From positions 1-49,469 of the forward strand of contig QBYD01000008.1 in the NCBI GenBank assembly GCA_003282975.1: a stretch of DNA of 49,469 nt, read 5' to 3'. This DNA comes from Pelagibacteraceae bacterium AG-325-C10. Lineage in GTDB: Bacteria; Pseudomonadota; Alphaproteobacteria; Pelagibacterales; Pelagibacteraceae. A program made the position numbers and the translations under genes. Numbering within the stretch: position 1 is the stretch's first letter; each line of letters opens with the position of its first letter. Shown piece by piece: positions 1-49,469 of the stretch. The notes beneath the pieces are model-generated. The model was not told where the DNA came from. It did no database searches and worked only from the letters and a program-made list of their open reading frames with translations.

Positions 1-845
1 ATTTTATTTTTAAGATATTCTCTCCTCGAGATATATAAGCCGCTTAAAATTATGATAAATAACCCAAGATATGTCCAGTTATCAGGAAGCTCACTAAAAA
101 AGTAATATCCTATAAGCACATTTGGTATTATCTCAGTATAGCCCAAAGGAGCTAATTTAGAAGCATCAGCATATTTAAGGGATAATATCAAAAATAAATG
201 CCCAATGCACGCAAAAACGCCTATACCAGCCATTAAAGACCATTGATTTAGTGATGGTTTTACCCAATAAAAGGGAATAATTGCTGAAACAAGTATGGCC
301 CCTACCATTCCAGTCATTAAAAGCGTTAGAAGTGGATTATCTGAAGTACTTAATTTTCGAGTTATTATCAAATAAAATCCATATAATATGCCAGTTCCTA
401 ATGCTGCTAAACTAGCAAAATTTAACTCAACAAAACCTGGTCTAATGACTACTAATGAGCCAACAAAGCCAACCACCACAGCTGTCCATCTTCTAAAACC
501 AACTTTCTCTCCAAGCAAAACTGGTGAAAATGCAGTTACAATTAAAGGTGCCACAAAAGCCAAAGTTAATGCTTTTGCCAAAGAAATTATAGATATTGCA
601 TAAAAAAAACAAATATTCGCTGAAAGTAGTATTAGACCTCTTAATATTTGTAATTTAGGTTTGTCGGACCATACCAATTGTTTTTTAAAAAAAAACATCA
701 TTATTGGAAGTGTAAAAACAACCGTAAAAAAATATCTTGCCCAAGTTATTTGTAGTATTGGAAGATCACCACTTAAAAATTTAGCAAAACCATCCATAAC
801 AGGTAAAAACATCCATCCAAGTAAACTAAAAATAATGGCTTTCAT
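1..845 (-). CDS. EamA/DMT-family drug/metabolite transporter, partial (3' end outside window)
   Basis: Inner-membrane permease of the drug/metabolite transporter superfamily; substrate unknown. Reading back from the ATG at 845 gives 281 residues without a stop, running off the left edge. The protein is almost entirely hydrophobic, with about ten predicted helices in two EamA halves (roughly residues 1-135 and 145-281). EamA-like features include an early PVMDGFAK segment and YADASKLAPLGYTEI near the start of the last helices. Family members are usually about 290-300 residues, so only a few residues should be missing. It lies 17 bases downstream of the AEC permease on the same strand and is probably the last gene of the rplM operon. 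Family assignment is firm; the substrate cannot be inferred. Confidence 0.85.
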   Translation of the reverse strand, partial: MKAIIFSLLGWMFLPVMDGFAKFLSGDLPILQITWARYFFTVVFTLPIMMFFFKKQLVWSDKPKLQILRGLILLSANICFFYAISIISLAKALTLAFVAPLIVTAFSPVLLGEKVGFRRWTAVVVGFVGSLVVIRPGFVELNFASLAALGTGILYGFYLIITRKLSTSDNPLLTLLMTGMVGAILVSAIIPFYWVKPSLNQWSLMAGIGVFACIGHLFLILSLKYADASKLAPLGYTEIIPNVLIGYYFFSELPDNWTYLGLFIIILSGLYISRREYLKNK

Positions 846-862
846 AAGCCAATAGATACAGT

Positions 863-1765
863 TTAATTGAAGTACTTTAAAGCAAAGAATACCACGATAG
901 GTATTGTGATAAATGACATTAGTGTTGAAACTACAATTGTGCTAGCAACACTATCAATAATTTTTTTTGGTGAGTAAACAGATGCAACAAGATAATTTAA
1001 TACAGCTGAAGGCATTGAGCACTGAATTAGCAAAACACCAGCAGCAAATCCTGTTAAATTAAAATATTTTATCAATAAGAAACCTACTATAGGGCCAAGA
1101 ATCACTCTACCAATTGACGAGATTAAAGCTTTTTTAAAAGAAAAAACTTTAAATCGAGTAAGTGCAATTCCTAGAGACATTAAAATTAGAAATATAGTTG
1201 CATACATTAATAAAAAAGTTGTGTTTTCAATAAAGACTGGAGTCTTAATTTCAAAATAAAGTAAAAGAACAGAAATTATAATTGTATAAAATGGGGGACT
1301 TTTTAGAATTACATCAAAGTTAAATTTCCTAGCTGCAAGAAATATACCTAATGTGAAATGACTTAATATTATCAAGGCCGAGATTGCAGCCGCAACACCT
1401 AAACCTTGAGATCCATAAGCAAATAAACATATGGGTAAACCCATATTGCCTGTATTAGGCATAATTAATGGAGGTATTTCACGAATGATATCTTTGGTAT
1501 TAAGTAAAAATAAAAAAATTACACCAATTAAAGAAAAAATTATGATTGCAATTAAGTAATACCAAAAATAATTTTTGAAAATTTCAAATGAGGTTCCTGT
1601 TGCTGTTAGTGCATAAATAATCATTGCAGGAGTACCTACATTAGCAGCAAAATTTGTTATGAATGTTGTATCTATCTTTGGATTTTTTTTTCCAAGATAA
1701 TAACCAATTCCAACAACAAAAAAAACGGGAAATAAAACTTCAAAAAGTTTAATATATAAATCCAT
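863..1765 (-). CDS. AEC-family transporter (auxin efflux carrier-like permease)
   Basis: Predicted inner-membrane permease of 300 residues with about ten hydrophobic helices in two five-helix halves. It has the opening seen in bacterial AEC proteins (FFVVGIGYYLGKK at about residues 16-28) and the glycine/asparagine-rich helix break MPNTGNMGLPI at about 102-112. A second break, CSMPSAVLNYLVA, lies near residues 250-262. AEC proteins are secondary carriers, some for malonate or malate; the substrate here cannot be told from sequence. Full length for the family. It starts 2 bases after the hom stop and is followed by the DMT permease, so both permeases probably share the amino-acid/ribosomal operon, perhaps as amino-acid or organic-acid exporters (inference). 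Confidence 0.85.
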   Translation of the reverse strand: MDLYIKLFEVLFPVFFVVGIGYYLGKKNPKIDTTFITNFAANVGTPAMIIYALTATGTSFEIFKNYFWYYLIAIIIFSLIGVIFLFLLNTKDIIREIPPLIMPNTGNMGLPICLFAYGSQGLGVAAAISALIILSHFTLGIFLAARKFNFDVILKSPPFYTIIISVLLLYFEIKTPVFIENTTFLLMYATIFLILMSLGIALTRFKVFSFKKALISSIGRVILGPIVGFLLIKYFNLTGFAAGVLLIQCSMPSAVLNYLVASVYSPKKIIDSVASTIVVSTLMSFITIPIVVFFALKYFN

Positions 1766-1767
1766 TA

Positions 1768-3060
1768 TTAATCTAGTAATCTAATCAATATTGGATTTTT
1801 AAGTATATTCTTATTATTTTTGAAAATAGATAAGCAATTACGACAATTTAGCTCTGACGTTTTATGCGAAATTATGACTATAGTAGCTTTATTATTTTTT
1901 TTATCTGGATTTTGAATAATTCTTTTTATTGAAATTTTATACTTAGCTAAGCGATTAGTAATTTGAGATAATACGCCTGGTTTATCTTTAACTTCAAATC
2001 TTAAATATAAAGAATTAATATAATTATTTGAATTATATTGTTTTAGAGTTTTCAGCTTTGAAGCACTGACACCAAATGGTCTTTTAATATTACCTCGTAA
2101 TATAGATAATAAATCAGACAATAGAGCAGAAGATGTAGGGCCGGGTCCAGCACCCTCCCCTTGTAAAATACTTTCACCAACAGGTTTTCCTTCAATTATA
2201 ACCGCATTCATTACACCATTAACATTACCTATATAGGATTTTTTACTTACAAGACATGGATGAACTGTTTCAAAAAGTTGATTATCTTTGAACTCAGAAA
2301 TGCCCAGTAATTTAATTCTTAAATCTAATTGGTTGGCTATTTTAATGTCTTTTAATTCAATTTTTTCTATTCCTTCCATTAGACATTTGTCTGATGAAAT
2401 TTTGCTATGAAATGCTAAAGCTGATAGAATTCTAACTTTTGCAAAAGCATCAAATCCATTTAAATCTAATTTAGGATTGCCAGGTTCTGCATAACCAAGT
2501 TTTTGGGCTTTTTTAAGAACATCTGAAAAATTGAGATTTGAATTTTCCATTTCTGTAAGAATATAATTAGAGGTACCATTTAAAATTCCATAAACTTTTG
2601 AAATTTTATTTGTTGCCAAACCTTCTTTGATAGATCTCAATACAGGAATTCCACCTGCTACAGATGCTTCAAATTCAAGGTTAACATTATTTTTTTCAGC
2701 AAGTTTTGCTAAATTATTTCCATGTTTAGATATTAAACCTTTATTGGGTGTAATTACATGTGTTTTATTTTTCAAAGCTGTTTCAACAATTTTCTTTGAA
2801 ACACCATCGGATTGTCCAATTGCTTCAAATAAAATATCAACTTTTTTCTTGTTAAAAATTTCTAAAGGATTTTTAAAAAAAATTTTTTTATCAAATTTAA
2901 ATTGTCTTTTTTTGTTAATATTTTTTGCAGAAACAGCTACGATATTTATTTTTTTTCCAGTTTTAATCTCAATATCTTTTTTTTTTAAATTTAATTCATT
3001 TAAAAGATAAATTCCAACCTGACCCAAACCTACTACAGCAATATTAATTATATTTTTCAT
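1768..3060 (-). CDS. hom: homoserine dehydrogenase
   Basis: Reduces aspartate semialdehyde to homoserine with NAD(P)H, the branch point to threonine and methionine. The 430-residue protein has a Rossmann motif (G11, G13, G16 in VVGLGQVG), the nucleotide-contact segment HVITPNK ending at K107, and a catalytic domain with DLNGFDAFAKVRIL, where K208 is the likely catalytic lysine. A C-terminal ACT domain (about 348-425, DKPGVLSQIT) suggests allosteric feedback, usually by threonine. It is monofunctional, with no aspartokinase fused. The ATG overlaps the stop of the small lipoprotein gene by 4 bases. Its product feeds homocysteine synthesis by the metY product encoded nearby in the opposite direction. 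Confidence 0.96.
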   Translation of the reverse strand: MKNIINIAVVGLGQVGIYLLNELNLKKKDIEIKTGKKINIVAVSAKNINKKRQFKFDKKIFFKNPLEIFNKKKVDILFEAIGQSDGVSKKIVETALKNKTHVITPNKGLISKHGNNLAKLAEKNNVNLEFEASVAGGIPVLRSIKEGLATNKISKVYGILNGTSNYILTEMENSNLNFSDVLKKAQKLGYAEPGNPKLDLNGFDAFAKVRILSALAFHSKISSDKCLMEGIEKIELKDIKIANQLDLRIKLLGISEFKDNQLFETVHPCLVSKKSYIGNVNGVMNAVIIEGKPVGESILQGEGAGPGPTSSALLSDLLSILRGNIKRPFGVSASKLKTLKQYNSNNYINSLYLRFEVKDKPGVLSQITNRLAKYKISIKRIIQNPDKKNNKATIVIISHKTSELNCRNCLSIFKNNKNILKNPILIRLLD

Positions 3061-3284
3061 TGGCTTATATCAGGATATTTACTTTTTTTTGTATGGTCAT
3101 CTATATAAATCTTATATTCCTCAAGTGTCATAGTTGTTATATCATCGGACTTTTTTAATATCTTAGATAATTCTTTTTCATTTTCTTTTCTTTTTTCAAT
3201 ATCTTCTGTCCAATATTTAGAATCTTTATTAAGTGAACAATTACTTAAAATAAATAATAAAGATAAAATAAAAGTAAATTTCAT
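3057..3284 (-). CDS. small predicted lipoprotein, function unknown
   Basis: A 75-residue protein I do not recognise. It begins with a short basic/hydrophobic signal (MKFTFILSLLFI) and a lipobox LSNC with C16 as the likely lipidated residue. A highly charged, probably helical tail follows, rich in Lys, Glu and Asp. Lipidation and export are therefore predicted. It is tightly embedded: its ATG shares a base with the argC stop and its stop overlaps the hom ATG by 4 bases, so it is co-translated with amino-acid biosynthesis genes. No catalytic motif or cysteine beyond the lipobox is visible. Signal type and coupling support a real gene; a function cannot be offered. Confidence 0.7.
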   Translation of the reverse strand: MKFTFILSLLFILSNCSLNKDSKYWTEDIEKRKENEKELSKILKKSDDITTMTLEEYKIYIDDHTKKSKYPDISQ

Positions 3285-4303
3285 TATAATGCAGTTTTTA
3301 ACGGAAAATTAAATTTCATATTCAAATTTTGTACAGCTTGACCTGCGCCACCCTTAATCAGGTTATCAATAGCAGAAAGTATTACAATTTTATTTTTATA
3401 TTTTGATTTACAAACTGATATATGACAATTGTTTGTATTAATCACATCGTTAGTGCTGATTAAAGTATTTTGTTTTAAAATCTTAACAAAGTTATCTTTT
3501 TGATAAAATGTTGAGAGTTTTTTAATAACATTTGACTGTGTAATTCCATTTTCTAAATCTATATAAATGGTACTTAAGATTCCTCTAAACATAGGTGTTA
3601 GATGTGGTGTAAAACTAAAATTAATTTCTTTTTTAGTATATTTTTTTAACATTTGATTTATTTCAGAATTATGACGATGAAACCCAACACCATAAGCACT
3701 TAAAGATTCATAAAGATTTTTATCTTTATATTTTTTATGAACACCTCTACCAGCACCTGAATAACCTGATTTAGAATCCATAATTATATTTTTTCCTTTC
3801 ACTAAATTGCTTTCAAAAAGAGGTATTAAGGGTAACAATATTGATGTTGGATAACATCCTGGGCATGAAATAATTTGATAATTGTTTAATTCTTTGCCGT
3901 TAATTTCTGGAAGAGAATATATACTTTTTTTTATCAAATTTTTTGCTCTATGTTTTTGCTTATACCACTTAAGATATTCAGATGCTTTTTCTAATCTAAA
4001 ATCAGCAGCCAAATCAATTAAAGTGACATTTTTCGTTAAATATTTTGAAATATCTTGAGCTTCTCCATTTGGAAGAGCTGTAAAAATTACATCTATATCT
4101 TTTAAAAGGTTTTTATTAAATTTAACAATTTTAGGTAATCTTTTATTTGATAATGATTTTTCATAATAAGTAATTTTTTTACCGACAGAGGTATTTCCAC
4201 ATAAATATTTAATATTGATATATTTATGTTTAACTAATAATTTTATTAATTGAATACCAATATATCCAGTTGATCCAGCAACTAATGCATTAAGCTTAGG
4301 CAT
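3284..4303 (-). CDS. argC: N-acetyl-gamma-glutamyl-phosphate reductase
   Basis: Third step of arginine synthesis: NADPH-dependent reduction of N-acetylglutamyl phosphate to the semialdehyde. The protein is 339 residues, the usual long-form length. It starts with the dinucleotide motif VAGSTGYIGIQL (about residues 8-19), has the active-site segment SCPGCYPTS with C150 as the nucleophile, the GYSGAGR loop, and FHRHNSEI, which carries the conserved histidine. It lies 33 bases downstream of rpsI, an association seen in many alphaproteobacteria. It overlaps the following lipoprotein gene by one base. Confidence 0.96.
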   Translation of the reverse strand: MPKLNALVAGSTGYIGIQLIKLLVKHKYINIKYLCGNTSVGKKITYYEKSLSNKRLPKIVKFNKNLLKDIDVIFTALPNGEAQDISKYLTKNVTLIDLAADFRLEKASEYLKWYKQKHRAKNLIKKSIYSLPEINGKELNNYQIISCPGCYPTSILLPLIPLFESNLVKGKNIIMDSKSGYSGAGRGVHKKYKDKNLYESLSAYGVGFHRHNSEINQMLKKYTKKEINFSFTPHLTPMFRGILSTIYIDLENGITQSNVIKKLSTFYQKDNFVKILKQNTLISTNDVINTNNCHISVCKSKYKNKIVILSAIDNLIKGGAGQAVQNLNMKFNFPLKTAL

Positions 4304-4336
4304 AAATTATTATAACAGTTAAAAATTAAAAAAAAA

Positions 4337-4774
4337 TTATCTTTTAGAGAATTGGAAACTTCTTCTAGCTTTTCTTCTGCCTGGTTTCTTTCTCTCAACA
4401 GCTCTAGAATCTCTTGTGGTTAACTTTTCAGTCTTTAATGTAGTTTTTAAACTTTCATCAAACATTACTAGAGCCTTTGAAATTCCATGAACCATGGCTC
4501 CTGCCTGTCCAGTCGGACCACCGCCACTAACACTGCATCTTACATCGTATCCTGTAGATTGGTTTATAATATCAAACGGTCTAGTTATTTGAAGATGATG
4601 AAATTCACTTGAAAAATATTCATTAAAAAGTTTACCATTAACATATATTTTTCCAGTACCTTTTTTTAACCAAACTTTAGCTATTGAAGTTTTTCTTCTT
4701 CCAGTAGCGTATTTGCTATCTTTAAAGTCTAGTTTTAATTTAGGTGATTTTAATGTTGTTTGAGTGTTTTCCAT
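4337..4774 (-). CDS. rpsI: 30S ribosomal protein S9
   Basis: Small-subunit protein whose basic C-terminal tail reaches the P-site tRNA. The 145 residues include the signature ATGRRKTSIAKVWL (about 23-36), GGGPTGQAGA (about 84-93) and the end KKPGRRKARRSFQFSKR. A roughly 20-residue N-terminal extension precedes the core, common in alphaproteobacterial S9. It follows rplM with a 2-base gap, the near-universal rplM-rpsI pair. Confidence 0.98.
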   Translation of the reverse strand: MENTQTTLKSPKLKLDFKDSKYATGRRKTSIAKVWLKKGTGKIYVNGKLFNEYFSSEFHHLQITRPFDIINQSTGYDVRCSVSGGGPTGQAGAMVHGISKALVMFDESLKTTLKTEKLTTRDSRAVERKKPGRRKARRSFQFSKR

Positions 4775-4776
4775 AA

Positions 4777-5235
4777 TTAATTTCTTACTAAATTTTTGCT
4801 ATTTAATTTTTCTAGTTCAATAATTTTAGGGTTTTGAGCCGAATGAGGGTGATCGTTACCAGAATAAATTTTAAGTTTAGTTAATTGTTTTCTTCCTAAT
4901 ACTCCACCTGGCAACATTCTTTTTACAGCAAGTTTTAAAGTTTCACCTGGTTTTTTTTCGTGTAATTTTTCAGGTGTTGCAACTTTAATTCCACCTGGAT
5001 GACCTGTGTGTCTGTAATATTTTTTGTCTTGAAATTTTTTACCAGTAAACTTTGCTTGCTCAATATTTTTTACTACAACAAAATCTCCATGATCCATATG
5101 AGGTGTATAAGTAGTTTTATTTTTTCCTCTTATGATCTTAGAAACAACTGTCGCTAGTCTTCCAACAACAGCATTAGTTGCATCTATTTCATACCATGAT
5201 GAGTTTACTTGGTCTTTTTTTACAAATTTTGTCAT
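4777..5235 (-). CDS. rplM: 50S ribosomal protein L13
   Basis: Early-assembly large-subunit protein, 152 residues. Signatures are SSWYEIDATNAVVGRLAT near the start, HMDHGDFVVV, KYYRHTGHPGG and RMLPGGVLGRKQL. It is the first gene of a minus-strand run extending to the left edge. Upstream on the minus strand there is a fair promoter match: TTGACT at 5273-5268 and TATTAA at 5251-5246 with a 16-base spacer, which would start transcription only a few bases before the ATG, so the leader would be very short (inference). The region further upstream is shared with the divergent metY leader. Confidence 0.98.
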   Translation of the reverse strand: MTKFVKKDQVNSSWYEIDATNAVVGRLATVVSKIIRGKNKTTYTPHMDHGDFVVVKNIEQAKFTGKKFQDKKYYRHTGHPGGIKVATPEKLHEKKPGETLKLAVKRMLPGGVLGRKQLTKLKIYSGNDHPHSAQNPKIIELEKLNSKNLVRN

Positions 5236-5315
5236 TGTGCCAGGATTAATACTATTATTAATTACAAAGTCAATTTGATATTTGCCTTGTAAAATAAGTC
5301 TAATCTGATAAAAAG

Positions 5316-5361
5316 TTATAGCCGATTTGATCCTATTGCGGGCATAAAACTGCTAAAAAGG
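5316..5361 (+). promoter_or_regulatory. SAM-II-like riboswitch aptamer, upstream member of a tandem pair
   Basis: Loop segment GATTTGATCCTATTGC (5324-5339) and tail GCTAAAAAGG (5352-5361) closely resemble the conserved SAM-II core as I remember it (GAUUUAACCGUAUUGC and GCUAAAAAGG). A P1 stem can form from 5321-5323 with 5341-5343, extended by 5316-5319 with 5344-5347 around a bulged A5320. A pseudoknot can form from GCG 5338-5340 with TGC 5351-5353. The layout (stem, loop, tail pairing back to the loop, A-rich tail) is that of SAM-II. It lies 20 bases before the second aptamer, in the leader of metY. Sequence resemblance is strong, but the stems are short. Confidence 0.68.
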
Positions 5362-5380
5362 AATTTTCAAAATATAATCG

Positions 5381-5437
5381 GTAGGTATTTGAACTGTATT
5401 GTGCGCCTTACATAAAGTTAAAGCACTAAAAAAGGAG
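5381..5437 (+). promoter_or_regulatory. SAM-V riboswitch overlapping the metY ribosome-binding site
   Basis: H-type pseudoknot aptamer for S-adenosylmethionine. P1 is GTAGG 5381-5385 with CCTTAC 5406-5411 less its first base, including one G-U pair. The loop holds ATTTGAACTGTATTG, and its GTGC at 5401-5404 pairs perfectly with GCAC at 5423-5426. The tail CTAAAAAAGGAG runs straight into the Shine-Dalgarno AAGGAG at 5432-5437, five bases before the metY ATG. SAM binding should therefore bury the ribosome site and stop translation. The fold, the conserved CTAAAAAAGG tail and the gene downstream match the SAM-V class described from Pelagibacter metY. Confidence 0.87.
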
Positions 5438-5442
5438 TTAAA

Positions 5443-6771
5443 ATGAGTACAAAACGTAACAACCCAGAGACAATTGCTATTCACGGTGGTGATTACAGAA
5501 GCGATCCAACAACTAACGCTGTAGCAGTACCAATATATAGAACAACATCCTATGAGTTTGCTAGCACAGAACATGCGGCTAATCTTTTTGCGTTAAAGGA
5601 GTTTGGAAATATTTATACAAGAATAATGAATCCAACTAATGATGCATTAGAAAAAAGAGTTGCAGCATTAGAAGGTGGTTTAGCATGTCTAACTGTATCT
5701 TCAGGTCAAACTGCTTCTACATTTGCAATTTTAAATGTAGCTCAAGCAGGAGATAATATTATTAGCTCAACTGATCTATACGGTGGAACAGTATCTTTGT
5801 TCACTCATACATTAAGCAAATTAGGGATTGAAATAAGATATGCAGACCCAAGTAACCCTAAAAATTTTGAAAAATTGGTTGATGATAAAACTAGAGCTTT
5901 TTATGGTGAAACATTACCAAATCCTTATTTAAGAGTTTTTCCGATTAAAGAGGTTTCTGATATAGGTAGAAAGTATAATATTCCATTAATTATGGATAAC
6001 ACAGCTTCACCTGTTATTTGTAAACCAATTGAACATGGTGCTGCTATAGTAATTCATTCTTTAACAAAATATATAGGTGGACATGGAACTGCTGTAGCGG
6101 GGAGTATTGTTGATAGTGGAAATTTTGATTGGACAGCTGATCCAAAAAGACAACCATTATTTAACGAACCTGACGCTAGTTATGGTGGAGCTATTTGGGG
6201 AAAAGTTGTTCCAGAATTAACTGGGGCAAACATACCTTTTGCTGTTAGAGCAAGAGTATGTTTATTAAGGGATTTAGGTTCAGCTCTTGCTCCAGATAAT
6301 GCTTTTACCATTATTCAAGGTCTCGAAACTGTTGCCCTTAGAATGAAACAACATTGTGAAAATGCTCAAAAAGTAGTTAATTTCCTAAAAACACATGATG
6401 AAGTAACAAAAGTTATTTATTCAACAGAACATGAAAAAACAATAGCCGATAGAGCTTCTAAATATCTAAAAGGTGGAAATGGTCCAATGGTAGGTATCGA
6501 ATTAAAAGGTGGTATTGATGCTGGTAAAAAGTTTATAGAGTCTTTAAAAATGTTTTACCATGTTGCAAATATTGGTGATGCTAGAAGTTTAGCTATTCAC
6601 CCTGCTAGTACTACTCATAGTCAATTAAATGAAAAAGAATTAGCAGCGTCAGGTGTTACTCAAAGTTATGTCAGACTTTGTATAGGTATTGAACACATTG
6701 ATGATATTATTGATGATTTAGATCAAGCTTTGAATAAATCTTCAAAAACTAATTTAAAAGCTGTTAGTTAA
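5443..6771 (+). CDS. metY: O-acetylhomoserine sulfhydrylase / aminocarboxypropyltransferase
   Basis: PLP-dependent Cys/Met-metabolism enzyme that replaces the acyl group of O-acetylhomoserine with sulfide (giving homocysteine) or methanethiol (giving methionine). The 442 residues fit the family. Seen are the opening ETIAIHGG, the substrate/PLP segment YTRIMNPTND, SSGQTA (about 86-91) and HSLTKYIGGHG with K209 as the Schiff-base lysine. SAR11 bacteria are known to need reduced sulfur compounds, so direct thiol capture would suit this organism (inference). Expression should be switched off by SAM through the tandem aptamers just upstream. The 3' end overlaps the convergent ctaA by 18 bases. Confidence 0.93.
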   Translation: MSTKRNNPETIAIHGGDYRSDPTTNAVAVPIYRTTSYEFASTEHAANLFALKEFGNIYTRIMNPTNDALEKRVAALEGGLACLTVSSGQTASTFAILNVAQAGDNIISSTDLYGGTVSLFTHTLSKLGIEIRYADPSNPKNFEKLVDDKTRAFYGETLPNPYLRVFPIKEVSDIGRKYNIPLIMDNTASPVICKPIEHGAAIVIHSLTKYIGGHGTAVAGSIVDSGNFDWTADPKRQPLFNEPDASYGGAIWGKVVPELTGANIPFAVRARVCLLRDLGSALAPDNAFTIIQGLETVALRMKQHCENAQKVVNFLKTHDEVTKVIYSTEHEKTIADRASKYLKGGNGPMVGIELKGGIDAGKKFIESLKMFYHVANIGDARSLAIHPASTTHSQLNEKELAASGVTQSYVRLCIGIEHIDDIIDDLDQALNKSSKTNLKAVS

Positions 6772-7785
6772 TTTTTTATATTTAGAAATATAAAGAAAAT
6801 ATAGAGTTGTTAGTATAATAAAAATTGAATTTATCTGGTGTAAAGATGCATAGGTAATTTTTACTCCAGATAATAGCGTCATCACACCTAAAATAACTTG
6901 TAACAAAAGACTTACACCAATTAATAAAATTGGTTTTATAAATATTTTATTATTTTCTTTAATAACCAGAAACAATAAATAAGCATATACTATAACAATT
7001 AGATAAGCTAAGTTTCTATGAATAAATTGGACTATAGATGGGTTGTTAAAAAAAGAAATATTTAAAAATTCTAATATCTTACTATCGTCAGGAAAATATG
7101 AGGTTCCCATTAAAGGCCATGTATTATAAACAGTACCAGCATCCATACCTGATACAAATGCACCAATTATTAATTGTAAAAATAATAGTAAAAGAAAAAA
7201 CTTAATGAGATCTAATTTAAATGAAATTTCAGTTTTTTGAATATTTTTGATTTGAAGAATTTTCCAAAATATCACTGATAATATAATGAAAGCAGTAACT
7301 AAATGTAATGATAACCTGTAATGGCTAACATCAACTCGATCTATTAAACCACTTGAAACCATATACCATCCTATAAACCCTTGAAAACAAACTAGTATAA
7401 AAATTATTCCATATCTTCTAAGTATCCATAAACCATGTTTAATTGTAAAATAAATTAATGGGAGCAATACAGTTAATCCAATTAATCGTCCTAATTGTCT
7501 GTGAACCCATTCCCACCAAAAAATTACTTTAAATTCATTTAATGTCATATTAAAATTTTGTTCACTAAATTCTGGTATTTTTTTATAAAGTTCAAAATAA
7601 TTAATCCATTTATCATTAGATAGTGGTGGAACAAGACCCACAAATAGTTCCCATGATGTAATTGATAAACCTGAGTCTGTTAATCTGGTTAATCCACCAA
7701 CAAGAATTATCAAAATAACTAACCCTAATAATAAAAATAACCAAATCTTAAGTTGATAATTTAAATGACTATTCTGACTGTACAT
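6754..7785 (-). CDS. ctaA: heme A synthase (COX15/CtaA family)
   Basis: Inner-membrane enzyme that oxidises the C8 methyl of heme O to the formyl of heme A for aa3-type cytochrome oxidase. The 343 residues carry about eight membrane helices. Conserved histidines are visible in EWVHRQLGR (H95), VDVSHYRLSLH (H155, H161), FIHRNLAY and LHQIN. The starting GGLTRLTDSGLSI is typical of alphaproteobacterial type. It stands alone on the minus strand: its 3' end overlaps metY by 18 bases and its 5' end faces the chorismate mutase gene across 43 bases that must hold two divergent promoters. Confidence 0.94.
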   Translation of the reverse strand: MYSQNSHLNYQLKIWLFLLLGLVILIILVGGLTRLTDSGLSITSWELFVGLVPPLSNDKWINYFELYKKIPEFSEQNFNMTLNEFKVIFWWEWVHRQLGRLIGLTVLLPLIYFTIKHGLWILRRYGIIFILVCFQGFIGWYMVSSGLIDRVDVSHYRLSLHLVTAFIILSVIFWKILQIKNIQKTEISFKLDLIKFFLLLLFLQLIIGAFVSGMDAGTVYNTWPLMGTSYFPDDSKILEFLNISFFNNPSIVQFIHRNLAYLIVIVYAYLLFLVIKENNKIFIKPILLIGVSLLLQVILGVMTLLSGVKITYASLHQINSIFIILTTLYFLYISKYKKLTNSF

Positions 7786-7828
7786 ATATAAATAAATATA
7801 ATAATTATTAATTAATCCAATAAATTAA

Positions 7829-8119
7829 ATGTCGCCAAAAAATAAAAAGAAATTAGATTTAATAAGAATTAAACTTGATAAATTAGATAATAAACTGCTT
7901 GATCTGATAAAATATAGAACTTCTCTTGTAAAAGAAGTGTTAAAACTAAAAGAATTTAAAAAAGAAATTGTAGATAAAAAAAGAATAAATTTCATATTGA
8001 ATAAGATAAAAAAAAAATCAAAAAAGCTTAATATCGATACAAAAATAACAAATCGAATATGGAAAAATATGATTTGGTCTTATATTGATTACGAAAGAAG
8101 AAACTTTAAAAAAAAATAA
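7829..8119 (+). CDS. chorismate mutase, AroQ type
   Basis: A 96-residue, all-helical protein matching the monofunctional AroQ fold, which rearranges chorismate to prephenate for Phe and Tyr. Helix 1 contains LIRIKLDKLDNKLLDLIKYR (about 10-29) with the spacing of charged residues seen in AroQ. Then come LVKEVLKLK, a DKKR segment equivalent to the usual D-x-x-R, and a last helix ending IDYERR. It is extremely Lys-rich, as are its neighbours. It lies divergently from ctaA and its stop is adjacent to that of convergent rpmG. Fold assignment is good; catalysis is inferred from the family. Confidence 0.82.
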   Translation: MSPKNKKKLDLIRIKLDKLDNKLLDLIKYRTSLVKEVLKLKEFKKEIVDKKRINFILNKIKKKSKKLNIDTKITNRIWKNMIWSYIDYERRNFKKK

Positions 8120-8311
8120 TTATTTACTATGAGGTGGGAGTTTTTTTTCCACAAACATCTCATGTTTTCGAGTATCAGGGTTATATTTTTTTGCTGAAAG
8201 TTTTACTTTAGCTTTTTCACCACCAGCTGGTTTTTTTACATAATAAAAAAATGAACTATCAGGTTTTGCTTCTGGAACCAGTCTTACTTTTACATGTGTT
8301 TTTTTTGCCAT
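8120..8311 (-). CDS. rpmG: 50S ribosomal protein L33
   Basis: Small large-subunit protein. The 63 residues contain THVKVRLVPEA, the aromatic SSFFYYVKKP segment and KYNPDTRKHEMFVEKKLP, matching L33. It lacks zinc-ribbon cysteines, so it is the zinc-independent (C-minus) form. It is a few residues longer than the common 55, with the extra length in the mid-region GGEKAK. It is the last gene of the minus-strand run beginning at the bc1 chaperone, one base after the MerR-family gene. Confidence 0.93.
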   Translation of the reverse strand: MAKKTHVKVRLVPEAKPDSSFFYYVKKPAGGEKAKVKLSAKKYNPDTRKHEMFVEKKLPPHSK

Positions 8312-8312
8312 T

Positions 8313-8684
8313 TTATTTTAATCTTTTTATGTTTTTAATAATGTTCGAAATTTTGTTTAACTTATTTCTTAAATTATCAGCTTTTATAGAATTATTTGCC
8401 ATTTCGTCAAGTTCTAAAGACTCTTCACCTTTAAGAACCTTTTTAACACCATTAATAGTCATACCCTTATCTTTTAATAAAAATTTAACTTTTTTTAATA
8501 AATTAATGGTTCCTTCATCATAATATCTTCTATTAGCATTTAATATTTTAGGTTTAATTTGTTTAAATTGAGTTTCCCAGAATCTAATTGTATGAGTTGG
8601 CAAAGCTCCCTTTTTATTTGATTTTAATTGTAGAATTTTAGCAACCTCACCTATTGTTTTATAAGCACTATCTGATTTATCCAT
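8313..8684 (-). CDS. MerR-family transcriptional regulator
   Basis: A 123-residue DNA-binding protein. The N-terminal winged helix-turn-helix reads YKTIGEVAKIL, then HTIRFWETQF and NANRRYYDEG (to about residue 57), then a dimerisation helix (about 58-85). The C-terminus is short with no cysteines, so it is not a metal-sensing MerR of the CueR/MerR kind. The position just after ihfA, with an 8-base overlap, matches the conserved alphaproteobacterial plsX-fabH-ihfA-merR arrangement. Target and effector are unknown. Confidence 0.88.
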   Translation of the reverse strand: MDKSDSAYKTIGEVAKILQLKSNKKGALPTHTIRFWETQFKQIKPKILNANRRYYDEGTINLLKKVKFLLKDKGMTINGVKKVLKGEESLELDEMANNSIKADNLRNKLNKISNIIKNIKRLK

Positions 8685-8976
8685 TTTCTTTTAAGTTTAT
8701 AAAATCTTTAAATTCTTTTGAGGGTTTAAATAGAACAACATCTCTACTGGAAATAATCTTAGATTCTTTAGTTTTTGGGTTTCTTCCTATTCTTGATTTT
8801 TTTTGTCTAATTGAAAATGTTCCAAATTTAGACAATTTTAATTTTCTTTCTGATTTGATATTTGTAACTATAGTAGATAAAAAATCTTCTATAAGATTTT
8901 CTGATATTTGCTTAGAAAAACCAAGCTGCATATAAACTAAATTAACTAAGTCTTTTTTAGTCAAATTTATTCTCAT
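8677..8976 (-). CDS. ihfA: integration host factor alpha subunit / HU-family protein
   Basis: Nucleoid-associated DNA-bending protein of 99 residues. It opens TKKDLVNLVYMQLGFS, has the fold core KLSKFGTFSIRQKKSRIGRNPKT (about 44-66), in which the beta-arm tip GRNP is intact, and ends FKPSKEFKDFIN. The context between plsX and a MerR gene identifies it as the alpha subunit rather than HU or IHF-beta. It follows plsX by 4 bases where most relatives have fabH in between. Confidence 0.92.
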   Translation of the reverse strand: MRINLTKKDLVNLVYMQLGFSKQISENLIEDFLSTIVTNIKSERKLKLSKFGTFSIRQKKSRIGRNPKTKESKIISSRDVVLFKPSKEFKDFINLKENG

Positions 8977-8980
8977 TAGT

Positions 8981-9982
8981 TTAAATATTTTGCTTAATCT
9001 TTTCTATCAAATTCCCTTTTACAATTCTATGACAAACATCAAGTGAATTAGAAAACCCTATGTAATCTGTTCCTCCATGACTTTTTACTACAGGTGAGTC
9101 CAAACCAATAAAAATAGCCCCATTATACAGTCTTGGATCAAGACGTTTTTTAAATTTTCTTAAGTTTGAAATATTTAAAAAAGATGAAATTTTTCCAATT
9201 AAAGAACCAGTCATTGCAGTTTTAAGTTCACTTGTTATAAAGTTGGCTGTTCCTTCAGCAGTTTTTAATGCAACATTACCGGTGAATCCATCTGATACAA
9301 TAACGTTTACTTCGCCATCCATTAAATGATTGCCCTCTATATAACCTGCAAAATCATAATTAATTGACTTTTTATCATTTAAGATTTGGTAAGTTTCTTT
9401 TATGATTTCATTACCTTTAAGTTCTTCTGAGCCAATATTTAATAATGCTACATTTGGTTTATCATTTGGATATAATGAAGTGTAAAGAGAAGCTCCCATA
9501 ATTGAAAAGTCTAATAGGTTTTTAGAACTGCATTCAATATTTGCTCCCAAATCTAAAACTACGCTCATACCTTTTTTATTAGGCCATAAAGCTGATAAAG
9601 CTGGTTTATCAATATTTTCGATCATTTTTAAATTTAATTTAGATATAACTAACAAGGCGCCTGTATTACCTGCAGATACCACAATGTCTGCTTCTTTTTT
9701 TTTAACACTTTCAATAGCAAGCCACATACTCGTGTTTTTTCCTCTCTTGGCACCTTCCAAAGGACTATCAGAACTTTTTACAACATCTTCAGTATGAAAA
9801 ATTTCAAAAAAATCTTTATTTATTTTATCTTTGATAATTTCTGAAATCTTGTTCTTATCACCAAAAATTTTATAGCAAACTTCTTTATTAGATTGATGAT
9901 TATGAATAATACCATCTATTATTTTTTTTGGTGAATTATCACCGCCCATTGCATCGACAGCAATTTTAATCATGTCTGACAT
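8981..9982 (-). CDS. plsX: phosphate acyltransferase PlsX
   Basis: Converts acyl-ACP to acyl-phosphate, the donor used by the acyltransferase PlsY (also in this window at 47540) to start phospholipid synthesis. Its 333 residues show the start KIAVDAMGGDNSP, the GAKRGKNTSMW segment, VSAGNTGALL, the VLDLGANIEC stretch and VVSDGFTGNVALK. Ordinary length. It lies between rpmF (29 bases upstream) and ihfA (4 bases downstream), the old ribosome/lipid neighbourhood of proteobacteria, but without fabH. Confidence 0.97.
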   Translation of the reverse strand: MSDMIKIAVDAMGGDNSPKKIIDGIIHNHQSNKEVCYKIFGDKNKISEIIKDKINKDFFEIFHTEDVVKSSDSPLEGAKRGKNTSMWLAIESVKKKEADIVVSAGNTGALLVISKLNLKMIENIDKPALSALWPNKKGMSVVLDLGANIECSSKNLLDFSIMGASLYTSLYPNDKPNVALLNIGSEELKGNEIIKETYQILNDKKSINYDFAGYIEGNHLMDGEVNVIVSDGFTGNVALKTAEGTANFITSELKTAMTGSLIGKISSFLNISNLRKFKKRLDPRLYNGAIFIGLDSPVVKSHGGTDYIGFSNSLDVCHRIVKGNLIEKIKQNI

Positions 9983-10011
9983 TATAAATGATAGAATTTA
10001 AGATTATAGTA

Positions 10012-10194
10012 TTATTCTTTAGGATCCAAAACTTGTCGACCTTTATACATCCCAGTTTTTAAATCAAGATGATGAGAAAGTCTGTATTCTCCAGACTTTT
10101 TATCCTCAACTATATTTTTAGTTGAATATTTCATCGTTTGTGCTCTTCTCATTCCAGTTCTAGAAGGAGTTTGTTTTCGTTTTGGAACAGCCAT
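10012..10194 (-). CDS. rpmF: 50S ribosomal protein L32
   Basis: A 60-residue large-subunit protein with the signature [19 protein letters not shown] and a C-terminal part [11 protein letters not shown]. The zinc-binding cysteines present in some L32 proteins are absent. It follows the chaperone gene by 2 bases and precedes plsX; rpmF-plsX is one of the most conserved pairs in proteobacteria. Confidence 0.96.
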
Positions 10195-10196
10195 AA

Positions 10197-10664
10197 TTAT
10201 GGGTTACTTACACTTTTTAGAAAAGAATTCAAAGTTTTTTTTGATAATTTTTCATTAAAATCCTCAAAATAATCAAGTAAATCATCAATATTATCAAAAT
10301 CACTTAGGAAAATAGAAAATTTTTTAAGTTTCTCTGATTTATCTAGATTATCCCAAAAGTGAATTTCTGAAACCATTGAATGAAAAAGATTAATATAATC
10401 TTTCATTTTTTTATTAATAGACTGATCTCCATAACCAATTTCACGAATACTTAATTCTAGTTGTCTAAAATTAAAATCATAGATTTCTTGTAAAATAATC
10501 TTATTTTCCTCATTTTTATAGTTTTTCAGAAAAAAAGAAAAATGTAATAAAAATAATGTTAACCGATCAGCAAAATTATCTGCTCTATTTAAAGATTTAT
10601 ACAAATCTTTATTTCTAGTGTAATTAATTAAATTGTTATAAATATACAGGTATTTTTCATCCAT
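10197..10664 (-). CDS. ubiquinol-cytochrome c (bc1) assembly chaperone family protein
   Basis: A 155-residue helical protein matching the CBP3/UQCC1 family, which helps cytochrome b mature in mitochondria and alphaproteobacteria. The best match is the central block [20 protein letters not shown] (66-85) followed by NKKMK, corresponding to the family's F-x-x-M-x-x-x-LREMGVGDLxVxKxMK pattern. [12 protein letters not shown] at about 35-46 equals the usual LLxLHxFL region. It is the first gene of the rpmF-plsX run. Its ATG at 10664 overlaps the divergent bamE ATG. A yceD (DUF177) gene usually sits between it and rpmF but is absent here. Confidence 0.82.
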
Positions 10665-11148
10665 GATTAAAATATTATATATAATTTTTCTTTCATTAGT
10701 AGTTACAAATTGTTCTTTTAAAAATGTGGTAAAACATCATGGGGTACCATTTTTAGAAAAAAAACAAGAAACTTTAATAGTAAATAAAGCAAATAAAAAT
10801 GATATTAGAGAAATTCTTGGAAATCCTTCAACTACTAGTAAATTTGATAATGATGTTTGGATTTACATTGAAAGAAAACAAACACAATCTGAATTAAAAA
10901 ATTTAGGAAGAATGAAAATATATAAAAATGATATCCTTGTTTTAGAAATTGATAAATTTGGAATGCTTAAAAACAAAAAATTTTATAATAAAGATGATAT
11001 GGAAAATATCAAAATAGTTGAGGCAACTACGCAAGCAGGATTTAAAAAAAATTCTTTTATTTACGAATTCATGTCTAGTATGAGACAAAAGATTAATGAC
11101 CCTCTAGGTGTGAGGGCCAAAAAACGTAAAGAAATTAGCCAGCGATAA
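10663..11148 (+). CDS. bamE: outer membrane assembly lipoprotein BamE (SmpA/OmlA family)
   Basis: Lipoprotein component of the BAM complex that inserts beta-barrel proteins into the outer membrane. Of 161 residues, the first 17 form a lipoprotein signal with lipobox VTNC (C17). The SmpA/OmlA core follows: [28 protein letters not shown] (about 43-70, given here in outline), where the NDVWIYI strand is diagnostic. The C-terminal tail with GVRAKKRKE is long and basic. It is divergent from the bc1 chaperone gene with overlapping start codons, as smpA often neighbours that gene in alphaproteobacteria. The 3' end overlaps convergent hppA by 14 bases. Confidence 0.9.
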
Positions 11149-13240
11149 CAGCCAATAAAAGTAAAGCTACTATGTTAGTAATCTTGATCATAGGATTTAC
11201 TGCAGGACCAGCTGTATCTTTGTATGGATCACCAACAGTATCTCCTGTTACAGCTGCTTTATGAGCCTCTGAACCTTTTCCACCATGGTTACCATCTTCA
11301 ATATATTTTTTAGCATTATCCCATGCTCCACCACCTGCTGTCATTGAAACTGCAACAAAAAGACCGGTTATAATTACACCTAATAACATAGCGCCAACAG
11401 CCGCTAGAGCTGCTACTTGTCCACCTATTGATAGAATAATAAAATAAAGAACTACAGGTGAGAGTACTGGTAATAAAGATGGAATGATCATCTCTTTGAT
11501 TGCCGCAACCGTTAATAAATCAACTAATTTAGCATAGTCAGGTTTTTGTTTTCTTTTCATTATGCCTGGAAATTTTTTAAATTGTCTTCTTACTTCAACA
11601 ACAACTGCACCACCTGCTCTTCCAACGGCTTGCATTCCCATAGAACCAAACAAGTAAGGTAGCATCCCACCTACCAACAATCCAACAACTACATATGGAT
11701 TTGATAAGTCAAATGTTACTACTATGCCTTCTAATTTTGAACCTGCGACATTAGAAAAATGTTTAATATCCTCTACATAAGCAGCAAATAAAACTAATGC
11801 ACCTAATCCAGCAGATCCAATTGCATAACCTTTGGTTACAGCTTTGGTCGTATTTCCAACTGCATCTAATGCGTCAGTTGTTTTTCTAACTTTCTTATCT
11901 AAGTTTGACATTTCTGCAATACCACCAGCGTTATCTGTAACAGGACCATAAGCATCTAATGCAACAACCATTCCAGCAAGAGCTAACATGGTTGTAACAG
12001 CAATAGCTATTCCAAATAAACCAGCTATAGAATTTGTAACTAAAATACCTGCAACTATTATTAACGCAGGGATAGCTGTAGCTTCCATTGATACAGCCAA
12101 TCCTTGAATAACATTGGTACCGTGACCTGTTGTTGATGATGCTGCAACAGATTTTACTGGTCTATAATTTGTACCAGTATAATACTCTGTTATCCAAATT
12201 AACAATCCTGTTATTATAAGACCAATCACACCACAATAATATAAATTTAAACCATTAAAAGTTTTATCATTAACTGTGTATTCATTTGTAAAGCCAATAA
12301 CATGATCTGTAACTGGATATAATATTGCTAATGAGGCAAGTGCAGAAACTATAAAACCTTTATATAAAGCATTCATCACGTTTTTATCATTACCAAGTTT
12401 TACAAAAAAAGTTCCAACTATAGATGTTAAAATACAAGCTCCACCAATAGTCAGTGGATAAATCATCATATTAATATCACCATGAAAGAAAATTGAAGAT
12501 AAAACCATTGTAGCAACAATTGTAACAGCATAGGTTTCGAATAAATCAGCAGCCATACCAGCACAATCACCAACATTATCTCCAACGTTATCTGCAATTA
12601 CAGCAGGATTTCTAGGGTCATCTTCTGGAATTCCAGCCTCAACTTTTCCAACTAAATCTGCACCAACATCTGCACCTTTAGTAAAAATACCTCCACCTAA
12701 TCTTGCGAAAATAGATATTAAGGAAGCGCCAAATCCTAATGCGACCAATGCATTAACAATTTCTCTTTCATCAACACCATTTCTTAATAGAAAATAATAA
12801 TAAACAGCTATAGCTAATAATGCTAAACCAGCAACCAACATACCAGTAACAGCACCTGATTTAAAAGCTACAGACAAACCTTGGGCAAGACCTTTTCTTG
12901 AGGCTTCAGCTGTTCTAACGTTAGCTTCAACAGAAACTAACATTCCAACATATCCGGCAATTCCAGATAATGCTGCACCTATTAGATAACCAAGTCCAAC
13001 TAAAGGACTGAATGCTACACTGACAATAACTAAAACAACAACACCAACAATTGCAATTGTTTTATATTGTCTTGCCAGATATGCTTTTGCTCCAATTTGA
13101 ATGGCTGATGCAATATCTTGCATCTTAGCATTACCCGCACTTTGATTTAAAATATTTTTTCCTGTAAAAAATCCATAAACAATGGATAAGAATCCTGCTG
13201 CGATAGTGTATAATAGTATGGTCTCGACTGTTGTGCTCAT
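11135..13240 (-). CDS. hppA: proton-translocating membrane pyrophosphatase, K+-independent type
   Basis: Integral-membrane pump coupling PPi hydrolysis to H+ export, letting the cell recover energy from biosynthetic pyrophosphate. The 701 residues carry about 16 helices. The PPi/Mg site is visible as DVGADLVGK (191-199) and the repeated acidic [19 protein letters not shown]. The sequence GNTTKA places Lys at 466, the position where K+-requiring enzymes have Ala, so this is the potassium-independent H+ pump (family knowledge). AAGG-type Shine-Dalgarno (TTAAGG) lies just before the ATG. The 78-base gap upstream, after thiL, probably holds its own promoter. Confidence 0.97.
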
Positions 13241-13318
13241 ATAAACCTTAAGGTTGTTGGTTATTAATTTTTAAGCCCGGACAATACAAAAAAAGCTAAA
13301 AAAGACAATAATTAACTT

Positions 13319-14278
13319 TTAAAATTGATGGGTATAACCTACGCTTTTAATCAGTATTTGCTTACCTTTTTGGTTAATTATTAAGGATTTTTTTAAGCCT
13401 GAGATAATTTTTCCAATTTTAGTAATCTTAACTCGAAGAAGTTTTGATTTATTTTTTATGATTCTTGCTTTACTTGGACTGGCAGTAAATAAGATCTGAT
13501 AATCATCACCATTAGATATAAGTAGAGATTTCTTAAATTTTTGATCCTTAATTATCATAGTTAAAAATTTAGAGATTGGAATTTTGTGCTCATTGATTTG
13601 ATAAGATAGATTTTGATTATTTATCATTTTTTCTAAATCCGCAATTAAACCATCAGATATATCTATAGATGAATTTGCTAATTTTAGTAATTCTTTTGTA
13701 AAATTAATTTGAATATTAGGTTCATAATAATTTTTAACAAAATAATCATTAATTTTTTTATTAAATTTAATTTTTTTTTTTAAGATCTGAAGACCAATAT
13801 AACTATCACCTAAATTTCCAGTCACATAAATATCATCATTTAATTTTGCATTATTTCTATAAATAATATCTTTTGAGTAACCTATTGATGTAATTGAAAA
13901 ACTTAATTTATTTGAATAAGTAGTGTCGCCTCCACATAATAAGATACCATATTTTTTTTGTTCATTTATCAATGATTTTGAAATTAGAGACAAATTCTTT
14001 TTAGAAAAAGATCTTTTATTTCCAGATCCAGCAATAAAATAATATTTAGGCTCAACCCCTTTACAAATTAAATCTGATATTGATGATCTAATTATCTTTT
14101 TTATTACTAGATCAGGATATTTAAAATCAATGAAATGATATCCTTCATTATATGTGTCTATGGATATTACTAAGCCTTTTTTCTTATCAAAAAATACATC
14201 GTCATTTAAATTAAGCGCAGATTTATTTTTTTTTACAATATCAGAAAAATATTTCTTAATTAGTTGAAATTCATGCAT
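13319..14278 (-). CDS. thiL: thiamine-monophosphate kinase
   Basis: ATP-dependent phosphorylation of thiamine monophosphate to the active diphosphate. The 319 residues show the AIR-synthase-like fold: LNDDVFF (metal-binding acidic loop near 24-30), SIDTYNEGYHF, LCGGDTTYS (about 115-123), VTGNLGDSYIGL and DISDGLIADLEK (about 202-213). It overlaps the nusB end by 8 bases, the conserved nusB-thiL pair. SAR11 is known to take up a thiamine precursor rather than make it all, and retaining thiL fits. An uninterrupted A11 coding run (complement of 13771-13781) could favour slippage. Confidence 0.94.
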   Translation of the reverse strand: MHEFQLIKKYFSDIVKKNKSALNLNDDVFFDKKKGLVISIDTYNEGYHFIDFKYPDLVIKKIIRSSISDLICKGVEPKYYFIAGSGNKRSFSKKNLSLISKSLINEQKKYGILLCGGDTTYSNKLSFSITSIGYSKDIIYRNNAKLNDDIYVTGNLGDSYIGLQILKKKIKFNKKINDYFVKNYYEPNIQINFTKELLKLANSSIDISDGLIADLEKMINNQNLSYQINEHKIPISKFLTMIIKDQKFKKSLLISNGDDYQILFTASPSKARIIKNKSKLLRVKITKIGKIISGLKKSLIINQKGKQILIKSVGYTHQF

Positions 14279-14675
14279 TATTTGATCTTAATTTTTTACC
14301 AATATTATCTAATAAAGCATTAAGGTATTTTGTTTGAGAATTTTCTAAGAAAAAATTAGATGAGTTTAAATATTCTTTAATAATTATATTTATTGAAACA
14401 TTCGGTTTATAAAGAAATTCATAAGTAGCTGCCTTCAAAATTGTTTGAAATACTTTATCTAAATTTTCAAACACAAATTCATTACCTAATTTAGTATCTA
14501 ACTCAGAAAGAATTAGATCATTTCTTTCAATTGTTCCTAATACAATATCTTTAATAAATTTTTTGAATCTATGTTTGGGAAAATCTAAATCATTATCTTC
14601 ATTATAAAATTTTCCATATAATTTCTGAATTATAATTACCCTGGGATTATTCTTTGGATTGAAATGAGTTCTCAT
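14271..14675 (-). CDS. nusB: transcription antitermination factor NusB
   Basis: All-helical RNA-binding factor that joins the boxA antitermination complex on rRNA operons. The 134 residues have the core pattern: FIKDIVLGTIERNDLI, LDKVFQTILKAATYEFLYKPNVS (about 78-100, in outline) and INIIIKEYLN, then the tail KYLNALLDNIGKKL. It overlaps ribH by 4 bases and thiL by 8, so it is translationally coupled on both sides. The N-terminal arginine-rich patch typical of the family is replaced by a more mixed NPKNNPRVIIIQKLY start. Confidence 0.9.
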   Translation of the reverse strand: MRTHFNPKNNPRVIIIQKLYGKFYNEDNDLDFPKHRFKKFIKDIVLGTIERNDLILSELDTKLGNEFVFENLDKVFQTILKAATYEFLYKPNVSINIIIKEYLNSSNFFLENSQTKYLNALLDNIGKKLRSNNA

Positions 14676-15061
14676 TTTTGAGATAAAATAGAAATTACAG
14701 CTTTTGCAGCTTCAGCACCTTTTTTCTTTCTTGCTTTTGCTTGTTTCATATTCAAGCAAGTAATAATTCCATTACCAATGGGTTTTTTATTATTTATTGA
14801 CAAATCCATAATTGCATTAGTTGAGGCTTGTGAAATAAAATCAAAATGCGGTGTTTCACCCTTGATAACACAACCTAAAGCTAAAAAAGCATCAAATTTA
14901 TTTATTTTTTTTGAAATAGTAACAGGTATTTCAAATACGCCAGGTACTGTAATAATTTTAATAAAGTTCGACTTTGGAATTAATTTCAGGGCACTATCAA
15001 GAAGTCCTTTTGAAATATCTTCATAATAATTTGCAATAACTATCAAATATTTTTTTTTCAT
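14672..15061 (-). CDS. ribH: 6,7-dimethyl-8-ribityllumazine synthase
   Basis: Condenses the RibB and RibD products to lumazine, the penultimate step of riboflavin synthesis. At 129 residues it is at the short end of the family, with little N-terminal extension. Visible motifs: IVIANYYEDISKGLL, VPGVFEIPVT (about 39-48), FLALGCVIKGETPHFDFIS (about 60-78), with the phosphate/catalytic loop GETPHFD, and NGIITCLN. It sits between ribBX and nusB; its ATG shares a base with the ribBX stop. Confidence 0.95.
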   Translation of the reverse strand: MKKKYLIVIANYYEDISKGLLDSALKLIPKSNFIKIITVPGVFEIPVTISKKINKFDAFLALGCVIKGETPHFDFISQASTNAIMDLSINNKKPIGNGIITCLNMKQAKARKKKGAEAAKAVISILSQK

Positions 15062-16161
15062 TAAATTAATTCCTGTTTGGTGATTTTTATACCATATCCA
15101 TCTAAACCAATAACTTTTTTTGGTGACTTAGTTATTAAAGTCATATTTTTTATCTTTAAATCTTTAATTATTTGAGCTCCAATACCATAATTTCTAATTA
15201 ATTTATCATAACCTTTTCTATAAAAATCTTTATTTTTATAATCTTTAAGTGTTTGAGTAACTGATTTTAAGTTTGTATCTTTTATAAAAACCAAAACACA
15301 ATTATTAAATTTTTTAAAATAATTTAGCGTTTTATTAAATGAGTTTGGTAATTGCTGATTAATTAAATAGTTTTGAACTACATTAGATGAAATAACTCTT
15401 ACTCTTGGAGTAATTCCTTTTTTAATATTACCTTTAATTAGCGCAAAATGTTCAGAACCATCAAGTAAATTTTCATAAATTCTGATTTTATATCTTTGAT
15501 TTTTAACATCGATATAACTTTGTTTCTTTAATTTAATTAATTTTTCTTTCTTAAGCCTGTAGGCTATTAAATCTTCAATTTTACCAATCTTGAGATTGTG
15601 CTTTTTTGAAAAATTTATAAGATCTTGTCCTTTAGCCATTGATCCATCTTCATTCATTATTTCACAAATAACAGCAGAATTATTTTTTTTTGCTAATCTT
15701 GATATGTCAACAGAGGCTTCAGTATGACCAGCTCTAACCAATACACCACCATCCTTTGCAATTATTGGAAACACATGGCCTGGTGAAACAATTTCATTCT
15801 TTTTGACATTTTTTTTAGATGCTATTTTAATTGTTTTAGCTCTATCTTTAGCTGAAATGCCTGTGGTAATTCCTTTCTTTGCTTCGATTGATACAGTAAA
15901 GGCTGTTTTATTTCGAGACTGATTAATAGGAGACATCAAAGATAAATTTAATTTTTTAGCTTGCACATTATCAAGCGCCAAACATATCAACCCTCTACCA
16001 TACTTTGCCATAAAATTTATATTTTTAGCATTACTGTCTGATGTAGAGATAATTAGATCTCCTTCATTTTCTCTTTTTTCATCATCAACTAAAATAAACA
16101 TCCCACCTTTTTTAGCAATTTGGATAATACTTTCAATTGATGCAAAATTATTTTTTTTCAT
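15061..16161 (-). CDS. 3,4-dihydroxy-2-butanone 4-phosphate synthase fused to a degenerate GTP cyclohydrolase II domain (RibBX-type)
   Basis: Residues 1 to about 205 are a complete RibB domain making the four-carbon riboflavin precursor from ribulose 5-phosphate: LVDDEKRENEGDLI (24-37), GRGLICLAL, SPGHVFPI, RAGHTEASVD (142-152) and CEIMNEDGSMA. Residues 220-366 align with GTP cyclohydrolase II: RVRVISSN (253-260), NYGIGAQIIKDL and KVIGLDGYGI. However, the three zinc-binding cysteines and the RQEGRG loop are missing; the only cysteine in this half is C288. Such fusions in alphaproteobacteria are called RibBX and lack cyclohydrolase activity. A separate ribA is therefore expected elsewhere. It overlaps ribE by 14 bases. 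Confidence 0.88.
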   Translation of the reverse strand: MKKNNFASIESIIQIAKKGGMFILVDDEKRENEGDLIISTSDSNAKNINFMAKYGRGLICLALDNVQAKKLNLSLMSPINQSRNKTAFTVSIEAKKGITTGISAKDRAKTIKIASKKNVKKNEIVSPGHVFPIIAKDGGVLVRAGHTEASVDISRLAKKNNSAVICEIMNEDGSMAKGQDLINFSKKHNLKIGKIEDLIAYRLKKEKLIKLKKQSYIDVKNQRYKIRIYENLLDGSEHFALIKGNIKKGITPRVRVISSNVVQNYLINQQLPNSFNKTLNYFKKFNNCVLVFIKDTNLKSVTQTLKDYKNKDFYRKGYDKLIRNYGIGAQIIKDLKIKNMTLITKSPKKVIGLDGYGIKITKQELI

Positions 16162-16741
16162 TAAAATAATTTCTAACGTATTTAGATAAGATATCTATCT
16201 CTATATTTATCAAATTTGTTTTCTTTAGTTTTGATAAATTTGTTTCTTTAAAGGTGTGAGGTATTACCCAAATTTCAAAACCTTTTTTAGAAACTTTTGA
16301 AATAGTAAGTGATATTCCATTTACACAAATAGAAGCTTTTTCAATTAAATGTTTTCTTTCTTTTTTTGGTAATTCAAAATGAAAAAGATATGATTTATCT
16401 ATTTTTTTAATACTTATAACTTTACCAACTGTATCAACATGACCTTGACATATGTGGCCAGAAATTTTGGTTCCATATTTAAGTGGTAATTCTAAATTAA
16501 TTTGATCTTTTGTTTTTAAATACTTAAATTTTGATCTTATTATAGTTTCTTTAGATAAATAAAACTCCATAATTTTAGCTTTATATGAAATCAAAGTAAG
16601 ACATACGCCGTCACAAGCAACAGATAAACCAATATCTTTGTTGCTTAACTTTAAGTCACTTTTGACAAAGATATTTAAACCCTTTGGTCTTTTTATAATT
16701 TTAGAAATTATTCCCTGATTATATATAATTCCATTAAACAT
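16148..16741 (-). CDS. ribE: riboflavin synthase, alpha chain
   Basis: Dismutates two lumazine molecules into riboflavin. The 197 residues form two lumazine-binding barrels: the first begins MFNGIIYNQGII and includes SVACDGVCLTL (about 40-50), the second begins ISGHICQGHVDTVG (about 92-105) and includes ASICVNGISLTI, followed by WVIPHTFKETNL. Both Ser/Thr- and Cys-containing loops are present, so the enzyme looks intact. It starts 1 base after ribD ends and overlaps ribBX. Family length is normal. Also called ribC in some species. Confidence 0.95.
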   Translation of the reverse strand: MFNGIIYNQGIISKIIKRPKGLNIFVKSDLKLSNKDIGLSVACDGVCLTLISYKAKIMEFYLSKETIIRSKFKYLKTKDQINLELPLKYGTKISGHICQGHVDTVGKVISIKKIDKSYLFHFELPKKERKHLIEKASICVNGISLTISKVSKKGFEIWVIPHTFKETNLSKLKKTNLINIEIDILSKYVRNYFNEKK

Positions 16742-16742
16742 T

Positions 16743-17849
16743 TTAATTTTTATATAAAGTTATTGTATCCTTTCCAAAATTAGAATGAATTTTCAACCTT
16801 TTTTTATAATTCTCTTTTAAAATTTTTAATCCACTGAATTCCTTAAATTCAAAAGATTTTGATAGATCTTTAGAACCTTTAAATAAAAAAAACTGATTAA
16901 AAGTTCTATTTCTTATAAAATTTTTAGTGAGTTCATCACCACCTTCAACTAAGACATTTCTACATCCCAAAGTATAAAGTTTTTTAAAAATTATCGTAGG
17001 ATTAAATTTTTTATTATTATTAATACTTGACTTTACCAATGTGATCTTACTTTTTTTAAACTCTAAAATTTTTGACTTATGAGCTTCATTGTAGAAAAAA
17101 ATAGTATTTTTTTTATTTGCTGTTTTGAATAAATAACTATTTGTATTTGTGTTTAATTTATTATCTAAAATAATTCTCTTTGGAGAGAATTTTTCTAGAC
17201 CTTTTAATCTACAATTTAATTTCGGGTTGTCTTTATTTAAGGTTTTATATGAAATTAATATAGAGTCATTTTTATATCTTAAAAAATGTGTAAATTTATC
17301 AGATTTTATATTGGTAATTTTTTTATTTTTTTTACTGTAAATTAAATTATTTTTTGAAATTGCAATTTTTCCACTGACAAATGGTAATTTTTTTTGCCTG
17401 TTAAAAAAATATGGAAAATAAAATTGTTTAACTTTTTCTTTTAATAATCCAGTTCGAACTTTGATTTTTTTTGATTTTAATATTTTATATGTTTTACCTT
17501 TAACTCTTTGATCAATATCAATAACTGGATAAATAACTTCTTTTAACTTTGATTTTATTATTAAGCTTGTACAAGGAGGTGTAACACCACGATGAGAACA
17601 CGGCTCTAATGTTACGTACATTGTTGCATCATTAAGATTTTCAATGCTATTTTTAATTGCATTAACCTCTGCATGTGGTCTGCCATTATACGATGTTTGT
17701 CCAACTGAAATTATTTTACCGTGTTTAACAATAATACAGCCAACAGACGGATTGGTTCCAGTTAGTCCTTCTCTAGATCTTGCTAAATCTAAAGCAAGAT
17801 CCATATAAAATTTATCTTTAATTGAAAATTTATAATTTTTTGTAGACAT
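16743..17849 (-). CDS. ribD: bifunctional pyrimidine deaminase/reductase RibD
   Basis: Two-domain enzyme that deaminates and then reduces the pyrimidine intermediate of riboflavin synthesis. With the ATG at 17849 the protein has 368 residues. The N-terminal deaminase holds [20 protein letters not shown] (H59, E61) and [12 protein letters not shown] (C84, C93), the zinc site. The C-terminal reductase (about 150-368) has [21 protein letters not shown] and [16 protein letters not shown]. An upstream in-frame ATG at 17927 would add 26 residues unlike the family and run deep into nrdR. The 17849 start leaves a 20-base overlap with nrdR. No strong Shine-Dalgarno, suggesting coupling. Confidence 0.93.
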
Positions 17850-18288
17850 CAAGTTTGTCCACGAATTGAACGAAATCTTTTTCTTCTCTAAAGTTTCTGT
17901 AAACTGATGCAAAACGAACATATGCAACTGGATCTAATTCTTTTAGTCCCTCCATTACCATAGTCCCTATTGTGTTTGTAGAAATTTCACTTTGCCCTAA
18001 TTCCTCTAATGTGCGTGAAATTTTACTAATAAATTTTTCAGCAGTTTCAGTGTCAATTGGTCGTTTCTTGAGCGCTATATAAACTGATTTAGATAATTTA
18101 TCCCTATCAAAAGATGACTTTCTTCCATTCTTTTTTACAACCATTATCTCTCTAAACTGAACTCTCTCAAATGTAGTAAAACGTGCTCCGCAAACGCACA
18201 ATCTTCTTCTTCTTATAGCTGTACCATCTTCTGTAGGACGTGAGTCAACAACTGATGTCTCACCTTTCTTACATATAGAGCAAATCAT
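17830..18288 (-). CDS. nrdR: transcriptional repressor NrdR
   Basis: Zinc-ribbon/ATP-cone repressor of ribonucleotide reductase genes. The 152 residues start with the zinc finger [18 protein letters not shown] and [17 protein letters not shown] (cysteines at 3, 6, 31 and 33). An ATP-cone follows: [20 protein letters not shown] (about 50-69, in outline), with the end [15 protein letters not shown]. It lies between glyA (3-base gap) and ribD, the conserved alphaproteobacterial order. Nothing in this window is an obvious target. Confidence 0.96.
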
Positions 18289-18291
18289 TAA

Positions 18292-19599
18292 TTATAAATT
18301 TTTATAAATAGGAAACGAAGAAGTTAAAGATATAACTTCATTTCTCACTTCATCTTCAATTTTGCTGTTATCTGTTGGGTTTTCAGATAAACCTTTCAAT
18401 GTTTTAGTAATTAATTCTCCTACAGTTTTAAACTCATTTAAACCAAAACCTCTTGTTGTAGCTGCTTGTGTGCCAAGTCTAATACCAGAGGTTATCATAG
18501 GTTTTTCAGTATCAAATGGGATACCGTTTTTATTACAAGTAATATTAGCTCTTGATAAACTCTCAGCAGCTAAATTTCCTTTAACATTGTAGGGTCTTAA
18601 ATCAACAAGCATTAAGTGAGTATCAGTTCCGTCTGAATAAATTTTAAAGCCATTATTTTTTAATGTTTCAGCTAACATTTTAGCATTAGCAAGTACTGAT
18701 TGGATATAATCTTTAAATTCAGGTTGAAGAGCCTCTAAAAATCCAGCAGCCTTTGCTGCAATTATATGCATTAAAGGTCCACCTTGATATCCGGGAAACA
18801 CAGCAGTATTAAATTTTTTTGCTAAGTCCTCATGATTAGTCAAAATTATTCCACCTCTAGCACTTCTAAATACTTTGTGAGTTGTAGATGTTACAACATG
18901 AGCATGATCACAAGGATTTGGATAACCTTTTCCAGCAACCAAACCAGAAAAATGTGCCATATCAACCATTAAGTAAGCACCAACTTTATCTGCAATTTCT
19001 CTAAATCTTTTAAAATCAATTACTCTTGAATAAGCACTACCTCCAGCAATAATTAATTTTGGTTTATGTTCTAATGCAAGTTTTTCTACATTATCATAAT
19101 CTATAAGTTCCGACTCTTTATCTACATCATAGCCTATTGCATTAAACCACTTACCTGACATTGAAATTTTTAATCCATGAGTAATATGTCCACCTGAATT
19201 TAAACTCATTCCCATAAAAGTGTCACCAGGACTTAATAAAGCTAAAAATACAGCACCATTAGCTTGAGCGCCAGAATGAGGTTGAGCATTAGCAAATTTA
19301 CAATTAAATAATTTTTTTAATCTATCTATTGCTAAATCTTCTGCAACATCGACATGCTCACATCCATTATAATATCTTTTTCCTGGATAACCTTCGGCAT
19401 ACTTATTTGTAAGAACTGAACCTTGTGCTTCTAATACAGCTTGTGAAACTATGTTTTCTGAAGCTATTAACTCAATATGTTGTTGTTGTCGTAACAACTC
19501 ATCTTGAATAGCTTTATATAATTCTGGATCTTTTTTTGATAAGCCATCTTCAAAAAAACTTTTGTAATGATCATTTAAGTAATTTTTTTCACTAGACAT
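18292..19599 (-). CDS. glyA: serine hydroxymethyltransferase
   Basis: PLP enzyme interconverting serine and glycine with transfer of a one-carbon unit to tetrahydrofolate. The 435 residues show [42 protein letters not shown] and [13 protein letters not shown] with K242 as the PLP lysine. It is linked with rpiB upstream (2-base gap) and nrdR downstream. In this organism it should work with the sarcosine oxidase encoded at 31489-36580, which generates glycine and methylene-THF. No glycine riboswitch precedes it. Confidence 0.98.
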
Positions 19600-19601
19600 A
19601 T

Positions 19602-20027
19602 TTAAATTTTCCTTATTCTTTTAGAGTGTCTGCCACCTTCAAATTTAGTTTTTAAAAAAATACCAACAAAATTCAAGGCATTTTTTTTTGATATTAATCT
19701 AGACCCTAATGTAATGATATTTGCATCATTATGCAATCTTGATAATTTGGTTGATTTCAAATTAAAACATTGAGCTGCACGAATATTTTTGTGTTTATTT
19801 GCTGTAATGTTCATACCAGTTCCTGACCCACAAATTAAAATTCCAACATTATTTTTGTTAACTTTTACTTTTTTTGCGACATTATGTGCATATATAGGAT
19901 AATCTACACTTTTATCATTATCTGGTCCTAAATCTTGAAAAACTAATTTTTTTTTTGAGAGATATTCTTTGATTGCTTCTTTCAAATCAAATCCAGCATG
20001 ATCAGATGCAATAAATATTTTTCTCAA
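19602..20027 (-). CDS. rpiB: ribose-5-phosphate isomerase B
   Basis: Interconverts ribose 5-phosphate and ribulose 5-phosphate, the latter being the substrate of RibB downstream. The 141 residues have [44 protein letters not shown] (about 64-80, with the catalytic cysteine C67 region) and RAAQCFN, ending in the phosphate-binding GGRHSKRI. It lies between the hydroxylase-like gene (1-base gap) and glyA (2-base gap), the usual alphaproteobacterial rpiB-glyA pair. Confidence 0.95.
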
Positions 20028-20028
20028 A

Positions 20029-20667
20029 TTAATTAAATTTATAGTCTAATACGCAGGCTACTAAGTGAATTCTATTCTCTTCACCACCATTAAACGCATT
20101 ATGATATTTAGTGTTATTAGTTATCCAAACTGATCCATCCGCAGGCATATGCTTTGCAACATTATCTATAACCATTATACATCCAGGGTTTGTAATTATT
20201 GGAATATGCAGTCTTGGTTCAGGATCTCTATGCCAACTTAATGTTGATCTTGGCTCCTTAAGCAGAATTCTCATTCTACCTAATTTATATTTTGATGATA
20301 AAACATCATATACTTGTTTAAAGTAAGTATTTTCATAATCTTTTACAAATTCAGAGTATGCTGACTCATCAATCATTTCGTCTCTTGTAACTTCTTTTCC
20401 TGATTTGTCAGGTTTAGTCCAAAAAATTCCTCGTGCTTTATTGCCCTTAATAGAATCTGGGTCTCCAGGAATTTGCGTTAAAGATATAGCGCCAAAGTGT
20501 GTTACACCAGCATCTTCAAATTTTTTTATTTTTACAATTTGATGGTAGGCTTCTTGTAATTTATTTATATCAAAATTTACTTCTTGTTTTTGAAAATCAC
20601 TAAAGTTTAATATCCTCTCATCTTTTTTAAGATTTAAATCAATTACTTTAGAATTTTCAATACTCAT
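20029..20667 (-). CDS. aspartyl/asparaginyl beta-hydroxylase-like 2-oxoglutarate/Fe(II) dioxygenase
   Basis: A 212-residue cytoplasmic protein with a double-stranded beta-helix iron site. The motif TLSWHRDPEPRLHIPI gives H146 and D148, and KYHNAFNGG gives H189, a complete H-x-D...H triad. ENRIHLV supplies R199 for 2-oxoglutarate. Order and spacing match the aspartyl/asparaginyl beta-hydroxylase family, including PGCIMVIDN and GSVWITNN. The substrate (protein side chain, peptide or free amino acid) is unknown. No signal peptide or membrane anchor, unlike the eukaryotic enzyme. It is the first gene of the rpiB-glyA-rib run and may be co-transcribed. It is divergent from hemB across 73 bases. 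Confidence 0.78.
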   Translation of the reverse strand: MSIENSKVIDLNLKKDERILNFSDFQKQEVNFDINKLQEAYHQIVKIKKFEDAGVTHFGAISLTQIPGDPDSIKGNKARGIFWTKPDKSGKEVTRDEMIDESAYSEFVKDYENTYFKQVYDVLSSKYKLGRMRILLKEPRSTLSWHRDPEPRLHIPIITNPGCIMVIDNVAKHMPADGSVWITNNTKYHNAFNGGEENRIHLVACVLDYKFN

Positions 20668-20740
20668 CGTGATTGCTTTGTACCCTTTTTATTGTATATG
20701 TGTATATTACATTTGTCGCAATTTGGAAGAAAATTAAAAC

Positions 20741-21730
20741 ATGATTACTGGAAAATATCCTAGCTTAAGACTAAGAAGAACTAGAAAACAGTCATGGTCT
20801 AGAAGACTAATTCAAGAAAATACACTTACTGCAAATGACTTTATATTGCCTGTATTTTTAATTGATGGATCTAATAAAAAAGAATCAATAACTACAATGC
20901 CTGGCGTATATAGATATACAATCAATAGATTGTCTCAAATCATTGATAGAGCATTAAAAATAGGTATTCCAATGGTTGCTCTTTTCCCAAAAACTAAGAA
21001 TAGTTTAAAAAATGAAATTGGATCAGAGTCATTAAATGAAAATAATTTAGTTTGCAAAGCTATCCTGGAAATTAAAAAAAAATATAAAAATCAAATTGGG
21101 ATAATGTGTGATGTAGCTCTTGATCCATACACATCACATGGTCATGATGGATTAATTAAATCAAATCAAATTATAAACGATGAAACAATAGAAGTTTTGG
21201 TCAATCAATCTTTGTTACAAGCAGAGATGGGATGTGATGTATTGGCCCCCTCCGATATGATGGATGGAAGAATTGGAAAAATCAGAAAAGCCTTAGATAA
21301 ATCAAATTATCAAGATGTTCAAATTTTGTCTTATGCAGCAAAATATGCTTCAAGTTTTTATGGACCATTTAGAGATGCAGTAGGTTCAAAAGGATCATTA
21401 AAAGGTGATAAAAAAACTTATCAGATGGATTTTAAAAATAGTGATGAAGCTTTAAGGGAGGTAGCACTTGATATTAAGGAAGGCGCAGACATGGTCATGG
21501 TTAAACCAGGCATGCCATATTTAGATATCATTAAATCAGTAAAAGAAAAATTTAAAATACCAGTATTTGCGTATCAGGTTTCAGGAGAATATAGTTTAAT
21601 TGCTAATGCGATACAGAAAAAATTAGTTAATGAAGACATTATATATGAAAGTTTGGTTGGATTTAAAAGAGCTGGTGCAAATGCTATAGTTAGTTATTAC
21701 GCAGATAGAATTGATAAAATAATAAAGTAA
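20741..21730 (+). CDS. hemB: delta-aminolevulinic acid dehydratase (porphobilinogen synthase)
   Basis: Condenses two aminolevulinate molecules to porphobilinogen, first common step of tetrapyrrole synthesis. The 329 residues carry Schiff-base lysines K201 (SYAAKYASSFYGPFRD) and K255 (MVMVKPGMPYLD). The metal loop reads DVALDPYTSHGHDG (124-137): aspartate and alanine replace the zinc-binding cysteines of the Zn-type enzyme, so it is the Mg-dependent alphaproteobacterial form. Its stop is immediately adjacent to that of convergent recO, leaving no space for a terminator between them. Confidence 0.97.
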   Translation: MITGKYPSLRLRRTRKQSWSRRLIQENTLTANDFILPVFLIDGSNKKESITTMPGVYRYTINRLSQIIDRALKIGIPMVALFPKTKNSLKNEIGSESLNENNLVCKAILEIKKKYKNQIGIMCDVALDPYTSHGHDGLIKSNQIINDETIEVLVNQSLLQAEMGCDVLAPSDMMDGRIGKIRKALDKSNYQDVQILSYAAKYASSFYGPFRDAVGSKGSLKGDKKTYQMDFKNSDEALREVALDIKEGADMVMVKPGMPYLDIIKSVKEKFKIPVFAYQVSGEYSLIANAIQKKLVNEDIIYESLVGFKRAGANAIVSYYADRIDKIIK

Positions 21731-22411
21731 CTATTTGAAAGAATTTAAAAATAATAATCTGCTATTTGGATAATTTAAATTATTTGGTTTTAAAATGGTT
21801 TTATCAAGATAATCTCCAACTAATTTCAAACCGCTTAATAAAATTTTAATATCACTAACTTCAATATCTTTTTCAATTAAAAAATTTGGAACATATTTTT
21901 TTTCAGTTGAAGAACTTGCATAATACACTGTTTCATTTTTAACTATATCTTTTTCTACAAGTTTTTCTAATTCAAGATCGTATCCTAATAGTTTAAGTAA
22001 TTCTAATTCCCAAAATACATATTTTTTTAGCCAGTCATTATCTTTTAAAATCATAAAAAAATTCTCAATTATTTTATAAATCTTTAAGTTAGCTTGAGAC
22101 TCTGCTGTTAAAATTTTAATTAAATTAACTGCTGAAGTAATGCATGAAAGCTTTTGTTTGTGATCAAAGTATAGTGGACTATAAGCTTGTAAAATTTCAA
22201 CTTTGAAATATCCAATCTTATTTTCATTTTTAGAATTAAAATTTACATGTAACTTATTACCTATTTGTAAATAATTTTTGATCTTTTTAGAGGTTCCACC
22301 AAATATTATGCCAACTATCTTACCGTGATCTTTAGTATAAATTTCAACGATTAAGGAATTTTCACTATATCTATTCTTATTTATTAAAAAACCTTCATCG
22401 ATCCAATTCAT
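21731..22411 (-). CDS. recO: DNA repair protein RecO
   Basis: RecF-pathway mediator that loads RecA and anneals single strands. The 226 residues begin with the OB-fold segment MNWIDEGFLINKNRYSENSL, then HGKIVGIIFGG. The helical C-terminal half has FWELELLKLLGYDLEL, where relatives often begin their zinc motif. No cysteine pairs are visible, so this RecO lacks the zinc finger. It follows rnc by only 7 bases; in most alphaproteobacteria the GTPase gene era lies between them. Last gene of the dapA-to-recO run. Confidence 0.88.
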   Translation of the reverse strand: MNWIDEGFLINKNRYSENSLIVEIYTKDHGKIVGIIFGGTSKKIKNYLQIGNKLHVNFNSKNENKIGYFKVEILQAYSPLYFDHKQKLSCITSAVNLIKILTAESQANLKIYKIIENFFMILKDNDWLKKYVFWELELLKLLGYDLELEKLVEKDIVKNETVYYASSSTEKKYVPNFLIEKDIEVSDIKILLSGLKLVGDYLDKTILKPNNLNYPNSRLLFLNSFK

Positions 22412-22418
22412 TTTTCAA

Positions 22419-23081
22419 TCACTTAACATTTTTCAGACACACAATTGCAGCATTTTGTTCAGCATCTTTTTTTGATTTACCAAGGGCAATAAAATATTTA
22501 GTATTAGGGAGTTTAACGCCAACTTTAAACAATGGCTTATGTCGTGGACCTGTATTTGAAATAAGTTTATAAATTGGAAGTTTCTTGAAACTTTTTAACG
22601 CTAATTCTTGTAATTTAGTCTTTGCATCAATTTGTGTAACTACACTTTTCTTAATATGATTTTTCCATAAATCTAATATTATTTTTTCAGTAATGTTTAA
22701 TCCTTTATCAAGATATAATGCTCCAATTAAAGCCTCACAACAATCAGAAATGATTTTATCTTCAATTTTAATTTTTTTATTATTAGGATTAAAAGTTAAT
22801 ATGTATTTTTCTAGATTTATATTTTTAGCTATTTCTAAGCAAGTTCTCTTATTTACTAGAGAGGCAAATTTTTTATCTAATATGCCTTCTTTTTCATCAG
22901 GATAAATTTCTAAAAGTTTTTTTGCTATAACTAATCCAAGAACACGATCTCCCAAGAACTCAATTTTTTCATTATTTTTAAGCGAATTGTGACTTTTATG
23001 AGTAAGTGATTGAATTAATAAATTTGTATTTTTAAACTTGATATTAATTTTTTTTTCTAAACTTTGATAATTTTTTTTCAT
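22419..23081 (-). CDS. rnc: ribonuclease III
   Basis: Double-strand-specific endonuclease processing rRNA precursors and structured mRNA. The 220 residues have the catalytic signature NEKIEFLGDRVLGLVIAKKL (about 38-57) with the metal-binding Glu and Asp, and a second acidic site DCCEALIGALYLDKG (about 114-128). A dsRNA-binding domain follows (about 150-220): DAKTKLQELALK, then GKSKKDAEQNAA. The ATG shares a base with the lepB stop. Domains and length are normal. Confidence 0.96.
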   Translation of the reverse strand: MKKNYQSLEKKINIKFKNTNLLIQSLTHKSHNSLKNNEKIEFLGDRVLGLVIAKKLLEIYPDEKEGILDKKFASLVNKRTCLEIAKNINLEKYILTFNPNNKKIKIEDKIISDCCEALIGALYLDKGLNITEKIILDLWKNHIKKSVVTQIDAKTKLQELALKSFKKLPIYKLISNTGPRHKPLFKVGVKLPNTKYFIALGKSKKDAEQNAAIVCLKNVK

Positions 23082-23818
23082 TAATTAATCTTATTAAAAG
23101 TTCTATTAAATCTAATGGATTTATGCCATTTCCAGAATGCAAACATGCTCCCAATTTTTTTATCAGAAGAAAAAAAAATAAATTGCGCTTTACCAACTAA
23201 ATTATTTTTATGAACATATCCAACGCTTGTTAAATATCTACTATCTTTTGAGCAATCTCTATTGTCTCCTAGAAAAAAATAATGGTCTTCTGGTACAGTA
23301 AATACATCAGAGTTTTGATATGTGTAATCTTTTAAATAAACCGTGTGAAACTTTTTACCGTTTGGTAATTTTTCCTCAAATTTGTAAACATCAATAGTCC
23401 TGCTACCACAATAAATTTTAGTCTTATTTACAATTTTTGATTTTAAAATTTCACTATTATTTAAGTATAAATTTGCATCTATAAATTGAACTTTATCACC
23501 AGGAAGTCCAATTAGTCTTTTAATATAATCAGTTCTATTATCAGCAGGTGTTTTAAAGACAATTACATCTCCTCTTTGAGGTGAGCTAAAAATTATTCTA
23601 TTTTTAAATAATGGTGGGCTAAATGGAAATGAATGTTTGCTATAACCATAGGAATATTTGGTTACAAAGAGTCTGTCCCCTACAAGCAATGTTGGTTCCA
23701 TTGAAGATGAAGGAATATAGAAAGGTTGAACTAACAAAGATCTGATTATAACTGCTATTATTAAAGCATAAAAAAGAGTCTTAATATTTTCTGAAAAAAA
23801 ATTTTTATCAAATTTCAT
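23081..23818 (-). CDS. lepB: signal peptidase I
   Basis: Inner-membrane serine protease that removes signal peptides from exported proteins. The 245 residues start with one membrane helix (about 14-32), then QPFYIPSSSMEPTL with catalytic S39, and DYIKRLIGLPGD with catalytic K100. The later box FLGDNRDCSKDSR (conserved GDNRxxSxDSR) is present. Only one N-terminal helix is evident, unlike the two of E. coli. It overlaps acpS by 4 bases. Order acpS-lepB-rnc is standard for alphaproteobacteria. Confidence 0.96.
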   Translation of the reverse strand: MKFDKNFFSENIKTLFYALIIAVIIRSLLVQPFYIPSSSMEPTLLVGDRLFVTKYSYGYSKHSFPFSPPLFKNRIIFSSPQRGDVIVFKTPADNRTDYIKRLIGLPGDKVQFIDANLYLNNSEILKSKIVNKTKIYCGSRTIDVYKFEEKLPNGKKFHTVYLKDYTYQNSDVFTVPEDHYFFLGDNRDCSKDSRYLTSVGYVHKNNLVGKAQFIFFSSDKKIGSMFAFWKWHKSIRFNRTFNKIN

Positions 23819-24201
23819 ATTGATTGAATTATAGTAAATGCAGTTGAATAATCTTTTTCGTCTGAAATTGATAGAAAACAGTTATATTTCTTAATATTAA
23901 AATTTTTATGAATGACCTTTGAAATTTTTTTTGATTTCAAATAGTAAGGTTTTCCCTTTTTATCATTAACAATTTCAATATCTTTAAAGTTGAGATTGCC
24001 TCTAAAACCTGTGCCTAAAGCTTTTGCAAAGGCCTCTTTAGCTGCAAATCTTTTAGAAAAAAAACCAACTTTATTTTTGGATAAAGATGATTGAGCTAAT
24101 TCTTTAGTACTATAAATCCTTTTTTTAAAATTTAAATTTTTTAATGATTTTTTAATTCTTTTATTTTCGATAATATCAACACCGATTCCTACAATTCTCA
24201 T
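23815..24201 (-). CDS. acpS: holo-[acyl-carrier-protein] synthase
   Basis: Transfers 4'-phosphopantetheine from CoA to acyl carrier protein. The 128 residues include GIGVDIIENKRI (about 5-16) with the metal aspartate and FAAKEAFAKALGTGFRG (about 52-68) with the Glu/Lys signature, then SISDEKDYSTAF. Length typical. It follows pdxJ by 3 bases and overlaps lepB by 4 bases. The pdxJ-acpS pair is conserved across proteobacteria. Confidence 0.95.
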   Translation of the reverse strand: MRIVGIGVDIIENKRIKKSLKNLNFKKRIYSTKELAQSSLSKNKVGFFSKRFAAKEAFAKALGTGFRGNLNFKDIEIVNDKKGKPYYLKSKKISKVIHKNFNIKKYNCFLSISDEKDYSTAFTIIQSI

Positions 24202-24204
24202 AAA

Positions 24205-24924
24205 TTAATTTTTTAATATTTTTTTAAATTTTTTAATAACTTTAGATAGACCATAAAAAATGGACTCGCCAATAATGAAATGACCTATATTGAATTCTTG
24301 AATTTCGTTAATCTTATTAAGTATTTTTGTCGTTTTGTAATCAAGTCCATGACCAGCATGAACTTCTATATTTAGTTTATTTGCTAAGATTGAACTTTTT
24401 TTTATTCTACTAAATTCGGCATTATATTTCTTTTTTAATTTAACTAAGTTCGAAATTCTTCCAGTATGTATCTCTACACAGTCAGCATTTAATTCTTTTG
24501 AAAGTTTAATATCTTTGATTGTTGGATTTATAAATAAACTTGTACGAATTTTAACTTTTTTGAATTTTTCAATTATTATTTTTAATTTTTTTTTATTCTT
24601 GGTTAAATTTAATCCTCCTTCTGTAGTTATTTCTTTTCTATTTTCAGGAACAATACAGATATAGTTAGGTTTTATTCTAAGAGCATTTTTAACAATTTTA
24701 TTATCCATTGATATTTCAAGATTAACAAAAATATTTTTAAGTTTACAAATTTTTTTTGCATCAACATCATTAATATGTCTTCTGTCTTCTCTTAAATGAA
24801 TAGTAACTGAGTCAGCACCCATTTTAACAACTTGAGATGCTGCAAAAAATGGATCAGGGTGTTGTTCACCTCTTGCATTTCTTACTGTAGCTATATGATC
24901 TATGTTTACACCTAATCTTTTCAC
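24205..24924 (-). CDS. pdxJ: pyridoxine 5'-phosphate synthase
   Basis: Closes the pyridoxal ring from 1-deoxyxylulose 5-phosphate and 3-amino-2-oxopropyl phosphate, last ring-forming step of DXP-dependent vitamin B6 synthesis. The 239 residues form a TIM barrel: LGVNIDHIATVRNARGEQHPDP (about 3-24, outline), GADSVTIHLREDRRHI, EIHTGRI and VHAGHGLDYKT. The phosphate end FNIGHFIIGESIF is intact. It overlaps pyrE by 4 bases. It supplies PLP for the PLP enzymes encoded here (metY, glyA). Confidence 0.96.
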   Translation of the reverse strand: MKRLGVNIDHIATVRNARGEQHPDPFFAASQVVKMGADSVTIHLREDRRHINDVDAKKICKLKNIFVNLEISMDNKIVKNALRIKPNYICIVPENRKEITTEGGLNLTKNKKKLKIIIEKFKKVKIRTSLFINPTIKDIKLSKELNADCVEIHTGRISNLVKLKKKYNAEFSRIKKSSILANKLNIEVHAGHGLDYKTTKILNKINEIQEFNIGHFIIGESIFYGLSKVIKKFKKILKN

Positions 24925-25508
24925 TTAATAAATCTACTCCCAGGTGTTGAAATAGGAATTGATTTAAGATTATTTGGTAATTGTTTTTTGCTAAAAGTTG
25001 GAACATCAATCTTCAAATGAGATATAATTTCAGTTTTTATTTTTAATGATTTTTTTGTTGATCTATCAATTATAGAAGCAAAACCAATAAGTTTAGCGTT
25101 AGCTTTTTTAATTAATTTAACACACTCTAAACTCGACTTACCTGTGGTTATTACATCTTCAATAATTAAAACTCTTGAACCTTTTCTTATATTAAAACCT
25201 CTTCTTAGAATAAACTTCCCATTTACTCTTTCACAAAAAATTGTTTCTTTTTTTAAAAGTTTTCCTATTTCATAACCAATTATAACTCCACCCATGGCTG
25301 GAGCTAATATTAGATCAATTTTTCTATATTTTTTTTTTATTTTATTGGCTAATGATTTACATATTTTTTGTGCTAAATTTGGGTGACTTAAAAGTTTTGC
25401 ACATTGAATATATTTCGAAGAATGTAGACCTGAAGATAATACAAAATGGCCCTCTAATAAAGCATCAGTCTTTTTTAAAATATTTAAGGATTTTTTGAGT
25501 GAAAGCAT
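24921..25508 (-). CDS. pyrE: orotate phosphoribosyltransferase
   Basis: Adds ribose 5-phosphate from PRPP to orotate in pyrimidine synthesis. The 195 residues have the substrate loop GHFVLSSGLHSSKYIQCAKL (about 20-39) and the PRPP signature VLIIEDVITTGKSS (about 113-126). The ATG lies 44 bases inside the end of rsh. The reading frame from that ATG matches the family right from LLEGHF, so the overlap looks genuine rather than a start error. Pathway partners pyrB and pyrC' are at 45309-47537. Confidence 0.94.
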   Translation of the reverse strand: MLSLKKSLNILKKTDALLEGHFVLSSGLHSSKYIQCAKLLSHPNLAQKICKSLANKIKKKYRKIDLILAPAMGGVIIGYEIGKLLKKETIFCERVNGKFILRRGFNIRKGSRVLIIEDVITTGKSSLECVKLIKKANAKLIGFASIIDRSTKKSLKIKTEIISHLKIDVPTFSKKQLPNNLKSIPISTPGSRFIK

Positions 25509-27210
25509 TTCTTTTATCTTCGTGTCTAATTATCTTAAATTTTATACCCTTTTGTTTAAGCTCTGCAATAAAATTAGTAAAATTTTTAAGATTAGTAATT
25601 ATCAATTTAAATTTAAAATTAATATATTTTGGATTTTTACCCACCATCTCAACATTAGATATGTTAAGTTTATGGCTTCCTATAAGTGAGCTAATATCAC
25701 CTAATTGACCAGGTTGATCGGGAAGTGAAATCCAGAGTGTTGTGTTGTATTTTTTTATTCTTTCTTCTTTTTGCTCACCCTTATCATGCCAGTATCTTCT
25801 TATGGCCGATCTAGCCTTACCTGTCTTTGTTGTAGGTATCCAATGTAATGACGGTGACTGATTTTTAGAGGTAATTATATTAACTCTATCACCATTTCTC
25901 AAAATATCTTGTAGTTCAGATTTATTTCCGTTTATTTCACATCCAATTGCAGTGTTGCCAATTTTAGTGTGAACAGCATACGCAAAGTCTATTGGTGTTG
26001 CATCCTTTGGTAATTTAATTACAGAGCCTTTAGGTGTAAAACAAAATACATTTTCCTGAAACATTTGAAGCTTAGTGTATTCATATGAATGCTCAGGATT
26101 TTCATTTTTTTCAATAATTTCTACTAAATCTTTTAACCAATCATATTCTTTCCAGCTTAATGAATTAAATCTTTCAGATGATTTATATTGCCAATGTGAT
26201 GCAACTCCTCTTTCAGCGAATTCATGCATCTCATTTGTCCTTATTTGAATTTCAATGGGTTTTTTATTAGAACCTATTACTGCTGTATGTATAGATTTAT
26301 ATCCATTAATTTTTGGTGAAGAGATATAATCTTTAAACTTTCCAGGTATACAATTCCATTTTTTATGAAATATACCTAATGTTTTGTAGCAATCATCTAT
26401 ATTTTGTAAAATTATACGAAAACCAATGATGTCAGTAACTTGTTCTAAAGATACTCTTTTTTTCTGAACCTTTCTCCAAATTGAAAAAGGCGTTTTTTCT
26501 CTCCCGTAAATTTCAGCATTAATATGATTGTCATTTAAAATTTCACTTAATTCAAATGAAAGTTCTTCAAAAATATCTTTTTTATCTAATTTGATTTCAT
26601 CAAGTCTTATCTTGATTAATTTTCTTGCATCGTTATTTAAAATTTCAAAAGACAAATCTTCTAATTCATCTCGAATTCTGTGCATTCCCATTCTATCGGC
26701 CAATGGAGCATAAATTTCCATAGTTTCTTGTGCTATTCTTTTTCTTTTGTCCTCTTTAGGTATTGCTTTAATCGTTCTCATATTGTGAAGACGATCTGCA
26801 ATTTTAACTAATAAAACTCTTATATCTTTTGATGTAGCTAAAATTAATTTTCTAAAGTTTTCTACCTTAGAGTTAGCACCAGCTGTATTTTCAAATACTG
26901 ATATCTTTGTAACTCCATCTACCAATTCAGCAACTTCATCACCAAATTCAGTTTTAATTGTATCATAGGTAGCAAAAGTATCTTCTATGGTGTCATGTAA
27001 TAACCCTGTTGTGATGGTTGCGCTATCTAATTTTAAATCTGTAAGAATATTTGCCACCTCAATTGGATGAACTGAGTAAGGATCACCAGATGCTCTTTTT
27101 TGATTTTGATGTGCTTTTACTGCAAAATTATAAGCTTTATCTAATCTCTCAGGATTTAAAAATTTATTATATCCTTTTACTTTATTTATTAATTCATTTG
27201 AATTGAGCAT
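25465..27210 (-). CDS. rsh: RelA/SpoT-family (p)ppGpp synthetase/hydrolase, shortened C-terminus
   Basis: Bifunctional alarmone enzyme. The HD hydrolase domain (about 25-175) has H48, H72-D73 and KIADRLHNMRT, all intact. The synthetase domain (about 230-345) has TDIIGFRI with D260, KFKDYISSPK and EIQIRT with E320; the KFKD motif (291-294) is close to the RFKD of bifunctional enzymes. A TGS domain (about 388-448) and a final ACT domain (about 490-565) follow. Only about 40 residues separate TGS from ACT, so most of the helical and zinc-finger regions of a normal 700-residue protein are gone. Probably the sole Rsh. The usual upstream neighbour rpoZ is absent. Confidence 0.94.
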   Translation of the reverse strand: MLNSNELINKVKGYNKFLNPERLDKAYNFAVKAHQNQKRASGDPYSVHPIEVANILTDLKLDSATITTGLLHDTIEDTFATYDTIKTEFGDEVAELVDGVTKISVFENTAGANSKVENFRKLILATSKDIRVLLVKIADRLHNMRTIKAIPKEDKRKRIAQETMEIYAPLADRMGMHRIRDELEDLSFEILNNDARKLIKIRLDEIKLDKKDIFEELSFELSEILNDNHINAEIYGREKTPFSIWRKVQKKRVSLEQVTDIIGFRIILQNIDDCYKTLGIFHKKWNCIPGKFKDYISSPKINGYKSIHTAVIGSNKKPIEIQIRTNEMHEFAERGVASHWQYKSSERFNSLSWKEYDWLKDLVEIIEKNENPEHSYEYTKLQMFQENVFCFTPKGSVIKLPKDATPIDFAYAVHTKIGNTAIGCEINGNKSELQDILRNGDRVNIITSKNQSPSLHWIPTTKTGKARSAIRRYWHDKGEQKEERIKKYNTTLWISLPDQPGQLGDISSLIGSHKLNISNVEMVGKNPKYINFKFKLIITNLKNFTNFIAELKQKGIKFKIIRHEDKRNAFTQKILKYFKKD

Positions 27211-27229
27211 ATTTAATTATAACATTAAT

Positions 27230-27742
27230 TCAAATTTTTTTAATAGACCTAATGTCTTTATTTGGTAAGGAAAAAATCAATTTTTTGATATTAGTCTTCG
27301 TTATTGGATGACTCCAATTCTTTTCGATCTCAAATAATGGGATAAGTACAAAGTTTCTTAGATGCATCATTTTATGTGGAAGGATTAAACCATTTCTTGT
27401 GATTTTTCTGTCAAAATCAATTATATCAATATCACATTCACGTGGAGAATTTTTTGGAGTTTTTTTTCTCCCTAACTTAGACTCAATAAATTTACATATG
27501 CCTAATAATATTTCTGGTTCATGAGCACATTTAGCTTTAACAACTATGTTTATAAAATTAGGATTTTTTGGATTTGGCCAAGAAGGAGTATTATAATAAC
27601 TAGATACTGAAATTAATTTTATATTGTTTTCAATTAAAAGAGATTTAGCTTTTTCAATATTATCTTTTTTATTACCTAGATTAGAACCTATTCCTAAATA
27701 AGTTATTTTAGCTTGTTTTCCTGATGTATCTAGCTTTGTCAC
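27230..27742 (-). CDS. folK: 2-amino-4-hydroxy-6-hydroxymethyldihydropteridine pyrophosphokinase
   Basis: Pyrophosphorylates hydroxymethyl-dihydropterin in folate synthesis. Core motifs: [36 protein letters not shown] (outline) and the ATP/Mg segment [11 protein letters not shown], followed by [17 protein letters not shown]. Start is uncertain: an ATG at 27802 would overlap smpB by 95 bases and add 20 residues unlike the family. The GTG at 27742 gives 170 residues and a 35-base overlap, which I prefer. It is followed 19 bases later by rsh. Folate demand is high here because of the C1 enzymes glyA and soxA. Confidence 0.88.
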
Positions 27743-28178
27743 GGTTCCAATCTCTATTTTTTTTTGTTGCTCTTTTATCAAATTGTTTTTTTCCTTTTGC
27801 AACAGCTAACTCAATTTTGGCTTTACCTTTTTTAAAATACATTTTTGTTGGAACTATCGTGAAGCCATCTCTTTGCATTTTACCAATTAATTTGGTTATT
27901 TCTTTTTTATTAAGCAAAAGTTTTCTCTCATCTGTTGGATTATGACTCGAATAACTTGCCTGCTTATATTGAGCTATATGAGCATTAATCAAAATCAATT
28001 CTCCGTTTTTTTCTACTGCATAAGACTCTGCTATATTAACTTTGCCGTCTCTAATTGATTTAATCTCCGAACCTTTTAAAACTATTCCTGCCTCCAAAAG
28101 ATCTTCAAAAAAATAGTTAAAACTAGCTTTTCTATTTAAACAGATTATTTTTAAACCAGGATTGGTCTTTTTGTTCAT
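27708..28178 (-). CDS. smpB: SsrA-binding protein SmpB
   Basis: Partner of transfer-messenger RNA in rescuing stalled ribosomes. The 156 residues start near [20 protein letters not shown] (outline), then [19 protein letters not shown] (about 36-54), [11 protein letters not shown], and the basic tail [22 protein letters not shown] (outline) which enters the mRNA channel. No ssrA gene was seen in this window. Its ATG shares a base with the dapA stop. Complete and of normal length. Confidence 0.97.
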
Positions 28179-29059
28179 TAAATCAATTTTGCAGACTGCA
28201 GTGTTTCTTTTACAATTTTTTGAGTCTTATCAGTTACCTTGACTAGTGGCAGTCTAACTTCATCGTCACATAAATTCATCAATTTGGCTGCAAATTTTAC
28301 AGGGCTTGGATTGCTCTCTACAAACATCGCATCATGAACAGGTTGTAATATATCATCTAATTTTTTAGCTTCGATTAAATCATTTTCATTTTGAGAAACT
28401 GAAAATTTTTGAAAATCTGAACAAAGTTTTGGAGCAATATTTGCAGTTACACTAATTGCACCTACTCCCCCTCTTTTGTTAAACTCAAAAGCATTTTCAT
28501 CGTTTCCTGTCATTTGAATAAACTCTTTTCCCATCTTTGATAATTGTTGATCTACTCTATCTAAATTTCCAGTTGCATCCTTTACACCAACAATATTCTT
28601 CAATTCAAATAGTCTAGCCATTGTATCAACAGACATATCAATAACAGATCTACTCGGTATGTTGTAAATGATGATTGGTATTCCGCATTTATCATTTATG
28701 GCTTTATAATGTTGATATAAACCCTCCTGGGTTGGCTTATTATAATAAGGTGTTACAATTAGTGCTCCATCTGCACCAGCTTTCTCAGCGTGAGAAGTAA
28801 GAGAAATTGCTTCTTCCGTTGAATTAGAACCTGTTCCAGCTATTATAGGAATTTTACCGTTGCTTTCTTTAATACATAAATCAATAACTCTTTGATGTTC
28901 ATCATGACTAAGTGTTGGAGACTCCCCTGTCGTTCCAGCAGGCACCAATCCACTAGTTCCATTATCCATATGAAAATGGATTAATTTTATATAAGCTTCC
29001 TCATCAAGACCATTATTTTTAAATGGAGTAATTAAAGCAACATTTGATCCTTTGAACAT
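28178..29059 (-). CDS. dapA: 4-hydroxy-tetrahydrodipicolinate synthase
   Basis: First committed enzyme of lysine and diaminopimelate synthesis, condensing pyruvate with aspartate semialdehyde. The 293 residues have [18 protein letters not shown] (about 40-50), the tyrosine segment IIYNIPSRS and the Schiff-base lysine in [11 protein letters not shown] (about 155-165). It is the first gene of a long minus-strand run through recO. It shares its substrate with the homoserine dehydrogenase at 1768-3060. It is divergent from slt across 43 bases. Confidence 0.97.
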
Positions 29060-29102
29060 AAATACTTATAACATAGTTTATAGATTCATATACTAAAAGA
29101 TT

Positions 29103-31331
29103 ATGCTTAAAAAATTATTATTTATCAGTTTGGTAATATCAATCATAGTAAATATTAATAATCTTTCAGCTGAAACAGCGATACTAATTCCTTTAAAAAA
29201 ACCATCGTTAACTGATGAAGAAATAGTAAAAAAATTAACTCAAAATATTCTTATTCCAATAAAAAAACCAAAAAAAATTAAAGAAATCAAAATCGTTGAA
29301 AAGAAAATTCCAAAAAAAGTTAAGGATATTAAAGATAAGAAACTATCATTCAAGATTCCAAAAAAAAAACCATCTATACCTGGTGTTACTACATCACGTA
29401 GTTTCAAAATATCAAAATATTATAGCAAAAAGGATTTTAATATTGCAAGAAAAGCTATTTCTGAAATGCAGAGAAGTAGATGGACCTCTTCTTTAAAGAT
29501 TGCAAAAAAAGCAAAAGATAAATCTATATATAATTTTATTAAGTGGAGATACCTTCTAACAACAAGAAATCAGGCGTCTTTTTATGATTACAAGGTTTTT
29601 ATAGATCGAAATAATCAATATCCAAGGATAGATAGATTAAGATATTTGGCAGAACACAAATTATCAACTTCAAAAGTATCTCCAAAAAAAATAATTAATT
29701 GGTTTGCTGGTAAAGATCCACTTAGTGGATATGGCCAGATGATATTAGGAGAAAGTTACATATTAATAGGTGAAAAAACAAAAGGAATAAATCTGATAAA
29801 AAAAGGATGGATTACAGCAAGCATATCAAAAAATGAATTAAAATTTTTTAGAAAAAAATTTAAAAAATATCTTAATGCAGATGATTATATTAAAAGAGCA
29901 GATTATTTAGCTTGGAATAATAAATATTGGGATCTAAGAAGATTAACTAGGTATTTACCTAAAGATTATGAGCTTTTGTATACCGCAAGACATATCTTAA
30001 TGAGCAAAGGTTATGGTGTAGACCAAGCTATTAAAAATGTTCCAGAAAAATTTAAAAATGATGCTGGCTTAAATTATGATCGCTTAAAATGGAGAAGAAA
30101 AAAAGGACGTGTAGATTCTTCTGTTGAAATTTTAATGAAGATTAGAAATGATAAAGATTATTTAGTGATGCCAGAAAAATGGTGGAAAGAGCGAGAAATA
30201 ATATCTAGAAAATTAATTTATAAAAAAAAATATGAAATAGCTTATAAAATTACTAGTGAGCACGGTATGACTGCAGGTGCAGAATTTGCTGAGGCTGAAT
30301 GGATGAGTGGATGGATAGCTTTAAGTTTTTTAAAAGATCCTTTAATAGCAAAAGATCATTTTCTTAATTTTTATAAAAATGTCAGTTATCCAATCAGCAC
30401 ATCTAGAGGTGCTTTTTGGCTTGGAAGAACTTATGAAAAACTGGGGAATAAAGAACAATCACTTAAATGGTATCAAGAAGCATCAAAGTATCTTACTACA
30501 TACTATGGCCAGTTAGCTTTTTTAAAATTAAATCCTAATGGTAAATTTACACTTAATAATGATATGGAGGTTGATAATAAATATAGATATATTTTTTATA
30601 ACAAAGAGTTAGTTAAGATAATTTATTTACTAGATGAACTTAAAAAAGATAAATATACAAAATATATTTTAAGACACCTTGCAAATGATAACATTAAAAG
30701 AGGAAGTGAATTACTTGCTGCTGAATTAGCTACTAGTATTGAAAGATATGATTTTGCAATTCAAGTTTCTAAAATAGCCTCTTATCAAAAAAGATTTCAT
30801 AATCAATTTAACTATCCAATTATAAGTACACCTAAAACTATTAACGGCAGAAAAATTCCTGAAAGTGCTTTTATATTATCAATTATAAGACAAGAAAGTG
30901 AATTTGATTTAAGTGCAAATAGCCATGCAGGTGCAAAAGGATTAATGCAATTGATGCCTTACACTGCTAAACTTGTTTCAAAGCAAGCAAAACTTCCATA
31001 TTCAAAATCAAGATTAACTACTGATCCAGAATATAACATTAATTTGGGGTCACATTATATTGCTGGATTAATACTTCAGTATGATGGAGCGTACCCATTT
31101 GCAACAGCTGCTTACAACGCGGGTCCTAATAGAGTTAAATATTGGAAAAAAATTAATAAAGATCCGCAAAAAAAACAGGTTGATTATGTTGATTGGGTTG
31201 AGTTGATTAAATTTAGAGAAACTCGAAACTATGTGCAACGTGTATTGGAAAACTATAACGTCTATAGATATATATTAGAAAAAAAACCTATAATTATGAA
31301 AGACTACTTTAAAGATCAGCCTCTATATTGA
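29103..31331 (+). CDS. slt: soluble lytic murein transglycosylase
   Basis: Periplasmic enzyme cleaving the MurNAc-GlcNAc bond of peptidoglycan with anhydro-ring formation. The 742 residues start with a signal peptide (about 1-23, ending NNLSA). A Lys/Pro-rich low-complexity stretch follows (about 27-93), with repeats IPLKKP (29-34), IPIKKP (51-56), IPKK (69-72) and IPKKKP (85-90). A long alpha-superhelical region runs to about 570, and the catalytic SLT domain contains RQESEFD with E598, HAGAKGLMQLMP and AAYNAGPNRV. It stands alone between divergent dapA and the opposing tRNA-Ser, whose 3' end touches its stop codon. Confidence 0.93.
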   Translation: MLKKLLFISLVISIIVNINNLSAETAILIPLKKPSLTDEEIVKKLTQNILIPIKKPKKIKEIKIVEKKIPKKVKDIKDKKLSFKIPKKKPSIPGVTTSRSFKISKYYSKKDFNIARKAISEMQRSRWTSSLKIAKKAKDKSIYNFIKWRYLLTTRNQASFYDYKVFIDRNNQYPRIDRLRYLAEHKLSTSKVSPKKIINWFAGKDPLSGYGQMILGESYILIGEKTKGINLIKKGWITASISKNELKFFRKKFKKYLNADDYIKRADYLAWNNKYWDLRRLTRYLPKDYELLYTARHILMSKGYGVDQAIKNVPEKFKNDAGLNYDRLKWRRKKGRVDSSVEILMKIRNDKDYLVMPEKWWKEREIISRKLIYKKKYEIAYKITSEHGMTAGAEFAEAEWMSGWIALSFLKDPLIAKDHFLNFYKNVSYPISTSRGAFWLGRTYEKLGNKEQSLKWYQEASKYLTTYYGQLAFLKLNPNGKFTLNNDMEVDNKYRYIFYNKELVKIIYLLDELKKDKYTKYILRHLANDNIKRGSELLAAELATSIERYDFAIQVSKIASYQKRFHNQFNYPIISTPKTINGRKIPESAFILSIIRQESEFDLSANSHAGAKGLMQLMPYTAKLVSKQAKLPYSKSRLTTDPEYNINLGSHYIAGLILQYDGAYPFATAAYNAGPNRVKYWKKINKDPQKKQVDYVDWVELIKFRETRNYVQRVLENYNVYRYILEKKPIIMKDYFKDQPLY

Positions 31332-31423
31332 TGGCGGAAGAGGAGGGATTCGAACCCTCGGTACAAGTTTCCTCGCACGGTCATTTAGCAAACGACTGGT
31401 TTCAGCCTCTCACCCACTCTTCC
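31332..31423 (-). tRNA. tRNA-Ser (anticodon GCU)
   Basis: Read on the minus strand, the cloverleaf starts GGAAGAG at 31423 and closes with CTCTTCC, discriminator G and an encoded CCA at 31334-31332. The D arm is followed by an anticodon stem-loop with loop TTGCTAA, giving anticodon GCT (GCU), which reads serine AGC/AGU. A long variable arm typical of tRNA-Ser is present, and the T loop GGTTCGAATCC is canonical. Length 92. The 3' end abuts the slt stop codon without spacing. A plausible promoter upstream uses TTGAAT within the palindrome at 31449-31464. Confidence 0.97.
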
Positions 31424-31448
31424 ACTGCGACATTGATATAACTGATTG

Positions 31449-31464
31449 TATTGAATATTCAATA
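31449..31464. promoter_or_regulatory. 16-base perfect palindrome between tRNA-Ser and the sox operon, possible operator or shared -35
   Basis: TATTGAATATTCAATA is its own reverse complement. It sits 65 bases or less from both divergent transcription units and reads TTGAAT on both strands. On the plus strand TTGAAT (31451-31456) is followed after 17 bases by TAATTA (31474-31479), a possible promoter for soxB. On the minus strand it is followed after 16 bases by TATATC before the tRNA. It could be a regulator site, a double -35, or chance in A+T-rich DNA. Confidence 0.35.
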
Positions 31465-31488
31465 TTTATAAAGTAATTATTGCGAATA

Positions 31489-32742
31489 ATGAAAAACAAA
31501 TACTCGATATTTTCGCTAATTAAAAATGCTTTTAGCTATCATGAAAATTGGCAAAAAGCATGGAAAGACCCACAACCAAAAAAAGAATATGATGCTGTAA
31601 TTGTTGGTGGTGGTGGTCATGGATTGGCAACTGCTTACTATTTAGCAAAGAAACACAATATGAAAAATATTGCTGTTGTTGAAAAAGGTTGGATTGGTGG
31701 TGGAAACACTGGTCGTAATACAACAATCATAAGATCAAATTATTTATGGGATGCGAGTGCTGGTCTATATGACCATGCATTAAAAATATGGGAAGGTTTA
31801 TCACAAGAATTAAACTACAATGTTATGTTTAGTCAAAGAGGTGTAATGAACCTTGCTCACAATCTACAAGATGTCAGAGACTTAAAAAGAAGAACACATG
31901 CTAATAGATTAAATGGAATTGATGCTGTATATTTAAATACTGAAGAAGTTAAAAAATTTTGCCCAATTATTAATACTTCACCTGATATAAGATATCCTGT
32001 CTTAGGTGGAACGCTTCAAAGAAGAGCTGGTACTGCAAGGCATGATGCCGTTGCTTGGGGTTATGCTAGAGGTGCTGACGAGATGGGTGTTGATATTATT
32101 CAAAATTGTGAAGTTAAAGGAATTAAAAGAAATGGTGATAGTGTAGAAGGAATTGAAACAACAAAAGGATTTATTAAAACTAACAAAGTTGGAGTTGTTG
32201 CAGCAGGTCATTCAAGTGTTATAGCAAACATGGCAGGGTTAAGACTACCTTTGGAAAGCAAACCATTACAAGCTTTAGTTTCTGAACCAGTAAAACCAGT
32301 TATTGATACTGTCGTAATGTCAAATGCGGTTCATGCTTATGTTAGTCAATCTGATAAAGGTGAGCTTGTTATAGGTGCAGGAACTGATGATTATGTTTCT
32401 TATTCTCAAAAAGGAAGTCATCAAATAGTGGAAGGTACACTTAATGCTATATTGGAACTCTATCCAATTTTCAGTAGAATGAGAATGTTAAGACAATGGG
32501 GAGGTATTGTTGATATTTGCCCTGATGCAAGTCCGATATTAAGTAAAACTTCAATTAAAGGTTTATATTTTAATTGTGGTTGGGGTACTGGTGGATTTAA
32601 AGCAACTCCAGGGTCAGGAGATTTATTTGCTCATACAATTGCAAATGATGAACCACATAAACTTAATGCTGCATTTAATTTAAATAGATTTGTTAGTGGT
32701 GATCTTGTTGATGAACATGGGGCCGCAGCTGTTGCTCACTAA
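31489..32742 (+). CDS. soxB: sarcosine oxidase, beta subunit
   Basis: Catalytic flavoprotein subunit of heterotetrameric sarcosine oxidase, carrying FAD and covalent FMN and oxidatively demethylating sarcosine to glycine. Starting at ATG 31489 it has 417 residues, close to the family length; a TTG at 31480 would add three residues. Motifs: start [12 protein letters not shown], the FAD loop [19 protein letters not shown] (about 36-54), [20 protein letters not shown] (outline) and the late [13 protein letters not shown]. First gene of soxBDAG, overlapping soxD by one base (TAATG). Sarcosine here most likely derives from glycine betaine or dimethylglycine, both used by SAR11 (family and ecological knowledge). 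Confidence 0.96.
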
Positions 32743-33017
32743 TGTTTGTAATTAATTGTCCTTATTGTGGAGAGCGAGATCAGCAAGAATTCAAGGCTGG
32801 TGGTGAAGCACACATAGAAAGGCCAAAACAACCTACCGAATTAAGTGATGATGAATGGGCAGAATATTTATTTATGAGAAAAAATATTAAGGGTGTTCAG
32901 TTTGAAAGATGGAACCATGCGCATGGATGTAGAAAGTGGTTCAATATGGTCAGAGACACTTCTAATGATGAAATCAAATTAGTTTATAAAATGGGTGAAA
33001 AACCACCACTAGAATAA
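32742..33017 (+). CDS. soxD: sarcosine oxidase, delta subunit
   Basis: Small zinc-binding subunit of heterotetrameric sarcosine oxidase. The 91 residues have INCPYCGERDQQEF near the start (C6, C9) and HAHGCRKWFNMVRDT (about 58-72), giving the Cys3His zinc site. SDDEWAEYLFMR in the middle is characteristic. It is translationally coupled to soxB through TAATG and precedes soxA by one base. Confidence 0.96.
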   Translation: MFVINCPYCGERDQQEFKAGGEAHIERPKQPTELSDDEWAEYLFMRKNIKGVQFERWNHAHGCRKWFNMVRDTSNDEIKLVYKMGEKPPLE

Positions 33018-33018
33018 T

Positions 33019-36000
33019 ATGTCAGCAAATTTAAGAGTAAAATCTAGTGAATATATAGATGAAACGCATAGAGTTTCATTTAAGTTTAATGGTAAAACAT
33101 ATTATGGATTTAAAGGTGATACATTAGCATCCGCCCTACTTGCTAATGATGTTCATTTAGTAGGAAGAAGTTTTAAATATCATAGACCAAGAGGAATAAT
33201 GACAGCTGGTTCAGAAGAACCAAATGCTATTGTTCAGGTTAATGATAATACAAATCGAACAGAACCAAATGTTAGAGCTACAGAAGTTGAAATTTATGAA
33301 GGTTTGGAAGCTTCAAGCCAAAATTGTTGGCCAAACGTAAATTTTGATATTGGTGGAATAAATAATCTAATTTCTCCATTTTTACCTGCAGGTTTTTATT
33401 ATAAAACTTTCATGTGGCCAGCCAGCTTTTGGGAAAAATATGAGTTTTTCATTAGACACTCAGCTGGTTTAGGTAAATCACCAACTGAGAAAGATCCAGA
33501 CATTTATGATCATAGAAATATTCATTGTGATGTTCTAGTTGTTGGAGCAGGTATATCAGGAATATTGGCTGCAAAAAATGCCGCAAAAAATAATTTTAAA
33601 ACTTTATTGATTGATGAAAAAAATGAACTTGGTGGTGCAACCATTTATCAAGATAAAGAGTTTAATAAAATTAACAATCAAGGTTCCTCTGATTGGATCA
33701 AAAAAGAAATAAATGAGCTAAAAAATATTAGTAACCTGGAAATTAAAACAAGAACAAGTGTAGCGGCATATCATGGATATAATTATCTATTAGCTAGAGA
33801 AAATTTAACAGATCATTTAGAAAAAAAAAATAAAAATAACAAAGTTAGACAAAGACTTTTAAAAATTAGGGCTAAAAAAGTAATTCTTGCAACTGGTGCT
33901 TTAGAGAGACCACTCGTATTTAATAATAACGACAGACCAGGAATAATTTTGTCAACTGCTGTAAAAAAATATGCTGATTACTTTGGTGTTAAATGTGGTG
34001 AAAAAAATGTTTTTTTTACAAATAATGATAGTGCTTATGAAAGTGCATTATGTTTACACAATAAAGGTATCAAAGTAGATGCTATTGTAGATATTAGAGA
34101 TAACTCAAATTCAAAAATTGTTAAAGCTGTTGAACAAACAGGAATAAAAATTTACTGGTCACATACCGTTGTTGATACAAATGGTTATAGAAGACTTGAT
34201 AATATTTCAATAATGAGATTATCAAATGATGGAATGACTGTAACAGGTAAAAGAATTAATATTTCATGTGATTGTTTGGGAGTAGCGGGTGGTTGGACAC
34301 CTGCTGTACATTTATTTACTCAATCAGGTGGTAAATTAAAATTTGATGAAGATAACAATGTATTTTTACCTAATAAATACCCTTCAGATCAAATTAGCGT
34401 TGGTTCATGCAATGGAAATTTTAATTTAAAAGAAATAATAAATGAATTGTCAATTAAACTAAAAGAATTTTTAAAAATAGATCAAACTGATTTTGATAAT
34501 ATTGCAATAGAAAGTGAAGAAGAAACTTCAAAGAGGAATATCTGGTTACTTCCATCTGATAAAGCCATTGGAAAAACTAAACCATTTGTGGATTATCAAA
34601 ATGACGCTACAGCAAAGGATATTAAATTAGCATTACGTGAGGGTTTTAGATCAATTGAACACGTAAAAAGATACACAACAACCGGTATGGGTACTGATCA
34701 AGGTAAACTAGGAAATATGCATGCCCTTGGAATAATTTCTGATACTGCAGGTGTAAAAATGGGCGAACTTGGTACTACAACCTTTAGACCTCCCTACACT
34801 CCTTTAACTTTTGGAACTATTGTTGGACGAAGTGTTGGAGAATTTTTTGACATATTTAGAAGAACAGCGATGAATCATTGGCATATTGAAAATAAAGCTG
34901 AATTTGAAAATGTTGGTCAATGGAAAAGAGGTTGGTACTATCCCATTAATGGAGAAACTATGCATCAAGCGGTACAGAGAGAAAGTAAAGCTGCAAGAGA
35001 AAGTGCTGGGATTTTAGATGCATCTACACTAGGTAAAATTGATATTCAAGGAAGTGATGCTTCTGAATTTTTAAATAGAGTTTACACTAATGCCTGGTCA
35101 AAACTTGCCATTGGTAAATGCAGATATGGTCTAATGCTTAACGAAGATGGAATGGTTTATGATGATGGTGTTACTACCAGGTTAGGAGAAAACCATTATC
35201 TCATGACTACTACAACTGGTGGTGCTGCTAATGTTTTAGGAAAACTTGAGGATTATCTACAAACTGAATGGCCTGAGCTAGATGTATATTTAACTTCCGT
35301 TACTGACCACTATGCAACTGCTAGTGTTTGTGGTCCTAATAGTAAAAAGATATTAAAAAAAATAATTCCAGATTTGGATCTTTCTGATGAAAATTTTCCT
35401 CACATGTCCTTTAAAGAGGTAAAAATTAACAACATTAAATGTAGAGTAATGAGAATAAGTTTTACTGGGGAGCATAGTTATGAAATTAATATTCAAGCAA
35501 GTTTTGGTAAAGCGCTTTGGGAAAAATGTATAGAAGCCGGAAAAGAATTTAATATTACTCCGTATGGTACAGAAACAATGCACTTATTAAGAGCAGAAAA
35601 AGGTTTCATTATAGTTGGTCAAGACACAGATGGAACAATGACTCCTATTGATCTTCAAATGGATTGGATAGTTAGTAAAAAGAAATATGATTTTATTGGC
35701 AAAAGATCTCTATATAGATCTGATACAATGAGAGAGGATCGAAAACAATTAGTTGGATTGTTAACTGATGATCCAAATATAATTTTAGAGGAAGGTGCTC
35801 AAATTGTATCCGAATTAAAACAAAATCCTATCCAAATGTTAGGACATGTAACTTCTAGTTATTTCAGTCCAAATTTGAATAAATCTATTGCTTTAGCAGT
35901 TGTTAGAGGTGGAAAAGATATGATGGGTAAAAAATTATTTATTCCAATGGAAGATAAAACAATTAGTGTAACTGTAGCTAATCCAGTATTTTTTGATGAA

Positions 36001-36024
36001 GAAAATAAGAGGTTAAATGCTTAA
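33019..36024 (+). CDS. soxA: sarcosine oxidase, alpha subunit
   Basis: Large subunit, 1001 residues. Residues about 10-100 form a ferredoxin-like domain (FKGDTLASALLAND, SFKYHRPRG), without iron-sulfur cysteines. Residues about 165-440 bind NAD (DVLVVGAGISGILAA starting near 172; ATGALERPLVF). The C-terminal half (about 610-1000) is aminomethyltransferase-like and binds tetrahydrofolate (DASTLGKIDIQGSDA, LMLNEDGMVYDDGV, GLMLNED region, SFTGEHSYEI), capturing the released methyl as methylene-THF. It therefore links betaine degradation with GlyA and C1 metabolism. The end overlaps soxG by 8 bases. Confidence 0.97.
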   Translation: MSANLRVKSSEYIDETHRVSFKFNGKTYYGFKGDTLASALLANDVHLVGRSFKYHRPRGIMTAGSEEPNAIVQVNDNTNRTEPNVRATEVEIYEGLEASSQNCWPNVNFDIGGINNLISPFLPAGFYYKTFMWPASFWEKYEFFIRHSAGLGKSPTEKDPDIYDHRNIHCDVLVVGAGISGILAAKNAAKNNFKTLLIDEKNELGGATIYQDKEFNKINNQGSSDWIKKEINELKNISNLEIKTRTSVAAYHGYNYLLARENLTDHLEKKNKNNKVRQRLLKIRAKKVILATGALERPLVFNNNDRPGIILSTAVKKYADYFGVKCGEKNVFFTNNDSAYESALCLHNKGIKVDAIVDIRDNSNSKIVKAVEQTGIKIYWSHTVVDTNGYRRLDNISIMRLSNDGMTVTGKRINISCDCLGVAGGWTPAVHLFTQSGGKLKFDEDNNVFLPNKYPSDQISVGSCNGNFNLKEIINELSIKLKEFLKIDQTDFDNIAIESEEETSKRNIWLLPSDKAIGKTKPFVDYQNDATAKDIKLALREGFRSIEHVKRYTTTGMGTDQGKLGNMHALGIISDTAGVKMGELGTTTFRPPYTPLTFGTIVGRSVGEFFDIFRRTAMNHWHIENKAEFENVGQWKRGWYYPINGETMHQAVQRESKAARESAGILDASTLGKIDIQGSDASEFLNRVYTNAWSKLAIGKCRYGLMLNEDGMVYDDGVTTRLGENHYLMTTTTGGAANVLGKLEDYLQTEWPELDVYLTSVTDHYATASVCGPNSKKILKKIIPDLDLSDENFPHMSFKEVKINNIKCRVMRISFTGEHSYEINIQASFGKALWEKCIEAGKEFNITPYGTETMHLLRAEKGFIIVGQDTDGTMTPIDLQMDWIVSKKKYDFIGKRSLYRSDTMREDRKQLVGLLTDDPNIILEEGAQIVSELKQNPIQMLGHVTSSYFSPNLNKSIALAVVRGGKDMMGKKLFIPMEDKTISVTVANPVFFDEENKRLNA

Positions 36025-36580
36025 TTATAATAGTATTTTAAAAGATGAAATAAACCATAATGGTTTATCAATTAAAGAAATTTCTCCAATAATGAAACTT
36101 AATTTAAGAGGAAAAAAAAGAGAATTTTTTACATCAGTTGGTAAAAACTTAAACATGATACTACCTACAGAAGCCAACACTTCATCTTCAAGCGATAAAC
36201 TTACCTCAATCTGGTTAAGTCCAGATGAATGGATGATCTTTTCAAATGAAGGAGTTCAAAAAGATAGTAATATATATGAATTAGAAGAGAAGCTATATAA
36301 TAGTATTTCTAAAACTAACTTAGGAGCAGTTACTGATGTAACTGATCAATTAGTATTGCTAGAATTAAAAGGAGAAAACATTTTTGAATTATTTGCCTCA
36401 GGTAGTCCTTTTAATTTTAACGAATTTAAAGATAAAAAAGGTTCTACAACACAAACATTACTAAATAACATTGATGTTATAATTCATCATAAAGATCAAA
36501 ACTTAGTTAATTTATTTGTTAGACGTTCATTTTCAGAGCATTTATGTTCATGGATAAATGATAGTGCGTCAAGGTTATAG
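36017..36580 (+). CDS. soxG: sarcosine oxidase, gamma subunit
   Basis: Fourth subunit of the heterotetramer, structurally related to the aminomethyltransferase fold. The 187 residues contain [25 protein letters not shown] (about 66-77), [14 protein letters not shown] and a final [15 protein letters not shown], matching SoxG. It overlaps soxA by 8 bases and is the last of soxBDAG. Sequence conservation of this subunit is lower than for the others, but the context makes the identity secure. Confidence 0.93.
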
Positions 36581-36614
36581 ATTTCTAATTCTTAATTTTA
36601 AGCTAGAAATACCC

Positions 36615-37382
36615 ATGAAAAAAATAATCTTACTTGCACTATTAGTGCTTTTACCCCTATCAGTTAACGCAGAAACAAAATTAGATCAAATATTGGCATC
36701 TGGTGAATTAAAAGTTGGAACTACAGGAGACTGGGATCCAATGACAATGAAAGATCCAGCTACAAATAAATATAAAGGTTTTGATATAGATGTAATGAAC
36801 GAATTAGCTAAAGATATGGGTGTTAAAGTAACTTTTGTACCAACTGAATGGAAAACAATAGTTTCTGGAATTACTTCAGGCAGGTATGACATTTCAACGA
36901 GTGTTACTAAGACTGCAAAAAGAGCAGAAGTAGCTGGTTTTACATCTACATACTATAAATATGGAACCGTTCCACTTGTTCTTAAAAAAAATCTAAACAA
37001 ATTTCCAACTTGGAACTCTTTAAATAAAAATGGTGTTAAAATAGCTACTACTTTAGGAACCTCTCAAGAGCAAAAAGCTAAGGAATTTTTTCCAAATTCA
37101 ACATTAAAATCTGTTGAAGCTCCAGCTAGAGATTTTCAAGAAGTTTTAGCAGGCAGAGCTGATGGAAATATTACGAGTTCGACTGAAGCAAATAAATTAG
37201 TTATCAAATATCCTCAACTAGCAATAGTACAGGATGGTGAAAAAAATCCAGCCTTTTTAGCAATGATGGTGCCAAAAAGTGATACTGTTTGGAATGATTA
37301 TGTGAGTAAATGGATTGAAAAGAAAAAAAATTCTGGTTTTTTTGAAAAATTATTATCTAAGTATAATCTTAAAAGTTTATAA
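36615..37382 (+). CDS. periplasmic amino-acid-type solute-binding protein (cyclohexadienyl dehydratase-like)
   Basis: Bacterial family 3 solute-binding fold with a signal peptide [19 protein letters not shown] and cleavage before ETKLDQ. I chose ATG 36615 (256 residues) because the in-frame ATG at 36558 adds 19 residues before an obvious signal. Motifs: [40 protein letters not shown] and [11 protein letters not shown] with the ligand-carboxylate arginine. The first half resembles PheC, the periplasmic cyclohexadienyl dehydratase that evolved from such binding proteins. The following permease favours transport. It lies 34 bases after soxG, so the ligand may be related to betaine/sarcosine/amino-acid metabolism (inference). 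Confidence 0.85.
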
Positions 37383-37422
37383 TCAGTTAGATATTAATAT
37401 TTAATTCTCTATAACTTTAAGA

Positions 37423-38154
37423 GTGAAAAATATATTTTTTTTACTTTTAATTATTCCGCTCTCTTCTTGTACGGATCAAGAATTGGGATGGTTTATAATT
37501 TCCCCAAACAACATTGAAGGATTAACAAATTTAAAATTTTTGTTAAGTGGTTTAACAACCACTATTTATATCTCGGTAGTATCAATTATTATATCTATGA
37601 TTCTTGGTCTAATAGTTGCTATTCCATCTTTAGCTAAAAATAAATTTTTAACTTATATTAATATTGGTTATGTTGAGATTGTAAGAGCTGTTCCGCTATT
37701 AGTTTTAATTTTGTGGATTTATTACGGATTACCAATAATGACGGGGATTAGCTTTAGTCCATTTGTATCTGGGATAATTGCTCTTGCAATAAGCGAAAGT
37801 GCATTTCAGGCTGAAATCTTTAGAGCAGGTATAAATTCAATAAAAAAAGCTCAATGGGAAGCTGGAAGCTCACTAGGTTTAAATTTTTTTAAAAGGTTAA
37901 GATTGGTAATTTTACCTCAAGCAATAAAAAATATTTTGCCAGCAATAGGAAATCAGTTTGTATATGTATTAAAAATGTCTTCATTAGTATCAATAATTGG
38001 TATTGGAGATTTAACTAGAAAAGCAAACGAATTAGTTGTCACAACTTATCGCCCTTTAGAAATTTACACTTTTTTGATACTGGAATATTTGGTTTTAATC
38101 TTAATTGTTTCTTTCTTTGTTAGAAAATTAGAAAAAAATTTAAAAAAAGATTAG
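37423..38154 (+). CDS. amino acid ABC transporter permease (HisM/GlnP type)
   Basis: Inner-membrane permease of 243 residues starting at GTG 37423. The type-1 ABC permease core has FLLSGLTTTIYISVVS, EIVRAVPLLVLILWIYYGLP (outline), the coupling loop EAGSSLGLNFFKRLRLVILPQA (about 146-167, outline) and five or so helices. Unusually the first 16 residues look like a lipoprotein signal ending in LSSC. A TTG at 37483 is an alternative start that would remove it. It follows the binding protein by 40 bases. No ATP-binding subunit is next to it: the next gene is on the opposite strand. Confidence 0.9.
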   Translation: MKNIFFLLLIIPLSSCTDQELGWFIISPNNIEGLTNLKFLLSGLTTTIYISVVSIIISMILGLIVAIPSLAKNKFLTYINIGYVEIVRAVPLLVLILWIYYGLPIMTGISFSPFVSGIIALAISESAFQAEIFRAGINSIKKAQWEAGSSLGLNFFKRLRLVILPQAIKNILPAIGNQFVYVLKMSSLVSIIGIGDLTRKANELVVTTYRPLEIYTFLILEYLVLILIVSFFVRKLEKNLKKD

Positions 38155-38157
38155 GTA

Positions 38158-38637
38158 TTAATTTTTTTTTCTCCAATCCCATGGATAGTCAAATTTCATT
38201 GACCACATCCCGAGTTTATTAGATTTAGCAAATTCTTCATCGGATATAAATTTTTTAGAATATTTTCTATAAGCAAATGCATAACCACTTCTAACTAAAT
38301 AACTAGATAAACTATCATTATTAACAAAACATTCTGCCAGGATTCTTTTATATCGATCTTTACCCTCTTTTACACAAGTCACTTTGTTATTTCCAATTTT
38401 ATCAACAAGGATTTTTTTAGCATTTAATCCACAAAATATCTTTTCGCCATCTTTAGTACATGTTTGTTTTAATTCAGGAGTATCGATACCGCTAAATCTA
38501 ATCTTATCTCCATTAATTCTAATTGTGTCGCCATCTGTTATTTTAATATCTTGTGATTTGATGTCAGTGTAAGTAAAAAAAAATACTAATGCTGAAATAC
38601 TAGTAACTAAAATGACTTTTCTTTTGCTTAAATACAT
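38158..38637 (-). CDS. secreted thermonuclease-like (SNase family) nuclease
   Basis: A 159-residue protein with an N-terminal hydrophobic export/anchor segment (about 8-22) and a staphylococcal-nuclease OB fold. Catalytic residues are visible: D35 and D37 in KITDGDTIRI, R47, D52 and E55 in IRFSGIDTPE, and R98 in DRYKRIL. The end FDYPWDWRKKN is typical of the family. Extracytoplasmic degradation of DNA or RNA, perhaps for phosphate or nucleoside salvage, is inferred. Its start lies 38 bases inside the end of the MATE gene. It is convergent with the permease, 3 bases apart. Confidence 0.88.
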   Translation of the reverse strand: MYLSKRKVILVTSISALVFFFTYTDIKSQDIKITDGDTIRINGDKIRFSGIDTPELKQTCTKDGEKIFCGLNAKKILVDKIGNNKVTCVKEGKDRYKRILAECFVNNDSLSSYLVRSGYAFAYRKYSKKFISDEEFAKSNKLGMWSMKFDYPWDWRKKN

Positions 38638-40027
38638 TATTTAAGAAATATCCAATGAATATGATTAGAGCAATACCCATTACCCAATTAGTAGCCATTA
38701 TTGTATAAAATATATCAGTATAATCACCACCTCTTATGTTAATAACATACCACAAAGAAAGAAATGGAAATGCGGTTAATCGTAAAATACTCAAATACAA
38801 ACTGTATATAGGTTTTTTTAATGCCTGAAATACAGCCGTAGTAATAAAAAATACTGGATAAATTGGACCAATTAAAGCTGCAACCTTAAGATATATCGCT
38901 CCGTGGATAATAGCTTCTGGATTATCTGTAAATTGTGAGACAAAAAAATCTGCACCAAAAAATAATATTATACCTGCTGCAACCATAAATGAAGATCCAA
39001 ATAAAAGAGCCTTTGAATAAAGCTCTCTAATTCTATTATATTCTTTTGCGCCAAAATTTTGTCCGCCAATAGATAGTACCGCTGTATTTAAGCCAATTAC
39101 TGGTAATAAAAAAACTTGCTCAACTCTTAAAGCTGCACCATATCCTGCTGTAGCTAAGTCTCCAAATTTACCGATAAAATATAAAATATTAAAAATTCCA
39201 ACACCAATAAACAACATGCTAAACATTACTGGGATAGATTGTTTTGTTAATGCATTTAAATAATCAAATTTAGGAATAAAGCATACTAGTTTTAAATATT
39301 TTCTTATTTTACATTGATTAACTTTGTAGGCTAAATATATTGTACCTAATAACTGAGATATAACAGTGGCAATCGCAAGACCTGCAATTCCAAATCCTGG
39401 AATAAAGCCATAGCCCCATATAAATAAGGGATTTAAAAAAATATTTAAAAAGAAACTGAAAATTAATACATTTCTATAACTCCTAGTATCCCCTTGAGCA
39501 TTGAGAGTGCCATTTAAAGATATTTGCAAAAGTACAATAAATGTTCCATAAAAAATAATATCTAGATATTCACGAGTAAGCGCTATCCCTAAAACATCAG
39601 AACCCATGATACCTAGTAAAAAGTTTGAAGCATTCAGTCCAAAAAGAGTTACCAATATAGAAATGAATAAAGCAAAAACTAATGATTGAGCAATATACAT
39701 TGAAGCTACACGTTCTTTTTTTTCACCTATAGAATTTCCAATTATTGCATTTGTTGCAGCCCCTATACCAACACCAACAGCAATAATTGTAAAATATATT
39801 GGAAATGACTTAGCGATTGCTCCTATAGCTTCAGCAGATATTTTACCTGCAAACCAAGTGTCAACTAAATTATAAAACGTTTGGAATAACGAACCTACAC
39901 TTGCAGGTATTGTTACTTTTCTTAAGAGATCCCAGATAGGATCTTTTGTTAAATTTATTTTTTTTGGCAATTTATTTCTATTTAAATTCTTTTTGGAATA
40001 TATGCTTTGATCCAGTCTTTTTAGCAA
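38600..40027 (-). CDS. MATE-family efflux transporter
   Basis: Cation-coupled multidrug/toxin exporter of 475 residues with about 12 helices in two similar halves. MATE features are visible: TIPASVGSLFQTFYNLVDTWF (about 41-61, outline), AIGAIAKSFPIYF, and GYGAALRVEQVFLLPVIGLN (outline) in the second half. The ATG at 40027 overlaps trhO by 50 bases; a TTG at 39970 would start just after the trhO stop, giving 456 residues beginning close to the usual MATE N-terminus. Both remain possible. Substrate unknown. Confidence 0.9.
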   Translation of the reverse strand: MLKRLDQSIYSKKNLNRNKLPKKINLTKDPIWDLLRKVTIPASVGSLFQTFYNLVDTWFAGKISAEAIGAIAKSFPIYFTIIAVGVGIGAATNAIIGNSIGEKKERVASMYIAQSLVFALFISILVTLFGLNASNFLLGIMGSDVLGIALTREYLDIIFYGTFIVLLQISLNGTLNAQGDTRSYRNVLIFSFFLNIFLNPLFIWGYGFIPGFGIAGLAIATVISQLLGTIYLAYKVNQCKIRKYLKLVCFIPKFDYLNALTKQSIPVMFSMLFIGVGIFNILYFIGKFGDLATAGYGAALRVEQVFLLPVIGLNTAVLSIGGQNFGAKEYNRIRELYSKALLFGSSFMVAAGIILFFGADFFVSQFTDNPEAIIHGAIYLKVAALIGPIYPVFFITTAVFQALKKPIYSLYLSILRLTAFPFLSLWYVINIRGGDYTDIFYTIMATNWVMGIALIIFIGYFLNNVFKQKKSHFSY

Positions 40028-40886
40028 GATTTATTTGTTTTTGTCTCATTCTAAATCGTTCTTTTTGAATTTCTGTTAAATTATCGTGACAATTTGGACA
40101 TGAAACACCTTCCTCATATTTTTTCGATTTTTTGTCTTTAAAGTTAATTGGTTTTCTGCATCCACTGCAAATATAATAACTGCCGGCTTTGAGTCCATGT
40201 TTAAGACTAATTCTGTTATCAAAAACAAAACACTCACCTGTCCACATGCTATCTTTTTTCTTAATCTTTTTAAGATAATTTAAAATACCACCATTCAATT
40301 GATAGATATTTTTAAAACCTTTTTTCTTCAAATATACTGATGTTTTTTCACATCGTATACCACCAGTACAAAACATAGCTACAGGTTTATCTTTTTCTAA
40401 TTTATTTAAATATTTTGGAAAATCTCTAAAGTTTTTAACATTTGGATTTACTGATCTTTTAAATGTTCCTACTTTATATTCGAAAGGTTTTCTTGTATCT
40501 AATATATGAGTATATTTTTTCTTGATTAATTTATTCCATTCATTTGGATTTAGATGTGTTTCTAAATTTCTTTCTTTAGATTTTATCGTTAAATTCATAG
40601 GGACAATTTCTTTTTTGATTTTAACTTTCGGTTTGTGAAAAGGTTGAAATTTAGATTTTGAATTATTACTATTATCAAAATTTTTAAATGAAAAAATTGA
40701 TTTAATCTTTTTAGTGGTTTTTTCTATATCTTTATTTTTACCTGATATTGTTCCGTTCAATCCTTCTTTAGCAATAATAATAGTTCCTCTTATTTTATTT
40801 TTAGTAAGAAATTTTTGAATAAAATCTTTATTTTTCTTTAAAGATGTAATTTTAAAAAATTTATAAAAACTAAGAACTTCAAACAT
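39978..40886 (-). CDS. trhO: oxygen-dependent tRNA uridine(34) hydroxylase TrhO (rhodanese-related)
   Basis: Makes 5-hydroxyuridine at tRNA wobble position 34. The 302 residues have an N-terminal acylphosphatase-like domain (KEGLNGTISG, about 40-49), then a rhodanese domain with ILDTRKPFEYKVGTF and MFCTGGIRCEKTS, where C173 is the active-site cysteine and C179 is conserved. The C-terminal tail has a Cys-rich metal-like region (CSGCRKPINF, CPNCHDNL). Previously annotated YceA. Its ATG shares a base with the methyltransferase stop. It overlaps the MATE gene. Confidence 0.93.
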   Translation of the reverse strand: MFEVLSFYKFFKITSLKKNKDFIQKFLTKNKIRGTIIIAKEGLNGTISGKNKDIEKTTKKIKSIFSFKNFDNSNNSKSKFQPFHKPKVKIKKEIVPMNLTIKSKERNLETHLNPNEWNKLIKKKYTHILDTRKPFEYKVGTFKRSVNPNVKNFRDFPKYLNKLEKDKPVAMFCTGGIRCEKTSVYLKKKGFKNIYQLNGGILNYLKKIKKKDSMWTGECFVFDNRISLKHGLKAGSYYICSGCRKPINFKDKKSKKYEEGVSCPNCHDNLTEIQKERFRMRQKQINLAKKTGSKHIFQKEFK

Positions 40887-41536
40887 TACAAAACTCTACA
40901 AACAGTCATTCCATCACCTAAGGGAATAATAATTTGTTCTACTCTTTTATCATTAGATACATGCTCATTAAATTCTCTAATATTAATTGTATATTTATCT
41001 AAATTTTCTTCATCTGCTACTTCACCATGCCATAAGACATTATCAATAATTATTAATCCATTCTTATTAATTAACTTTAATGATCTTTCATAATATTCTT
41101 TATAATTCATTTTATCTGCATCAATAAAAACCATATCAAATTTGGTATTTTTTAATTCATTTAAACTTTCAAGTGCTGGCTTTATTATTGTTTTAATTTT
41201 ATGATCTTGTTTGGCTTTTTTAAAAAAATTTAAAGCAACCTTATTAGTTTCTTCATTTTTATCGAGTGCCATAAGTTTTCCATTATCAGGTAGAGCAAGT
41301 AAAATTGAAAGTGCACTAAGTCCTGTAAAAGTTCCAATTTCTAGTACATTTTTAATATTTGAGATTTTTATAATTAAATAAAGAAAATGACATTGAGAAG
41401 GATCAACTTGCATCCTCTTGATATCACCTAGTGTATTATTATAATTAATTATTTCCTGTTGAACCGGATGTAATTTTAAACCAAAATCATTAATATAATC
41501 TTGTAATTTTTTTGTTATTTCTAGGTTTGCACCCAT
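40886..41536 (-). CDS. class I SAM-dependent O-methyltransferase (caffeoyl-CoA type)
   Basis: A 216-residue cytoplasmic methyltransferase. SAM motif I is VLEIGTFTGLSALSI (about 60-74), with LMALDKNEE next. The divalent metal site appears in MVFIDADKMNYKEYYE and LIIIDNVLWHGEVAD. The fold and length match bacterial O-methyltransferases of the catechol/caffeoyl-CoA group. The substrate is unknown. It lies 4 bases after gatB and before trhO; some relatives act in tRNA wobble uridine methoxylation (TrmR-type), which the neighbour TrhO would make attractive (inference). Confidence 0.88.
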   Translation of the reverse strand: MGANLEITKKLQDYINDFGLKLHPVQQEIINYNNTLGDIKRMQVDPSQCHFLYLIIKISNIKNVLEIGTFTGLSALSILLALPDNGKLMALDKNEETNKVALNFFKKAKQDHKIKTIIKPALESLNELKNTKFDMVFIDADKMNYKEYYERSLKLINKNGLIIIDNVLWHGEVADEENLDKYTINIREFNEHVSNDKRVEQIIIPLGDGMTVCRVL

Positions 41537-41540
41537 CTTA

Positions 41541-43016
41541 TTAAAGCTTTTTCTTTAATATCTCGTTTATCAATTGAGGGTTTGCTTTTCCGCCTGAAAC
41601 TTTCATTGCTTGACCTACAAAGAAACCAAACAGTTTTTCTTTTCCATTTTTATATTCAATGGCTTTCTCTCTATTATCGTCGATAATTTTATCTATTAAA
41701 GCTTCCAGGGCTTTAGGGTCACTTTCTTGTTTTAATCCTTTTTCTTCAACAATTATTTGTGGATCTTTATCTCCATCCATCATCAACTCAAATATTGTCT
41801 TAGCAATTTTTCCTGAAATCGTTCCGTTTTTAATTAAATTAACTAGCTTTGCTAAATTTTTGGCGCTTATAGGACTTTGAGATATCTCAAGATTTTTATT
41901 GTTTAAAACTGCGAATAGCTCCCCTGTTATCCAGTTAACAGCTAATTTAATATCTTTGTTTTTACCCATCTTAGCTACGACTTCTTCAAAATATTTAGCA
42001 GTATCAATATCAGAAACTAATATTGTTGCCTCATAAGGAGAAACTTTAAACTCATCAATAAATCTTTTCTTTTTATCATCTGGTAGCTCCGGTATATCTT
42101 TTTTAAGATTATCAATGAATTCATCATTAACTTCCAATGGTAATAAATCTGGGTCAGGAAAATATCTATAGTCATGAGCATCTTCTTTTGATCTCATTGA
42201 TCTTGTTTCATTTTTTTTAGTATCAAATAATCTAGTTTCTTGATCAATTGATTTACCCTCCTCAATTAAATCAACTTGTCTATTAGCTTCATAATCAATT
42301 GCCATTTGCATAAATTTAATAGAATTAACATTCTTAATCTCACAACGTGTTCCAAGTTCCGTTGAATCTTTTAATCTTACAGATACGTTAACATCAGCTC
42401 TTAAAGAGCCTTCTTGCATGTTACCATCGCATGTACCTAAATATCTCATTATAGACCTAAGTTTTTTGATATATGCACTAACTTCATCAGGTGATCTTAA
42501 ATCAGGTTTAGAGACAATCTCCATTAAAGCGACACCTGATCTATTTAAATCAACTAATGTATTTTGAGGATCAATATCATGAATACTTTTTCCAGCATCT
42601 TGCTCTAAATGAAGTCTTTCTATACCAACTTCTTTTTGTCCATTAGGCATATCTAGTACAACTTTACCCTCACCTACGATTGGATACTTAAATTGGGATA
42701 TTTGATAACCTTGAGGTAAATCTGCATAAAAATAGTTTTTTCTATCAAATACTGATCTTTTATTAATTTGTGCTTTTAGACCTATTCCAGTTTTAATTGC
42801 TTGTTTTACACAAAATTCATTAATCACAGGTAGCATGCCAGGAAAAGCAGCATCAACTAAACTAACTTGTGTATTAGGCTCTGCGCCAAATTTTGTTGAA
42901 GATGATGAAAATAACTTTGAATTAGAAGTTACTTGTGCGTGAACTTCTAAACCAATAACTACCTCATAAACATTGTTATATCTTTCAATCAAATATTCGG
43001 ATTTATCTTTAGTCAT
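41541..43016 (-). CDS. gatB: Asp-tRNA(Asn)/Glu-tRNA(Gln) amidotransferase subunit B
   Basis: tRNA-recognising subunit of the GatCAB amidotransferase that corrects Glu-tRNA(Gln) and Asp-tRNA(Asn). The 491 residues include [13 protein letters not shown]-like [40 protein letters not shown] (about 277-288) and a YqeY-like helical tail (about 370-491) ending [16 protein letters not shown]. The ATG shares a base with the gatA stop. Indicates indirect glutaminylation or asparaginylation, standard in alphaproteobacteria. Confidence 0.98.
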
Positions 43017-44473
43017 TATTTAATCCACCAATCTGTAATCTTATTTTTAAAATCAATTTTTTCTTCCATTGCATAAGCTACATCTAATATTTCTTGTTCT
43101 TTAAAAGCTTTTCCAATAATTTGTAATCCAAGTGGATAGCCTGCTGCGTCATGACCTGCAGGAATAGATATTCCTGGTAATCCTGCTAGATTTACTGGAA
43201 CTGTAAATATATCATTTAAATACATTGAAACTGGATCATCTTTTTTTTCGCCTATTTTAAAAGCTGAGCTAGGTGTTGATGGAGTTAAGATTGCATCTAC
43301 TTGTTTATACGCTTCATCAAAATCATTTTTAATTAGTTTTCTAACTTTTTGAGCTTTTAAATAATAAGCATCATAATATCCTGATGATAAAACATAAGTT
43401 CCAATCATTATTCTTCGTTGTACTTCTGCCCCAAAACCTTCCGATCTTGTTTTTTCATACATATCAATTAAATTTTCACCCTTAGCTCTAAAACCATATT
43501 TTACACCATCATATCTTGCTAAATTTGATGAAGCTTCAGCAGGAGCAACTATATAATATGTAGGCAAAGCGTAACTAGTATTAGGTAGAGAAATATCTAT
43601 TATTTCAGCACCACAATCTTTTGCATATTGAATTCCCTTTTGCCATAAATCTTCTATTTCTTTTGGCATACCATCTACTCTGTATTCTTTAGGAATACCT
43701 ATTTTTTTTCCTCTAATATCTTTGTTTAATTCCTTGCTATATTCATTTCTTTTGAAATCTATTGATGTAGAATCTTTTTTATCATAAGTGCTAATAACTT
43801 CTTGTAACAAAGCACAATCTTTAACATTTTGAGCCATAGGTCCTGCTTGATCTAAAGACGAGGCAAAAGCAACAATTCCGTATCTGGAGCAACTTCCATA
43901 GGTTGGTTTTAAACCTACAGTTCCAGTAAATGACGCTGGTTGTCTAATAGATCCACCTGTATCAGTTCCAATTGTAATAGGCGTAAGTTGGCCTGATACA
44001 GCTGCTGCTGAGCCGCCAGATGAACCACCTGGTACCAATCCTTTATCTATTGGATTTTGAACATTTCCATAATAACTTGTTTCATTTGATGATCCCATCG
44101 CAAATTCATCACAATTTAATTTTCCAAGTAAAATTGCACCTTCATTCCATATATTTTGTGTAACAGTTGACTCATAAGTTGGAACAAAATTTTCTAAAAT
44201 TTTACTACCGGCGGTAGTTCTAACATTTTCAGTGCAAAATAGATCTTTAACAGCCATAGGTATTCCTGGTAGTTTTAAATCAAAATTAGGGTTTTGATCA
44301 AATCTTCTAGCTTTATCAATTGCATTAGAAAAATCCTCGGAAATATAAGAATTTAATTCTTTTGATTTTTCTGAACGGTCTATAAATGCTTTGGTAACCT
44401 CCTCTGAAGATAATTCTTTATTTTTAATATTATCTACTAAAGATGTTAATGATTGGGTGGTTATGTTGGACAT
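43016..44473 (-). CDS. gatA: Asp-tRNA(Asn)/Glu-tRNA(Gln) amidotransferase subunit A
   Basis: Glutaminase subunit of GatCAB, an amidase-signature enzyme. The 485 residues hold the catalytic Ser-cisSer-Lys elements: IPMAVKDLF (about 71-79, Lys), the glycine/serine-rich [15 protein letters not shown] and [12 protein letters not shown] containing the nucleophile. [11 protein letters not shown] and [17 protein letters not shown] are also typical. Translationally coupled to gatC and gatB by one-base overlaps. Confidence 0.98.
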
Positions 44474-44760
44474 TATTCAACTACCTTTGGAACTACAAAG
44501 AAATCTTCATTATCTTCAGGTGAATTTTTTATAATTTGTTGTCTAATATTTTCACTTTTAATATCATCAGATCTAAATTTTAATGTTGTTTCGGCAACTG
44601 ATGTTAGTGGTTCAACATTATCTGTTTTTAATTCATTTAATTTTTCAATAAATTCAAATATTGAGTTTAAATCACCAGCTAGTTTTTCTGCTTTTTGTTC
44701 ATCAACAGAAATTCTTGATAATTTTGAGATATGTTTTATGGTTTTAAGATCAATAGTCAT
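44473..44760 (-). CDS. gatC: Asp-tRNA(Asn)/Glu-tRNA(Gln) amidotransferase subunit C
   Basis: Small belt-like subunit linking GatA and GatB. With ATG 44760 the protein has 95 residues starting [17 protein letters not shown], which matches the family; an ATG 30 bases upstream would prepend ten hydrophobic residues not found in GatC. The segment [11 protein letters not shown] and the C-terminus FFVVPKVVE are diagnostic. First gene of gatCAB, with OMT, trhO, MATE and nuclease downstream. It is divergent from ruvX across 50 bases. Confidence 0.94.
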
Positions 44761-44810
44761 ATGGTATTTAAATATGACGCAAACTATCACTTAAGTTAAA
44801 AATATACAAT

Positions 44811-45266
44811 ATGATCACCATCGAAGATTTAAAAAAAAAACAGTCTGAAACCTCTAGATTAATTGGATTAGACCTTGGCTCAAAAAGAATTGGCGTATCA
44901 ATTTGTGATGAAAATCAATCTATAGCCACACCTTTTAAAACTATAATTAAGACTAATACTAATGAATTAATTGATGAACTTAAAAAACTTATTGAAGAAT
45001 ACAATATTAAAGGAATTGTCATAGGTCATCCTATCAATATGGATGGAACATTAGGCAGATCTTCTCAATCAGTAAATGATGTTTCTAACAACATAGATAA
45101 AGCAATCGATATTGATGTTTGTCTTTGGGACGAAAGACTTTCTACAGTTGGAGCATTTAATTTGTCTAATCAACTAGATGTAAATGTAAGTAAAAGGGAA
45201 AAAAATATTGATCAAAACGCTGCTGCTTTCATACTTCAAGGAGCAATAGATTTTTTAAAAAATTAA
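44811..45266 (+). CDS. ruvX: Holliday junction resolvase-like protein RuvX (YqgF family)
   Basis: RNase H-fold nuclease family implicated in pre-16S rRNA 5' processing. The 151 residues have GLDLGSKRIGVSICDE (about 19-34), GIVIGHPINMDGTLG and the late DERLSTVGAFN and DQNAAAFILQGAIDFL. The acidic D21 and D-E-R motif are present. The start region contains an unbroken run of ten A (44831-44840, codons 7-10). First gene of the run ruvX-pyrB-pyrC'-plsY-topA. Confidence 0.93.
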   Translation: MITIEDLKKKQSETSRLIGLDLGSKRIGVSICDENQSIATPFKTIIKTNTNELIDELKKLIEEYNIKGIVIGHPINMDGTLGRSSQSVNDVSNNIDKAIDIDVCLWDERLSTVGAFNLSNQLDVNVSKREKNIDQNAAAFILQGAIDFLKN

Positions 45267-45308
45267 TGCTTGCTATAAAGCTACTTTATGACTATAGAGT
45301 AAATTTTA

Positions 45309-46250
45309 ATGGCATCTAAATCAAACAAAGCTATTAAAATTTCTCAAAAACATTTACTGGGTATTCAAGATTTATCAATTAATGACGTTAATTTGATTTT
45401 AGATGAATCTCAGAAATTCATAAAACTTAACCAAAGTAAAAACAAAAGATTAAATGTTCTAAACGGAAAAACACAAATTAATCTTTTTTTTGAACCTTCG
45501 ACTAGGACACAAAGTTCATTTGAATTGGCAGGAAAAAGATTGGGTGCAGATGTAATGTCTATGAACATGGGTAATTCAGCAATTAAAAAAGGTGAGACAT
45601 TGATTGATACAGCAATGACTTTGAATGCAATGCATCCTGATATGATTGTAATAAGACACCAAGACTCAGGTGCGTGTAATCTTTTATCCCAAAAAGTAAA
45701 TTGTGCGGTATTAAATGCGGGAGATGGAAGACGAGAACACCCTACTCAAGCATTACTAGATGCTTTAACAATAATTAATAGAAAAAATAAAATTCAGGGG
45801 TTAAGAATTGCAATTTGTGGAGATATTCTTCATTCAAGAGTAGCTAGATCTAATATTTATTTATTAACTATGTTAGGTGCTGAAGTAAATATTGTAGCAC
45901 CATCCAATCTTATGCCAAAAGAAATTGAAAAATTTGGAGTAAATACTTTTACCGATATGAAAAAAGGACTTAAGGATTGTGATATTGTGATGATGTTAAG
46001 ACTTCAAAATGAAAGAATGACCAGTTCATTTTTATCATCAAATCGAGAATATTATGAATATTATGGTTTAACACCCGACAAGCTAGATCATGCAAAACAA
46101 GATGCAATTATAATGCATCCCGGTCCAATGAATAGAGGAATTGAAATTGATACAAGATTAGCTGACGATATAAATAAAAGTGTAATTAAAGAACAAGTTG
46201 AACTAGGTGTGGCTGTTAGAATGGCGTGTTTAAAAATTTTTTGTGAGTAA
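45309..46250 (+). CDS. pyrB: aspartate carbamoyltransferase, catalytic subunit
   Basis: Forms carbamoyl-aspartate in pyrimidine synthesis. The 313 residues have the carbamoyl-phosphate signature [15 protein letters not shown] (about 56-70), [11 protein letters not shown], the catalytic [15 protein letters not shown] (about 138-152) and [10 protein letters not shown]. The stop is followed directly by the pyrC' ATG, indicating co-translation. No regulatory subunit pyrI is present. With pyrC' lacking metal ligands, this probably forms a PyrB-PyrC' complex as in Pseudomonas. Confidence 0.97.
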
Positions 46251-47537
46251 ATGAAAAAACAATATTTTATAAATGCAAATATTATAGATCCTCATAATTC
46301 TATTAATGAAAATGGAGGTTTAATAGTTAGTGAAGATGGAAAAATTGAAGCTATAGGTAAAAAAGTAAATGTAAATAATTTACCCACCAGGGAAAAACCT
46401 GTCGATTTAAAAGGAAAATATTTAATTCCTGGTATTGTTGATATGAGAGTTTTTGTGGGTGAGCCAGGGTTTGAGTATAAAGAAAATTTTAGAACCCTAA
46501 GTAATGCAGCATTATCAGGAGGTGTTACATCGGTTGTGACCATGCCAAATACAAATCCAATAATAGATAATGTTTCAATTGTTGATTTCTTAAAAAGAAG
46601 AGGTAGAGATAAATCTAAAATTAATATATTCCCTTGTGCATCTCTCACACAAAATATCGAAGGGACCAACATGACAGAATTTGGATTGTTGGCAAGAAAA
46701 GGAATAATAGCTTTTACTGATGGTGTTAAAACAATCCAAAATACAAGCTTAATGTCTAAAATAATGAATTCTGCAAAAGATTTGGATTGTTTAATAATGC
46801 AACATGCAGAAGATTATCATCTTTCTAAGAATGGAATGATTAATTCTGGAATAATTGCAACAAAACTTGGGCTATCAGGCATACCAGACATTGCGGAAAG
46901 AATAATAATTGAAAGGGACTTATCGTTACTTGAGAAAAATAAATGCAGATATCACATTTCTCAACTTTCATCAGCGAAATCGGTTGAAGTAATTAAAGAG
47001 AGGAAAAATGATATTAAATTTACTTGTGGAGTATCGGTAAACAATCTTTCATTAAATGAGAATGATATTGGTGATTTTAAAACCTTCTTAAAATTATCAC
47101 CACCACTTAGAAAAGAGGAAGATAGAGAAGCATTAGTGCAAGGATTAAAAGACAAAACTATTGATGTAATTGTCTCAGATCATAAACCTGAAGATGAAGA
47201 GTCGAAAAGATTAACTTTTTCACAGGCTGCGACTGGAGCATCTGGAATTGAAACATTATTATCACTAAGCCTAGAATTATACCATAATGGTTCAGTCAAA
47301 CTTGAAACCATAATTCAAGCATTAACATCAAATCCTGCAAAAATTCTTAGAATAAACAAAGGAAATCTTACAATAGGAAATGATGCAGATTTTTGCATTA
47401 TAGATTTAGATAAACCATGGATTGTAAAAAAAGAAAATTTAATTTCAAAATCAAAAAATACTTCTATAGAAGATAAAAAATTACAGGGTAAAGTTACTAA
47501 TACCTTTGTAAAAGGTAAGGAATTATTTAAAGTATAA
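46251..47537 (+). CDS. dihydroorotase homologue lacking the HxH metal ligands (PyrC'-type, probably non-catalytic)
   Basis: A 428-residue amidohydrolase-fold protein of the long class I dihydroorotase type, immediately after pyrB. In active enzymes the barrel opens with D-x-H-V-H-L-R-x-PGF. Here it reads DMRVFVGEPGF, with R66 and F68 where the two metal-binding histidines belong. Other altered sites: HISQ (235-238) for HISH and VSVNN (261-265) for the usual V-x-P-HH. H185 and D310 remain. This is the pattern of PyrC', an inactive partner needed for PyrB assembly in Pseudomonas (family knowledge). A functional dihydroorotase is expected elsewhere in the genome. Confidence 0.9.
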   Translation: MKKQYFINANIIDPHNSINENGGLIVSEDGKIEAIGKKVNVNNLPTREKPVDLKGKYLIPGIVDMRVFVGEPGFEYKENFRTLSNAALSGGVTSVVTMPNTNPIIDNVSIVDFLKRRGRDKSKINIFPCASLTQNIEGTNMTEFGLLARKGIIAFTDGVKTIQNTSLMSKIMNSAKDLDCLIMQHAEDYHLSKNGMINSGIIATKLGLSGIPDIAERIIIERDLSLLEKNKCRYHISQLSSAKSVEVIKERKNDIKFTCGVSVNNLSLNENDIGDFKTFLKLSPPLRKEEDREALVQGLKDKTIDVIVSDHKPEDEESKRLTFSQAATGASGIETLLSLSLELYHNGSVKLETIIQALTSNPAKILRINKGNLTIGNDADFCIIDLDKPWIVKKENLISKSKNTSIEDKKLQGKVTNTFVKGKELFKV

Positions 47538-47539
47538 CA

Positions 47540-48118
47540 ATGGAATATTTAATTGTTGGAATAATTTCATATCTAATGGGCTCCATACCATTTGGATACA
47601 TTTTAACAAAATTTTTTTTAAAACAAGATATCAGACAAATTGGATCTGGTAATATCGGAGCTACTAATGCATTAAGAACAGGAAATAAATTAATAGGATA
47701 TTCTACATTAATCTTGGATATAGCTAAGGCAATAATTCCTGTTATTTATGTCAAAATAAATTATCCAGAACTTATATATATTGCATCGTTATGTGCCTTT
47801 TTAGGACATGTGTTTCCCATATGGCTTAAATTCAAAGGAGGTAAAGGTGTTGCAACATATGTGGGAATTTTATTTTCAATAAATATAATATTAGGAGTCA
47901 TCTTTGTTTTAAGTTGGGGAATAATATTTTTGATCTTTAAATACTCCTCTTTGTCATCAATAATTGGTTCTTTATCAATTCCGATTTACTTGATTATTAC
48001 TGGTCAGATCACAGATGTTGTTTTTTTTGGAATAATGTTCATTTTGATCTTTTACACTCATAGAGAAAATATTAAACGACTTAAAAATAAAGAAGAAAAT
48101 AAGACTAAAATTTATTAA
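47540..48118 (+). CDS. plsY: glycerol-3-phosphate acyltransferase PlsY
   Basis: Inner-membrane enzyme transferring acyl groups from acyl-phosphate (made by PlsX, also in this window) to glycerol 3-phosphate. The 192 residues have about five helices and the three conserved loops: SIPFGYILTK, GSGNIGATNALRTG (about 33-46) and FKGGKGVAT (about 92-100), and later HRENIKRL. It starts 2 bases after pyrC' ends. The dprA gene that usually follows plsY in alphaproteobacteria is absent, with topA next. Confidence 0.96.
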   Translation: MEYLIVGIISYLMGSIPFGYILTKFFLKQDIRQIGSGNIGATNALRTGNKLIGYSTLILDIAKAIIPVIYVKINYPELIYIASLCAFLGHVFPIWLKFKGGKGVATYVGILFSINIILGVIFVLSWGIIFLIFKYSSLSSIIGSLSIPIYLIITGQITDVVFFGIMFILIFYTHRENIKRLKNKEENKTKIY

Positions 48119-48156
48119 TTTGACTATCAAAGACTTTTGGGTAGTTTGATAAAATA

Positions 48157-49469
48157 ATGAATCTAGTCATAGTTGAGAGTCCAGCAAAAGCTAAAACAAT
48201 AAATAAATATTTAGGTGACAATTACACTGTCTTAGCAAGTTATGGGCATATAAGAGATTTGCCATCAAAAAATGGATCTGTTGATCCTGACCAAAATTTT
48301 AAAATGGAATGGGAAGTTGATAGTTTTTCAAAAAAATATTTAAAAGAAATTACAGATGCGGCAAAAGATTCCTCAAAAATTATTTTAGCAACAGACCCAG
48401 ATCGTGAAGGAGAAGCAATAGCATGGCATGTAAAAGAATACTTAAGCGAAAAAAAGCTTTTAAAAGATAAAGCAGTTGAAAGAGTAGTCTTTAATGAAAT
48501 TACAAAAAAAGCAGTGACACATGGTATTGATAACCCTAGACAAATTGAGCCTTTGTTAGTCGATGCTTATATGGCAAGAAGAGCTCTTGATTACTTAGTT
48601 GGCTTTAACATCTCGCCTATTCTCTGGACAAAATTACCGGGATCAAAATCAGCTGGTAGAGTACAATCAGTAGCTTTAAAACTTATAACAGAGAGAGAGC
48701 ATGAAATTGAGTCTTTTAATCCAGAGGAATTTTGGACATTAAGTATTAATTTTCAAGATGAAAAAAATAATCTAATTACCGCAAGTATTTCTCAATTAAA
48801 TGGAAATAAAATAGAAAAATTTTCTTTTAAAAATAAAATCGAAATTAATAAAGCGATAGAAAATATTAAAGATCAAAAGTTTAATATAAGTGATATTTCT
48901 TCAAAAATTATTAGCAGAAATCCATCTGGTCCATTTACGACATCAACATTACAACAGGTAGCTTCAAGCAGATTAGGTTTTGGAGCATCTAGAACAATGC
49001 AAATTGCTCAAAGATTATATCAAGGTATTGAAATTGATGGAGAGACAATAGGTTTAATTACTTATATGAGAACTGATGGAACTAATCTTTCAAAAGACGC
49101 TGTTTCTGATTTTAGGGATTTTATTATAAATCAATACGGAAAAGAATATCTTCCCAAAGACCCTTTAAATTATTCAGGTAAAAAAGCTAAAAATGCCCAG
49201 GAGGCTCACGAAGCAATAAGACCTACTGATATAACTAGGTTACCAGGTACTATAAAAAAATATTTAAGTACAGATCAACAAAAACTCTACAATTTAATCT
49301 GGACTAGAGCTTTATCATCACAAATGGAAACGGCAAAATTTGATAGGAATACAATTACAATAACTTCTGCAGATAATAAAACAATATGTAAGTCCAGTGG
49401 TTCTGTACTAAAATTTGATGGTTATTTGAAAGTATTTCCAAGTCTAAGTAAAGATGAGGATGAAACAAT
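48157..49469 (+). CDS. topA: DNA topoisomerase I, partial (5' portion, runs off right edge)
   Basis: Type IA topoisomerase relaxing negative supercoils. About 437 residues are present from the ATG at 48157. The TOPRIM domain includes NLVIVESPAKAKTI (2-15) and ATDPDREGEAIAWH (about 79-92, with the DxDxE acidic triad). The clamp domain has GRVQSVALKLI and the active-site LITYMRTDGTNLS with Y303. It ends in the second gate half at KDEDETN; the C-terminal zinc-ribbon or basic tail lies outside. The gap after plsY (38 bases) contains TTGACT at 48120-48125 but no good -10 at the right distance. Confidence 0.97.
   Translation, partial: MNLVIVESPAKAKTINKYLGDNYTVLASYGHIRDLPSKNGSVDPDQNFKMEWEVDSFSKKYLKEITDAAKDSSKIILATDPDREGEAIAWHVKEYLSEKKLLKDKAVERVVFNEITKKAVTHGIDNPRQIEPLLVDAYMARRALDYLVGFNISPILWTKLPGSKSAGRVQSVALKLITEREHEIESFNPEEFWTLSINFQDEKNNLITASISQLNGNKIEKFSFKNKIEINKAIENIKDQKFNISDISSKIISRNPSGPFTTSTLQQVASSRLGFGASRTMQIAQRLYQGIEIDGETIGLITYMRTDGTNLSKDAVSDFRDFIINQYGKEYLPKDPLNYSGKKAKNAQEAHEAIRPTDITRLPGTIKKYLSTDQQKLYNLIWTRALSSQMETAKFDRNTITITSADNKTICKSSGSVLKFDGYLKVFPSLSKDEDET

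Follow-up and report, generated by a model that had tools for sequence, protein, structure and literature searches.

The gene directly following pyrB in this SAR11 (Pelagibacteraceae) genome, here called pyrX, very probably encodes a catalytically dead subunit with a dihydroorotase (DHOase) fold, the partner that PyrB needs for its assembly in a class A2 aspartate carbamoyltransferase (ATCase), with the DHOase reaction being performed by a separate enzyme of the PRK09060 type. Family models call PyrX a dihydroorotase in one of the ocean's most abundant bacterial groups; the proper reading would be that PyrX is an ATCase partner and that a 434-aa paralogue is the enzyme. Our literature search found no paper connecting Pelagibacter with dihydroorotase.

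The pyrX gene and its active-site losses

The window, meaning the whole stretch of 49,469 nucleotides analyzed, carries pyrX within the conserved gene order ruvX-pyrB-pyrX-plsY-topA. The open reading frame was confirmed, with an ATG start, at exactly 46251-47537, its first base lying directly after the pyrB stop.

44811-45266, + strand: ruvX (YqgF), lying upstream in the conserved order
45309-46250, + strand: pyrB, ATCase catalytic chain of 313 aa, with a stop codon immediately before the start of pyrX
46251-47537, + strand: pyrX (pyrC'), putative pseudo-dihydroorotase, 428 aa (open reading frame, family profiles, alignment, predicted fold)
47540-48118, + strand: plsY, which follows pyrX in the conserved order

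In a family profile search the product matches dihydroorotase families across almost its full length. It scores 363.7 bits against NCBIfam pyrC_multi (TIGR00857), above the curated cut-off of 279 bits, a match that points to homology and says nothing on activity. The top match in the NCBIfam library is the PRK09059 dihydroorotase (NF006558), though at 529.1 bits this falls below the curated cut-off of 645 bits.

The nearest solved relative of PyrX by sequence is the Aquifex aeolicus DHOase, and alignment to this enzyme served as the reference for the residue comparison. We take Aquifex R65, N95, N278, and H309 to be the substrate-binding positions of type I DHOases. The single catalytic (alpha) zinc of the Aquifex enzyme is held by H61, H63, and D153, the metal-free enzyme is inactive and the beta-site histidines are dispensable (PMC3880350). 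All three alpha-zinc ligands are replaced in PyrX (H61 by R66, H63 by F68, and D153 by G158), as are a beta-site histidine (H232 by Q238, HIQH to HISQ) and three of the substrate residues (R65 by G70, N278 by S283, and H309 by E314). Retained are H180, D305, and N95, which correspond to H185, D310, and N100 in PyrX, and the kept H185 and D310 may allow residual binding of some ligand. The following codons were placed by alignment.

46446-46454, + strand: R66-V67-F68, replacing the HxH zinc ligands
46458-46460, + strand: G70, replacing the substrate-binding Arg (Aquifex R65)
46722-46724, + strand: G158, replacing the alpha-zinc ligand Asp (Aquifex D153)
46962-46964, + strand: Q238, replacing the beta-site His (Aquifex H232)
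47190-47192, + strand: E314, replacing the substrate-binding His (Aquifex H309)

The first-pass annotation had reported that the metal-binding HxH pair was gone, and this holds well beyond the window, with R66, F68, and G70 present in 110/110 SAR11 loci (the window's own counted, and with two locus sets that may overlap) and the other replacements in all 109 loci that cover those sites. Its claim of further lost histidines is borne out for HISQ, but what it read as HH to NN is a single H to N change in the Aquifex alignment (N265; NPNHL to SVNNL). It was also right that the predicted fold is intact and that other ligands remain (H185 and D310), but it overlooked the loss of D153 to G158 as well as the substrate residue losses at G70, S283, and E314. 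A sequencing error or strain oddity is ruled out by the identical residues throughout the SAR11 loci (110/110). A missing HxH is not diagnostic by itself, since the corresponding motif reads Q-T-H in the genome's own intact paralogue and Q-V-H in the solved DHOase 2gwn.

The Aquifex DHOase is activated by ATCase, and PyrX too could still be a working DHOase with unusual ligands, for example one that is active only when bound to PyrB. The intact predicted fold, the retention of H185, D310, and N100 and the dispensability of the beta-site histidines in Aquifex (PMC3880350) are in keeping with such activity. We nonetheless consider it highly improbable, given that the three Aquifex alpha-zinc ligands are all gone when the metal-free Aquifex enzyme is inactive (PMC3880350), that three substrate residues have gone as well, and that the genome holds another DHOase gene whose active site is conserved.

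Maintenance of pyrX and the second dihydroorotase

Missing catalytic residues could also mark a decaying pseudogene, a reading to which we give practically no weight. Compared with ten SAR11 relatives, pyrX shows a dN/dS of 0.02-0.04, near the pyrB value; these figures are rough as dS is mostly >1, with the closest pair (dS 0.36) giving a dN/dS of 0.04. No SAR11 copy has an internal stop in its frame, and the fold is predicted confidently by AlphaFold2 (pLDDT 94, pTM 0.93). The top solved structural matches of the model, effectively tied, are the Aquifex DHOase as solved together with ATCase and the Bacillus anthracis DHOase, with Z of 58-59 and an rmsd of 1.5-1.6 Å across about 420 residues. 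Since the changes are identical across SAR11, the dN/dS is low and the predicted fold is intact, PyrX is a maintained pseudoenzyme under strong purifying selection rather than a gene in decay.

The window's genome, which is 80% complete, holds one further amidohydrolase-family gene.

L001:1357-2661: PRK09060-type DHOase, 434 aa, scoring above the PRK09060 cut-off

Active-site residues are retained in 28/28 PRK09060-type rows, among which some genes are represented by two loci; these residues are the second zinc His, a Lys, the beta-site His pair, the Asp, and the substrate residues. The conserved Lys is presumably the carboxylated lysine position of such enzymes. A Gln stands in place of the first HxH His in 26 of the 28 rows. 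The complete genomes G012 and G143 have exactly two amidohydrolase-family genes each, which in G012 are pyrX and the PRK09060-type gene. On the best reading of these sequences it would be the 434-aa paralogue, not PyrX, that performs the DHOase reaction.

The first-pass annotation had expected a second, roughly 345-residue DHOase gene elsewhere in the genome. A second gene is indeed present, but it is of the 434-residue PRK09060 type; no E. coli-type (345-residue) PyrC scores above cut-off in the window's genome or in near-complete relatives, and weak E. coli-type matches land in the PRK09060-type gene. We agree with its warning that a plain dihydroorotase annotation would be misleading. There is no need for its suggestion of a partial external supply of pyrimidines. 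The window's genome contains pyrF, and pyrD is present in the near-complete relatives G012, G143, and G037, though it was not found in the incomplete (80%) assembly of the window's genome. A cultured SAR11 strain has been grown on pyruvate, glycine, methionine, and vitamins, and as the listed additions include no nucleobase a working pyrimidine pathway is to be expected (PMC11452348).

Linkage to pyrB and known ATCase partners

We surveyed a sample of 144 alphaproteobacterial genomes, in which 100 copies of the pyrB-linked type were read. The alpha zinc site is lost in 93 of these copies and kept in seven, with a Q at the first His counted as kept and the rows being related rather than independent. 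The seven copies with a kept site are at L209, L227, L239, L240, L224, L238, and L188; in three genomes with an intact pyrB-linked DHOase no other DHOase was found. Linkage is tight, as the 96 alphaproteobacterial loci with both pyrB and a DHOase-type gene have the two on the same strand in every case and separated by ≤400 bases in 93. True pyrB was found in none of the same-genus genomes lacking pyrX, which fits incomplete assemblies.

E. coli-type PyrC was compared in 12 genomes with a single hit of the pyrB-linked type and none of the PRK09060 type. It is present in 9/9 genomes with a dead pyrB-linked copy and absent in 3/3 with an intact one (Fisher p 0.0045, n = 12, relatedness not controlled), the absence in these three resting on two genome searches.

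Similar arrangements have been described in other bacteria and in fungi. The pseudo-DHO of Pseudomonas aeruginosa (pDHO) is inactive yet required for ATCase activity, and Pseudomonas pseudo-DHO and PyrB form a dodecamer (PMC7053772). By published description, this class A2 protein (PyrC', pDHO; ~45 kDa) is like SAR11 PyrX an inactive DHOase homologue partnering PyrB, the SAR11 side of the likeness being known from sequence. In Sinorhizobium meliloti, also one of the Alphaproteobacteria, smc01361 (PyrX) adjoins pyrB, its disruption leads to pyrimidine auxotrophy and the genome has a separate essential PyrC (PMC5929573). This matches the SAR11 arrangement as described, although the role of smc01361 is supported by genetics and that of SAR11 pyrX is predicted from its sequence. 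The class A1 ATCase-DHOase of Aquifex shares its fold with PyrX (3d6n and 4bjh are among the closest solved structures), but its DHOase is active with zinc on H61/H63/D153, all lost in SAR11 PyrX. In fungal Ura2, too, ATCase carries an inactive DHOase domain (PMC7053772), which by description is fused into one polypeptide, unlike the separate SAR11 PyrX.

What was found in SAR11 corresponds to a class A2 partner, with zinc and substrate residues lost, the gene linked to pyrB and a separate DHOase gene in the genome, and not to an active class A1 subunit, whose ligands H61/H63/D153 PyrX lacks. A structural partner of PyrB is the best-supported reading of this pseudo-DHOase, and by analogy SAR11 PyrX is an additional member of the already known class A2 arrangement. 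From these homologues we infer that PyrX is inactive, that it forms a complex with PyrB and that PyrB requires it. PyrX would be made from the gene abutting pyrB and, by analogy with Pseudomonas, would dimerise, hold a pair of PyrB trimers together as a 6+6 dodecamer and allow PyrB to form an active trimer, with the DHOase step carried out by the separate PRK09060-type enzyme. No PyrI regulatory chain was found in the seven genomes searched, three f2 genera (see below) among them, and PyrI in place of PyrX as the partner of PyrB is ruled out on this basis.

PyrX might instead act as an amidohydrolase on a new substrate, or sense a small molecule (e.g., a nucleotide) for ATCase, going beyond scaffolding. 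We regard this as unlikely, if somewhat less so than residual DHOase activity. The replacing residues are fixed throughout SAR11, and in the class as a whole Arg at the H61 position is usually accompanied by Asp at the D305 position (57/73 vs. 8/27), which suggests a site reshaped rather than emptied. However, the residues differ widely among families of the class, a poor fit with one conserved new substrate, and the P. aeruginosa work speaks against true allosteric control (PMC7053772). In the window, R66 (46446-46448) and D310 (47178-47180) perhaps form a salt bridge replacing the zinc.

PyrB in families without pyrX

The need of PyrB for PyrX is not universal in Alphaproteobacteria, since a sister family (f2) within the SAR11 order and other families of the class have PyrB without PyrX. 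We see about an even chance that ATCase ceased to depend on PyrX, perhaps more than once, in Alphaproteobacteria with small genomes, f2 among them, with free-standing PyrB marked by the loss of hydrophobic residues (e.g., L125) that would contact PyrX. If so, the SAR11 order would hold both states side by side, PyrX-dependent and free PyrB, and a comparison of f2 with SAR11 would be a natural experiment on an enzyme becoming dependent on a dead partner and then being freed again.

In f2, pyrX is absent from 24/24 genomes and pyrB is present in 21, at 52-56% identity. All six f2 loci read (L172-L177, from G037, G038, G045, G039, G050, and G054) keep ruvX-pyrB-plsY-topA, with pyrX missing between pyrB and plsY. 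Eight more alphaproteobacterial families (L265-L272) have pyrB without pyrX, with plsY adjoining pyrB in seven; the median genome size is 1.75 Mb for these eight vs. 3.7 Mb for pyrX-bearing genomes. A xenologous PyrB in f2 was set aside on the conserved gene order and an AU test in which a single clade of f2 and SAR11 PyrB was not rejected (p 0.52), although a quick tree places f2 PyrB on long branches together with the other PyrBs that lack a pyrX partner gene.

All 108 pyrX-linked PyrB rows carry Leu, Met, or Phe at position 125; none of the 14 pyrX-less rows has Leu there, and most have Glu or Lys. This makes L125 a candidate PyrX contact, which we offer as a lead for the interface and not as a test, because the sites were chosen after viewing the data and PyrBs without pyrX may have a common history. 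The residues M103, F241, F251, and V38, chosen in the same way, likewise give way to polar ones in the pyrX-less rows.
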